A stretch of 39,156 nucleotides of DNA from Actinomycetales bacterium (lineage in GTDB: Bacteria; Actinomycetota; Actinomycetes; Actinomycetales; Actinomycetaceae): contig JADGOQ010000080.1 of assembly GCA_017882885.1 (NCBI GenBank), forward strand, positions 1-39,156. The letters run 5' to 3'. The position numbers and the translations under genes were made by a program. Below the pieces are notes generated by a model. The model was not told where the DNA came from and ran no database searches. It saw nothing but the letters and a program-made list of their open reading frames with translations. This document shows positions 1-39,156 of the stretch, piece after piece (the stretch's first letter is position 1; every line of letters begins with the position of its first letter).

Positions 1-288
1 CGCGTGAACGACCTCTCCGCCGGCCGCATGACCTGGACCGACGGCATGCTCTACCCCCTCCTCCACCGCCTCGAGCGGCTTGGGCTCGTGGAGGCGAACT
101 GGGGCGAGGGCCCGACCGGGCGCCGTCGGAAGCACTACGCACTGACGCGTGAGGGCACGGCGACCCTCGCGGAGCAGCGCCACCAGTGGGAGGTCGTGAC
201 CGCGACCCTCGATGGCATCTGGAATGACCTCGCCGAGACGGCTGGACGCGCGGTGACCGCGCGACCGGCGGAAGGATGGGCCCGATGA
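1..288 (+). CDS. PadR-family transcriptional regulator, 5' end cut by window
   Basis: The visible 95 codons hold the second half of a PadR winged helix: the segment TDGMLYPLLHRLERLGLVEA is the recognition helix and turn typical of PadR, followed by the wing (GRRRKHYALTREG) and a C-terminal helix. The reading frame is open to the left edge, so the true start lies outside the window; the GTG at position 4 is internal. The stop overlaps the start of the next gene by 4 bases (ATGA at 285-288), so the two are translationally coupled. PadR proteins next to a permease-prefix membrane protein usually repress their own operon. The ligand is unknown. Confidence 0.85.
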   Translation, partial: RVNDLSAGRMTWTDGMLYPLLHRLERLGLVEANWGEGPTGRRRKHYALTREGTATLAEQRHQWEVVTATLDGIWNDLAETAGRAVTARPAEGWAR

Positions 289-1685
289 CCGAGCAGGAGC
301 ACGAGCACGAGTACGGCGAGCGCACCCCGGACCCCGGCCTCGAGGAGCAGATCGCGGCGTGGCGCGGCTTCGTGCAGCGCCGGCGGGGGGTGGCGACCAC
401 CGACGTCGTCGAGCTCGAGGACCACCTCCGCGACCAGGTCGCGGACCTCGAGGCCACCGGCCTGGCAGCGGACGAGGCCTTCCTCGTCGCCGTGAAGCGC
501 CTGGGGAACCTGGACGAGCTCTCCCGCGAGTTCGCCCGCGAGCACTCGGACCGCCTCTGGAAGCAGCTGGTCCTCGGGAACGCCGACGACGACGCCGCCA
601 ACAACCGCGCCGGCCGGACCGACCTGTGGGTGGCCCTCGGCATCGCCGTGGCGGCCGGACTCGCGATCCTCGCACCGCGGCTCTTCGGCCTCGACCTGGA
701 GGAGGACGGCGGCTTCTTCGCCAGGAACGTCGCCGTGTTGGTCCTGCCGTTCCTCGCCGGCTGGTTCGCGTGGCGGCGGCGGCCGGGTGCGGGGACCATC
801 GCGGTGATCGCCGGCATCTTCGTGCTCGGGGCGGTGTTCGCCAACGTCTATCCCTTCGGCGGCTACCACCACACCGAGGCGCTCGCCGCCATCCACCTCC
901 CGGTCCTCCTGTGGCTCGTGGTGGGCGTGGCGTACACCGGCGGGGACTGGCGCTCCGCCCCGCGCCGCATGGACTTCCTCCGCTTCACCGGGGAGTGGGC
1001 GATCTACTACGCCCTCATCGCCCTGGGCGGTGGTGTGTTGCTCGGCCTCACGCTGGGGGCGTTCAGCGCCATCGGGCTCGACGCCGAACGCGTCGCCATC
1101 GAGTGGATCCTCCCCGCCGGAGCCGCGGGCGCGGTCATCGTCGCGGCCTGGCTGGTGGAGGCCAAGCAGGCCGTGATCGAGAACATGGCGCCCGTGCTCA
1201 CGAAGGTGTTCACCCCGCTCACCACGTTGCTGCTGCTCACGTTCCTCGCCGCGATGGTCCTGACGGGCAACCCCATCGACGCCAACCGCGACTTCCTCAT
1301 CCTCTTCGATCTGGTGCTCGTCCTGACGCTCGCGCTGCTGCTCTACTCGATCTCCGCGCGCGATCCGTTCGCGCCCCCCGGGCTGTTCGACCGGCTGCAA
1401 CTGGTGCTGCTCGTCAGCGCCCTCGTGGTGGACCTGTTGATGCTCACTGCCATGGTGGGCCGGATCTCGGAGTTCGGCTTCAGCCCCAACAAGACCGCGG
1501 CCCTGGGCCTCAACCTCATCCTGCTCGCGAACCTCTCCTGGGCCGCGTGGCTGCAGCTTGGCTTCCTCCGCGGGCGCCGGCCCTTCGCCGTGCTGGAGCA
1601 GTGGCAGACCGCCTACCTCCCGGTGTACGCCGCGTGGGCCGCGGTCGTGGTGGTCGCCTTCCCGCCGGTGTTCGACTTCGCTTGA
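285..1685 (+). CDS. Permease-prefix-domain membrane protein
   Basis: 466-residue integral membrane protein. Residues about 15-85 form a soluble helical domain (EEQIAAWRGFVQRRR, then a VAVKRLGNLDELSREFA segment) that matches the permease prefix domain 1 found beside PadR regulators. About ten hydrophobic segments follow, ending at VVVVAFPPVFDFA. I chose the ATG at 285 over the in-frame ATG at 276 because GGAAGGA at 270-276 is well spaced for 285 and because it gives an ATGA overlap with the PadR gene. No transporter catalytic motif is visible, so the substrate cannot be stated. The PadR-prefix pair suggests an envelope-stress or drug-responsive unit; that is inference. Confidence 0.75.
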   Translation: MTEQEHEHEYGERTPDPGLEEQIAAWRGFVQRRRGVATTDVVELEDHLRDQVADLEATGLAADEAFLVAVKRLGNLDELSREFAREHSDRLWKQLVLGNADDDAANNRAGRTDLWVALGIAVAAGLAILAPRLFGLDLEEDGGFFARNVAVLVLPFLAGWFAWRRRPGAGTIAVIAGIFVLGAVFANVYPFGGYHHTEALAAIHLPVLLWLVVGVAYTGGDWRSAPRRMDFLRFTGEWAIYYALIALGGGVLLGLTLGAFSAIGLDAERVAIEWILPAGAAGAVIVAAWLVEAKQAVIENMAPVLTKVFTPLTTLLLLTFLAAMVLTGNPIDANRDFLILFDLVLVLTLALLLYSISARDPFAPPGLFDRLQLVLLVSALVVDLLMLTAMVGRISEFGFSPNKTAALGLNLILLANLSWAAWLQLGFLRGRRPFAVLEQWQTAYLPVYAAWAAVVVVAFPPVFDFA

Positions 1686-1779
1686 CGACGACGGCGGGCG
1701 GCAACGGCGCCGGGCGGGCGGCAACGGCGGCGGGCGGGCGACGACGACGACGGCGGGCGGCAACGGCGCCGGGCGGGCG
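1684..1779 (+). repeat. GC-rich tandem repeats after the membrane protein gene
   Basis: The 152-base gap before plsC is filled from the stop codon onward by repeats. GACGACGGCGGGCGGCAACG followed by GCGCCGGGCGGGC appears at 1687-1719 and again at about 1747-1779, with a partial third copy (GGCAACGGCGGCGGGCGGGC) between them. The pattern looks like slippage-derived tandem duplication. No gene is apparent in it. Confidence 0.7.
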
Positions 1780-1837
1780 CCGTCGCCGCCGCACAGCGCG
1801 CTCGCCCGGCTAGAGTTCCCACCATGGAGGCCTGCTG

Positions 1838-2467
1838 ATGTCCCGCCCGATGCCTATCCGCCGCGCGCTGGCGCGCGCCGCCCTGAAGGTCACCCGGTGG
1901 CGCACCGTGGGGGAGGTGCCGCGCAGTGGGATCCTCGTCGGCGCGCCGCACAGCTCGAACTGGGACTGGGTGGCCACGCTGACGCTGCTCTGGTCCGCCG
2001 GCGTGCGGCCCCGCGTGCTCGTGAAGCAGGAGCTGTACCGCGGACCGCTTGCGTGGCTGTTCCGGGCCACCGGCGGTATCCCCGTCGACCGGAAGCACCC
2101 AGGCCGGCTGGTCGACAACCTTGCCAAGCAGGCGAAGGCTGACAAGTCCTTCCTGATCGTGCTCGCTGCCGAGGGCACCCGCAGTAAGGGCACGCACTGG
2201 AAGTCCGGCTTCTACCGGCTGGCGCAGCAGACCGGGCTGCCGGTTTCTCTCGGGTTCATCGACGGCCCGAGCCGCACCCTGGGCTTCGGCCCCACCCTGC
2301 ACGTCACGGGGGATGTGCGGGCCGACATGGACAAGGTCCGCGCGTTCTACGCCGACAAGCATGGCATCCATCCCGAGAAACGGACCGAGCCGCGGCTGCG
2401 CGAGGAGGACCGCGGCGAGGAGGACCGCGGCGAGGAGGACCGCGGCGAGGACGCGGGGCAGTCATGA
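1838..2467 (+). CDS. plsC: 1-acyl-sn-glycerol-3-phosphate acyltransferase family protein
   Basis: 209-residue PlsC/LPLAT-family acyltransferase that would transfer an acyl chain to lysophosphatidate (or a related lipid) at the membrane. The HX4D motif is present as HSSNWD (about residues 34-39) and motif III as EGTRSKG (about residues 112-118), with the GGIPVDR segment between them. GGAGG at 1826-1830 lies 7 nt before the ATG. The C-terminus carries an unusual charged tail in which a 15-bp unit (2402-2446) is repeated three times, encoding EEDRG each time. The stop overlaps the next ATG (ATGA), so the following small gene is probably co-translated. The symbol is by family; the exact acyl acceptor is not shown by the sequence. 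Confidence 0.85.
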   Translation: MSRPMPIRRALARAALKVTRWRTVGEVPRSGILVGAPHSSNWDWVATLTLLWSAGVRPRVLVKQELYRGPLAWLFRATGGIPVDRKHPGRLVDNLAKQAKADKSFLIVLAAEGTRSKGTHWKSGFYRLAQQTGLPVSLGFIDGPSRTLGFGPTLHVTGDVRADMDKVRAFYADKHGIHPEKRTEPRLREEDRGEEDRGEEDRGEDAGQS

Positions 2468-2802
2468 GCACGGATCCCACCCGCGAGTCCCTCGAGGCCA
2501 TCGCCGCGGAGAAGGCGTTCTTCGAAGGCCGGGACCACGCCCGCATCGCCGAACTGGCCGACCGGCTCGACCTCGACTCCCTCGCCGCCCTCGACCGTCT
2601 CGCCGCGCACATCGCCAAGCGCGCCATCCGGCAGGCCGCCATCACCGAGAAACTGATCGAGGAGAAGGACCCGCAGGCTGCCGTCTCGGCTGCTCACACC
2701 TCGGCTCTCGCGCAGATCTCCCACGCGCTGACCGCTCGCGCCACCTACATCGACGGCGTCCTGCAGCGCGTCGAGTTCGAGGAGGGCATGTTCGAGGGGT
2801 AG
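2464..2802 (+). CDS. Small helical protein of unknown function
   Basis: 112-residue, acidic, almost entirely helix-forming protein without signal peptide, membrane segment or cysteine. I do not recognise a family. Sequence such as SLEAIAAEKAFFEGRDHARI and LDSLAALDRLAAHIAKRAIR suggests an amphipathic helical bundle. It starts inside the last codons of plsC (ATGA overlap at 2464-2467), so it is almost certainly co-transcribed and coupled with the acyltransferase. Coding potential is supported by this coupling and by strong GC3 bias. A partner or regulator of the acyltransferase is possible, but nothing in the sequence proves it. Confidence 0.65.
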   Translation: MSTDPTRESLEAIAAEKAFFEGRDHARIAELADRLDLDSLAALDRLAAHIAKRAIRQAAITEKLIEEKDPQAAVSAAHTSALAQISHALTARATYIDGVLQRVEFEEGMFEG

Positions 2803-2952
2803 GCGGCGCGCGAGCGATTCCGCCCCTGGATCGCGCCCTCGAGTGAGGCGTTTGGCCTGGTCCCCTACCACCAAGGGCGCCCCAGCATGCTCCGGGTCCC
2901 CGCCTGCCCGCGCATTCGCCTCCCCCATCCGTGCCCTCGGCCCCCTCCCCGA

Positions 2953-3079
2953 TGGCAACCGATACGCCCGCGAAGTTGCCAACGACGTTGTATCGCCAGT
3001 TGGTGGAATCGCTCTCCGGACTGAGCGGAATGGCGCCGAGAGGCGATACGCAGCGGCGACGTTGTATCGCCAGGTGGTG
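2953..3079 (+). repeat. Dispersed palindromic element, copy A
   Basis: Begins with TGGCAACCGATACG (2953-2966), 8 bases, then GTTGCCA (975-981 of that kilobase). A first hairpin pairs CGATAC (2960-2965) with GTATCG (2990-2995). A second pairs GGCGATAC (3042-3049) with GTATCGCC (3064-3071). Aligned by eye with the reverse complement of copy B it shares the ends, both hairpins and a middle block (GGAAT..CT..CCGGACTG, then TGGCGCCGA). The rest of the 2803-3212 gap shows no gene. Confidence 0.75.
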
Positions 3080-3212
3080 AGTCCCGGGGAGGTGGAACCG
3101 GTGAGTCCCGGGAGGTGGGTCCTCCCTGTCCACACAATGCCTAGCGGGCCCGTGTCCACACCCCTTCCGCCACGCGAGCGGGGTCGGGTCAGTTCCCAGC
3201 GAGAGTTTGCGC

Positions 3213-4133
3213 ATGCGGCCCGCCTCTCCCCTGCCGAAAAGGCTCGTCACCCTCGGTGTCTTCACCCTCAAGGAGGCGATCGAAGAGGGCGCCCACCCGG
3301 AGCGGCTACGTCGGACGGACGTCATCCGCCTCGGCCAGGGCATCTATGCGATGAACGGCGTGGAGCATGACGATTTCACCATCGCGAAGGCCGTGTGCCG
3401 CTCCCTCCCCGACACATGGGCCTCCCACTGCACGGGCGGGATCGCGCGAGGGCTCACGCTCCCCCAGTCGCTGAAGCTCCAGTTGCCGGAGGTCTCCCGG
3501 CAGCGTCCCGCGAACCTCCCTCGGACGAGCATCGTTCGTGGTCACCGGGCATGCGTCCGGTTGGGAGAGGTGACCCGAATCGACAATATCCCCGTGTCCA
3601 CCCCGGCAAGGGTGTGGCTCGAACTCGCATCGTCGCTCACCATCTTCGAGCTCGTCGAGTTCGGCGACCACCTCGTGAGGCTCCCTCGCCAGACCTTCGA
3701 GGGCCGGACGGAACCCCACGCGACGATCACTCAACTACGGCAGGTCCTGTCATGGCACGGTCGGATGGCAGGAGCGGAGAAGGCACATGCGGCGCTCGGG
3801 TTGATCCGCGTGGGCGCCGACTCGATCAAGGAGACGCACCTGCGCCTCGCGATGGTCGAGGCCGGCCTCCCTGAACCCGAACTGCAGCTCAAGCTGGATC
3901 CGAACGATCCGCATTCCCCGGTCGCTGACCTGGGATACCGCGAGCCTCGCATCGCCATCGACTACGACGGCGAAACCCATTTGACGCCAGAGCAGCAATC
4001 CCGTGACATCCAGCGTGATCGTCGCTTCACGATGGCCGGTTGGCGCCACATCACCGTCAATCGGCACGATGCGGCCGAGGGCTTTCGAACCGTGATCGGG
4101 GATGTTCGGCGCCTCCTGAGCGGCGGTATGTGA
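3213..4133 (+). CDS. AbiEi-antitoxin-domain / DUF559 (Vsr-like) nuclease-fold protein
   Basis: 306-residue cytosolic protein of a type common in actinobacteria. The N-terminal part (about 8-45, RLVTLGVFTLKEAIEEG then IRLGQGIYAMNG) resembles the winged-helix antitoxin domain of AbiEi proteins. The C-terminal 90 residues carry a DUF559-like, very-short-patch-repair nuclease fold: VADLGYREPRIAIDYDGETH (candidate PD-(D/E)XK core with D, then D-x-D-G and H), followed by RDRRFTMAGWRHITVN. No AbiEii toxin gene adjoins it, so a two-gene toxin-antitoxin role is not supported. I prefer the ATG at 3213 (GAGAG 7 nt upstream) over the in-frame TTG at 3207. The gene is bracketed by inverted repeat elements and uses slightly less GC-biased codons than its neighbours, both consistent with transfer. 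The biochemical role is unproven. Confidence 0.75.
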   Translation: MRPASPLPKRLVTLGVFTLKEAIEEGAHPERLRRTDVIRLGQGIYAMNGVEHDDFTIAKAVCRSLPDTWASHCTGGIARGLTLPQSLKLQLPEVSRQRPANLPRTSIVRGHRACVRLGEVTRIDNIPVSTPARVWLELASSLTIFELVEFGDHLVRLPRQTFEGRTEPHATITQLRQVLSWHGRMAGAEKAHAALGLIRVGADSIKETHLRLAMVEAGLPEPELQLKLDPNDPHSPVADLGYREPRIAIDYDGETHLTPEQQSRDIQRDRRFTMAGWRHITVNRHDAAEGFRTVIGDVRRLLSGGM

Positions 4134-4148
4134 GAGACCCGGGGGATA

Positions 4149-4288
4149 CCAATTGGCGATACACCAGTTGGCGATACAGCCACCGGGTGGTGTATCGCCA
4201 ATCGGCGCCACTCTCGTCCAGTCCGGGCAGAATTCCAACGACGCGCGAGACGACCTCTGTGGCAACCTGGTGAGCGTATCGGTTGCCA
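4149..4288 (-). repeat. Dispersed palindromic element, copy B
   Basis: Read on the minus strand it starts TGGCAACCGATACG (4288-4275), then GGTTGCCA, as in copy A. On the plus strand its other end holds two tandem 15-bp units, CCAATTGGCGATACA (4149-4163) and CCAGTTGGCGATACA (4164-4178), followed by an inverted unit TGTATCGCCAATCGG (4191-4205). GGCGATACA/TGTATCGCC form a 9-bp stem extended by CCA/TGG. It fills most of the 206-base gap before putA and could end transcription from either side. Confidence 0.75.
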
Positions 4289-4339
4289 GATGAGCCCCGG
4301 GAGCGGGGGAGGGAGCGGGGGAGGGAGGGGGTCGGCGCC

Positions 4340-7300
4340 CTAGATCACGCCCTCACTGAGCTTGAACGGCGTACCGAACCGGTGGGCCGTGATGCTCACC
4401 GACTGCTCGTGCACGAATGGCAACAGCTCCACGCGCCCCGCCTCCGTGACCGGCCAGGAGTAGATCGCGATGTCCGGGAGTCCTTCGATCGCCCGGGCGA
4501 GCGGCAGCGCGCCCGGCCCCACGAGGCGCACGCGGGCACCCAGCGGCTCCGCCTTGGCCCACGCAGTCGCGGCCACATGCCAGTCGTCATTCGACTCATG
4601 GCGCAGCGTCACGCCGGCCGCGACCATCTTCTGCGTCACCACGCCGGGCACGCGGACCCCCGTGGACAGCGTCAACTCGGCGCCCGCCCGCACACCGGCC
4701 GCCACCACGCGCACCAGGTCCACAAGCTTCTCGCCCTCGTCCACGCGGACCGTCACGGGCGTCGGGAGGTAGCGCAGGATGTTGCGCTCCACCCTGAGCC
4801 CGGTCGGGTCGTGGGTGACGCCGAACTCGCTCGCCCACGCGGCGGCGTCGGAGGCGACGGCGCGCCGCAGGCTCGCGTACTCGGCGGGCTCCAGCACCCC
4901 GCCCGCAGCCTCGACGACGTCGCGCACCGGCCCCGGGAGGTCATCCACCGGGGTGGCGGCGAAGCTGGGCGGCATGATGTCGGGGGCGTCGGCGGGCGTG
5001 GAGGCCCGAGACTCGACGACGTCCGCCGGGCTGGGACCGCCAGTCGCGTCCCCCGGGGAGGCGGCGAAGCTGGGCGGCATGATGTCGGGGGCGTCGGGAG
5101 GGGTGGGGGCCACGGGCAGAGCCGCCTCGGTGTCCACGGGCAGAGCCGCCTCGGTGGGCATTGCCTCGGCCTCGTCGGCCGGCACCGGCTCCCAGGTTCC
5201 CAGCCCGAACAGGTAGTTCGGCCCGCCGGCCTTGCTCCCCGCACCCACGGCGGACCGCTTCCACCCGCCGAATGGCTGGCGCCGCACGATCGCGCCCGTG
5301 ATCACCCGGTTCACGTACAGGTTCCCGGCCTGCACGCCCGCGAGCCACTGCTCCAGCTCGCGCGGGTCCAGCGACTGCAGCCCAGCGGTGAGCCCATAGT
5401 CCACCGCGTTCTGGATCTCGATCGCCTCCTCCAGCGTCTCCGCCGTCATCACGCCCAGGATCGGCCCGAAGTACTCGGTGAGGTGGTACTCGGACCCCGG
5501 CCGCACCCCCGCGCGCACGCCGGGGGACCAGAGCGCTCCCGTCTCGTCCAGCGCCCGCGGCTTCAGCACCCAGTGCTCGCCGTCCCCGAGCGCGGTCAGC
5601 CCGCGCCGCAGCTTCTCGTCCCCGGGAACCACCACCGGCCCCATCTGCGACGACGGGTCCGCCGGCCACGCCACGTGCAGCGAGCGCACCGCGTCCACGA
5701 GCTGGTCGTGGAACCGCCGCGACGTCGCCATCGAGCCCACCAGGATCACCAGCGACCCCGCCGAGCACTTCTGCCCCGCGTGCCCGAACGCGGAGTACAC
5801 CACGTCCTTCACCGCCAGGTCCGGGTCCGCCGACGGCGTCACGATGATCGAGTTCTTCCCGCTCGTCTCGGCCAGCAGCGGCAGGTCGTGCCGCCACGAG
5901 CGGAACAGCTTGGCCGTCTCGTACGACCCCGTCAGGATCACCCGGTCCACCAGCGGATGCGACACCAGGTGCCGTCCCACCGCGCGGTCGGGCGTCTGCA
6001 CCAGCCGCAGCACCTCGCGCGGCACCCCGGCCGCCCACAGCGCCTCGGCGAGCACCGCCCCGGACCGGCGCGCCGGCGTCGCCGGCTTGAAGACGACGGC
6101 GCTCCCCGCCGCCAGCGCCGCCAGCACGCCCCCCGTGGGGATCGCGACCGGGAAGTTCCACGGCGGCGTCACCAGGGTCACCCGGGACGGCACGAACCGC
6201 GCGCCCGCCACCCGCTCGAGCTCGGGCGCGAGCGAGGCGTACCAGTGGCAGAAGTCGATGGCCTCGGAGACCTCGGGGTCGCCCTGGTCGAGGGTCTTGC
6301 CGGCCTCGGACGCGGCCACCTCGAGGAGTTCGGCCCGCCGCAGCCCCAGCTCCACGCCCGCGCGGTGCAGGATCTCGGCCCGCTCAGCCGCCGGGCGCGC
6401 CCCCCACGCGGCCCCGGCGTCCGCCGTCGCCTCGAGGAGCCGATCGATGGCGTCCGTGTCCGGCACGATCGCGGCATCCGCCTCCGCCACCCCCAGCCGC
6501 GAGCCGGGGATACGGCTCACGATCGCGCGCGCCCACGCGCGGTTGCCGGGCAGGATCGGATCGGTGTCCGGGGTGTTGTGGAACCGCCAGTTCCCTTCCC
6601 CGTCCTGGACGACGGCGGCGATCTCCTCCGCCGTCTCGGTGGCCCGGTCCTGGGTCCGGCGCGGGGTGGGGACGGCGTCGTCGACCGCCGCGAGCGAGGC
6701 GAGGAAGCGGTCGCGCTCGCGCGCGAAGACCGCGGAGTCCCCGGCGATGTCGAAGACGCCGGACATGAAGTTCTCCGGCAGGGAGTTCTCCTCGAGCCGC
6801 CGCACGAGGTAGGCGATCGCGACGTCGAACTCCTTCGGATCCACCACCGGCACATAGAGCAGCAGGTGGCCCACCTCGCGGCGCACCACCTCCGCCAGCC
6901 CCGTGGCCATGCCGGCGAGCATCTCGATCTCGACGTCGTCGCGCACGCCCCGTTGCCCGCCCAGCACCCACGCGAGCGCGATGTCGAAGATGTTCTGGCC
7001 CGCGATGCCGAGGTGGATGTTGCGGGTGCGCTCCGGGGTTAGCGACCAGTCCATGACGCGCTTGTAGTTGGTGTCCGTCTCGAGCTTGGTGGGCCAGGTG
7101 GTGAGGGGCCAGTCGTGGAGTTCGGCGTCCACCCGCTCCATGGCGAGGTTCGCGCCCTTGACCAGCCGAACCTTGATGCGCGCGCCGCCGGCTTCGACGC
7201 GCCGCGCCGCCCACTCCTGCAGCTCCATCATCGCGGCGAGCGCGTCCGGCTGGTAGGCCTGCAGCACGATGCCGGCCTCGTGGTGGAGGAGGGCCGGGTA

Positions 7301-8029
7301 GTCCAGCAGCCGCCGGAACACCGTGAGCGTGAGGGCGAGGTCCTTGTAGTCCTCCATGTCCAGGTTGACGAACTTGGGGGTGGACGCGCTCGCCGCGTCG
7401 AGGTAGAACGGCAGCAGGTGCTCCACCGCGTGCTCCACCACCTCGTCGAAGCCCCACGGATTGTGGGGGCCGGTGACGGCGGAGACCTTGAGTGAGAGGT
7501 AGTCGACGTCGTCGCGCGCGAGGAGCCGCGCGTTGGCGGCGAGGCGGCGGGCGGCCTCGCCGTCGCCCAGGACGGCCTCGCCCAACAGGTTCACGTTGAC
7601 GCGGTTGCCGTCCGCGCGGGCCTGGGCGAGGGCGGTGGCGAGGCCCTCGCCGGTGGTGTTGACGATGAGGTCGCCCACGAGCTGGCGGAACACGCGCCGC
7701 GCCGCGGGGACCACCACCTCCGGGGCGGCGACGGCGGCCGGGCCGGCGGCCTTCACCCCGGCGGCGAGGTAGGGCGGGAGGAAGCTCGTGTCGCGGCGCG
7801 CGAGCCGGGCCAGGGTCCGGGCGGCGACGCCGAGGTCCTGGGGGCGGATGACGCCGTCGACGAACCGGACGGTGAACTCGAGCCCTTTCGGGTCCTTGAG
7901 CACCCGGGAGAGCAGGCGGGCGGCGTACTCGATGGGCTGGTCGGCTGACTCGGCCACCCAGCGCCGGGCCAGTTCCACCGCCTCACGGCCGGCCTCGTCA
8001 AGTTCGGTGCGCGCGTCGGTGCGGTCCAT
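4340..8029 (-). CDS. putA: Bifunctional proline dehydrogenase / L-glutamate gamma-semialdehyde dehydrogenase
   Basis: 1229-residue enzyme converting proline to glutamate via FAD-dependent proline dehydrogenase and NAD-dependent aldehyde dehydrogenase modules. The PRODH barrel spans about residues 40-400 (KVRLVKGANLAMERVDAE; RTRNIHLGIAGQNIF). The ALDH module spans about 540-930 (PPWNFPVAIPTGGV; LLAETSGKNS with the general-base Glu; GHAGQKCSAG with the catalytic Cys near 754; FGGWKRSAVGAG). There is no N-terminal DNA-binding domain, so it is not the autorepressing enterobacterial type. A Pro/Ala-rich linker (about 940-1030) holds two copies of a DAPDIMPPSFAA segment from identical 38-bp DNA repeats (4955-4992, 5060-5097), and a C-terminal domain follows. 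Start chosen at 8029: AGGAGG lies 5 nt upstream. Confidence 0.95.
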   Translation of the reverse strand: MDRTDARTELDEAGREAVELARRWVAESADQPIEYAARLLSRVLKDPKGLEFTVRFVDGVIRPQDLGVAARTLARLARRDTSFLPPYLAAGVKAAGPAAVAAPEVVVPAARRVFRQLVGDLIVNTTGEGLATALAQARADGNRVNVNLLGEAVLGDGEAARRLAANARLLARDDVDYLSLKVSAVTGPHNPWGFDEVVEHAVEHLLPFYLDAASASTPKFVNLDMEDYKDLALTLTVFRRLLDYPALLHHEAGIVLQAYQPDALAAMMELQEWAARRVEAGGARIKVRLVKGANLAMERVDAELHDWPLTTWPTKLETDTNYKRVMDWSLTPERTRNIHLGIAGQNIFDIALAWVLGGQRGVRDDVEIEMLAGMATGLAEVVRREVGHLLLYVPVVDPKEFDVAIAYLVRRLEENSLPENFMSGVFDIAGDSAVFARERDRFLASLAAVDDAVPTPRRTQDRATETAEEIAAVVQDGEGNWRFHNTPDTDPILPGNRAWARAIVSRIPGSRLGVAEADAAIVPDTDAIDRLLEATADAGAAWGARPAAERAEILHRAGVELGLRRAELLEVAASEAGKTLDQGDPEVSEAIDFCHWYASLAPELERVAGARFVPSRVTLVTPPWNFPVAIPTGGVLAALAAGSAVVFKPATPARRSGAVLAEALWAAGVPREVLRLVQTPDRAVGRHLVSHPLVDRVILTGSYETAKLFRSWRHDLPLLAETSGKNSIIVTPSADPDLAVKDVVYSAFGHAGQKCSAGSLVILVGSMATSRRFHDQLVDAVRSLHVAWPADPSSQMGPVVVPGDEKLRRGLTALGDGEHWVLKPRALDETGALWSPGVRAGVRPGSEYHLTEYFGPILGVMTAETLEEAIEIQNAVDYGLTAGLQSLDPRELEQWLAGVQAGNLYVNRVITGAIVRRQPFGGWKRSAVGAGSKAGGPNYLFGLGTWEPVPADEAEAMPTEAALPVDTEAALPVAPTPPDAPDIMPPSFAASPGDATGGPSPADVVESRASTPADAPDIMPPSFAATPVDDLPGPVRDVVEAAGGVLEPAEYASLRRAVASDAAAWASEFGVTHDPTGLRVERNILRYLPTPVTVRVDEGEKLVDLVRVVAAGVRAGAELTLSTGVRVPGVVTQKMVAAGVTLRHESNDDWHVAATAWAKAEPLGARVRLVGPGALPLARAIEGLPDIAIYSWPVTEAGRVELLPFVHEQSVSITAHRFGTPFKLSEGVI

Positions 8030-8051
8030 GTCAGCCTCCTGTGAGGCTCTC

Positions 8052-8057
8052 ATTATC
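8052..8057 (-). promoter_or_regulatory. Possible putA -10 box
   Basis: On the minus strand GATAAT (5 of 6 matches to TATAAT) sits 22 bases upstream of the putA start, just before the AGGAGG site. No convincing -35 is seen. Confidence 0.35.
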
Positions 8058-8120
8058 GAGCGCGACCGGCTTCGGTGCGCGGGAAGTGGTGGGAGCCGTG
8101 CCGAGCACCCGCCCTCGCCC

Positions 8121-8200
8121 ACCGCCCCGCGCTCCCGCGCAACGCCCCGCGCTCCCGCGCAACGCCCCGCGCCCTCGCCCAACGCCCCGCGCTCCCGCGC
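8121..8200. repeat. Four tandem 20-bp units upstream of putA
   Basis: Four head-to-tail 20-bp units: 8121-8140, 8141-8160, 8161-8180 and 8181-8200. The consensus is AACGCCCCGCGCTCCCGCGC; units 2 and 4 are identical, unit 1 differs by one base and unit 3 in its last third. They lie 92-171 bases upstream of putA. A period of 20 is not a multiple of 3, arguing against coding. Confidence 0.9.
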
Positions 8201-8620
8201 AGTTTCGAGCAGTTGGCGACGCCGGTGGTGGCCCATTTCCGCATCGGCGTCGCCAAGGAACGTATTCAGCCGCGATTCTGGTTCCCAAACCGGCAGTTGG
8301 CGCCCTCGATGCGGCTGGGCATGCTCATAGAGGGCTCCAACCGCCCGAAACCCGGCTCAAGCGCGCTGAGGGGGCGCATCCGGAGGTTCCACGAGCGGTC
8401 GGTGGACTCTCTGGGCTGTGTCGAGGCGCGTGCGCACGTGTCCGTATTCTCCCGGGAGTGCTCGTTGCAGAATCCGCCTCGAGTTCTCCCGGGAGGCTGA
8501 GGACCGCGAGGGGCAGGCGGCTGGCGGAGGCGGCGGACGGCGCTTCAGATGAGGTGGTGGGCCGGACGCGGGCGAGGACAGCATGCTCCTGCAGGCACGG
8601 CGGCCGCGAGCGGGCACCGG
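8201..8620. other. Gene-free stretch between the putA repeats and the HepT gene
   Basis: No convincing gene on either strand: candidate frames are Arg/Pro/Ala-rich and lack ribosome sites. The palindrome CTCCCGGGAG occurs twice, at 8449-8458 and 8486-8495, each preceded by TT or ATT. CCGCATCG (8239-8246) is inverted at 8307-8314. Some of the sequence has lower GC than the flanks, so it may be degraded gene remnant. Confidence 0.5.
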
Positions 8621-8983
8621 TCAGGCGGACAGGCCGAGTCGCTTCATCAACGCCGGGATGTCGCGCTGGAGGGTGACCCACATGAGGTCGTGGTTGACCT
8701 TGTCGTACTGGTGGGCGACCAGGTTCCGCATCCGGGTGATGTCGACCCACTCGATGTTGTGGTGGTCCGATTTGAAATCCTCGGGAAACCGCTCCACAAC
8801 CGTCGCCACCTTGATGAGCAGGCGCTCGCCGGCGTTCCGCAGCAGCCGGCCCTGCGCGGTGTCGGCCAGATAGGCATCGCGTCCCAAGGCGACCAGGTAG
8901 TCGGCGTCTCGGCCGAACCCGGCCAGATCATCGAGCCAGTCGCGGAGTCGGCTCTCGGGGACCGGGTGCTCCGAGGGCGTCAC
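8621..8983 (-). CDS. hepT: HepT-like HEPN toxin (DUF86)
   Basis: 120-residue HEPN-fold ribonuclease toxin of the MNT-HEPN type. The RX4HXY active-site motif is intact as RNLVAHQY (about residues 85-92); in characterised HepT proteins the Arg and His cleave RNA and the Tyr is the residue AMPylated by the partner. The helical context (LLRNAGERLLIKVATVVERF) fits the family, as does the length. The start overlaps the end of the antitoxin gene (8980-8983), so the toxin is translated after, and coupled to, its neutraliser. Substrate RNA is unknown. The intact motif suggests an active toxin. Confidence 0.88.
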   Translation of the reverse strand: MTPSEHPVPESRLRDWLDDLAGFGRDADYLVALGRDAYLADTAQGRLLRNAGERLLIKVATVVERFPEDFKSDHHNIEWVDITRMRNLVAHQYDKVNHDLMWVTLQRDIPALMKRLGLSA

Positions 8984-9432
8984 AGTGGCACCGCCTCGCG
9001 AATGGCCCGGTCGATGACCGGTCCGGTCGAACCGGCTGACACAACATCAACCCGAACCGTCAAGAGCTCAGTGAGTTCGTCCTCCATGGCCAGCAGGTCG
9101 GTGATCCCGGCGTCCTCGGGGAATGAGACCAGCAGGTCGACGTCGGAGTCCGGACCATCCGTACCCCGCGCCACCGAACCGAACACTCGCGGTGCGCTCC
9201 CGTGGTGCCGCGCGACGATCTCCAGCGCTTGCCCGCGCATCTCCCGTAGCACCTGGGACGGCCGGACCACCAGCACCCGGTCCAGCGCCGTCCGGGTTGC
9301 GGCGCTGGGCTGACGCCTGCCGGATTCGATCGCCGAAATCAGCGGCTGCTTCACACCCGAGCGCGCCGCCAACTCACGCTGCGAGAGGTGAAGCGCCTCC
9401 CGACGTGCCCTGACCTGGCTCGCGTACGTCAC
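8980..9432 (-). CDS. mntA: HTH-fused minimal nucleotidyltransferase antitoxin (MntA-like)
   Basis: 150-residue antitoxin that would AMPylate the HepT tyrosine. Residues 1-60 are an Xre/Cro helix-turn-helix (LSQRELAARSGVKQPLISAI). Residues about 75-150 are the nucleotidyltransferase with the GSX10DXD motif: GSVARG, then SDVDLLV carrying both aspartates. The HTH fusion means one protein neutralises the toxin and can bind its own promoter. I prefer the GTG at 9432 over the GTG at 9438: a -10-like TATCAT lies exactly 6 nt upstream of 9432 with a 17-nt spacer to TTGGCT, giving a leaderless mRNA, and no Shine-Dalgarno serves either start. The family is known; the autoregulation is inference. Confidence 0.88.
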   Translation of the reverse strand: MTYASQVRARREALHLSQRELAARSGVKQPLISAIESGRRQPSAATRTALDRVLVVRPSQVLREMRGQALEIVARHHGSAPRVFGSVARGTDGPDSDVDLLVSFPEDAGITDLLAMEDELTELLTVRVDVVSAGSTGPVIDRAIREAVPL

Positions 9433-9438
9433 ACCCAC

Positions 9439-9467
9439 ATGATAACGCCGGTGTTATCGCGAGCCAA
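9439..9467 (-). promoter_or_regulatory. Promoter with embedded palindromic operator for the toxin-antitoxin pair
   Basis: On the minus strand: TTGGCT (9467-9462) as -35, a 17-nt spacer, TATCAT (9444-9439) as -10. A palindrome with 6-bp arms, GATAAC and GTTATC separated by CACCGG-type centre, occupies 9441-9458 and overlaps the spacer and -10. Binding of the antitoxin's HTH there would block RNA polymerase. Confidence 0.65.
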
Positions 9468-9502
9468 GCACCTCGTGAGTGAATGGGCGGCTGGCAACAC
9501 GT

Positions 9503-9636
9503 TGGCAACCGATACAGTCCGGGCCGGCTCGCCCCGGCTGTATCGCTTGATGGCCTCAATTGGGGCCGATTGGGCGCTCGAAGCCGCAATAACTCGCAAT
9601 TGGCGATACACCCGCCGGGGGGCGTATCGGTTGCCA
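9503..9636. repeat. Dispersed palindromic element, copy C, with complete terminal inverted repeats
   Basis: 134-bp element beginning TGGCAACCGATAC (9503-9515) and ending GTATCGGTTGCCA (9624-9636), a perfect 13-bp inverted repeat. Hairpin 1: CGATACAG (9510-9517) with CTGTATCG (9538-9545), extended by CCGGG/CCCGG. Hairpin 2: CGATAC (9604-9609) with GTATCG (9624-9629), with GC-rich arms inside. About 58 bp lie between the hairpins. An extra TGGCAAC (9492-9498) and GGTTGC (9639-9644) sit just outside the ends. It starts 12 bp beyond the EF-G2 stop and may act as its terminator. Confidence 0.85.
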
Positions 9637-9647
9637 GCGGTTGCGGC

Positions 9648-11807
9648 CTACGCCCCGGCCACCAGCTTCTCCGTCAGGTGCGACGGCGCCGGCTCGTGGT
9701 GCAGGTACTCCCGCGAGAAGGTGCCGGTGCCCCGGGCGAGCGAGCGCAACGCGGTGGCGTAGCGGACCAGCTCGAACGTGGGAACCTCCGCGGTGACCGC
9801 GGTGCGTCCTTCACCGACCTGGTCGGTGCCCTTGACGCGCCCACGGCGGGTGGAGAGGTCGGACATCACGCCGCCGACGAACTCGTCGTCGCACTCCACC
9901 GTCACCGTGTCAACGGGCTCGAGGATGGTGATCCCGCCCTTCTTCGCGGCCTCCTGCACGCTGAGCGCGCCGGCCATCTGGAAGGCGGCGTCGGAGGAGT
10001 CCACCGCGTGGGCCTTGCCGTGGTACAGCACGGCGCGGACGTCCACCATCGGGTAACCGGTGATGCCCTTCGCCATCTGGTTCACGATGCCCTTCTCCAC
10101 GGACGGGATGTACTGGCGCGGCACGGTGCCGCCCACCACCTCGTCCACGAACTCGAAGCCGCTGCCCTGGGGCAGGGGCTCGAAGCGGAGGTCCGCCACC
10201 GCGTACTGGCCGTGGCCACCGGACTGCTTGACGTGCTTGCCCTGCACCTCGCACTTGTCCTTGAGGGTTTCGCGGAGGGCCACGAGCACCGGAACGGTCT
10301 TGACCTCGACACCGGAGCGGTTCCGCAGCCGGTCGAGCATCACCTGGAGGTGCTGCTCGCCCATGGTCCACAGCACGAGCTGCCCGGTGGTGGCGTCCAC
10401 CTCCACGCGGACCGTGGGGTCCTCGGCCTGGAGGCGCTGCAGGCCCTGCATGAGCTTGCCCTCGTCGCCCTTCTTCAGGTTCAGGATCGCAGTGGGGTAC
10501 AGCGGCTCGGGCATCGTCCACGGGGTGATGACGGCAGGGTTCGCCGGGTCGGAGAGGGTGTCGCCCGTCTCCGCCTTGGTCAGCCGCGCCACGGTGACCA
10601 CCTCACCCGCCACGGCCTTGTCCACCGGCACCTGGGACCCACCCAATGGCCGGCCGAGGGCGCCGACGCGCTCCTCGTCGTCGTGATCGGCGTGCCACTG
10701 CGGGTTCGCGGGCTTACCGGAGAACTGGGACAGGTGGCCGGAGATGTGCACCATCTGGTCGGAGCGCAGCACGCCGGAGTAGACGCGCACCACCGAGACG
10801 CGGCCCACGAACGGGTCCGTGGTGGTCTTGATGACGGCGGCCACCAGCGGTTCGTCCACCGAGTGGGTGAGCGGCGCGCGCTCGGCGCCCGCGGGGGAGT
10901 AGATGGTGGGCAGCACGTGGTCCGCGGGCGAGGGGAAGCCCACGCACATGACGCGCAGCAACCGCGGGACGCCGAGGCCGGTGGTGGCCACGATCGGCAG
11001 CACCGGGAAGAAGTCCGCGTGCCCGATGGCCTTCGCGAGGTCGGCGGAGAGGGTCAGGAAGCCGAGTTCCTCGCCCTCGAGGTACTTCTCCATGAGGTCC
11101 TCGTCACCGGACTCCGTGATGACGTCCTCGATCAGGCGGGCGCGCAACTCCTCCACGCTGTCCTGGTCATCCGGGTCCAGCGGGGTCAGTTTCATGCTGG
11201 ACCCGATGCCCTCCACGATCTGGGCCCGCGACACCGAGATGACCCGCGCGTTCGCCGGGTCGTTCGCCTTGTACGGCAGGTAGAGGGCGTGCACCCCATC
11301 CCCGAAGACGCGCTGCAGCTCCTCGAGCGTCGCGTCGAAGTTCGCGCGCGGTTCGTCGACGTCGGTGACCACGATGGCGCGGGGGGCGCCGGCCGCGGCG
11401 CACTCGTCCCACACCCGGCGGGTGGCGCCGTCGATGCCGTCGACGGCGGAGATGACGAACAGGGCGGCGTCGGCGCCGCGCAGGCCCGCGCGCAGTTCGC
11501 CGACGAAGTCGGGGTTGCCCGGGGCGTCCAGCAGGTTCAGGCGAACGGTGCCGAGGTCACCGATGAGGTCGGGGTCGGAGATGTCCACCGAGGCGACGGC
11601 CAGGTTCACGGAGTAGTGCAGGCGCTTCTCGACGTCCTCGAAGTCCGTGACGGTGTTCCCGTCCTCCACGCGGCCCGTACGGTTGATCACGCCGACCCTG
11701 TTCAGCAAGGTCTCGATCAGCGTGGTCTTCCCGGAGCCGCCGGGGCCAACAAGGACAACATTGCGTACTTCAGGGGCCGCGGAGCCCCCGCTCGTCTTTG
11801 AGTTCAT
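9648..11807 (-). CDS. Elongation factor G-like protein EF-G2
   Basis: 719-residue translational-GTPase paralogue of the actinobacterial EF-G2 type. The P-loop is GPGGSGKT (about residues 20-27) rather than the AHIDAGKT of true EF-G; switch I lacks the RGIT motif (VNLAVASVDI region); G3 reads DAPG. The G4 motif, NKxD in most GTPases, reads TDVD here (VVTDVDEPRA, about residue 150). Domains II-V are complete, including EF-G-like GGHGQY and a QVTGYP-like ITGYPMVDVRA stretch. A role distinct from canonical translocation is likely. Start at ATG 11807; an in-frame ATG at 11825 is possible. TGTGAT lies 6 nt before 11807, so the mRNA may be leaderless. Confidence 0.85.
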   Translation of the reverse strand: MNSKTSGGSAAPEVRNVVLVGPGGSGKTTLIETLLNRVGVINRTGRVEDGNTVTDFEDVEKRLHYSVNLAVASVDISDPDLIGDLGTVRLNLLDAPGNPDFVGELRAGLRGADAALFVISAVDGIDGATRRVWDECAAAGAPRAIVVTDVDEPRANFDATLEELQRVFGDGVHALYLPYKANDPANARVISVSRAQIVEGIGSSMKLTPLDPDDQDSVEELRARLIEDVITESGDEDLMEKYLEGEELGFLTLSADLAKAIGHADFFPVLPIVATTGLGVPRLLRVMCVGFPSPADHVLPTIYSPAGAERAPLTHSVDEPLVAAVIKTTTDPFVGRVSVVRVYSGVLRSDQMVHISGHLSQFSGKPANPQWHADHDDEERVGALGRPLGGSQVPVDKAVAGEVVTVARLTKAETGDTLSDPANPAVITPWTMPEPLYPTAILNLKKGDEGKLMQGLQRLQAEDPTVRVEVDATTGQLVLWTMGEQHLQVMLDRLRNRSGVEVKTVPVLVALRETLKDKCEVQGKHVKQSGGHGQYAVADLRFEPLPQGSGFEFVDEVVGGTVPRQYIPSVEKGIVNQMAKGITGYPMVDVRAVLYHGKAHAVDSSDAAFQMAGALSVQEAAKKGGITILEPVDTVTVECDDEFVGGVMSDLSTRRGRVKGTDQVGEGRTAVTAEVPTFELVRYATALRSLARGTGTFSREYLHHEPAPSHLTEKLVAGA

Positions 11808-11890
11808 CCACCTATCACACCCCATGGGGAGCGAACATGCGAGGACCTTCGTCGCACCTTTTGCGGGTGGCGCCCGGAGGGCGACGGCGG

Positions 11891-13441
11891 TCAGAGGTCC
11901 AGGTGCGTGACCCGGCCGTCCACCACGGTCATGTCCACCACCATGCCGCCCAGCATGACACCCATGTCCCGGGCGTCGCCGAGCTCCTCGGTGGGGTCCG
12001 CCTCGAGCAGGATCACATCCCCGGGGGCGCCCGGCGCCAGCGTGCCCCGGCCGTCGGTGGAGCAGGCGAAGGCCTGCGCGGCGGTGATCGCCTCGGTGGA
12101 GTTCCATTGGGTGCGCTCGTCCGCGCTGCGGAACACCGCCGCCGACATCGCCAGCCACGGGTCCAGCGGCGAGACCGGCGCGTCCGAGCCCAGCGCCACC
12201 GTGATCCCCTCCGCGATCAGCGAATACGTCATGAAGCACCGGTTCTTGCGGTCCGGCCACACCCGCGCGGTGACGTCCCGGTCATCGAGCAGGTGCGCGG
12301 GCTGCATCGACGCGGTCAGGCCGTACTTCGCCAGGCGCGGGATGTCGCGGTACGCGAGCAGTTGGAGGTGTTCGATCGACCCACGCGCACCGGTGGCCGC
12401 GAAGGCGTCGATCGCCGAGCCGACCGCGGCGTCGCCGATCGCGTGCACCGCCGCCTCGATGCCGTGCGCGTGGGCGCGCGCGAGCAGCTCGGTCAGCTCG
12501 TCCTGCTCGTAGTTGGTGACCCCATACGGGTCCGCCAGACCGTGGGCGTCCGGGTACGGGTCAACGCAGCGGGCCGTGCGGGTGTTCAGCGACCCGTCCG
12601 AGATGATCTTCAACGGCCCCATCCTCACCAGGCCCGCGCCGCCCTCCAGCGCCTGCCCGGTCCGCAGCCGCGCCGCGATCGCCGCGTCGAGGTGGTCCGG
12701 GTAGGTGGCGGCACGCACCCGCAGCCCGGTGGCGCCCGCGGACACACGCCCCGGCCAGGCCAGGAACGGCGCCCCGAACTCCATGTCCACGATCCCCACC
12801 ACGCCCTTCCGGGCCGCCAGCTCGAACGCCCCCGCGGCGCCGGCCGCCGCCTGCGCACGCGCGCCGGGGAGTTCGTCCAGGCGGGCGAGGGTATCGAACC
12901 ACTCGCGCTCCTCCATCACGCCCTCTCGCGGGGACAGGCCGAGGATTTCGAGCGCGCGGGAGTTCAGCCAGCCGTTGTGGGCGTCGCCGGAGATGAGCAC
13001 CACGGGCCGGCCGTCGCTGACGGCGTCGAGTTGCGCCACGGTCGCTGGCGCCGGCCACAACGCCGACCGGTGGCCGAAGCCGAACACCGTGGCGCCGTCG
13101 TCGGGGCGGTGCGGCAGCTCGCGGGCCAGGATGGCGACGACGTCGTCCGCGCTCGCGGACCCGCTCACGTCCACGCGGGTGAGGGTCTGGGCCCACTGGT
13201 CCCAGTGCACGTGCGCGTCCCACAGGCCGGGGGCGGCGAACCGCATGTCCGCGTCGTACTCGTCCTCGCCCGCGCGCGCGAGGCCCGGCCCGATCTCCGC
13301 GACGACGCCGTCACGGATGCGAAGGTCCACCGGGCGCCGGGGGACGGTGGTGTGGTCCGGGGTGTGGCCGCGGCGGTCGATCCCCACGGGGACCATCCGG
13401 ACGTTGCGGATCAGGAGCGAGCGCTGCGCGGATTCCGACAT
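11891..13441 (-). CDS. Amidohydrolase 3 (YtcJ-like) family metal hydrolase
   Basis: 516-residue cytosolic metal-dependent hydrolase. The amidohydrolase HxH metal site is HVHWD (about residues 75-79), followed by GDAHNGWLN, the HAIGDAAV motif (usually HAIGDRA), and the late GSDAPVSPLDPW motif with the catalytic Asp. The length matches the YtcJ subgroup. The substrate (N-acyl or cyclic amide or ester) cannot be deduced. GGGAAGG sits about 5 nt before the ATG at 13441, making it better than the in-frame GTG at 13447. It lies upstream of EF-G2 on the same strand with an 83-base gap and is divergent from the YczE-like gene, sharing a 59-base promoter region. Confidence 0.85.
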   Translation of the reverse strand: MSESAQRSLLIRNVRMVPVGIDRRGHTPDHTTVPRRPVDLRIRDGVVAEIGPGLARAGEDEYDADMRFAAPGLWDAHVHWDQWAQTLTRVDVSGSASADDVVAILARELPHRPDDGATVFGFGHRSALWPAPATVAQLDAVSDGRPVVLISGDAHNGWLNSRALEILGLSPREGVMEEREWFDTLARLDELPGARAQAAAGAAGAFELAARKGVVGIVDMEFGAPFLAWPGRVSAGATGLRVRAATYPDHLDAAIAARLRTGQALEGGAGLVRMGPLKIISDGSLNTRTARCVDPYPDAHGLADPYGVTNYEQDELTELLARAHAHGIEAAVHAIGDAAVGSAIDAFAATGARGSIEHLQLLAYRDIPRLAKYGLTASMQPAHLLDDRDVTARVWPDRKNRCFMTYSLIAEGITVALGSDAPVSPLDPWLAMSAAVFRSADERTQWNSTEAITAAQAFACSTDGRGTLAPGAPGDVILLEADPTEELGDARDMGVMLGGMVVDMTVVDGRVTHLDL

Positions 13442-13500
13442 GGTCACCTTCCCTGGTCAGCCCTCGGCCCTGCGTTGGGAGCGAGCGTGCCGGCTCTGGC

Positions 13501-14091
13501 ATGCTCGTGGGCGTGAAGTTCCTGCGCCGCCTCCTCCAACTCGTGGCGGGGAACCTCATTCAAGGTATCAGTGTGGCCGCGCTCGTTCAGGCGAACCTGG
13601 GACTTCCCGGCTGGGATGTGTTCCACCAGGGGCTGGCGCGGGCCTTCGACAAGCCGATCGGCTCGTTGATCGTGGCGGTCTCGCTCCTGGTGCTGCTGCT
13701 GTGGATTCCCCTGCGCGAGAGGCCCGGGATCGGGACCGTGGTCAACGCGGTGCTGGTGGGGGTGTTCGTGGACGTCGGGCTCGCCGTGCTCCCGGACTTC
13801 GACGGCCTCGTGCTACGGTCCGCTGTGATGGTGGCTGGGACCGTGGGCTTTGCGCTCGGCACCGCGATCTACATCGGGGCCAACCTCGGCCCCGGCCCGC
13901 GCGACGGGCTCATGACCGGCCTCGCGCGCCGTGGCGCCTCCGTCCGGATGGCGCGGACCTCGATCGAGGTGATCGCGCTGGTGGTGGGCTTCCTCCTCGG
14001 CGGCACGATCGGGGTGGGGACGGTCCTGTTCGCGTTCGGGGTGGGGCCGCTGGTGCAGTGGTTCCTGCCGTGGTTCGCGAACGTTGACTGA
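13501..14091 (+). CDS. YczE/YitT-type integral membrane protein
   Basis: 196-residue protein with five or six hydrophobic segments. The pattern GNLIQGISVAALVQANLGLP and the segment YIGANLGPGPRDGLMTGLARR match the YczE/YyaS family, in which a conserved polar loop (GPGPRDG) connects two helices. Some relatives affect surfactin or antibiotic production, but the transport function of the family is unknown. The ATG at 13501 gives the fullest first helix; there is no strong ribosome site before it, and GTG 13513 is a shorter option. It converges on the ribokinase-like gene, with 29 bases between the two stops. Confidence 0.75.
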   Translation: MLVGVKFLRRLLQLVAGNLIQGISVAALVQANLGLPGWDVFHQGLARAFDKPIGSLIVAVSLLVLLLWIPLRERPGIGTVVNAVLVGVFVDVGLAVLPDFDGLVLRSAVMVAGTVGFALGTAIYIGANLGPGPRDGLMTGLARRGASVRMARTSIEVIALVVGFLLGGTIGVGTVLFAFGVGPLVQWFLPWFANVD

Positions 14092-14120
14092 GCGTTCACG
14101 GGCGCTCCGCCTCCGGCAGT

Positions 14121-15056
14121 TCAGGTGGGCTCAGCAGCCAGCGAGAAGGCGGGATAGCCCGAGGCGGCGCCCGGGTACCCGACGGCCGCTGAACCTGCCC
14201 GCACTCCTGCCGCCACACAGGCATCGAAAGGGAGACCCGTCGCGAGTGCGGCCGCGAGGACCCCGACCGCGGCGTCGCCCGCGCCTGTCGTGTCCACCAC
14301 TCGCGCCGCGGACGGCGCGGGGACGTGGCCGCTGGTCGTGCCCGCTTCCCCTGCGACTACGAAGACGGCTCCGAGCCTGCCGAGGGTGATCACCGCGCGC
14401 CGGACGCCGAGGCCGAGGAGGCGCGACGCGGTGGCAAGCGCGGCGTCGACCGACGCGGGAGCTTCCTCCCCCAGCACGAGGCCGGCCTCGGACTCGTTGA
14501 CCACGAGCACACCGAGGCCCTCGAACACCGCGGCCGGAAGCGCTATTGCCGGGGCGAGGTTGAGGACGACCTCCGCACCACGGGCGCGTCCGAGTTCGGC
14601 CACCGCCGCGACGGTCGCGGGCGGCACCTCGCCCTGGGTCACGAAGACGTCCGCGTCGCGGGCCGGATGCCCCTCTCGCAGCCCGGACAGGTCGACGACG
14701 CCGTTCGCCCCCGGGACGACGATGATCTCGTTCTCCCCGTTGGCGTCGACCGTGATGTGCGCGGTGCCCGTCGGGACACCGCGATCGACGGCGAGGAGTT
14801 CGTCGCGGACGCCGAAGTCCCGGAGCGATTGACGCAGGGTGAGGCCGGCGGCGTCACCGCCGACCCTGCCCACGAACCAGACCTCCGCGCCCGCGCGTGC
14901 GGCGGCGACCGCCTGGTTCGCCCCCTTTCCGCCCAGGCGGTAGCTGACCGAGGTGCCGATCAGCGTCTCCCCGGGTTCGGGGAATCGACTCACGGTCACG
15001 GTGATGTCCTGATTCAGGGACCCGACAACGGTGATGCGGGGCGTCCTGGCTTCCAT
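14121..15056 (-). CDS. rbsK: Ribokinase-like PfkB carbohydrate kinase
   Basis: 311-residue PfkB-fold kinase. The N-terminal signature GSLNQDITVTVSRFPEPGET and GGKGANQAVAAARAG segment, the later GEVPP segment and the C-terminal DTTGAGDAAVGVLAAAL (catalytic Asp in GAGD) are those of ribokinase, which phosphorylates D-ribose to ribose 5-phosphate. No ribose transporter or LacI-type regulator adjoins, so the exact sugar is not proven. Start ATG 15056 has no Shine-Dalgarno but carries CACAAT exactly 6 nt upstream, as expected for a leaderless transcript. A longer start at 15074 (MPHNGL...) is possible. Confidence 0.85.
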   Translation of the reverse strand: MEARTPRITVVGSLNQDITVTVSRFPEPGETLIGTSVSYRLGGKGANQAVAAARAGAEVWFVGRVGGDAAGLTLRQSLRDFGVRDELLAVDRGVPTGTAHITVDANGENEIIVVPGANGVVDLSGLREGHPARDADVFVTQGEVPPATVAAVAELGRARGAEVVLNLAPAIALPAAVFEGLGVLVVNESEAGLVLGEEAPASVDAALATASRLLGLGVRRAVITLGRLGAVFVVAGEAGTTSGHVPAPSAARVVDTTGAGDAAVGVLAAALATGLPFDACVAAGVRAGSAAVGYPGAASGYPAFSLAAEPT

Positions 15057-15174
15057 GAGCCCATTGTGTGGCATCCCGGTGCTGCTCGGGCCGTCAGGAT
15101 TGCGCGGTTGTCGAGCCGCGCGTCCCCTGCGCCGGCCGGGCACCGGTCCACGGGCGATCAGGCGGAGAGGGCGA

Positions 15175-15816
15175 TCAGAAGGGGAGGGCATCACCGGGGC
15201 GGCGCACCACCCGCAGGGGCACGAAGCTGTAGCCGCCCACGGCCCGCCGGATCGCGAAGTCATCGCCGTGCCGCTCCACCACGACCATTCGCGCGGCGGC
15301 GGGCAGGACCATGCGCCCACCCTCCTCGAGCTGCTCCGCGAGCTCGCGGGGCACGAAGCCGGCGTCCGCGGAGACGAGGATCCTGTCGAAGGGGGCGAGC
15401 GACGGCGCCCCGAGAGCATCGCCGTCGGCCCGGATCATCCGGGCGCGCGCGCCGGGGGCGTCGTCCAGGCCGACCGCCTCCAGGTTCTCGCGCGCCATCT
15501 CCACCAGTTCCGGCACGATCTCGACGCCGATCACCTCCCCCTCCGGCCCGGCCAGGTGCGCGAGGATCCTGGTGGTCCACCCGGAGCCCGCCCCGACGTC
15601 GAGCACCCTGTCCCCGGGGTACACGTCCAGCAGCGCGAGCATGGTCTGCACGGTGCTCGGCTGGGAGTTGGTGGCACCGTACCCGATCGCGATCGGCAGG
15701 TCCGCCCCGGCGAAGCGGCGCTCCCACCGTGGCAGGAACGCCTCCCGGGGCACGGTGCGCATCGCCGCGGCGGCCCGCCAATCGGCGTCCGCATCCGGCC
15801 AGAGCTCGGCCCTCAT
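15175..15816 (-). CDS. pcm: Protein-L-isoaspartate O-methyltransferase-like protein
   Basis: 213-residue SAM-dependent methyltransferase. The Pcm substrate loop GYGATNSQPSTVQTMLALL is followed by the SAM-binding motif I VLDVGAGSGWTTRILAHLAG, then VIGVEIVPELVEMA and a DRILVSADAGFVP motif. Classical Pcm repairs isoaspartyl residues in aged proteins. Many actinobacterial members of this size are of uncertain target, so the symbol is by similarity only. The ATG at 15816 has only a weak upstream ribosome site. It is divergent from the flavin electron-transfer operon and 118 bases downstream-facing to the ribokinase-like gene on the same strand. Confidence 0.78.
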   Translation of the reverse strand: MRAELWPDADADWRAAAAMRTVPREAFLPRWERRFAGADLPIAIGYGATNSQPSTVQTMLALLDVYPGDRVLDVGAGSGWTTRILAHLAGPEGEVIGVEIVPELVEMARENLEAVGLDDAPGARARMIRADGDALGAPSLAPFDRILVSADAGFVPRELAEQLEEGGRMVLPAAARMVVVERHGDDFAIRRAVGGYSFVPLRVVRRPGDALPF

Positions 15817-15897
15817 CGGGTCTCGAGCCGAGAGGTCCTCGTCACGTCCTCAGAGTATGGCCACGAGGTCCAGCCGCCCACCGGAGTGGGAACGGCG

Positions 15898-15939
15898 CTC
15901 ACAGGCGGCACCCACCAGTTCTCACAGGAGACCCACAGG
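15898..15939 (+). promoter_or_regulatory. Phased CACAGG direct repeats upstream of the flavin redox operon
   Basis: CTCACAGG at 15898-15905 and 15921-15928 and CCCACAGG at 15932-15939. Spacings of 23 and 11 bp put all three on about the same helix face, the arrangement bound by OmpR/PhoB-class response regulators. They lie 31-72 bases upstream of the first start codon. Confidence 0.45.
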
Positions 15940-15969
15940 CTCCGCTGCCAGCGTGAGGACATGGCACTC

Positions 15970-17397
15970 ATGTACCCCGGCAATCCGGCCACCGCGGTGG
16001 AACCGTCGCGCACGCGCTCACGTTCCAACACCGAGCCGTACACCGCGCCCCACACCGCATCCTGGGCCGAAGGCCTCGCCGCACTCCGTGCCCGGCAGCA
16101 GCGCACGGCGAACACCGCGCTCGCCGCCGTGGGGCTGGTCGGAGGGGTTGCCCTCGGGCTGACCTTCCAGGCCATCTGGCCCCTCGGCTCCACGCTGGCC
16201 GACCTCCTGTGGGCGGCGTCCGTGCTGGCCGCCGTGGTCGGCACGTACGGCGTCCTGATCCTGCTGGTGCTGATCGCGCGCCTGCCCGTGCTCGAGCGGG
16301 CCATCGGACAGGACCGGCTGGTCGTCGCCCACAAGCGGATCGCCCCGTGGGCGCTCTCACTGGTGGCAGCACACGTCGTGCTGGTGGTGGCGAGCTACGC
16401 CCGCACCGCCGTGGTCTCCTGGTGGAGCGAGCTGTGGTCACTCAACACGACCACCCCCTGGATCCTGCCCGCGACCGCCGGCCTGGCGGCGCTGGTGCTG
16501 GCGGGTCTGACGTCATGGCGGCATGCCCGCTCGCGCATGCGGCACGAGACCTGGTGGACCATCCACCTCTACACCTACCTCGGCATCGCCCTCGCGTTCG
16601 CACACCAGATCACCGCCGGCGGCCCGTTCATGACGGGCTGGGCCCGGGCGCTGTGGGTGGCGCTCTACGTGGCGACCTTCGGTTCGATCCTGTGGTTCCG
16701 TGTGCTCGTGCCCCTGCGGCGCTCGTGGCGCCACGACCTGCGCGTGGCCGCGGTGGTCCGCGAGACCCCCGACATGGTGAGCGTGCTGGTGAGCGGGCGG
16801 AACCTGCGCGCCCTCGGCGTGCAGCCCGGCCAGTTCTTCAACTGGCGCTTCCTCCACCCCGGCCTGCGGTACGAGGCGCACCCCTACTCCCTCTCCGGCC
16901 TGCCGCGCCAGGGGATGATGCGCCTCACCGTCAAGGCGCTGGGTGACGCGTCCACCGCCCTCGCGGATGTCCCGGTGGGCACCAGGGTGCTGGTGGAAGG
17001 GCCGTACGGTGCCACCACGCCCGTCCGGGTGCGCGGCTCGCGGGTGGTTCTCGTGGCCGCCGGTGCCGGGATCGCCCCGATCCGTACGCTGGTGGACACA
17101 CTTGGTGCGCACCTGCCGGTGGACGTCATCTATCGCGCGTCGAATCCGCAGGATCTCGCGCTTGCGCAAGAACTGCGCGGACTTGCCCGTCCCAACCGTG
17201 TCCGTGTGCACCTGATGGCGGGCTCGCGCACCACCTACCCGCTCACGGCGGACCACCTGTACTCCCTTGTCGGCCCCCTCTCGGACGCGGACGTGTTCGT
17301 CTGCGGCCCCGAGTCCCTCAACCAGCTGGTCGAGCGGTCCGCACGTGAGCTGGGCGCGGACCCCGACCGTATCCACCACGAAGAATTCAACCTCTGA
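15970..17397 (+). CDS. Ferric-reductase-like transmembrane flavocytochrome with FNR module
   Basis: 475-residue membrane oxidoreductase. Six hydrophobic segments (about 45-240) carry conserved His residues (AHKRIAPWALSLVAAHVV; ETWWTIHLY; AFAHQI), the expected b-type heme ligands of the ferric reductase domain. From about residue 250 comes a ferredoxin-NADP reductase-like module: the FAD motif HPYSLSG, the pyrophosphate loop GPYGATTP, the NAD(P) motif AAGAGIAPIRTLV and the terminal CGPESL with HHEEF. It should move electrons from NAD(P)H through FAD and heme across the membrane. GAGGA at 15955-15959 lies 10 nt from ATG 15970 but only 1 nt from ATG 15961, so 15970 is preferred. First gene of a three-gene operon. 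Confidence 0.87.
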   Translation: MYPGNPATAVEPSRTRSRSNTEPYTAPHTASWAEGLAALRARQQRTANTALAAVGLVGGVALGLTFQAIWPLGSTLADLLWAASVLAAVVGTYGVLILLVLIARLPVLERAIGQDRLVVAHKRIAPWALSLVAAHVVLVVASYARTAVVSWWSELWSLNTTTPWILPATAGLAALVLAGLTSWRHARSRMRHETWWTIHLYTYLGIALAFAHQITAGGPFMTGWARALWVALYVATFGSILWFRVLVPLRRSWRHDLRVAAVVRETPDMVSVLVSGRNLRALGVQPGQFFNWRFLHPGLRYEAHPYSLSGLPRQGMMRLTVKALGDASTALADVPVGTRVLVEGPYGATTPVRVRGSRVVLVAAGAGIAPIRTLVDTLGAHLPVDVIYRASNPQDLALAQELRGLARPNRVRVHLMAGSRTTYPLTADHLYSLVGPLSDADVFVCGPESLNQLVERSARELGADPDRIHHEEFNL

Positions 17398-17405
17398 GGA
17401 GCACC

Positions 17406-17945
17406 ATGAGCACCATCAAGAGCGGCGCCATCGTCGCGGCAACCCTCGCCGGCGTGGCCGGAGTCCTCGTCCTCAACCCCACCACCGAAGTCGCCCCGGC
17501 CGCGGCGACCGGCCTGGTGTCGCCCAGCGACGCGAGCGGCGCCACCACGGACCCGACCGTGACCACGGGGTCCGACGACGAGGAAGACACCACCTCGGAC
17601 GATTCCGATGACACCGCGGCGTCGGCCACCACCGCGCCGTCCACTGCCGCCGCGCCGGCGGCCACGGCCAGCACGGCCACCTACACCGGGGCGGTGTACT
17701 CGACTCCGTACGGCCCGATGCAGGTGGAGGCCACTATCGCGAACGGCGAGATCGTTGACATCAGCTGGATCTCGCTGCCCGCGGACCGCCATTCCCAGGG
17801 CATCAACAACCGGGCCGCCCCGCAACTCGTGGTGGAGGCGCTGGCCGCGCAGTCCGCGCAGGTCAACTCGATCTCGGGTGCCACCTACACGTCGGCCGGC
17901 TTCAAGTACTCGCTGCAGTCGATCCTCGACCAGGTGGGGTTGTGA
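17406..17945 (+). CDS. Secreted FMN-binding domain protein (flavinylation substrate)
   Basis: 179-residue exported protein. An N-terminal hydrophobic helix (IVAATLAGVAGVLVLN) is followed by a long Ala/Thr/Asp/Ser-rich disordered spacer (about 28-95) and a single FMN-binding domain (about 96-179). The covalent flavin attachment motif is SGATYTS near residue 160; in this family ApbE links FMN to the Thr of the GAT triplet. The ApbE gene follows directly, which supports the assignment. GAGGAG just upstream of ATG 17406 overlaps the end of the flavocytochrome gene. The protein probably shuttles electrons outside the membrane; the final acceptor is unknown. Confidence 0.88.
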   Translation: MSTIKSGAIVAATLAGVAGVLVLNPTTEVAPAAATGLVSPSDASGATTDPTVTTGSDDEEDTTSDDSDDTAASATTAPSTAAAPAATASTATYTGAVYSTPYGPMQVEATIANGEIVDISWISLPADRHSQGINNRAAPQLVVEALAAQSAQVNSISGATYTSAGFKYSLQSILDQVGL

Positions 17946-18775
17946 ACGCGACCGCCGGCCCGGAACCCCGCGTCGAGATGCTGCGGCCGCACGGCCGTTC
18001 CTACCGGCACCTGGAGATGATCTGGGGCACCGCGGTGACCATCGACATCCGCGAGGTGGACGAGCGACTCCCGGAGGACGAGTTCGTCCGGGACGCCGTC
18101 GAGGACGCGGTGGAGTACATGCACTGGGTGGACCGCGTCTTCTCCACGCACCGGCCGGACACCCTCGTCACCGCGCTGCGCACCGGCCGGCGCTCCGAGG
18201 CGGACCTGTCCATGCGGGACGGGATCGAGTGGGCGGTGCTCGGCGTGATCGAGAAGTGCCGGGCGGCGCGGGAGCTCACCGACGGCGCCTTCGATCCGTG
18301 GGCCGTCCCCGGCGGCTTCGACCCGTCCGGTTACGTGAAGGGCTGGGCCGCCGAGAAGGTGGCCGGCCGGCTGGGGCGGCGCGGGCTGGCGAACGTGTGC
18401 GTCAACGCGGGCGGCGACGTCGTCACGCGCGGCCTGGCCGGCCCGGCCGAGCCGTGGCGTGTCGGGATCCGCCATCCCGACGACGCCCACAGCGTGGTCC
18501 GCACCGTCGAGCCCGGCGACGGCGCGGTGGCCACGTCCGGTCCCTACGAGCGCGGGGCGCACATCGTGGACCCGCGCACGGGGAAGCCCGCGCGGGGAGC
18601 ACGGTCCGCCTCCGTGATCGGGCCGGACGCCGGCCTGGCGGAGGTGCTGTCGACGGCGCTGGTGGTGGCCGGGCGCGACGGCGTGGAGTGGTTCGCGGGC
18701 CTCGACGGCTGGGAGGCCTTCGTGGTGGACCCGCTCCCGCTGGACACGGCGTGGAGCGTGCGCGGCACGTCATAG
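17942..18775 (+). CDS. apbE: FAD:protein FMN transferase
   Basis: 277-residue ApbE flavinyltransferase that transfers FMN from FAD to a Thr or Ser of FMN-binding domain proteins. Diagnostic segments: WGTAVTIDI near the start, TDGAFDPWAVPGGFDPSGYV then KGWAAEKVAG (about 113-145), VCVNAGGDVVTRG, and VATSGPYERG then IVDPRTGKP. It begins with GTG overlapping the stop of the FMN-binding gene (GTGA, 17942-17945), so it is translationally coupled to its substrate. No signal peptide is visible, so it may act before export, unlike lipoprotein ApbE enzymes. This is the last gene of the operon. Confidence 0.92.
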   Translation: MNATAGPEPRVEMLRPHGRSYRHLEMIWGTAVTIDIREVDERLPEDEFVRDAVEDAVEYMHWVDRVFSTHRPDTLVTALRTGRRSEADLSMRDGIEWAVLGVIEKCRAARELTDGAFDPWAVPGGFDPSGYVKGWAAEKVAGRLGRRGLANVCVNAGGDVVTRGLAGPAEPWRVGIRHPDDAHSVVRTVEPGDGAVATSGPYERGAHIVDPRTGKPARGARSASVIGPDAGLAEVLSTALVVAGRDGVEWFAGLDGWEAFVVDPLPLDTAWSVRGTS

Positions 18776-18804
18776 GTCCGGGAGCCGACGGTTCGGGCAT
18801 CAAC

Positions 18805-18845
18805 GTGCTCCCGCGGCATGTCGGCGCATGCTCCGCGAGGGGCAC
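18805..18845. terminator. Imperfect stem-loop between convergent genes
   Basis: GTGCTCCCGCGGCATG (18805-18820), loop TCGGCG, then CATGCTCCGCGAGGGGCAC (18827-18845) pair with small bulges. It sits in the 89-base gap between apbE and the HAD gene, which converge. There is no T-tract, so bidirectional termination is only a suggestion. Confidence 0.4.
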
Positions 18846-18864
18846 GGAGTTCAGGGCTGCCGGG

Positions 18865-19803
18865 TCAGCTCTTGACCTTGGGCATCTTCACCTTGGTCTC
18901 GCCGGAGATGGTCGCCCACGGCAGGGTGTCGGGGAGGTAGCTCTCGAACTCCTCGATGAGGTCCTTCTGGTAGTCGCCCGCGAAGGTCCCGTCGAGGAAC
19001 TTCCCGAGGGCCTCGTCCTTGAAACGCGCCCAGGAGGCCTTCTCGTGGCCCGGGTTGATCGGGTAGTAGAGGCAGCCGGCGGTGTAGGACGCGTCGCGGT
19101 CGCCGGGGGCGTCGCCGATGAGGAGGATGTGGTTCTCCGGGTACTTGCCGTTGGCGGCGTACTGCACGTGCTGCGCCTTCGAGCCCATCTCCTGGCCGGC
19201 GATCACCTGCATGTAGTCGGCGAGGCCATGCTCGTTCCACTCCTTCTCCAGCGCGTGGAGCGGGGTGGCGGAGACGGTCATCTCGTCCACGTCGGGGTGC
19301 ATGGCCTGCATGGCCTCACGCACGCCGGGGAACGGGCCGCAGCCGTGCACCATGTCGGCGATCATGGCGTTCACGCCGTTGCCCCAGCGGATGGCGCGGT
19401 CGATCGTCTCCGACGGGTGGGCCACCGCGAAGGCGGCGATGCCCTTGTCGGAGAGCGGGAAGTCGGAGTCGATGAACTCGGTGAGTTCCGGGTAATCCGG
19501 GATGGTGACGCCGCGCTCGGCCACTTCCACGCGGTCGCGGAGGAGGTCGAGGAGCTGACGCAGCGCGAGCCAGCGGTTCAGTCCGCGCGTGATCGAGTGC
19601 AGGTTGACGAAGAGCGCGGTCTCGCGGGCGAGCGTCGAGATCGGCTGGAGGTCCCAGTACTTGATGTAGGACGGGGTGAAGCACTCGTAGTGCTTGATGT
19701 CCATCGCGTCCATCGCACAGCCGTCTGAATCGATACCGGCGAAGAAATCCTTGGTGGGCGTGAAATCGACGAGCACTTGCGCGGCAGCGGGCATGTCAGC
19801 CAT
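18865..19803 (-). CDS. HAD-superfamily hydrolase
   Basis: 312-residue cytosolic protein. HAD motif I is GIDSDGCAMD near residue 24 (DxDGC in place of the usual DxDGT), and motif IV is LIGDAPGDRDAS near residue 238. The helical insertion between them (about 45-190) is a large cap, suggesting a small phosphorylated substrate, possibly a sugar or polyol phosphate. Codon use is strongly biased and less extreme in Arg codons than neighbours, suggesting high expression, as for the KdgK-like gene at 24037. Start ATG 19803 has AAGGAG 9 nt upstream. An in-frame ATG at 19893 also has AAAGGAG at good spacing and would add 30 residues. Confidence 0.75.
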   Translation of the reverse strand: MADMPAAAQVLVDFTPTKDFFAGIDSDGCAMDAMDIKHYECFTPSYIKYWDLQPISTLARETALFVNLHSITRGLNRWLALRQLLDLLRDRVEVAERGVTIPDYPELTEFIDSDFPLSDKGIAAFAVAHPSETIDRAIRWGNGVNAMIADMVHGCGPFPGVREAMQAMHPDVDEMTVSATPLHALEKEWNEHGLADYMQVIAGQEMGSKAQHVQYAANGKYPENHILLIGDAPGDRDASYTAGCLYYPINPGHEKASWARFKDEALGKFLDGTFAGDYQKDLIEEFESYLPDTLPWATISGETKVKMPKVKS

Positions 19804-20044
19804 TGAGTCTGTCTCCTTGCGTATCGAGCTGGTCGGTATCGGGATGATCTGTGTCGAGGTGGTCCTGAAGGGCATGGCGGTCAGGGCGACCATGTAGTGC
19901 GCTCCTTTGCGTGGCTCCACGCCAAGCCAACTGCACTCTCGGGGTTGCGGCAATCGGTTTCCACGAGTTTCCAGCATCACGGCGGCGGAGCCGGGCAGAA
20001 ATGTGAGGCTTCGTAGTGCCTGTGCAAAGGCCGCACAATGCAAC

Positions 20045-20050
20045 TAGAAT
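20045..20050 (+). promoter_or_regulatory. Possible -10 box for the secreted peptidase operon
   Basis: TAGAAT (matching TANAAT) 97 bases before the ATG of the M23 peptidase gene, within the 343-base divergent gap 19804-20146. It implies a leader of about 90 bases holding a small GC-rich hairpin (CTCCC.CGG/CCG.GGGAG near 20080-20102). I saw no match to a known riboswitch. Confidence 0.35.
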
Positions 20051-20146
20051 CGTCAGGGCCAGCGAACTGAATCCCGCCCACCCTCCCCGGTTTCCGTGGG
20101 AGTGTGCCCGCGGGAGACGGTGACCCCTCGGGAGGAGGTGACGGTG

Positions 20147-21700
20147 ATGCACCGGAGACCCACAGGCCCGCGTATGAGCGCTTTGATCCTTGGCGCCGTT
20201 ATGGCTTTCCTCGTCCCCGTGCTGCCCGCGGCCGCCCTCGACGACCCCACCCCGACCCCCACCACCGTCGAGCCGACACCGGATCCCACGCCGACGCCCG
20301 ACCCCACGCCGACACCGGACCCCACCACCGAACCCGTCCCGACGCCGACGCCGACGCCCACGCCCACGCCCACGCCCACGCCTGACCCCACGCCGACGCC
20401 CGACCCCACCACCGAACCCGTCCCGACGCCGACGCCCTCGCCCTCGCCGACCACGCCGGCGCCCTCCCCCACGGCCACCTCGCCCTCGGCCACCCCGACG
20501 ACGACACCGTCCCCGACGGCCACCTCGTCGTCGTCGAGCACTCCCACCATGCTGCCGTCGCCGTCGTCCACCTTCCGGAGCACCCTGGAACCCACCACCT
20601 TCGACACCACCACCACCACCAGCACCCTCACCGCCGTCGTGGGGAAGGCGGTCAGGGCGTCGTCGATCACCACGGGGGGCGGCGCGATGATGGCCGCGCT
20701 GATCAAGATCAACACGGCCGAGGCCCGCTGTGAGGCGAACGCGGCAACGGAAGCCGCCGTCGTCACCATCAACTCGGAACTCGTCCCGGCGAGTGTGGGC
20801 TCGTTCGTCGACGACCAGGTGGTGAACGCCGCGATCCTGGTGGGCGTGGGCCTCGAACTCGGTGTCCCGGAGCGCGGCCAGGTCATCGCGGTGATGACCG
20901 CAATCGCGGAGAGCGGTTTGAGCCCCGTTGACGAGGACGTCAAGGTGGGGCCGGACAGTGCCGGGCTCTTCCAGCAGGGCGCGGGCGGCAAGTGGGGCAC
21001 GCGTGCGGACCGGGCGGACCCGGCGACCTCCGCGCGGAACTTCTACGCCAAGCTCGTGACGATCCCGGGCTGGGACGCGATGGAGCCGACCCTTGCCGCC
21101 GATGCGGTGCAGCGCGGGGAGGATCCCAACGTCTACGCGGGCTACTGGGACCAGGCCTCCGAGATGGTGCGGACGCTCTCCACCGGGGCCGTGACCGCCA
21201 CCATGAGGCCGTGCGTGACTGCGTTCGGCGCCCTGAGCAACGGCACGGCGGCGTGGGCGAACCCGCTTGTGGGCCGGATCACCTCCCCGTTCGGCTACCG
21301 GGTCCACCCGGTGTTGGGCGTCACGGCCCAGCACACCGGGACCGACGTCGCCGCGAAGTGCGGCACCCCTGTCACCGCCGCGGCCGACGGCATCGTCGTC
21401 TGGGCCGGCGGCGGCCTGCAGGGTCGCACTGGCAACCAGGTGGTGGTCTACCACGGCGACGGCGTGCTGACCCGCTACGGGCACCTCCTCAGCGGGACCG
21501 TGCTCGTCTCGGTGGGTGCCACGGTGACACGCGGGCAGCAGCTCGCGAGTGTCGGCGGCGATTCCACCCTGGACCCCGGAGGGGCGGGGAACTCCACCGG
21601 CTGCCACCTGCACTTCGAGACCAACCGGGACAACGGGACGACGGCGGTCGATCCAACCACGTTCCTCGCGGACCGCGGCGTCGCCCTCGGCCGCGGCTGA
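20147..21700 (+). CDS. Secreted lysozyme-like plus M23 (LytM) peptidoglycan hydrolase
   Basis: 517-residue exported cell-wall enzyme. Signal peptide about 1-30 ([20 protein letters not shown]). A Pro/Thr/Asp-rich stalk follows (about 31-150) made of PTPDPT-type repeats from duplicated DNA. Residues about 220-345 resemble the lysozyme-like domain of actinobacterial hydrolases ([12 protein letters not shown], then SAGLFQQG, then [11 protein letters not shown]). A C-terminal M23 domain has HTGTD (near 395) and HLHFE (near 487), giving the zinc-binding HxxxD and HxH pattern. GGAGGAGG lies 8 nt before ATG 20147, which decides the start. It is probably a two-activity enzyme acting on peptidoglycan outside the cell; the lysozyme-like assignment is less certain than the M23. 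Confidence 0.87.
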
Positions 21701-21714
21701 CAACGGTTCCCAGC

Positions 21715-22743
21715 GTGAGATCCAGTCGCCGAGGCGCGCCCCGGGCGGCGGTGGCGGCGGTGGCGGCGGTGGCGGCGTTGGTGTGCGTGCTGCTCGTCGC
21801 GGTGGCCCCCCTCCAGATCGGCTTCGTGCGCGCGGACGGGGGCACGGCAGTGACCGCCGCCGGGGCGCCCTTCCCCAAGGACCCCTGGTCCGCCCTCCAC
21901 GACAGGGACGCCGCACCGGTGGAGCCCACGTCGGCGCCGGTCGAACGTGTGACGCAGGCGGACCTCCTCGCCGCTGCCGTCCCCTCGCTCTGCGGGCACC
22001 CGGCCGGGACGCTCGTGGACGGGATGCTCCCCGGGATGCCGGAAGGTGATGGGGTCGTATGGGTGTTCGTGGACGAGTCCGGCCGGATCCCCGCTGGGCG
22101 GGTGGCCTACGGGCAGATCGGGCAGGAGCCGGGGGTGGGTGCCGCGGTCGCGGTGTACTGCGACAAGGGCGGCGTGGGGTGGCCCGAAGCCGTGGTGCTG
22201 TACGGTCCCGGGCCCACGTACCTCGGCCACGTGGTCCTCTCGGACCTCGCGCCCGGACGGCAGTCCGTCGAGTCCCTCAGCATCTCCCGCGGCGTGGTCC
22301 ACGTCCGTTTCCTGGACACCTATGCCCCGGCCGAGGTCGGGTGCTGCGGGCGGGTGGACGGGACGGTGGAACTCAGCCTCGTCGACGGCGAACTCCAGGT
22401 CCGGAACCTCGAACTCACCGCCGAACGTCCCACCGCCGAGCAGGCCCTGGGCGCCGCCGTCGCGGGTGACGCCCCGAAGCTCGCGGAGCTGGCGACCCCC
22501 GACGCCGCCGGCGCGCTCCTCGGGCTGGTGCAGGCGTCGTCGGCCGCGGGGGGCGGCCCGCTCGCCGTGGGGGCGTGCACCTCGCCGCTCGCCGGGGCGC
22601 CGGAGGGCACGCGTGCCACCTGCACGGTCACGTCCGCCGACGGCGCCACCCTCGTGGCCCACCTGCACCTGGCCCGAACCGGGTTCGCGGCGTGGCAGGT
22701 CATCGGGGCGGTCGCGCCTCCGGCGGTGGCGCAACCCTCCTGA
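21715..22743 (+). CDS. Exported or membrane-anchored protein of unknown function
   Basis: 342-residue protein starting at GTG 21715, 14 bases after the M23 gene and probably in its operon. An N-terminal hydrophobic segment (about 8-30) follows RSSRRG and is built from four 9-bp repeats (21745-21780) coding Ala-Ala-Val. The mature part has four cysteines in pairs (PSLCGHP, VYCDKG, GCCGRVDG, GACTSP, ATCTVT), which may form disulfides outside the cell. A beta-rich segment (VVWVFVDESGRI; VVHVRFLDTYAP) resembles a secreted beta-sandwich. I do not recognise the family. The neighbour suggests a link to the cell wall. Confidence 0.7.
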   Translation: MRSSRRGAPRAAVAAVAAVAALVCVLLVAVAPLQIGFVRADGGTAVTAAGAPFPKDPWSALHDRDAAPVEPTSAPVERVTQADLLAAAVPSLCGHPAGTLVDGMLPGMPEGDGVVWVFVDESGRIPAGRVAYGQIGQEPGVGAAVAVYCDKGGVGWPEAVVLYGPGPTYLGHVVLSDLAPGRQSVESLSISRGVVHVRFLDTYAPAEVGCCGRVDGTVELSLVDGELQVRNLELTAERPTAEQALGAAVAGDAPKLAELATPDAAGALLGLVQASSAAGGGPLAVGACTSPLAGAPEGTRATCTVTSADGATLVAHLHLARTGFAAWQVIGAVAPPAVAQPS

Positions 22744-22748
22744 CCGGG

Positions 22749-23291
22749 TCAGTCGGTCGGCGGCTGCTCCCACGAGGCGAGGTAGACGTCCCGCAGCTGT
22801 TCCCAGCCGTAGGACATCGCGTCGTCCCCGACGACGCGGCGCACATCGTCGCCTCGCAGGAGGCAGGCGAGGGTGGCCAGGCAGACATCCCAGCCGGCGC
22901 CCACCGCCGCGCCGCCATTGACGGTGTCCACCTCGTCCTCGAGGCTCAGCTCCGTGCCGCCGTCCGCCGCCGTGAGGCCCCACGAGAGGGTGTCCCGGCC
23001 CCAGCGGTGCCGCAGCAGCCGGTGCTCCTGCACCTGGACGACGTCGCAGGCCACCACCGGCGCGCCGTCGTCCTCGCGGGCGTGCGCGGTCCCGGGGGTG
23101 TCGAGCGGGCGGTCCGGGACTACCGGGGACCACAGGACGAGGCGGTCGGGCTGGGTGATCCACGGCCACAGTTCGGCCGGGGTGGCCGCGAAGGTGCGCT
23201 TCAGGTGAACGGCCCACAGGCTCGCGGGCCGCTGTTGGAGCTTCGCCGCGCCGCCGGCGAGGTGGAGCTCCGTGAGAATCGGGTCCTGCAT
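22749..23291 (-). CDS. SRPBCC-domain protein (AHSA1/START-like)
   Basis: 180-residue protein with a SRPBCC fold: HLKRTFAATPAELWPWITQP then DRLVLWSPVVPDRPL, a central ACDVVQVQEHRLLRHRWG and TELSLEDEVD strand, and a long C-terminal helix (LRDVYLASWEQP). These helix-grip proteins bind small hydrophobic ligands or act as AHSA1-type factors; nothing here identifies the ligand. GAGGAG lies 7 nt before the ATG at 23291. Its stop is 6 bases from the stop of the converging exported-protein gene. The next minus-strand gene upstream is the DNA-repair methyltransferase, 28 bases away, so they may share a transcript. Confidence 0.78.
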   Translation of the reverse strand: MQDPILTELHLAGGAAKLQQRPASLWAVHLKRTFAATPAELWPWITQPDRLVLWSPVVPDRPLDTPGTAHAREDDGAPVVACDVVQVQEHRLLRHRWGRDTLSWGLTAADGGTELSLEDEVDTVNGGAAVGAGWDVCLATLACLLRGDDVRRVVGDDAMSYGWEQLRDVYLASWEQPPTD

Positions 23292-23319
23292 GGTGCGCTC
23301 CTCGGGGTTGCCCTCCAGC

Positions 23320-23850
23320 CTAGCCGCGTGGGGGCGACGGGTGTGACTCGAGCTCCGCGTGCTGCGCGTCCGGCTCGACGTGCTGCGCCTCCAGGCCCAG
23401 CAGTGCGGTCTTGACCTCGAGGCCCCCGGCGTAGCCCGTGAGGGCCCCGCCCGATCCCACCAGGCGGTGGCACGGGACGATGATTGGTAGCGGGTTCCGC
23501 CCCGTCGCCGCCCCGACGGCGCGCGCCGCCCCCGGCATGCCCAGGGTGGTGGCCAGTGCGCCGTAGCTGCTGGTCCGGCCGTAGGGGATCTTCTCCAGTT
23601 CGTGCCAGACGCTGCGCTGGAACTCGGTGCCGCGGGGGGCCTGCGGGAGGTCGAATGCGGTGCGCTCGCCGGCGAAGTACTCGTCGAGCTGGCGGACGAC
23701 GTCGTCACCCAGGGAATCGTCGGGGTCACCGAACGCGGCGGGGTCGGGCAGGTGGCGCTGGTGCAGCATGTAGAGGCCGGTGAGGGCGCCGTCGTCGTCG
23801 AACACGAGGGTGAGCGGGCCGACCGGGCTCGGGTGGACGCGGTGGTTCAT
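23320..23850 (-). CDS. ogt: Methylated-DNA--protein-cysteine methyltransferase
   Basis: 176-residue suicide repair protein that removes alkyl groups from O6-alkylguanine. The acceptor motif IIVPCHRLVGSGGALTGYAG has the reactive Cys near residue 138, with the RXXXY helix preceding it (FQRSVWHELEKIPYGRT; AARAVGAATGRNPL). The N-terminal Ogt-type domain is complete (MNHRVHPSPVGPLTLVFDDD). The last about 25 residues (AQHVEPDAQHAELE...) are an extra His/Glu-rich tail beyond the usual end. GGAGG lies 5 nt before ATG 23850. Expected to act alone on DNA. Confidence 0.93.
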   Translation of the reverse strand: MNHRVHPSPVGPLTLVFDDDGALTGLYMLHQRHLPDPAAFGDPDDSLGDDVVRQLDEYFAGERTAFDLPQAPRGTEFQRSVWHELEKIPYGRTSSYGALATTLGMPGAARAVGAATGRNPLPIIVPCHRLVGSGGALTGYAGGLEVKTALLGLEAQHVEPDAQHAELESHPSPPRG

Positions 23851-23965
23851 GATTCCTCCATGTGGTGCTGGATGACCTCTAGCGTGGACCCTCGCCGGCG
23901 GGGGTGGCAACTGCGGCAAAGAACCCACCGGGGAGTGACCGGATGCATAGACTCGGCGACGTCGG

Positions 23966-23986
23966 GGGGTTGAGCGGCTCGACCCC
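23966..23986 (+). promoter_or_regulatory. Leader stem-loop before the KdgK-like gene
   Basis: GGGGTTGAG (23966-23974) pairs with CTCGACCCC (23978-23986), one G-T wobble, around a 3-base loop, 50 bases upstream of ATG 24037. It may be a leader hairpin or an operator. The remainder of the 186-base gap shows nothing else clear. Confidence 0.35.
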
Positions 23987-24036
23987 TCCCTCCAGGCATG
24001 ACAGGCTCGACGTCGAGTCCAGAGGAAAGGGAAAAC

Positions 24037-25110
24037 ATGAAGCTCCGCGAGGACGCCAAGTGGGGAGTTGTGGTGCCCACCTCCATTGGTGTGCGCATCA
24101 CTCCCGAGAACCGCCAGCCCGTGCACACCTCCCAGAACTTCTTCATGCAGGTCACGAGCGCCGAGACCAACGTGGCGAGTGTGGTCTCCTACCTTGGTGA
24201 ACCCACCAAGGTGCTCACCGCGTTCGTCGAGGGCTCGCCGATCTCCGCGCTGATCAAGTCCAACCTGCTCGCCCGCCACATGGCGTACGAGGGCCCGGAC
24301 CTCCCGCAGGGCGACGCCTGGGGCCTGCGCCACCAGTTCAACATCGCCGACTCCGGCTTCGGTGGCCGCGGCCCGCGCGTGTGGAACGACCGCTCCGGCG
24401 AGGTGGGCCGTGAGCTGTCCGTGGAGGACTTCGACCTGGACCGCATCTTCGGCGAGGAGGGGGTCAAGATCCTCCACATGTCCGGTGTGATCGCGGCACT
24501 GTCCCCGAAGACCTCGAATTTCTGCGTGGAACTGGCGAAGGCCGCGAAGAAGCACGGCACCGTCATCGCCATGGACCTCAACTACCGCGCGTCGTTCTGG
24601 AAGGGCCGCGAGGAGGAGCTGACCCAGGCATTCCATGACATCGCCGAGGTCTGCGACATCCTGTACGGCAACGAGGAGGACTTCCAGCTCTGCCTCGGTA
24701 TCGAGGGCCCGGAGGCCGGCGGCAAGTCCATCGACGAGAAGATCGAGGACTTCAAGGCCATGATCGGGCGCGTCGAGGCGGCCTATCCCGAGGCGAAGTA
24801 CATCGGCACCTCACTGCGTGAGGTCGTCTCCGCGAACCACCACAAGTGGGGCATGGTCCTGTGGGGCGAGGGCGAGTTCGTGGTCTGCCCGCTGCGCGAC
24901 ATTGACGTCATCGACCGCATCGGTGGCGGCGACGGCTCCGTGGGCGGCGTCCTGTGGGGCATCCTCAAGGGCTGGTCCGTGGAGCAGTGCGCGCAGTTCG
25001 GGTGGGCCACGGGCGCGCTCGCAGCCACCTCGATCCTGGACTACGGCGCACCCGCCGACGAGGAGCAGGTCTGGGCGATCTGGAAGGGCAACGCCCGCGT
25101 GAAGCGGTAG
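24037..25110 (+). CDS. PfkB-family sugar kinase, 2-keto-3-deoxygluconate kinase-like
   Basis: 357-residue PfkB-fold kinase. Segments TSAETNVASVVSYLGEPTKV, ILHMSGVIAALSP, VIAMDLNYRASFW and ILYGNEEDF match KdgK-type enzymes that phosphorylate 2-keto-3-deoxygluconate or a related acid. The anion-hole motif reads DRIGGGDGSVGG, the KdgK-like GGGD form in place of GAGD, with the usual A/T-F-x-x-G replaced by G-S-V-G. Ribosome site AGAGGAAAGG lies before ATG 24037. Codon bias is strong, suggesting high expression. There is no dehydratase or aldolase nearby, so the pathway is not fixed by context. A different keto-sugar is possible. Confidence 0.8.
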   Translation: MKLREDAKWGVVVPTSIGVRITPENRQPVHTSQNFFMQVTSAETNVASVVSYLGEPTKVLTAFVEGSPISALIKSNLLARHMAYEGPDLPQGDAWGLRHQFNIADSGFGGRGPRVWNDRSGEVGRELSVEDFDLDRIFGEEGVKILHMSGVIAALSPKTSNFCVELAKAAKKHGTVIAMDLNYRASFWKGREEELTQAFHDIAEVCDILYGNEEDFQLCLGIEGPEAGGKSIDEKIEDFKAMIGRVEAAYPEAKYIGTSLREVVSANHHKWGMVLWGEGEFVVCPLRDIDVIDRIGGGDGSVGGVLWGILKGWSVEQCAQFGWATGALAATSILDYGAPADEEQVWAIWKGNARVKR

Positions 25111-25250
25111 TTCGCGCGTCGAGGTCACCATCGGCGCCCGCACGATCGCGTGGGCGCCGTTGTGGTCCCCGGCGAATGGTGTGGCGCTCAACTTCGCACG
25201 TAATTCCAATTGGCGCGCGGCCCCCCGGTTCGCGCGCGGCCCCTCCCGGC

Positions 25251-25298
25251 TGGCAACCGATACGCTCCAGCAGTTGCCATCGGGTGTTGTATACCAAG
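25251..25298 (+). repeat. Dispersed palindromic element, copy D (left end)
   Basis: TGGCAACCGATACG (25251-25264), 8 bases, GTTGCCA (25273-25279), then TTGTATACCAAG, which aligns with the TTGTATCGCCAG of copy A at the same spacing. The right part of the element is diverged or replaced by the 20-bp palindrome at 25332-25377. GCGCGCGGCCCC occurs twice in the flank (near 25214 and 25231). Confidence 0.7.
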
Positions 25299-25331
25299 CC
25301 GTCGCCATTCGCCGAGGGGTGACTGGGACAG

Positions 25332-25377
25332 CGACGGGAAGATATACACGGCTTCGTCCGTGTATATCTTCCCGTCG
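25332..25377. repeat. Perfect 20-bp palindrome with 6-nt loop
   Basis: CGACGGGAAGATATACACGG (25332-25351) and its exact reverse complement (25358-25377), loop CTTCGT. It is AT-rich against its surroundings. It lies 222 bases after the KdgK-like stop and 54 bases before the MarR start. No T-tract follows, so it is not an ordinary terminator; it could replace the second hairpin of copy D. Confidence 0.9.
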
Positions 25378-25392
25378 TATCTCCAGCGCATG

Positions 25393-25424
25393 TGCTTAGC
25401 AAAGGTAATGAGATAAACTAAGCA
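25393..25424 (+). promoter_or_regulatory. Likely MarR operator overlapping the promoter
   Basis: TGCTTAG (25393-25399) and CTAAGCA (25418-25424) are perfect 7-bp inverted arms. The -10-like GATAAA (25412-25417) lies between and against the second arm. The ATG follows at 25431 without a Shine-Dalgarno site, so the transcript probably starts at or near the start codon. Confidence 0.55.
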
Positions 25425-25430
25425 ACTGCC

Positions 25431-25940
25431 ATGAACGATCCTGCCGCAGCATCCATGCACGCCCCGTCCGGCGCGACGGCGGCCCCTCTCGCCACTTCGA
25501 CGGCGACTCGCGCCGCGCCGCCGGGCCCCGCGCCGGACCTCGCCACCAACCTGCGGATCGCCACCCTGCGGCTCTCGCGCCGGCTCCGCAGCGAGAACGT
25601 CTCGGCGTGCACCGAGTCCCAGTATGGGGTGCTCGCGTGCCTCCATCACCTCGGCCCGATGAGCCCCGGCGACCTTGCCGAGCATGAGCGGGTCCAGGCT
25701 CCCTCGATGACGCGCACCGTGGCCGCGCTCGAGGAGGCCGGGCTCGTTGCGCGCTCGAAGCACCCCTCCGACGGCCGTCAGGTGGTCGTCACGCTGACGG
25801 ATGCGGGCCGCGACGTCGTGTGCGAGACGAAGCGGCGGCGCAACGCGTGGCTCAACAAGGGCTTGGCCAAGCTGACCCCCGAGGAGCGGGAGGTCGTCGG
25901 CCGGGCGGCCGAGATCCTGCGGCGGATGACCGACCAATGA
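25431..25940 (+). CDS. MarR-family transcriptional regulator
   Basis: 169-residue winged-helix regulator. The DNA-binding core runs from about 60 to 140: ESQYGVLACLHHLGPMSPGD, then HERVQAPSMTRTVAALEEAG (recognition helix) and the wing LVARSKHPSDGRQVVVTLTDAG. The first 35 residues are Ala/Pro/Thr-rich and probably flexible; ATG 25455 is a shorter option. It overlaps the MFS gene by 4 bases (ATGA), the common arrangement in which MarR represses its own drug exporter until a ligand is bound. The inverted repeat just upstream is the candidate site. Confidence 0.9.
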   Translation: MNDPAAASMHAPSGATAAPLATSTATRAAPPGPAPDLATNLRIATLRLSRRLRSENVSACTESQYGVLACLHHLGPMSPGDLAEHERVQAPSMTRTVAALEEAGLVARSKHPSDGRQVVVTLTDAGRDVVCETKRRRNAWLNKGLAKLTPEEREVVGRAAEILRRMTDQ

Positions 25941-27265
25941 GCCGCACCTTCGACTCCCTGCGCTACTTCAACTACCGCCTGTGGTTCATCGGCGCGCTCG
26001 TGGCGAACGTGGGCACGTGGATGCAGCGCGTGGCGCAGAGCTGGCTGGTCCTCACCGTGCTCACGGACAACGACGGCTCCGCGGTGGGCGTGGTCATCGG
26101 CCTGCAGTTCCTGCCGGTCCTGCTGTTCAGTCCTTACGCCGGCGTGCTCGCGGACCGGCTACCGCTGCGAAAGCTGCTCATCGCCACGCAGACCCTCCTC
26201 GGCGTGCTGGCGGGCGTGCTCGGCGCGATCGTCGTCGCGGGCGTGGCGGAACTCTGGCACGTCTACGTGTTCGCGTTCCTCCTCGGGGTGGTGGCCGCCT
26301 TCGACGCGCCCGCCCGGCAGACCTTCGTCGGCGAGATGGTGCCGCCGGAGTCGTTGCCGAACGCGGTGGGCCTCAACTCGACGTCGTTCAACATCGCACG
26401 CCTGCTGGGACCGGCGATCGCGGGATTCCTGATCGCCGCCGTCGGCACGGGCTGGGTGTTCGTGATCAACGCGGTCACGTTCGCCGCCACGATCATCAGC
26501 CTCGTGCTGATGCGCCAGGGCGAGCTGCAAGCGCTGCCGCACGCGCCCCGGGGGCGCGGCCAGGTGCGCGAGGGCCTCGCCTATGTGCGGGGACGCAGCG
26601 ACATCCTCGTGATCATGCTCGTGGTGAGCGTGGTGGGGGCCCTCGGCCTCAACTTCCAGCTCACCTCGGCGGTGATGGCCACCGAGGTGTTCGGCAAGGG
26701 CGCGGAGGACTACGGCATCCTGGGCTCGGTGCTGGCGATCGGATCGCTCACCGGGGCGCTTCTTGCCGCCCGGCGCAAGCACCCGCGGGTGCGGATCGTG
26801 ATCGCGGCGGCCTTCGCGTTCGGGATAGCCTCCGGGTTGATGGCGCTGGCGCCCACGTGGGAGCTGTATGCCCTGAGCTGCGTGTTGGTGGGGTTGACGT
26901 CGCTGACCATGATGACCTCCGCCAACGCCACCGTGCAGATGACCACCGAGCCTGCGATGCGCGGCCGCGTGATGAGCCTCTACATGATGGTGTTCCTCGG
27001 GACGACGCCGATCGGCTCGCCACTGGTGGGGTGGGTGGCCGAGGCGTGGGGGCCGCGCTGGTCCGTGGGGGTGGGCGCGATCGCGTCGATCCTGGTGGCC
27101 GTGGTGGCCGCGCTCTGGGTGGGGCGGTCGTGGCAGGTGGAGGTGCGGTACTCCCTGCGCCGGCGGCCGTACGTGCGGGTCACGGGGCCGACCGAGCGGC
27201 ACGCGGCCGAGAAGGTGCGGGCCGACGGCGCCGCCGGCGGGGATCCGGGGCCGGTCGTGGCATAG
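25937..27265 (+). CDS. MFS exporter (DHA1/EntS-like)
   Basis: 442-residue major facilitator with 12 predicted membrane segments. The loop 2-3 motif is GVLADRLPLRKLL (about 67-79), the A-like motif of MFS drug-proton antiporters. FLLGVVAAFDAPARQTFVGE (about 115-134) and the segment PNAVGLNSTSFNIARLLGPA are typical of the MFS_3/EntS-like group of multidrug or siderophore exporters. A charged C-terminal tail of about 35 residues follows the last helix. Translationally coupled to the MarR gene. The substrate is unknown. Confidence 0.9.
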   Translation: MSRTFDSLRYFNYRLWFIGALVANVGTWMQRVAQSWLVLTVLTDNDGSAVGVVIGLQFLPVLLFSPYAGVLADRLPLRKLLIATQTLLGVLAGVLGAIVVAGVAELWHVYVFAFLLGVVAAFDAPARQTFVGEMVPPESLPNAVGLNSTSFNIARLLGPAIAGFLIAAVGTGWVFVINAVTFAATIISLVLMRQGELQALPHAPRGRGQVREGLAYVRGRSDILVIMLVVSVVGALGLNFQLTSAVMATEVFGKGAEDYGILGSVLAIGSLTGALLAARRKHPRVRIVIAAAFAFGIASGLMALAPTWELYALSCVLVGLTSLTMMTSANATVQMTTEPAMRGRVMSLYMMVFLGTTPIGSPLVGWVAEAWGPRWSVGVGAIASILVAVVAALWVGRSWQVEVRYSLRRRPYVRVTGPTERHAAEKVRADGAAGGDPGPVVA

Positions 27266-27329
27266 GGCGCGGCGCCCCTTGGAAGCCGTCGGCGCGCGTC
27301 CTCGTCGCTCCTGTGGGAGGCTCCTGCAC

Positions 27330-27769
27330 ATGGAACCACGCGCCTTCCAGGTGACCTTTGACGCCCACGACCCGGACGCCCTCGCCCACTTCTGGGCCGC
27401 GGCTCTCGGCTACGAGATCGACGCCCCGCCAGAGGGCTTCGACTCCTGGCCCGCCTTCCTCAAGGACCGCGGCGTGTGCCGGAGGAGGAGTGGAACAGCG
27501 CCTCCGCCCTCCACGATCCGAGCGGCAAGGGCCCCCGGCTCTACTTCCAGCGGGTGCCGGAGGCCAAGACCGCCAAGAACCGGGTGCACCTGGACATCCG
27601 TGCCGCCGTGGGCCTGCGCGGCGATGCGCGCATGGCCGCGCTCGAAGCCGAGTGTGCGCGACTCATCGCGCTGGGTGCCTCGCGTTTCCGCCGGTTCGAG
27701 CCGGACTGGAAGTCGGGCGGGTTCATCGTGATGCAGGACCCCGAGGGCAACGAGTTTTGCCTGGACTGA
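27330..27769 (+). pseudogene. VOC (glyoxalase-fold) protein interrupted by a 2-bp insertion
   Basis: First frame: MEPRAFQVTFDAHDPDALAH to FLKDRGV (27330-27476). Second frame, from about 27479: PEEEWNSASALHDPSGKGPR to the stop at 27767-27769. The break lies in GGCGTGTGCCGGAGG (27471-27485); removing one GT/TG dinucleotide restores DRGVPEEEWNSAS, the form expected in relatives. With that fix the protein would be about 146 residues, normal for the family. GGGAGG at 27315-27320 marks the start. It is either a real frameshift or an assembly error. VOC members include resistance and metabolic enzymes; this one's role is unknown. Confidence 0.8.
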
Positions 27770-27805
27770 CGACGACGCCGCGCGCCGGTCGACCTGTCCC
27801 GCTCG

Positions 27806-28198
27806 TCAGGCGGTCAAGCTGTCCAGCGCGGCCTGCAGCATCCCGCCGATGCGAACCGCCACCGGCTTCATGGCCTCGTTCCCGGTGAGCTGGTGCATCG
27901 TGGCGGGGTCGATCGCCTCGACGATGGTGGTGCCCTCGTCAACCGCGCGCACCACCACGTTGCACGGCAGTAACAGCCCGATCGATTCCTCCGCCTGCAG
28001 CGCCTGGTACGCGCTCGGCGGGTTGCACGCCCCGAGGATCACCTGCGGCTTGATGTCGACGTCCAGCTTCTTCTTGAGCGTGGCGGCCATGTCGATCTCG
28101 GTGAGGACGCCGAAGCCCTGCCCGGCGAGGGCTTCCCGGGTGGCCGCGAGGGTCACGTCGAAGGGCTTGGCGACCGTGGTGCTCAGGGCGTAACCCAT
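27806..28198 (-). CDS. DUF302 domain protein
   Basis: 130-residue DUF302 protein. Hallmarks are the FDVTLAATREALAGQGFGVL helix, the EIDMAATLKKKLDVD segment, the ILGACNPPSAYQAL stretch with the conserved Cys-Asn-Pro, and IGLLLPCNVVVRAV. Family members form small dimers of unknown function, sometimes tied to metal or sulfur metabolism. AGGAGG lies 6 nt before ATG 28198. It follows the FGGY kinase on the minus strand with a 28-base gap and may be transcribed with it. Confidence 0.9.
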   Translation of the reverse strand: MGYALSTTVAKPFDVTLAATREALAGQGFGVLTEIDMAATLKKKLDVDIKPQVILGACNPPSAYQALQAEESIGLLLPCNVVVRAVDEGTTIVEAIDPATMHQLTGNEAMKPVAVRIGGMLQAALDSLTA

Positions 28199-28226
28199 GG
28201 TGTTCCTCCTGTTTGGTGATGCCCCG

Positions 28227-29732
28227 TCACGGGAAGACCTCCGTGTAGAGGGCGAGGTAGCGCTGGTAGCGCCGGTTGTACTCGGCCACCCACCGCGAGT
28301 TGGGCACGATGAGTTCGCCGGCCTCGGGCTCCGCGCGCGCCACCGTGGGCGCGAGCGTGTCGAGGGCGAGCAGCGCGGTACCGCGCAGGGTGGACCGCTT
28401 CATGGTGATGGGGAAGACGGGCTTGTCCAGCACGCTCGCCACGACGGTCATCCAGTTCGGCATCAGCTGGGTGATCCCGCCCGCTGCGACGATCCGCTCC
28501 ACCCCGGGCGCCACGGTCTCGAGCTCCTCGACCACGCGGCGGTAGCTCATCGCAACGCCCTCCATGGCGCCGCGGTAGAAGGCGGAGACGTCGGTGTTCG
28601 AGGTGATCTCTGCGATGACGGCGCGCGCGTCGCCCCGCCAGCCCGTGGAGCGCTCGCCGGTCAGGAAGGGCAGCATCAGGGGCGACGCGTCGCGTGGCGG
28701 ACCGGCGAACCAGTCGTCGCGCGAGCCGCGGAAGGGGGGCGCCGTCAGGGCGTCCAGCCAGGACACCACGGCCCCGACGTCGTTCAGCGCGCCACCCACC
28801 ATCGAGCGGTCGGCGTCGATGCGGTAGCACCACAGCCCGGCCGGGATGTGGTCCGGGACTCCCGGGACCATCACGCGCAGGGCCCCCGACGTCGAGGCGG
28901 AGAACGCCATCTTGTGCTCGTCGAGCGCGCCCGAGCCGAGATTCGCGGCGAAGCCGTCCGGGATGGCCGCGAACCAGACCGCCCCGGCGAGGCCCGGCCA
29001 CCTCCTGGGGAGGCGCTTCGGGAGCTTGGTGAACGGATCGTCCGGATTGCGCGGCGGGGCGAACTGGTCCGGGCGGACGCCGATCCTGGTGAGGAGCTCG
29101 TCGTCCCACTCGCCGGTCCGGCGGTCGAGGAGGCCGCTCCAGGCGGCGGCGGAGACCGCCACACCCCGCACGCCCAGCAGGCGAAGGTAGATGTACTCGC
29201 CCAGTGACATCCAGGACCGCACGAGTTCGAACGTGTCCGGTTGGGTGTTCTGGATCCAACGCAGGCGTCCCGGCAGGTAGGAGGTGTGGAGGCGCGTCCC
29301 CGTGCGCTGCTGCAACTCCTCCTCGTCCAGCACCTTCCGCAGTTGCTCCACCTGGGGCGCGCTGCGTGAGTCCGCGTAGGTGTAGCAGGGGGTGACGGCG
29401 GCATGGTCCTCGTCCACCCCGATCAGCGAGGAGGCGAAGGTGTCCATGGCCACGCCCCTGATCAGGCCGGCGTACTGCGGCCCGGCGATGGCGTCCAGCA
29501 CGGCCGCCACCTCGTGGACGATCTGGTCGGGGCTGATCTCGGAGCGGCCCGCGGTGTTGCTCCGGAACGCGTGGTCCACCTTGATCCGGGTCTTGAGGAT
29601 CGGCCGGCCGGTGGCGTCGAAGAGGCCCCCGCGCGTGCCGGTGGACCCGACGTCGAGCGAGAGCACCAACGGCCCGACCGCCCTGTCGAGCGAGACTGCG
29701 AACGACTCAGCCATGAGCTGGTTCACAAGCAT
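28227..29732 (-). CDS. FGGY-family carbohydrate kinase
   Basis: 501-residue sugar kinase. The N-terminal phosphate-binding motif is LSLDVGSTGTRGGLFD (about 24-39), and the C-terminal nucleotide motif appears as VERIVAAGGITQLMPNWMTV (about 385-405). The DTFASSLIGVDEDHAAVTPC segment and YADSR are substrate-side features of xylulokinase or gluconate-kinase relatives. Neither sugar can be chosen from the sequence. The start is uncertain: ATG 29732 has TAGCCT at 29745-29750 as a possible -10 for a nearly leaderless mRNA; ATG 29714 is an alternative; neither has a Shine-Dalgarno site. IlvA lies upstream on the same strand with an 80-base gap. Confidence 0.85.
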   Translation of the reverse strand: MLVNQLMAESFAVSLDRAVGPLVLSLDVGSTGTRGGLFDATGRPILKTRIKVDHAFRSNTAGRSEISPDQIVHEVAAVLDAIAGPQYAGLIRGVAMDTFASSLIGVDEDHAAVTPCYTYADSRSAPQVEQLRKVLDEEELQQRTGTRLHTSYLPGRLRWIQNTQPDTFELVRSWMSLGEYIYLRLLGVRGVAVSAAAWSGLLDRRTGEWDDELLTRIGVRPDQFAPPRNPDDPFTKLPKRLPRRWPGLAGAVWFAAIPDGFAANLGSGALDEHKMAFSASTSGALRVMVPGVPDHIPAGLWCYRIDADRSMVGGALNDVGAVVSWLDALTAPPFRGSRDDWFAGPPRDASPLMLPFLTGERSTGWRGDARAVIAEITSNTDVSAFYRGAMEGVAMSYRRVVEELETVAPGVERIVAAGGITQLMPNWMTVVASVLDKPVFPITMKRSTLRGTALLALDTLAPTVARAEPEAGELIVPNSRWVAEYNRRYQRYLALYTEVFP

Positions 29733-29812
29733 CCATAATCCGACAGGCTAACGTGCGGCGCGGTGGTGCGCCGTGCCACCGGGCCGTTTGCGGCGCAGGA
29801 TCTGCGGTGCCC

Positions 29813-31099
29813 CTACAGGAGGAACTCGAAGATCGGCGAGTCCGGCGCCAGCTTCTCGATCTGCAGCGGGCTCGCGGCCATCCGGTGCAGGAGCCCGGGG
29901 AGCGAATCCGGGCGCGCGAGGTCCACGCCAACGAGCGCGGGGCCGGTCTCCCGGTTGTTCTTCTTCACGTACTCGAACAGCACGATGTCCTCGTCCTCCG
30001 TGAGCACGTCCTCGAGGAAGTGCCGCAGCGCGCCGGGCTGCTGCGGGAACGTCACCAGGAAGTAGTGCCGCAACCCCTCGTGCACCAGCGAGCGCTCGAG
30101 GATGTCCGCGTAGCGGGAGACGTCGTTGTTGCCGCCGGACACGATGCACACCACCGGCCCCTCCGGGGTGCGCGGCAGGTAACCGCGCAGTGCGGTGGAG
30201 GCCAGCGCCCCGGCCGGCTCCGCGATGATGCCATCGGTCTGGTACAGGTCCAGCATCTCGGAGCAGACCGCGCCCTCCGGCACGGCGACGACGTCGTCCA
30301 CCAGGTCCCGCACCACCGCGAACGGCACGCGCCCCACCTGGCGCACGGCGGCGCCGTCGACGAACCCGTCCACCTTCGCCAGCGCGACCGGCGCGCCGGC
30401 GTCGAGCGCGGCCCGCATCGACGCCGCCCCCGCGGGCTCCACCCCAATCACGTGCACGCCCGGGAAGCGGTGCTTGAACCACACCGCGACGCCGGCGATC
30501 AGCCCGCCGCCGCCCACCGGTACGAGGACCGTATCGACCGGTTCGCGCAGCTGCTCGCAGATCTCGTACGCCACGGTGCCCTGGCCTGCGACGATGCGGG
30601 CGTCGTCGAAAGGTGGCACGTACATCGCGCCCGACGACGCCGCGAAGGCCTGCGCCGCCGCCGACGTCTCGTCGAACACGGCACCCGTGATGACCTGCTC
30701 CACCCAGCGACCGCCGATGTCCTGGATGCGGGCGCGCTTCTGGCGCGGGGTGGTGGAGGGGAGGAAGACCTTGCCGCGGATCCGCAACTGGCGGCAGGCG
30801 AACGCGACGCCCTGGGCGTGGTTGCCGGCGGAGGCGCACACCACCCCGAGCGCGCGCTCGGCGGGGGTGAGGGAGGAGATCAGGTTGTAGGCGCCGCGGA
30901 CCTTGTACGAGCGGCCCACCTGCAGGTCCTCGCGCTTGAGGTACACCGGCTGCTGGAGCGCCGCGGACAGGCGCGGCGAGAGTTCGAGCGCGGTTTCACG
31001 GACGATCGGCTCGAGGTGCCGGGCAGCGGCGGCGACGTCGTCGGCGGTGACGGGGAGGGCCTTCGGCGGGACGGGTGGTGAGGTCGGCGGGCGGGGCAT
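29813..31099 (-). CDS. ilvA: Threonine ammonia-lyase
   Basis: 428-residue PLP enzyme converting threonine to 2-oxobutanoate, the first step toward isoleucine. The PLP lysine lies in SYKVRGAYNLIS (about residue 66), the phosphate-binding loop is VGGGGLIAG (about 198-206), and SAGNHAQGVAFACR precedes them. A single ACT-like C-terminal domain (about 340-428, LVTFPQQPGALRHFLEDVL) matches the shorter actinobacterial form. It is thus possibly feedback-regulated, but the short class is less sensitive than the two-ACT enzyme. ATG 31099 is preferred: CACAAT lies exactly 6 nt upstream (leaderless geometry); GTG 31105 is in frame. Confidence 0.92.
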   Translation of the reverse strand: MPRPPTSPPVPPKALPVTADDVAAAARHLEPIVRETALELSPRLSAALQQPVYLKREDLQVGRSYKVRGAYNLISSLTPAERALGVVCASAGNHAQGVAFACRQLRIRGKVFLPSTTPRQKRARIQDIGGRWVEQVITGAVFDETSAAAQAFAASSGAMYVPPFDDARIVAGQGTVAYEICEQLREPVDTVLVPVGGGGLIAGVAVWFKHRFPGVHVIGVEPAGAASMRAALDAGAPVALAKVDGFVDGAAVRQVGRVPFAVVRDLVDDVVAVPEGAVCSEMLDLYQTDGIIAEPAGALASTALRGYLPRTPEGPVVCIVSGGNNDVSRYADILERSLVHEGLRHYFLVTFPQQPGALRHFLEDVLTEDEDIVLFEYVKKNNRETGPALVGVDLARPDSLPGLLHRMAASPLQIEKLAPDSPIFEFLL

Positions 31100-31133
31100 G
31101 GGCACATTGTGGCACGCGGGGCGTTCGGGCCGA

Positions 31134-31157
31134 GATATAGGACTTTCGCCCTATGTC
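31134..31157 (+). promoter_or_regulatory. 24-bp imperfect palindrome, DosR-box-like
   Basis: GATATAGG (31134-31141) and CCTATGTC (31150-31157) pair with one mismatch around ACTTTCGC. The core AGGACTTTCGCCCTA resembles the GGGAC..TCCC-type DosR/DevR box. It lies 76 bases upstream of the small secreted gene and 35 bases upstream of ilvA on the other strand. I know the motif family, not a hit in this genome. Confidence 0.4.
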
Positions 31158-31232
31158 GGGCGGTCTACCTCAGCGAGCAGGATTCGGTCTCAACAGTCCA
31201 TCAGGGACGGGATGGCGTGGGAGGAGAAGGTC

Positions 31233-31607
31233 GTGGGTGTGCAGGAGCTTCGTTCCGGACGGTGGATCACCTGCGAGCGAGAGGGCGGAATCGCGCCGAG
31301 GAGATTCGTGGGTGCCGCGTTCGCGGCGGCGCTCATCGTGGGGGGCCTTGCCGCCCCGGCCAGCGCGGCCCCGGCCACAGCCGCTCAGAACGCTGCCAAC
31401 TCGGTTCCGGTAGTCATCAAGTGCGACACCGGCGCGCCCGTGCGTTCGCAGCGGGCCCTTGATGCGGAGCGGGCGCGGCTGATCGCGAAGGAGGAGGCGC
31501 TGGACGCGGCAGCGGGGCTGCAGGTGCGTTCGCAGCGTGCGCTCGCGGCGGAGTCCGCGCGGCTGACCGCGCAGGCGCAGGCCGCCGGGCTGCTGCAGAC
31601 CTGCTGA
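31233..31607 (+). CDS. Small secreted protein with internal repeat
   Basis: 124-residue exported protein that I do not recognise. A signal peptide is formed by PRRFVGAAFAAALIVGGLAA then PASAAPA (about 22-50), with cleavage probably after ASA. The mature part has VRSQRALDAERARL and VRSQRALAAESARL, two copies of one unit 27 residues apart, likely an amphipathic helix, and two cysteines (KCDTG and the final TC). GTG 31233 is chosen because GAGGAG lies 6 nt upstream; the ATG at 31212 is less likely. A DosR-like palindrome precedes it. Function unknown. Confidence 0.7.
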   Translation: MGVQELRSGRWITCEREGGIAPRRFVGAAFAAALIVGGLAAPASAAPATAAQNAANSVPVVIKCDTGAPVRSQRALDAERARLIAKEEALDAAAGLQVRSQRALAAESARLTAQAQAAGLLQTC

Positions 31608-31811
31608 TACCGGCAGGTCCTCGCGTTTGGAGCTCGGAACGCGACCTACGCGGCGGCGTTCCGGTCCGCGAGTTGGGACACGATGTGCTCGCCGATGCCC
31701 AGGGCGGACGTCGCGGCATGGGAAGGCGCGCTGCAAACCTGCAACTGGCGCGGCATCGCCCGCAGGAGGAAGTCCTCCACGGACTCGCCGGAGCGCGTGA
31801 GGGTCTGGGCG

Positions 31812-31843
31812 CGGATCCCTGCGGGTAGGGTCGCAGGGATCCG
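31812..31843. terminator. 12-bp perfect stem-loop between secreted gene and dodecin
   Basis: CGGATCCCTGCG (31812-31823) pairs exactly with CGCAGGGATCCG (31832-31843), loop GGTAGGGT. It lies 26 bases beyond the dodecin stop on the minus strand and 204 bases after the secreted gene on the plus strand, and it could end either. No T-tract. The rest of 31608-31869 holds no convincing gene. Confidence 0.5.
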
Positions 31844-31869
31844 GTGCTGTCCTGACGCCGCCTGATGGC

Positions 31870-32070
31870 CTACTTCAGGACGAAGGTGACCCTCATGTTC
31901 ACGCGGTACTCGACGATCGCGCCGGCCTCCACCACCACATGCTGTTCGCTGATCCAGGCGCCCTTGACCTGGTCGAGCGTCTGGCAGGCGCGGTCGATGC
32001 CCTGCTTGATGGCGTCCTCGAAGCTCACCGTCGAACTGCTGGAGATCTCGGTGACCTTGGCAACGGACAT
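31870..32070 (-). CDS. Dodecin
   Basis: 66-residue small flavin-binding protein that forms a dodecameric shell and stores flavins such as FMN, FAD or riboflavin. The sequence (MSVAKVTEISSSSTVSFEDA, then GAWISEQHVVVEAGAI and EYRVNMRVTFVLK) is complete, with the conserved Trp and the C-terminal strand of the family. AAGGAGG lies 6 nt before ATG 32070, a very strong site. It may buffer flavin; a link to the flavin operon at 15970-18775 is only thematic, as they are 13 kb apart. Confidence 0.93.
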   Translation of the reverse strand: MSVAKVTEISSSSTVSFEDAIKQGIDRACQTLDQVKGAWISEQHVVVEAGAIVEYRVNMRVTFVLK

Positions 32071-32174
32071 GTGGTCCTCCTTGCATCCGGTCCGCCGGCG
32101 GGTCTCGCCCGCGGACATCGTTCACTGTCCTTTTCAGGCTATGCCCCGCCCCGCCGTCGATAGGTGGAGGTAAT

Positions 32175-32928
32175 GTGCAGTGCGTGCGGAGTTTCATGCA
32201 GGTAGACGTCTTCGCCACCGGCCCAGTCACCGGAAATCCCGTCGCCGTGGTGCTGGACGCCGAGGGCCTCACCGACGCCGCGATGGCCGCATTCGCGCGC
32301 TGGACCAACCTCTCGGAGACCACGTTCGTCCTGCCGCCCACCGATCCCCGCGCGGACTACCGCCTCCGCATCTTCACCCCCGGTGGCGAGTTGCCCTTCG
32401 CCGGCCACCCCACCGTGGGGTCCGCACACGCGTGGGTGCGGTCGGCCGCCGCCCCGGGAACGCGGGTGACCCAGGAGTGTGGGGTCGGCCTCGTCCCGCT
32501 GCGCGTGGACGACGACGTCATCTCGTTCGCCGCCCCGCCGCCCCTGCGCACGGGGCCGGTCGATGACGAGACCCTCGCCTGCGCCGTCGCGAGCCTGGGG
32601 ATCGGCCGGGACGACGTCGTGATGAGTCAGTGGGTGGACAACGGCCCGGGCTGGCTCGGCCTGGTCCTCGGGGACGCCGCCGCCGTCCTCGCGCTGCGGC
32701 CGGACCTGGCGGCGATGGGGGACCTGCGCGTCGGCGTGATCGGGGAGTTCCCAGCGGGCGAGCGCCCGTGGGACGACTGCCTGTTCGAGGCGCGCGCCGG
32801 AGCGGTACTCGGTGCGGCAGGGGACCGCGATCGGGCGGGCGGGGCGGCTGTTCATCCACGACGACGGCGCGGACGTCTGGGTGGGCGGGCGGTGCCACGT
32901 GACCGTCCAGGGACAGGTGGACCTGTAG
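32175..32928 (+). pseudogene. PhzF-family isomerase with internal deletion and frameshift
   Basis: Starts at GTG 32175 (GGAGG at 32165-32169, 5 nt upstream). It reads through the family N-terminus (MQVDVFATGPVTGNPVAVVL; LSETTFVLPP; FTPGGELPFAGHPTVGSAHA) to FEARA near 32800. The true C-terminus then appears in another frame from 32803: RYSVRQGTAIGRAGRL to VTVQGQVDL, stop 32926-32928. The intervening block, which in relatives carries the DPVTGS motif and about 40-45 residues, is gone. It is therefore probably inactive, though the N-terminal domain is intact. Confidence 0.8.
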
Positions 32929-33021
32929 CGGCGATGGACAGGGCACAACGTCCCCACGGCCCGGTCCCGGGAGGGGCCGGCCCGCTCGGCGTCGGGATCG
33001 ACCCCGCGGGCCTCGCGCGCG

Positions 33022-33378
33022 ATGGCGCTGGGGGCGCTGGGGGACGCCGTCGCGATGACGGACTGGGAGCGATCCGTCCGGCGGATTGAAACGGCGCGCC
33101 CGCGGTGGGCGCCGGGCGAGGTGCCGGCCTCACATCCGCTGGGCGCAGGGGATGCAGCTGGGCGGGCCGCGGCGGGGCCGCTGACATTCAGCCCGATGGG
33201 GAGGCTCAGCAGCCCGCGGGCATTCGGGCACAACGGGTCCAACGTGGCGATCGGGTGGGCGGACCCGGACCGGGACCTGGTGTTCGCCTACGTGAACAAC
33301 CTGGCCACGGGGTACGTCGCGGACTACACCCACTTGGCGGCAGTTGCGGACGCGGCCCTCGACGCCGTCGGCGAGTGA
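33022..33378 (+). pseudogene. Serine hydrolase (class-C beta-lactamase-like) remnant
   Basis: A 118-codon open stretch made of two separated parts of an EstB-type serine hydrolase. MTDWERSVRRIETARPRWAP with GEVPASH corresponds to the region near the substrate-binding motif. Then, without the roughly 150 residues between, the C-terminal SSPRAFGHNGSNVAIGWADP and DLVFAYVNNL follow. The SxxK N-terminus and Tyr motif are absent, so it cannot work. It lies immediately after the broken PhzF gene, and both show deletions. Confidence 0.7.
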
Positions 33379-33486
33379 GACAGTCCCCAGGAGCGCGCCA
33401 ACTCTCCCATCGACAATCCGGGCACGCCGAGGGGGAGGGTTCCATCCGGCTGGGAGGTCTGGCGCTGAGGCCCCTTGGTGCGCGCC

Positions 33487-33591
33487 GCTCCCTCGGCTCG
33501 AGACCTCCCTGGCTGCGCGAAAGCTCCCTGTCGGCGTCCGCTCCCTCGGCCTGAACCCTCCTTGGCTGCGCGAAAGCTCCCTGTCGGCGTC
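33487..33591. repeat. 53-bp tandem duplication
   Basis: Two units of 52 bp (33487-33538 and 33540-33591) separated by one base. Both start GCTCCCTCGGC and end in GGCTGCGCGAAAGCTCCC and TGTCGGCGTC; they differ in the middle 14 bases (CTCGAGACCTCCCT against CCTGAACCCTCCTT-like). They lie in the 325-base gap upstream of the bifunctional nuclease gene. No gene is seen there. Confidence 0.88.
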
Positions 33592-33703
33592 GCGGTGCCT
33601 TCAAGTCGTAGTCGGTCCACCAACCACGTGCCGAAGTACGATGAGAGGAGGCCACACAGGCCGCCCGGCGTCCGCACGCCGGCACCGCTGGGAGGTGTCA
33701 CCT

Positions 33704-34198
33704 GTGATCCAAGTGCGAATTGTGGGCCTCGCGATCGATTCGCGGTCGCAGCCGGTCATCATCCTCAAGCCCATCTCGGCGGAGCCCGGCGAGGGCAAGC
33801 TGCTCCCCATCTGGATCGGTCACCAGGAGGCCACTGCGATCCTGCTGGCCATCGAGGGTGACGAACCGCCGCGGCCCCTCGCGCACGACCTCATGAAGTC
33901 CATGCTCGAGGCGCTCCACGCCACCGTGGAGCGCGTGGAGATCACCCGGCTCGAGGAGGGCACCTTCTACGCGGAGATCACGGTGCGGGCGCCCGACGGC
34001 GTCCACGTCCTCGACGCGCGGCCGTCGGACTCCATCGCGCTCGCCACCCGGGTGGGCGCACCGGTGTGGGTGGCGGAGGAGGTGCTCGAGGAGGCCGGTG
34101 TCCCTGACGAGTCCGAAACCGGCCCGGACGAGGAGGCGGAGCTCGCCGCATTCAGCGAGTTCCTCGAGACCGTGGACCCGGAGGACTTCCAGGGCTGA
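33704..34198 (+). CDS. Bifunctional nuclease family protein (DUF151)
   Basis: 164-residue protein. The start MIQVRIVGLAIDSRSQPVII then LPIWIGHQEATAILLAIEG (about 30-55), the LAHDLMKSMLEAL helix and HVLDARPSDSIALATRVGAP (about 100-120) are the conserved DUF151 core. Plant and bacterial members were described as having RNase and DNase activity, but the actinobacterial proteins are not well characterised. The C-terminus is acidic (DEEAELAAFSEFLETVDPED). GGAGG at 33691-33695 lies 8 nt before GTG 33704. A possible -10 (TACGAT) lies at about 33638. Confidence 0.87.
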   Translation: MIQVRIVGLAIDSRSQPVIILKPISAEPGEGKLLPIWIGHQEATAILLAIEGDEPPRPLAHDLMKSMLEALHATVERVEITRLEEGTFYAEITVRAPDGVHVLDARPSDSIALATRVGAPVWVAEEVLEEAGVPDESETGPDEEAELAAFSEFLETVDPEDFQG

Positions 34199-34266
34199 CC
34201 CGCCCGCCCGCACCGGCCGGGAGGGCCCGGCCGCGCGCGCGTCCCGAGCGCGTCCTTGATCCTGCT

Positions 34267-34416
34267 GGACACAGTTGTGACCACAGCTTGGCCCGTTGAT
34301 GATGACCTCGCGACCCGCGCCGCCCGCCCCGCAAAGCGGCAGGTCACGGCTCCGCTCGGAGACCTACCCCACCACGCGGGCGAGGCAGGGACCGGGCCGC
34401 CGTAACAACTGTGTCC
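34267..34416. repeat. 12-bp inverted repeats bounding a 126-bp gene-free segment
   Basis: GGACACAGTTGT (34267-34278) and ACAACTGTGTCC (34405-34416) are exact inverses. The segment between is GC-rich with no gene; the whole gap 34199-34526 is gene-free. The shape (short terminal inverted repeats, about 150 bp, intergenic) is MITE-like, but only one copy is visible. Confidence 0.7.
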
Positions 34417-34526
34417 CGGGTGCGGCACCCGCCCTGCCCACCACGCAGGAGCACGCGGGTGGGGGCAGCTGGGCCGGCGCCCAGCCGTGACGCCGCCGCC
34501 CCACAAGCGGCGGCTACCGTTGCTCC

Positions 34527-34994
34527 ATGGCGACACCGGAATTCATCCTCCACCTACGCGACAAGATCGGGCACGACCCGCTGTGGCTGATGGGGGTGAC
34601 CGCCGTCGTCGAGCACGAGGGGCGGGTGCTGTTGGTGCGGCGCGCGGACGACGGTGCGTGGACGCCCGTCACCGGCATCATCGACCCGGGGGAGGAGCCC
34701 GCCCGCGCCGCCACCCGCGAACTGGCCGAGGAGGCGGGAGTGGTGGGCGAGCCCGTGCGGATCGCATCGGTGCGGATGGGGCCGATGGTCACCTACATCA
34801 ACGGGGACATGACCCAGTACATCGGCGTGTCGTTCCTGTACCGCTGGGTCAGCGGCGAGCCGTTCCCCGCCGACGGCGAGAACACCGAGGCCCGCTGGTT
34901 CCCCGTCGCCGAACTGCCGCCGATGAGCGAGGAGCACCGCCTCAATGTGGCGCACGCCCTGTCCGGCGAGGAGGCCGCCTACTTCGTGCGGTGA
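34527..34994 (+). CDS. NUDIX hydrolase
   Basis: 155-residue pyrophosphohydrolase. The Nudix box GX5EX7REUXEEXGU is complete as GIIDPGEEPARAATRELAEE plus AGV (about 50-72), supplying the metal-binding glutamates. The N-terminus (HLRDKIGHDPLWLMGVTAVV) matches the ADP-ribose or nucleotide-sugar type with a GHDPLWL lead-in. The actual substrate is not determined. ATG 34527 has no ribosome site, but TACCGT sits exactly 6 nt upstream, as for a leaderless mRNA. Confidence 0.9.
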   Translation: MATPEFILHLRDKIGHDPLWLMGVTAVVEHEGRVLLVRRADDGAWTPVTGIIDPGEEPARAATRELAEEAGVVGEPVRIASVRMGPMVTYINGDMTQYIGVSFLYRWVSGEPFPADGENTEARWFPVAELPPMSEEHRLNVAHALSGEEAAYFVR

Positions 34995-35060
34995 CGGGGT
35001 TCCGCAAGGCCCCGGAGCCCTCGAGCGGCGCGCCAGCCTGCCCCGACGTACGGTGTGTCC

Positions 35061-36749
35061 ATGACGCACCGCTCCCTTCCCAACCTGCGCTCCCTGCCGG
35101 ACCTGCCGAAGTTCCTCCACCTCGCCACCGGCCACGATGACGTCGACGCCGCGACGTGGGTCATCCTCGACCTCCACGGCAGCTACCCGGCGCACCATCC
35201 CCGTGAGCCGCTGCAGGCCCTGGTCCAGCGGGGCGAGTCGTTCGAAGGCCTGACGGCGCGCCTCGAGCAACTCGCGGGCGCGGACTGGCTCACCGGCGGT
35301 GTCCTCGTCCGGGTGGGCGGCCTGACGGCCGGTCTTGCTACGTCGCACGCCATCGGCCGGGCGCTCGGCCGGCTCGCGAAGCACAAGCGCGTCGTCGTGC
35401 ACCTCCCGCAGGTCACGATGCGCAGTCTCCTCGTGGCCGCGGAGGTTGGTGAGGTGGTGGCGCCGGAGTCGGCGGAGGTCATGCTGCCGGGCTTCGCGGC
35501 CGAGCAGGTCTTCTACGGCGCGTTCCTCAGCCGACGCGGCATCGCCTTCGAGAACCTGCGGATCAAGGAGTACAAGTCCGCACTCACGCGGTTCTCCGAG
35601 GACCACATGGACGACTACCAACGCGAGCAGCTCACCGCCTACCTCGACTCGGCGGAGCGCTCGTGGCGGGAGTCCGTGCGTGACGACGACGTGCCGGCCG
35701 TGCATGACGACGTCGCCGCGCGCGGGGCGGGCGAGCCGCCGGACTGGTTCGACGCCGGCTTCACCAACGCCGGCCAACTCCTCGAAGCAGGGATCATCAC
35801 CCGGATCGCCTACGACGACGAGATCGCCCTCCCGGTGGACCAACACTGGACCCGAACGCTCGAAATCGTCCGCACCCAGTTCGCTGAGAAGCGGCGCGCC
35901 AAGAAGGAGGACGGGATCGCCGTCGTCCCCGTGATCGGCGCGATCGTGTCGGGCAGGAGCCGCGGGACTCCGCCGCTGCCATTCCTGCCCGGACCGATCG
36001 CCGGCGCGGACACGGTGGTCGCGGCGCTGCGCAAGGCCGAGCGGGACGAGCGCACCAAGGCGATCGTGCTCTTCGTGGACTCGGGGGGTGGCTCAGCGCT
36101 CGCGTCGGACGTCATCGGCCGCGCCGTCGCGCGGTGCACGAAGCCAGTGGTGGCGGTGATGGGCGAGGTCGCGGCCTCGGGCGGGTACTACGTGCTGGCG
36201 CAGGCCGACCATGTGGTCGCGAGCCCGTTCACGCTCACGGGGAGCATCGGCGTCGTCGTGGGCAAGCCGGTGCTGACGGAGTTCAACGAACGGCACGGGC
36301 TGAATCCCGAGGTGGTGGGCCGTGAGGAAGCGCTCTTCGCCAGCGCGAACCGACCCTTCTCCGACGCTGACCGGGCGTGGGCCGAGCGGATGATGCACGA
36401 GGTGTACGAGCGGTTCGTCTCCCGCGTGGCCGAGGGACGCGGACTGACGCGCGAGACGGTTGACGAGATCGGCCGGGGCCGGATCTGGAGCGGGGCGGAC
36501 GCGCTCGAGCGCGGTCTGGTGGACGAACTCGGGGACCTCCACACCGGGATCGCGGAGGCTCGCCGCCTTGCCGGCCTGCCCGACGACGCCCCGGTGCACA
36601 CCCTCTCCGCCGGGTTCACGCTCCCTGGGGTGCCGTCATTCGGGAAGGACCCCGGGGTCGCGGTGGCGGCGGCGACGCTCGCCGCGGTCTGGCCGTTCGG
36701 CGAGGAGCGGGTGCTCACCTGGTTCGATACTGCGGTGACCATCCGCTGA
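35061..36749 (+). CDS. sppA: SppA-like signal peptide peptidase (S49 family)
   Basis: 562-residue S49 protease of the 67-kDa, two-domain type. The N-terminal copy carries the catalytic lysine in LRIKEYKSALTRFSED (about residue 172). The C-terminal copy carries the nucleophile in GEVAASGGYYVLAQADHVVA (Ser near 372) with the LTGSIGVV strand. In E. coli this enzyme degrades cleaved signal peptides; here there is no N-terminal signal or membrane anchor, so a cytosolic or peripheral role is likely. ATG 35061 has TACGGT exactly 6 nt upstream (leaderless geometry), while GTG 35055 is in frame. Confidence 0.9.
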   Translation: MTHRSLPNLRSLPDLPKFLHLATGHDDVDAATWVILDLHGSYPAHHPREPLQALVQRGESFEGLTARLEQLAGADWLTGGVLVRVGGLTAGLATSHAIGRALGRLAKHKRVVVHLPQVTMRSLLVAAEVGEVVAPESAEVMLPGFAAEQVFYGAFLSRRGIAFENLRIKEYKSALTRFSEDHMDDYQREQLTAYLDSAERSWRESVRDDDVPAVHDDVAARGAGEPPDWFDAGFTNAGQLLEAGIITRIAYDDEIALPVDQHWTRTLEIVRTQFAEKRRAKKEDGIAVVPVIGAIVSGRSRGTPPLPFLPGPIAGADTVVAALRKAERDERTKAIVLFVDSGGGSALASDVIGRAVARCTKPVVAVMGEVAASGGYYVLAQADHVVASPFTLTGSIGVVVGKPVLTEFNERHGLNPEVVGREEALFASANRPFSDADRAWAERMMHEVYERFVSRVAEGRGLTRETVDEIGRGRIWSGADALERGLVDELGDLHTGIAEARRLAGLPDDAPVHTLSAGFTLPGVPSFGKDPGVAVAAATLAAVWPFGEERVLTWFDTAVTIR

Positions 36750-36791
36750 CTCGGTTGGTCCGCAGTTTTCGGGGGGCCCGTGAGCTCGGCG

Positions 36792-36797
36792 TAGAAT
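36792..36797 (+). promoter_or_regulatory. Possible -10 box of prfC
   Basis: TAGAAT, fitting TANAAT, 82 bases before the GTG start at 36880. No -35 hexamer at 17 nt. The leader between has no clear element. Confidence 0.4.
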
Positions 36798-36879
36798 CAG
36801 GAAGGGTTCCTCTCGGGTTCGCGCGCCAACCACGGCCACCTCGGCGCCCTGCCCGCCGTCCGACCACCCCAGGAGCCCT

Positions 36880-38505
36880 GTGCACGACGACGTCCTGACC
36901 GTCGACCCCCGCCCGCACGCCGCCGCACACGCGCACGACGACGTCCCGGCCCAGGCGGCCCGTCGTCGTGCGTTCGCCGTCATCTCCCACCCCGACGCGG
37001 GCAAGTCCACCCTCACCGAGGCGCTGGCGCTCCACACGCACGCAATCGGGGAGGCCGGCCACATCAACGGCAAGAGCGGGCGGCGGCACACCGTGTCCGA
37101 CTGGATGGAGATCGAGCAGGCGCGCGGGATCTCGATCACCTCCGCGGCACTGCAGCTCACCTACCGTGACACGGTCCTGAACCTCCTGGACACCCCGGGG
37201 CACGCCGACTTCTCCGAGGACACCTACCGCGTCCTGGCCGCGGTGGATGCCGCGGTCATGCTCATCGACGCAGCGAAGGGTCTCGAGCCCCAGACGATGA
37301 AGCTGTTCGCCGTGTGCAAGCACCGGGGAATCCCGATCATCACGGTGGTCAACAAGTGGGACCGGCCGGGTCGGGATCCGCTGGCGCTGCTGGACGAGAT
37401 CGCGGAGCGCACCGGACTCGCACCCACACCGCTGACGTGGCCGGTGGGGATCGCCGGGGACTTCCGGGGCGTCGTCGACCGCCGCACGGGCGAGTACGTG
37501 CGGTTCACCGCCACGGCCGGGGGCGCGCGCATCGCCCCCGAGGAGCGCTTCACCCCCGCCGAGGCCGCGGCCCGGGAGGGCCAGGCGTGGGCTGACGCGT
37601 TGGAGGAGACCGCTCTCCTGGACGCCACGGGCGCGGACCACGACACCGAGTCCTTCCGCAGCGGTGTCTCCACGCCGGTGCTGTTCGCATCCGCCGTCCG
37701 CAACTTCGGGGTGCACGCGCTCCTGGACGTGCTCGTGGACCTGGCCCCCGCGCCGGGCGCGCGGCGGACCGCCGATGGTGATGCCCGCTTCGTCGAGGAC
37801 CCGTTCAGCGCCTTCGTGTTCAAGATGCAGGCCGGCATGAACGCCGCGCACCACGACCGCCTGGCGTTCGTGCGCGTGTGCTCCGGGGTGTTCCACCGCG
37901 GCATGGTGGTCACCTCCGCGCGGACCGGCCGGCCGTTCGCCACCAAGTACGCCCAGCAGGCGTTCGGCCGTGACCGGACGGTGGTCGACGTCGCGTACCC
38001 GGGCGACGTCGTCGGGCTGGTCAACGCCGCGGACCTGCGGGTGGGTGACACCCTCTACCTCGACGCGCCGGTGACCTACCCGCCGCTGCCCACGTTCGCC
38101 CCGGAGCACTTCGCGGTGGCGCGGGCCGCCGACGCGGGCCGCTACAAGCAGTTCCGCCGCGGGATTGCCCAGCTCTCGGCCGAGGGGGTGGTGCAGGTGC
38201 TCCGTTCCGACCTGCGGGGGGAGCAGGCGCCCGTACTCGCCGCGGTGGGGCCGATGCAGTTCGAGGTGGCGCAGGCCCGGATGGCCGCGGAGTTCAACGC
38301 GCCTGTGCGGCTGGACCGACTGGGCTACACCGTGGCCATGGCCACCAGCCCGGCGTGGCGTGACCGCCTCAACGGCCAGCCCGGCGTGGAGGTCCTCGCG
38401 CGCACCGACGGCGAGCTCCTCGCGCTCTTCCCGGACAAGTGGCGGGTCAACTCCGTGGTCCGGGCGCTGCCGGACGTGGAGCTCACGCCCCTCGTGGCCA
38501 CCTGA
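36880..38505 (+). CDS. prfC: Peptide chain release factor 3
   Basis: 541-residue translational GTPase that recycles RF1 and RF2 from the ribosome. The GTPase motifs are complete: G1 SHPDAGKSTL (about 34), switch I RGISITSAAL (about 87), G3 DTPGHADF, and G4 NKWD (about 158). Domains II and III follow, with the RF3-type VGPMQFEVAQARMAAEFNAP. It starts at GTG with AGGAG a short distance upstream and a His/Ala/Asp-rich N-terminus of about 25 residues. RF3 is not universal in actinobacteria, so its presence is worth noting. The neighbouring transporter gene begins 2 bases after its stop. Confidence 0.95.
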   Translation: MHDDVLTVDPRPHAAAHAHDDVPAQAARRRAFAVISHPDAGKSTLTEALALHTHAIGEAGHINGKSGRRHTVSDWMEIEQARGISITSAALQLTYRDTVLNLLDTPGHADFSEDTYRVLAAVDAAVMLIDAAKGLEPQTMKLFAVCKHRGIPIITVVNKWDRPGRDPLALLDEIAERTGLAPTPLTWPVGIAGDFRGVVDRRTGEYVRFTATAGGARIAPEERFTPAEAAAREGQAWADALEETALLDATGADHDTESFRSGVSTPVLFASAVRNFGVHALLDVLVDLAPAPGARRTADGDARFVEDPFSAFVFKMQAGMNAAHHDRLAFVRVCSGVFHRGMVVTSARTGRPFATKYAQQAFGRDRTVVDVAYPGDVVGLVNAADLRVGDTLYLDAPVTYPPLPTFAPEHFAVARAADAGRYKQFRRGIAQLSAEGVVQVLRSDLRGEQAPVLAAVGPMQFEVAQARMAAEFNAPVRLDRLGYTVAMATSPAWRDRLNGQPGVEVLARTDGELLALFPDKWRVNSVVRALPDVELTPLVAT

Positions 38506-38506
38506 C

Positions 38507-39156
38507 GTGCGCGCGAACCTCACGCCCGCGAACCTCACACCACAGGAGACGGAGCGGCTCACCCGCAGGGGACTCGGGCTGGCCCGGTTCACCGTCGCGT
38601 ACAACGTGATGGAGGGCGCGGTGGCCATCACCGCCGGCATCATCGCGGGACTGGTGTCCGTGATCGGTTTCGGCGTTGACTCGGGAATCGAATCCATCTC
38701 GGCGGTACTGGTGGGTATGCGACTGTCCGCCCGCCTCCGCCACGGCGAGGTGGACCTGAGGAAGGAGCGCCGCGCGCTGCGGTTGGTGGCGGTCACCTTC
38801 TTCCTCCTTGCGGCCTACGTCACCTTCGAGGGCATCCGCAGCCTCGTCGTCGGCGACGTACCGGACAGTTCGCCGGTCAGCATTGCGGTGCTGGTCGCCT
38901 CGCTCATCGTGATGCCGGTGCTGGCCGCGGCGAAGACGCGCGTCGGCCATGGGCTCGGGGGAGATCCGCTCATTCTCGCCGACGCCGCGGAGACCAGGAT
39001 CTGCGTACTCCTCAGCATCTCCACGCTGGTCGGCCTCCTGCTGTTCCGGCTGACCGGTGCCGCGTGGCTCGATCCGATGGCCGGCTTCGTGATCGCCGCA
39101 TTCGCGATCCACGAGGGCAGGGAGGCCTGGGAGGGCGAACTCGTCGAGGACGAGGA
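38507..39156 (+). CDS. Cation diffusion facilitator-like transporter, 3' end cut by window
   Basis: 216 codons are visible from GTG 38507, one base after the prfC stop, open to the right edge. Segments FTVAYNVMEGAVAITAGIIA then FGVDSGIESISAVLVGMRL form the metal-binding TM2-like region of a CDF-type protein (Asp and Glu in DSGIESIS), with further hydrophobic helices (RLVAVTFFLLAAYVTFEGIR; VAVLVASLIVMPVLAA). ILADAAETRICVLLS supplies the second Asp/His-type site in part. The metal is unknown. It may be read through from prfC. Confidence 0.75.
   Translation, partial: MRANLTPANLTPQETERLTRRGLGLARFTVAYNVMEGAVAITAGIIAGLVSVIGFGVDSGIESISAVLVGMRLSARLRHGEVDLRKERRALRLVAVTFFLLAAYVTFEGIRSLVVGDVPDSSPVSIAVLVASLIVMPVLAAAKTRVGHGLGGDPLILADAAETRICVLLSISTLVGLLLFRLTGAAWLDPMAGFVIAAFAIHEGREAWEGELVEDE

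Follow-up and report, generated by a model that had tools for sequence, protein, structure and literature searches.

What holds a single nuclease-like gene between two inverted copies of a palindromic repeat, with more copies of the repeat lying elsewhere in the same DNA? The question arises from a 39,156-nt stretch of DNA (the window, by which we mean the whole stretch analyzed). The preliminary description of the locus offered two answers: a 1.3-kb cassette mobilized in trans, or a nuclease that itself recognizes the palindromes, as RAYT proteins do for REP elements. RAYTs are REP-associated tyrosine transposases, HUH enzymes of the IS200/IS605 type. The results below favor the second proposal and argue against the first. 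The reading we prefer, with a probability of roughly 0.6, is a two-part system of enzyme and palindrome that works like REP/RAYT with a non-homologous nuclease. The pattern recurs in many actinobacteria and points toward a counterpart of REP/RAYT, as yet undescribed, with an unrelated enzyme. In a literature search that covered mainly open-access papers, none was found to tie DUF559, Vsr or AbiEi proteins to dispersed palindromes.

The repeat element and its nuclease gene

The nuclease gene (3213-4133, + strand) encodes 306 aa and lies between copy A of the element (2953-3079, +) and copy B (4146-4288, -), which is inverted with respect to copy A. The same end had been described in opposite orientation around this one gene, and it is exact: TGGCAACCGATAC is found at 2953-2965 (+) and 4276-4288 (-). 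Both ends read TGGCAACCGATACG, then 8 nt, then GTTGCCA. The outer arms (2953-3009 and 4232-4288) are 77% complementary over 57 nt. The inner arms (3028-3079 and 4162-4213) are 73% complementary over 52 nt; thus, the interiors of the two copies also align, as proposed. Local alignment of the flanks of the nuclease gene gave a score of 51, whereas 1000 dinucleotide shuffles averaged 11.7 and reached 22.6 at most. Among the ORFs between copies A and B we saw no transposase, in agreement with the preliminary description.

When aligned with copies from two other genomes (G001 and G002), the element is approximately 110-130 bp long. It consists of an end hairpin, TGGCAAC..GTTGCCA (2953-2981 in copy A), followed by hairpins made of GTATCGCCA and GGCGATAC words. 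The end is invariant and the interior diverged among copies, with the caveat that the first 13 bases of the end were the search pattern. Away from the nuclease gene, exact copies of TGGCAACCGATAC occur in the window at 9503 (+), 9624-9636 (-) and 25251 (+). The first two cap copy C (9503-9636), a gene-less copy of 134 bp with the end inverted at both of its termini. The third opens copy D (25251-25377, +), which is also gene-less, starts with the end hairpin and finishes in a perfect hairpin with 20-bp arms (25332-25377). At up to two mismatches, the end has five matches in the window versus 0.41 expected. A search of the whole assembly (2.5 Mb, 203 contigs) for elements with this end, as had been suggested, returned nine exact copies, and the reversed control returned none. 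The word GTATCGC occurs eight times in the window, every time within element copies; GTATCG words at 19731-19836 bear no resemblance to the element.

Other repeats and genes lie near these copies. Short tandem repeats with 49-nt and 15-nt periods (1684-1791 and 2400-2451), in or near coding sequence, are unrelated to the element. Beside copy C, at 8624-9438 (-), a gene for a HepT-like ribonuclease (PF01934) is adjacent to an HTH/nucleotidyltransferase gene, and this pair is a HEPN/MNT-type toxin-antitoxin. At another locus (G000:C63, from 1509 onwards), a copy of the window element continues into a tandem array in which TGTATCGCAAGGCGG is repeated four to five times, as though words of the element multiplied there.

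The conserved start of the nuclease gene is probably ATG 3213 and not the alternative TTG 3207. The protein matches REase_MTES_1575, DUF559 and AbiEi_4 in Pfam, all under the curated cut-offs. A sequence search of solved structures returned only 3hrl (E 0.12), and a PHROGs search gave nothing of note. An AlphaFold model of the protein, built from 50 homologues, has a mean pLDDT of 92.6. When compared by VIA-align, residues 5-201 of the model resemble the AbiEi antitoxin 6y8q (Z 11.1), and residues 204-308 resemble both the EDxHD homing-endonuclease domain of I-Bth0305I (3r3p, Z 11.5) and Vsr (1cw0, Z 9.8). Foldseek matches to the model were weak (best E 3e-3), and PADLOC AbiEi models match the N-terminal part. 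The predicted fold confirms an AbiEi-antitoxin-like domain joined to a Vsr/EDxHD-type nuclease. E209, D241, H258 and D267 (numbering from 3207) are invariant across 50 sequences and, in our reading of the alignment, are probably the residues of the EDxHD motif; their invariance suggests that the protein is an active nuclease. The neighboring genes encode an acyltransferase, a 112-aa protein without a Pfam match and a proline dehydrogenase/aldehyde dehydrogenase. An AbiE toxin-antitoxin pair was ruled out, since no AbiEii (DUF1814) toxin gene adjoins the nuclease gene.

Palindromes and cognate genes across genomes

We collected 80 homologous loci from named genomes, mainly Micrococcaceae. Matching inverted repeats stand on both flanks of 59/77 homologues, versus 1/771 of the other ORFs at the same loci. 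The effect is present in 19/23 synteny groups, although independent loci are slightly fewer than 23 because one group (L116/L117) is the inverted form of another group's locus. In a separate set from other families of the order, flanking repeats were found at approximately 34 of approximately 48 homologues. About a fifth of homologues have no flanking pair, e.g., one Nesterenkonia locus group. Family members occur in 28/119 genomes sampled across the phylum, with up to 12 per genome.

The sequence of the palindrome varies by locus. In two Arthrobacter subfamilies, T1 and T2, it is 56 bp (CGATTGCTCCGTA..TACGGAGCAATCG) and 65 bp (GCAACGCGGGGTCACTTA..TAAGTGACCCCGCGTTGC), respectively, and in genome G016 it is about 71 bp (CGATTGTGGTCAGTT..AACTGACCACAATCG). 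Other loci have tandem ACGCTCTCTCACTT units or further palindrome types. At one locus (L034, G054:C21) the homologue lies between near-identical inverted repeats of more than 200 bp, possibly a recent event. Some T1/T2 palindromes of Arthrobacter-type genomes (L128, L240, L250) have another dispersed repeat, CTCGCAAGCTCGGCCAGGGAACCCTG..., attached to one arm or in its place.

The palindromes are also dispersed. The palindrome end of G016 was found at 15 places, mostly away from a nuclease gene. Palindrome and protein of T1 and of T2 were surveyed in the same 37 genomes. The T1 palindrome is present in all 22 genomes with a T1 gene and absent from 13 of the 15 without; the T2 palindrome is present in 9/9 genomes with the gene, and none was found in 24/28 without it (Fisher p 3e-8 for T1 and 6e-6 for T2, with shared descent ignored). 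Several genomes have the T1 pair without the T2 pair or the reverse, which ties each repeat to its paralogue and not to the genome as a whole. The preliminary description had named two patterns that would speak against its own proposal, both repeats at this locus in relatives that lack the gene and no correlation across genomes. Neither was found; repeats and genes are correlated.

The exceptions are repeats without a detectable gene. For T1 these are G080 (eight matches) and G081 (one match), for T2 they are G073, G067, G076 and G082, and for the window type G001, an incomplete assembly. We interpret repeats without a cognate gene as the expected result of gene loss. A hidden cognate gene was ruled out for a palindrome pair of G073 with copies 1.5 kb apart, as tblastn found no family gene between them. 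In G003 the repeat lies on one side of the nuclease gene only and nowhere else, so dispersal is not seen in this genome. The T1 gene is intact in 21 genomes and split in one. In the latter (G083:C29:20919-21652), it is broken into two reading frames that overlap (68% and 76% identity) and is likely a pseudogene; the genome retains seven T1 matches.

Protein and palindrome appear to change together. Neighbors in the protein tree that come from different loci and genera have common motifs. The palindromes of one group of proteins, which spans several families, have (C)GTGATCATG in common, and a TCACTT-like core is found across T2 and related types. A Mantel test over 46 representatives gave a correlation that is significant although weak (rho -0.09, P 0.018), with the signal at short protein distance. 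The arms of the palindromes covary in 58 cells for T1 (shuffle maximum 39) and in 68 for T2 (shuffle maximum 42), values that are inflated by the shared descent of copies. Since the arms of T1 and T2 change together above the shuffles, symmetry is kept as the sequence drifts. This co-evolution strongly supports recognition of the cognate palindrome by the protein, and we regard direct binding as very probable. The RAYT-like recognition proposed earlier is well supported on comparative grounds, by flank specificity, co-occurrence, motifs that follow the clade and conserved putative nuclease residues.

Mobility, inheritance and other explanations

The strongest competing explanation gives the palindromes a regulatory or structural role, as binding sites that are not mobile. 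The AbiEi-like domain would autoregulate at the flanking pair and occupy the dispersed sites for gene regulation, nucleoid organization or self-marking, and the nuclease would serve defense or repair. Antitoxins of the AbiEi family bind their own promoters at inverted repeats (PMC7319586), the N-terminal part of the protein is matched by the PADLOC AbiEi models, and many copies are at the same place between species; six testable copies of G078 have an orthologous copy in its sister genome G079. However, copies stand on both sides of the gene and not at the promoter alone. Gene-less copies follow stop codons, at a median distance of 11 nt for T1 and 9 nt for T2, and do not lie upstream of starts, which are further away (mechanical ORFs). 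Two gene-less T2 copies of G078, directly after stop codons, are empty sites in G079; in this occupancy comparison the left flank of the G079 copy C22:329081 had no match. Such presence or absence of single copies in sister species, together with paralogue-specific copy number, looks like replication of an element. We consider the binding-site explanation unlikely. A T2 half-site was also observed in G078 beside a different hairpin, outside the canonical palindrome (L251, G078:C3:262678).

The gene and its two repeats could instead be an ordinary autonomous TIR transposon, with the nuclease as transposase and the gene-less copies as its MITEs. The terminal inverted arrangement fits, as do the MITE-like inverted ends of the 134-bp copy C and the state of the window locus in relatives. 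In G002 the orientation of gene and repeats is that of the window, and the gene of G003 lies inverted between the neighbors it has in the window. In G001 both gene and repeats are missing, as is the 112-aa gene, and the neighbors nearly abut; this is the empty site lacking the whole unit that the preliminary description had proposed to look for. Two further inversions between conserved neighbors were found (L116/L117 versus L096 and others; L144 versus L103/L105). Inversions at a fixed locus would be expected from recombination between the flanking inverted repeats, which counts against the transposon. Each flank is also itself a complete palindrome, and we found no target-site duplication at T1/T2 copies, where direct repeats are not in excess over shuffled pairings. 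Moreover, the nuclease gene is usually single per subfamily, and the T1 gene is at one locus in 27 genomes; thus, the gene is mostly inherited vertically. A TIR transposon is improbable on these grounds. That the nuclease gene is not evidently mobile itself also weighs against our own mobile-system reading. The same holds for the lack of target-site duplications and of any insertion caught in progress, for the homologues without a flanking pair, for the genomes that have repeats but no detectable cognate gene, and for the one-sided repeat of G003.

Still less probable is that the palindromes are intergenic structures such as transcription terminators, linked to the gene by chance or only indirectly. 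The strong hairpins that immediately follow stop codons speak for this, but the both-side pairing with one gene family and the paralogue-specific co-occurrence would be left unexplained. A passenger cassette mobilized in trans by a transposase encoded elsewhere suits a unit without a visible transposase gene, but we reject this earlier proposal, because the genes inside such pairs, at many loci with unrelated palindromes, are of this protein family and of no other type, and one subfamily keeps its locus across those 27 genomes.

In the two-part enzyme-palindrome system that we prefer, the AbiEi-like winged-helix part would recognize the cognate palindrome, with the protein probably acting as a dimer and its target spanning about 55-70 bp. 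The dimer is proposed from I-Bth0305I, which dimerizes over a site of nearly 60 bp (PMC3943268). The Vsr/EDxHD-type domain would then nick or cut at the palindrome; cleavage by this domain we infer. Cleavage would keep the flanking pair and spread short copies in trans, and we hold it somewhat probable that the spread of copies is driven in this way. The nuclease gene would mostly keep its locus, enclosed by two inverted copies. The gene-less palindromes would be short non-autonomous copies, spread mostly to sites just 3' of genes, with selection keeping their hairpin symmetry.

This reading gives a candidate function to the large group of DUF559/MTES_1575-type proteins known by name only and accounts for the dispersed palindrome families of Arthrobacter and relatives. 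It suggests that a lifestyle of palindrome plus dedicated nuclease arose with a second, unrelated enzyme, and so offers an independent replicate for the question of what maintains REP/RAYT systems in genomes. The paralogue-specific motifs allow DNA recognition to be tested directly by swaps.

Comparison with known systems

Short gene-less copies with inverted ends are common to this system and to the MITEs of DDE insertion sequences, but no DDE transposase family was found in the unit, and no target-site duplication at its copies. Empty sites in relatives, i.e., that of the unit in G001 and those of the two T2 copies in G079, are a feature it has in common with autonomous TIR transposons. AbiEi antitoxins belong to type IV toxin-antitoxin systems, Rv2827c included. 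The predicted fold of residues 5-201 and the PADLOC matches are like theirs, whereas the C-terminal nuclease and the lack of an adjacent AbiEii toxin gene are not. With I-Bth0305I and Vsr the protein has in common a predicted nuclease fold and the E-D-H-D residue pattern, and the target of I-Bth0305I is similar in size to the palindromes. Unlike in these enzymes, the DNA-binding part is AbiEi-like, the gene is not in an intron or phage, and it is linked to dispersed palindromes and not to one homing site.

The closest comparison is with REP/RAYT. The enzyme differs: it is of the AbiEi plus Vsr/EDxHD type, the H-hydrophobic-H (HUH) motif is absent from the window protein, and a Pfam search with E values up to 10 finds no Y1_Tnp in it. 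At 56-71 bp or more, the palindromes are longer than those of REP/RAYT, and their copy number is lower, about 2-60 matches per genome. There is no GTAG- or CGTC-type tag at the palindrome foot or in the flanks; T1 elements begin CGATTG and T2 elements GCAACG. The hosts belong to the Actinomycetota; the RAYTs that qualified in the survey of Nunvar et al. came from gammaproteobacteria only (PMC2817692). As both the defining enzyme and the tag differ, we class the system as a non-homologous variant and not as a member of REP/RAYT. REP/RAYT systems have a nuclease gene between two inverted palindromes and more palindromes dispersed between genes; enzyme and repeat are paired by class, the palindromes show compensatory changes and inheritance is mostly vertical (PMC2817692; PMC3116915). 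All of this has its like here: inverted flanking palindromes in the window and at the 59 homologues, cognate palindromes dispersed in intergenic DNA (G003 excepted), class-specific pairing, compensatory arm changes and mostly vertical inheritance. It is tempting, if still tentative, to see in the large actinobacterial AbiEi-Vsr family a new class of intragenomic replicator, with several paralogues per genome that would each keep and spread their own hairpin palindromes, convergent with REPIN-RAYT through a different enzyme and cleavage chemistry.
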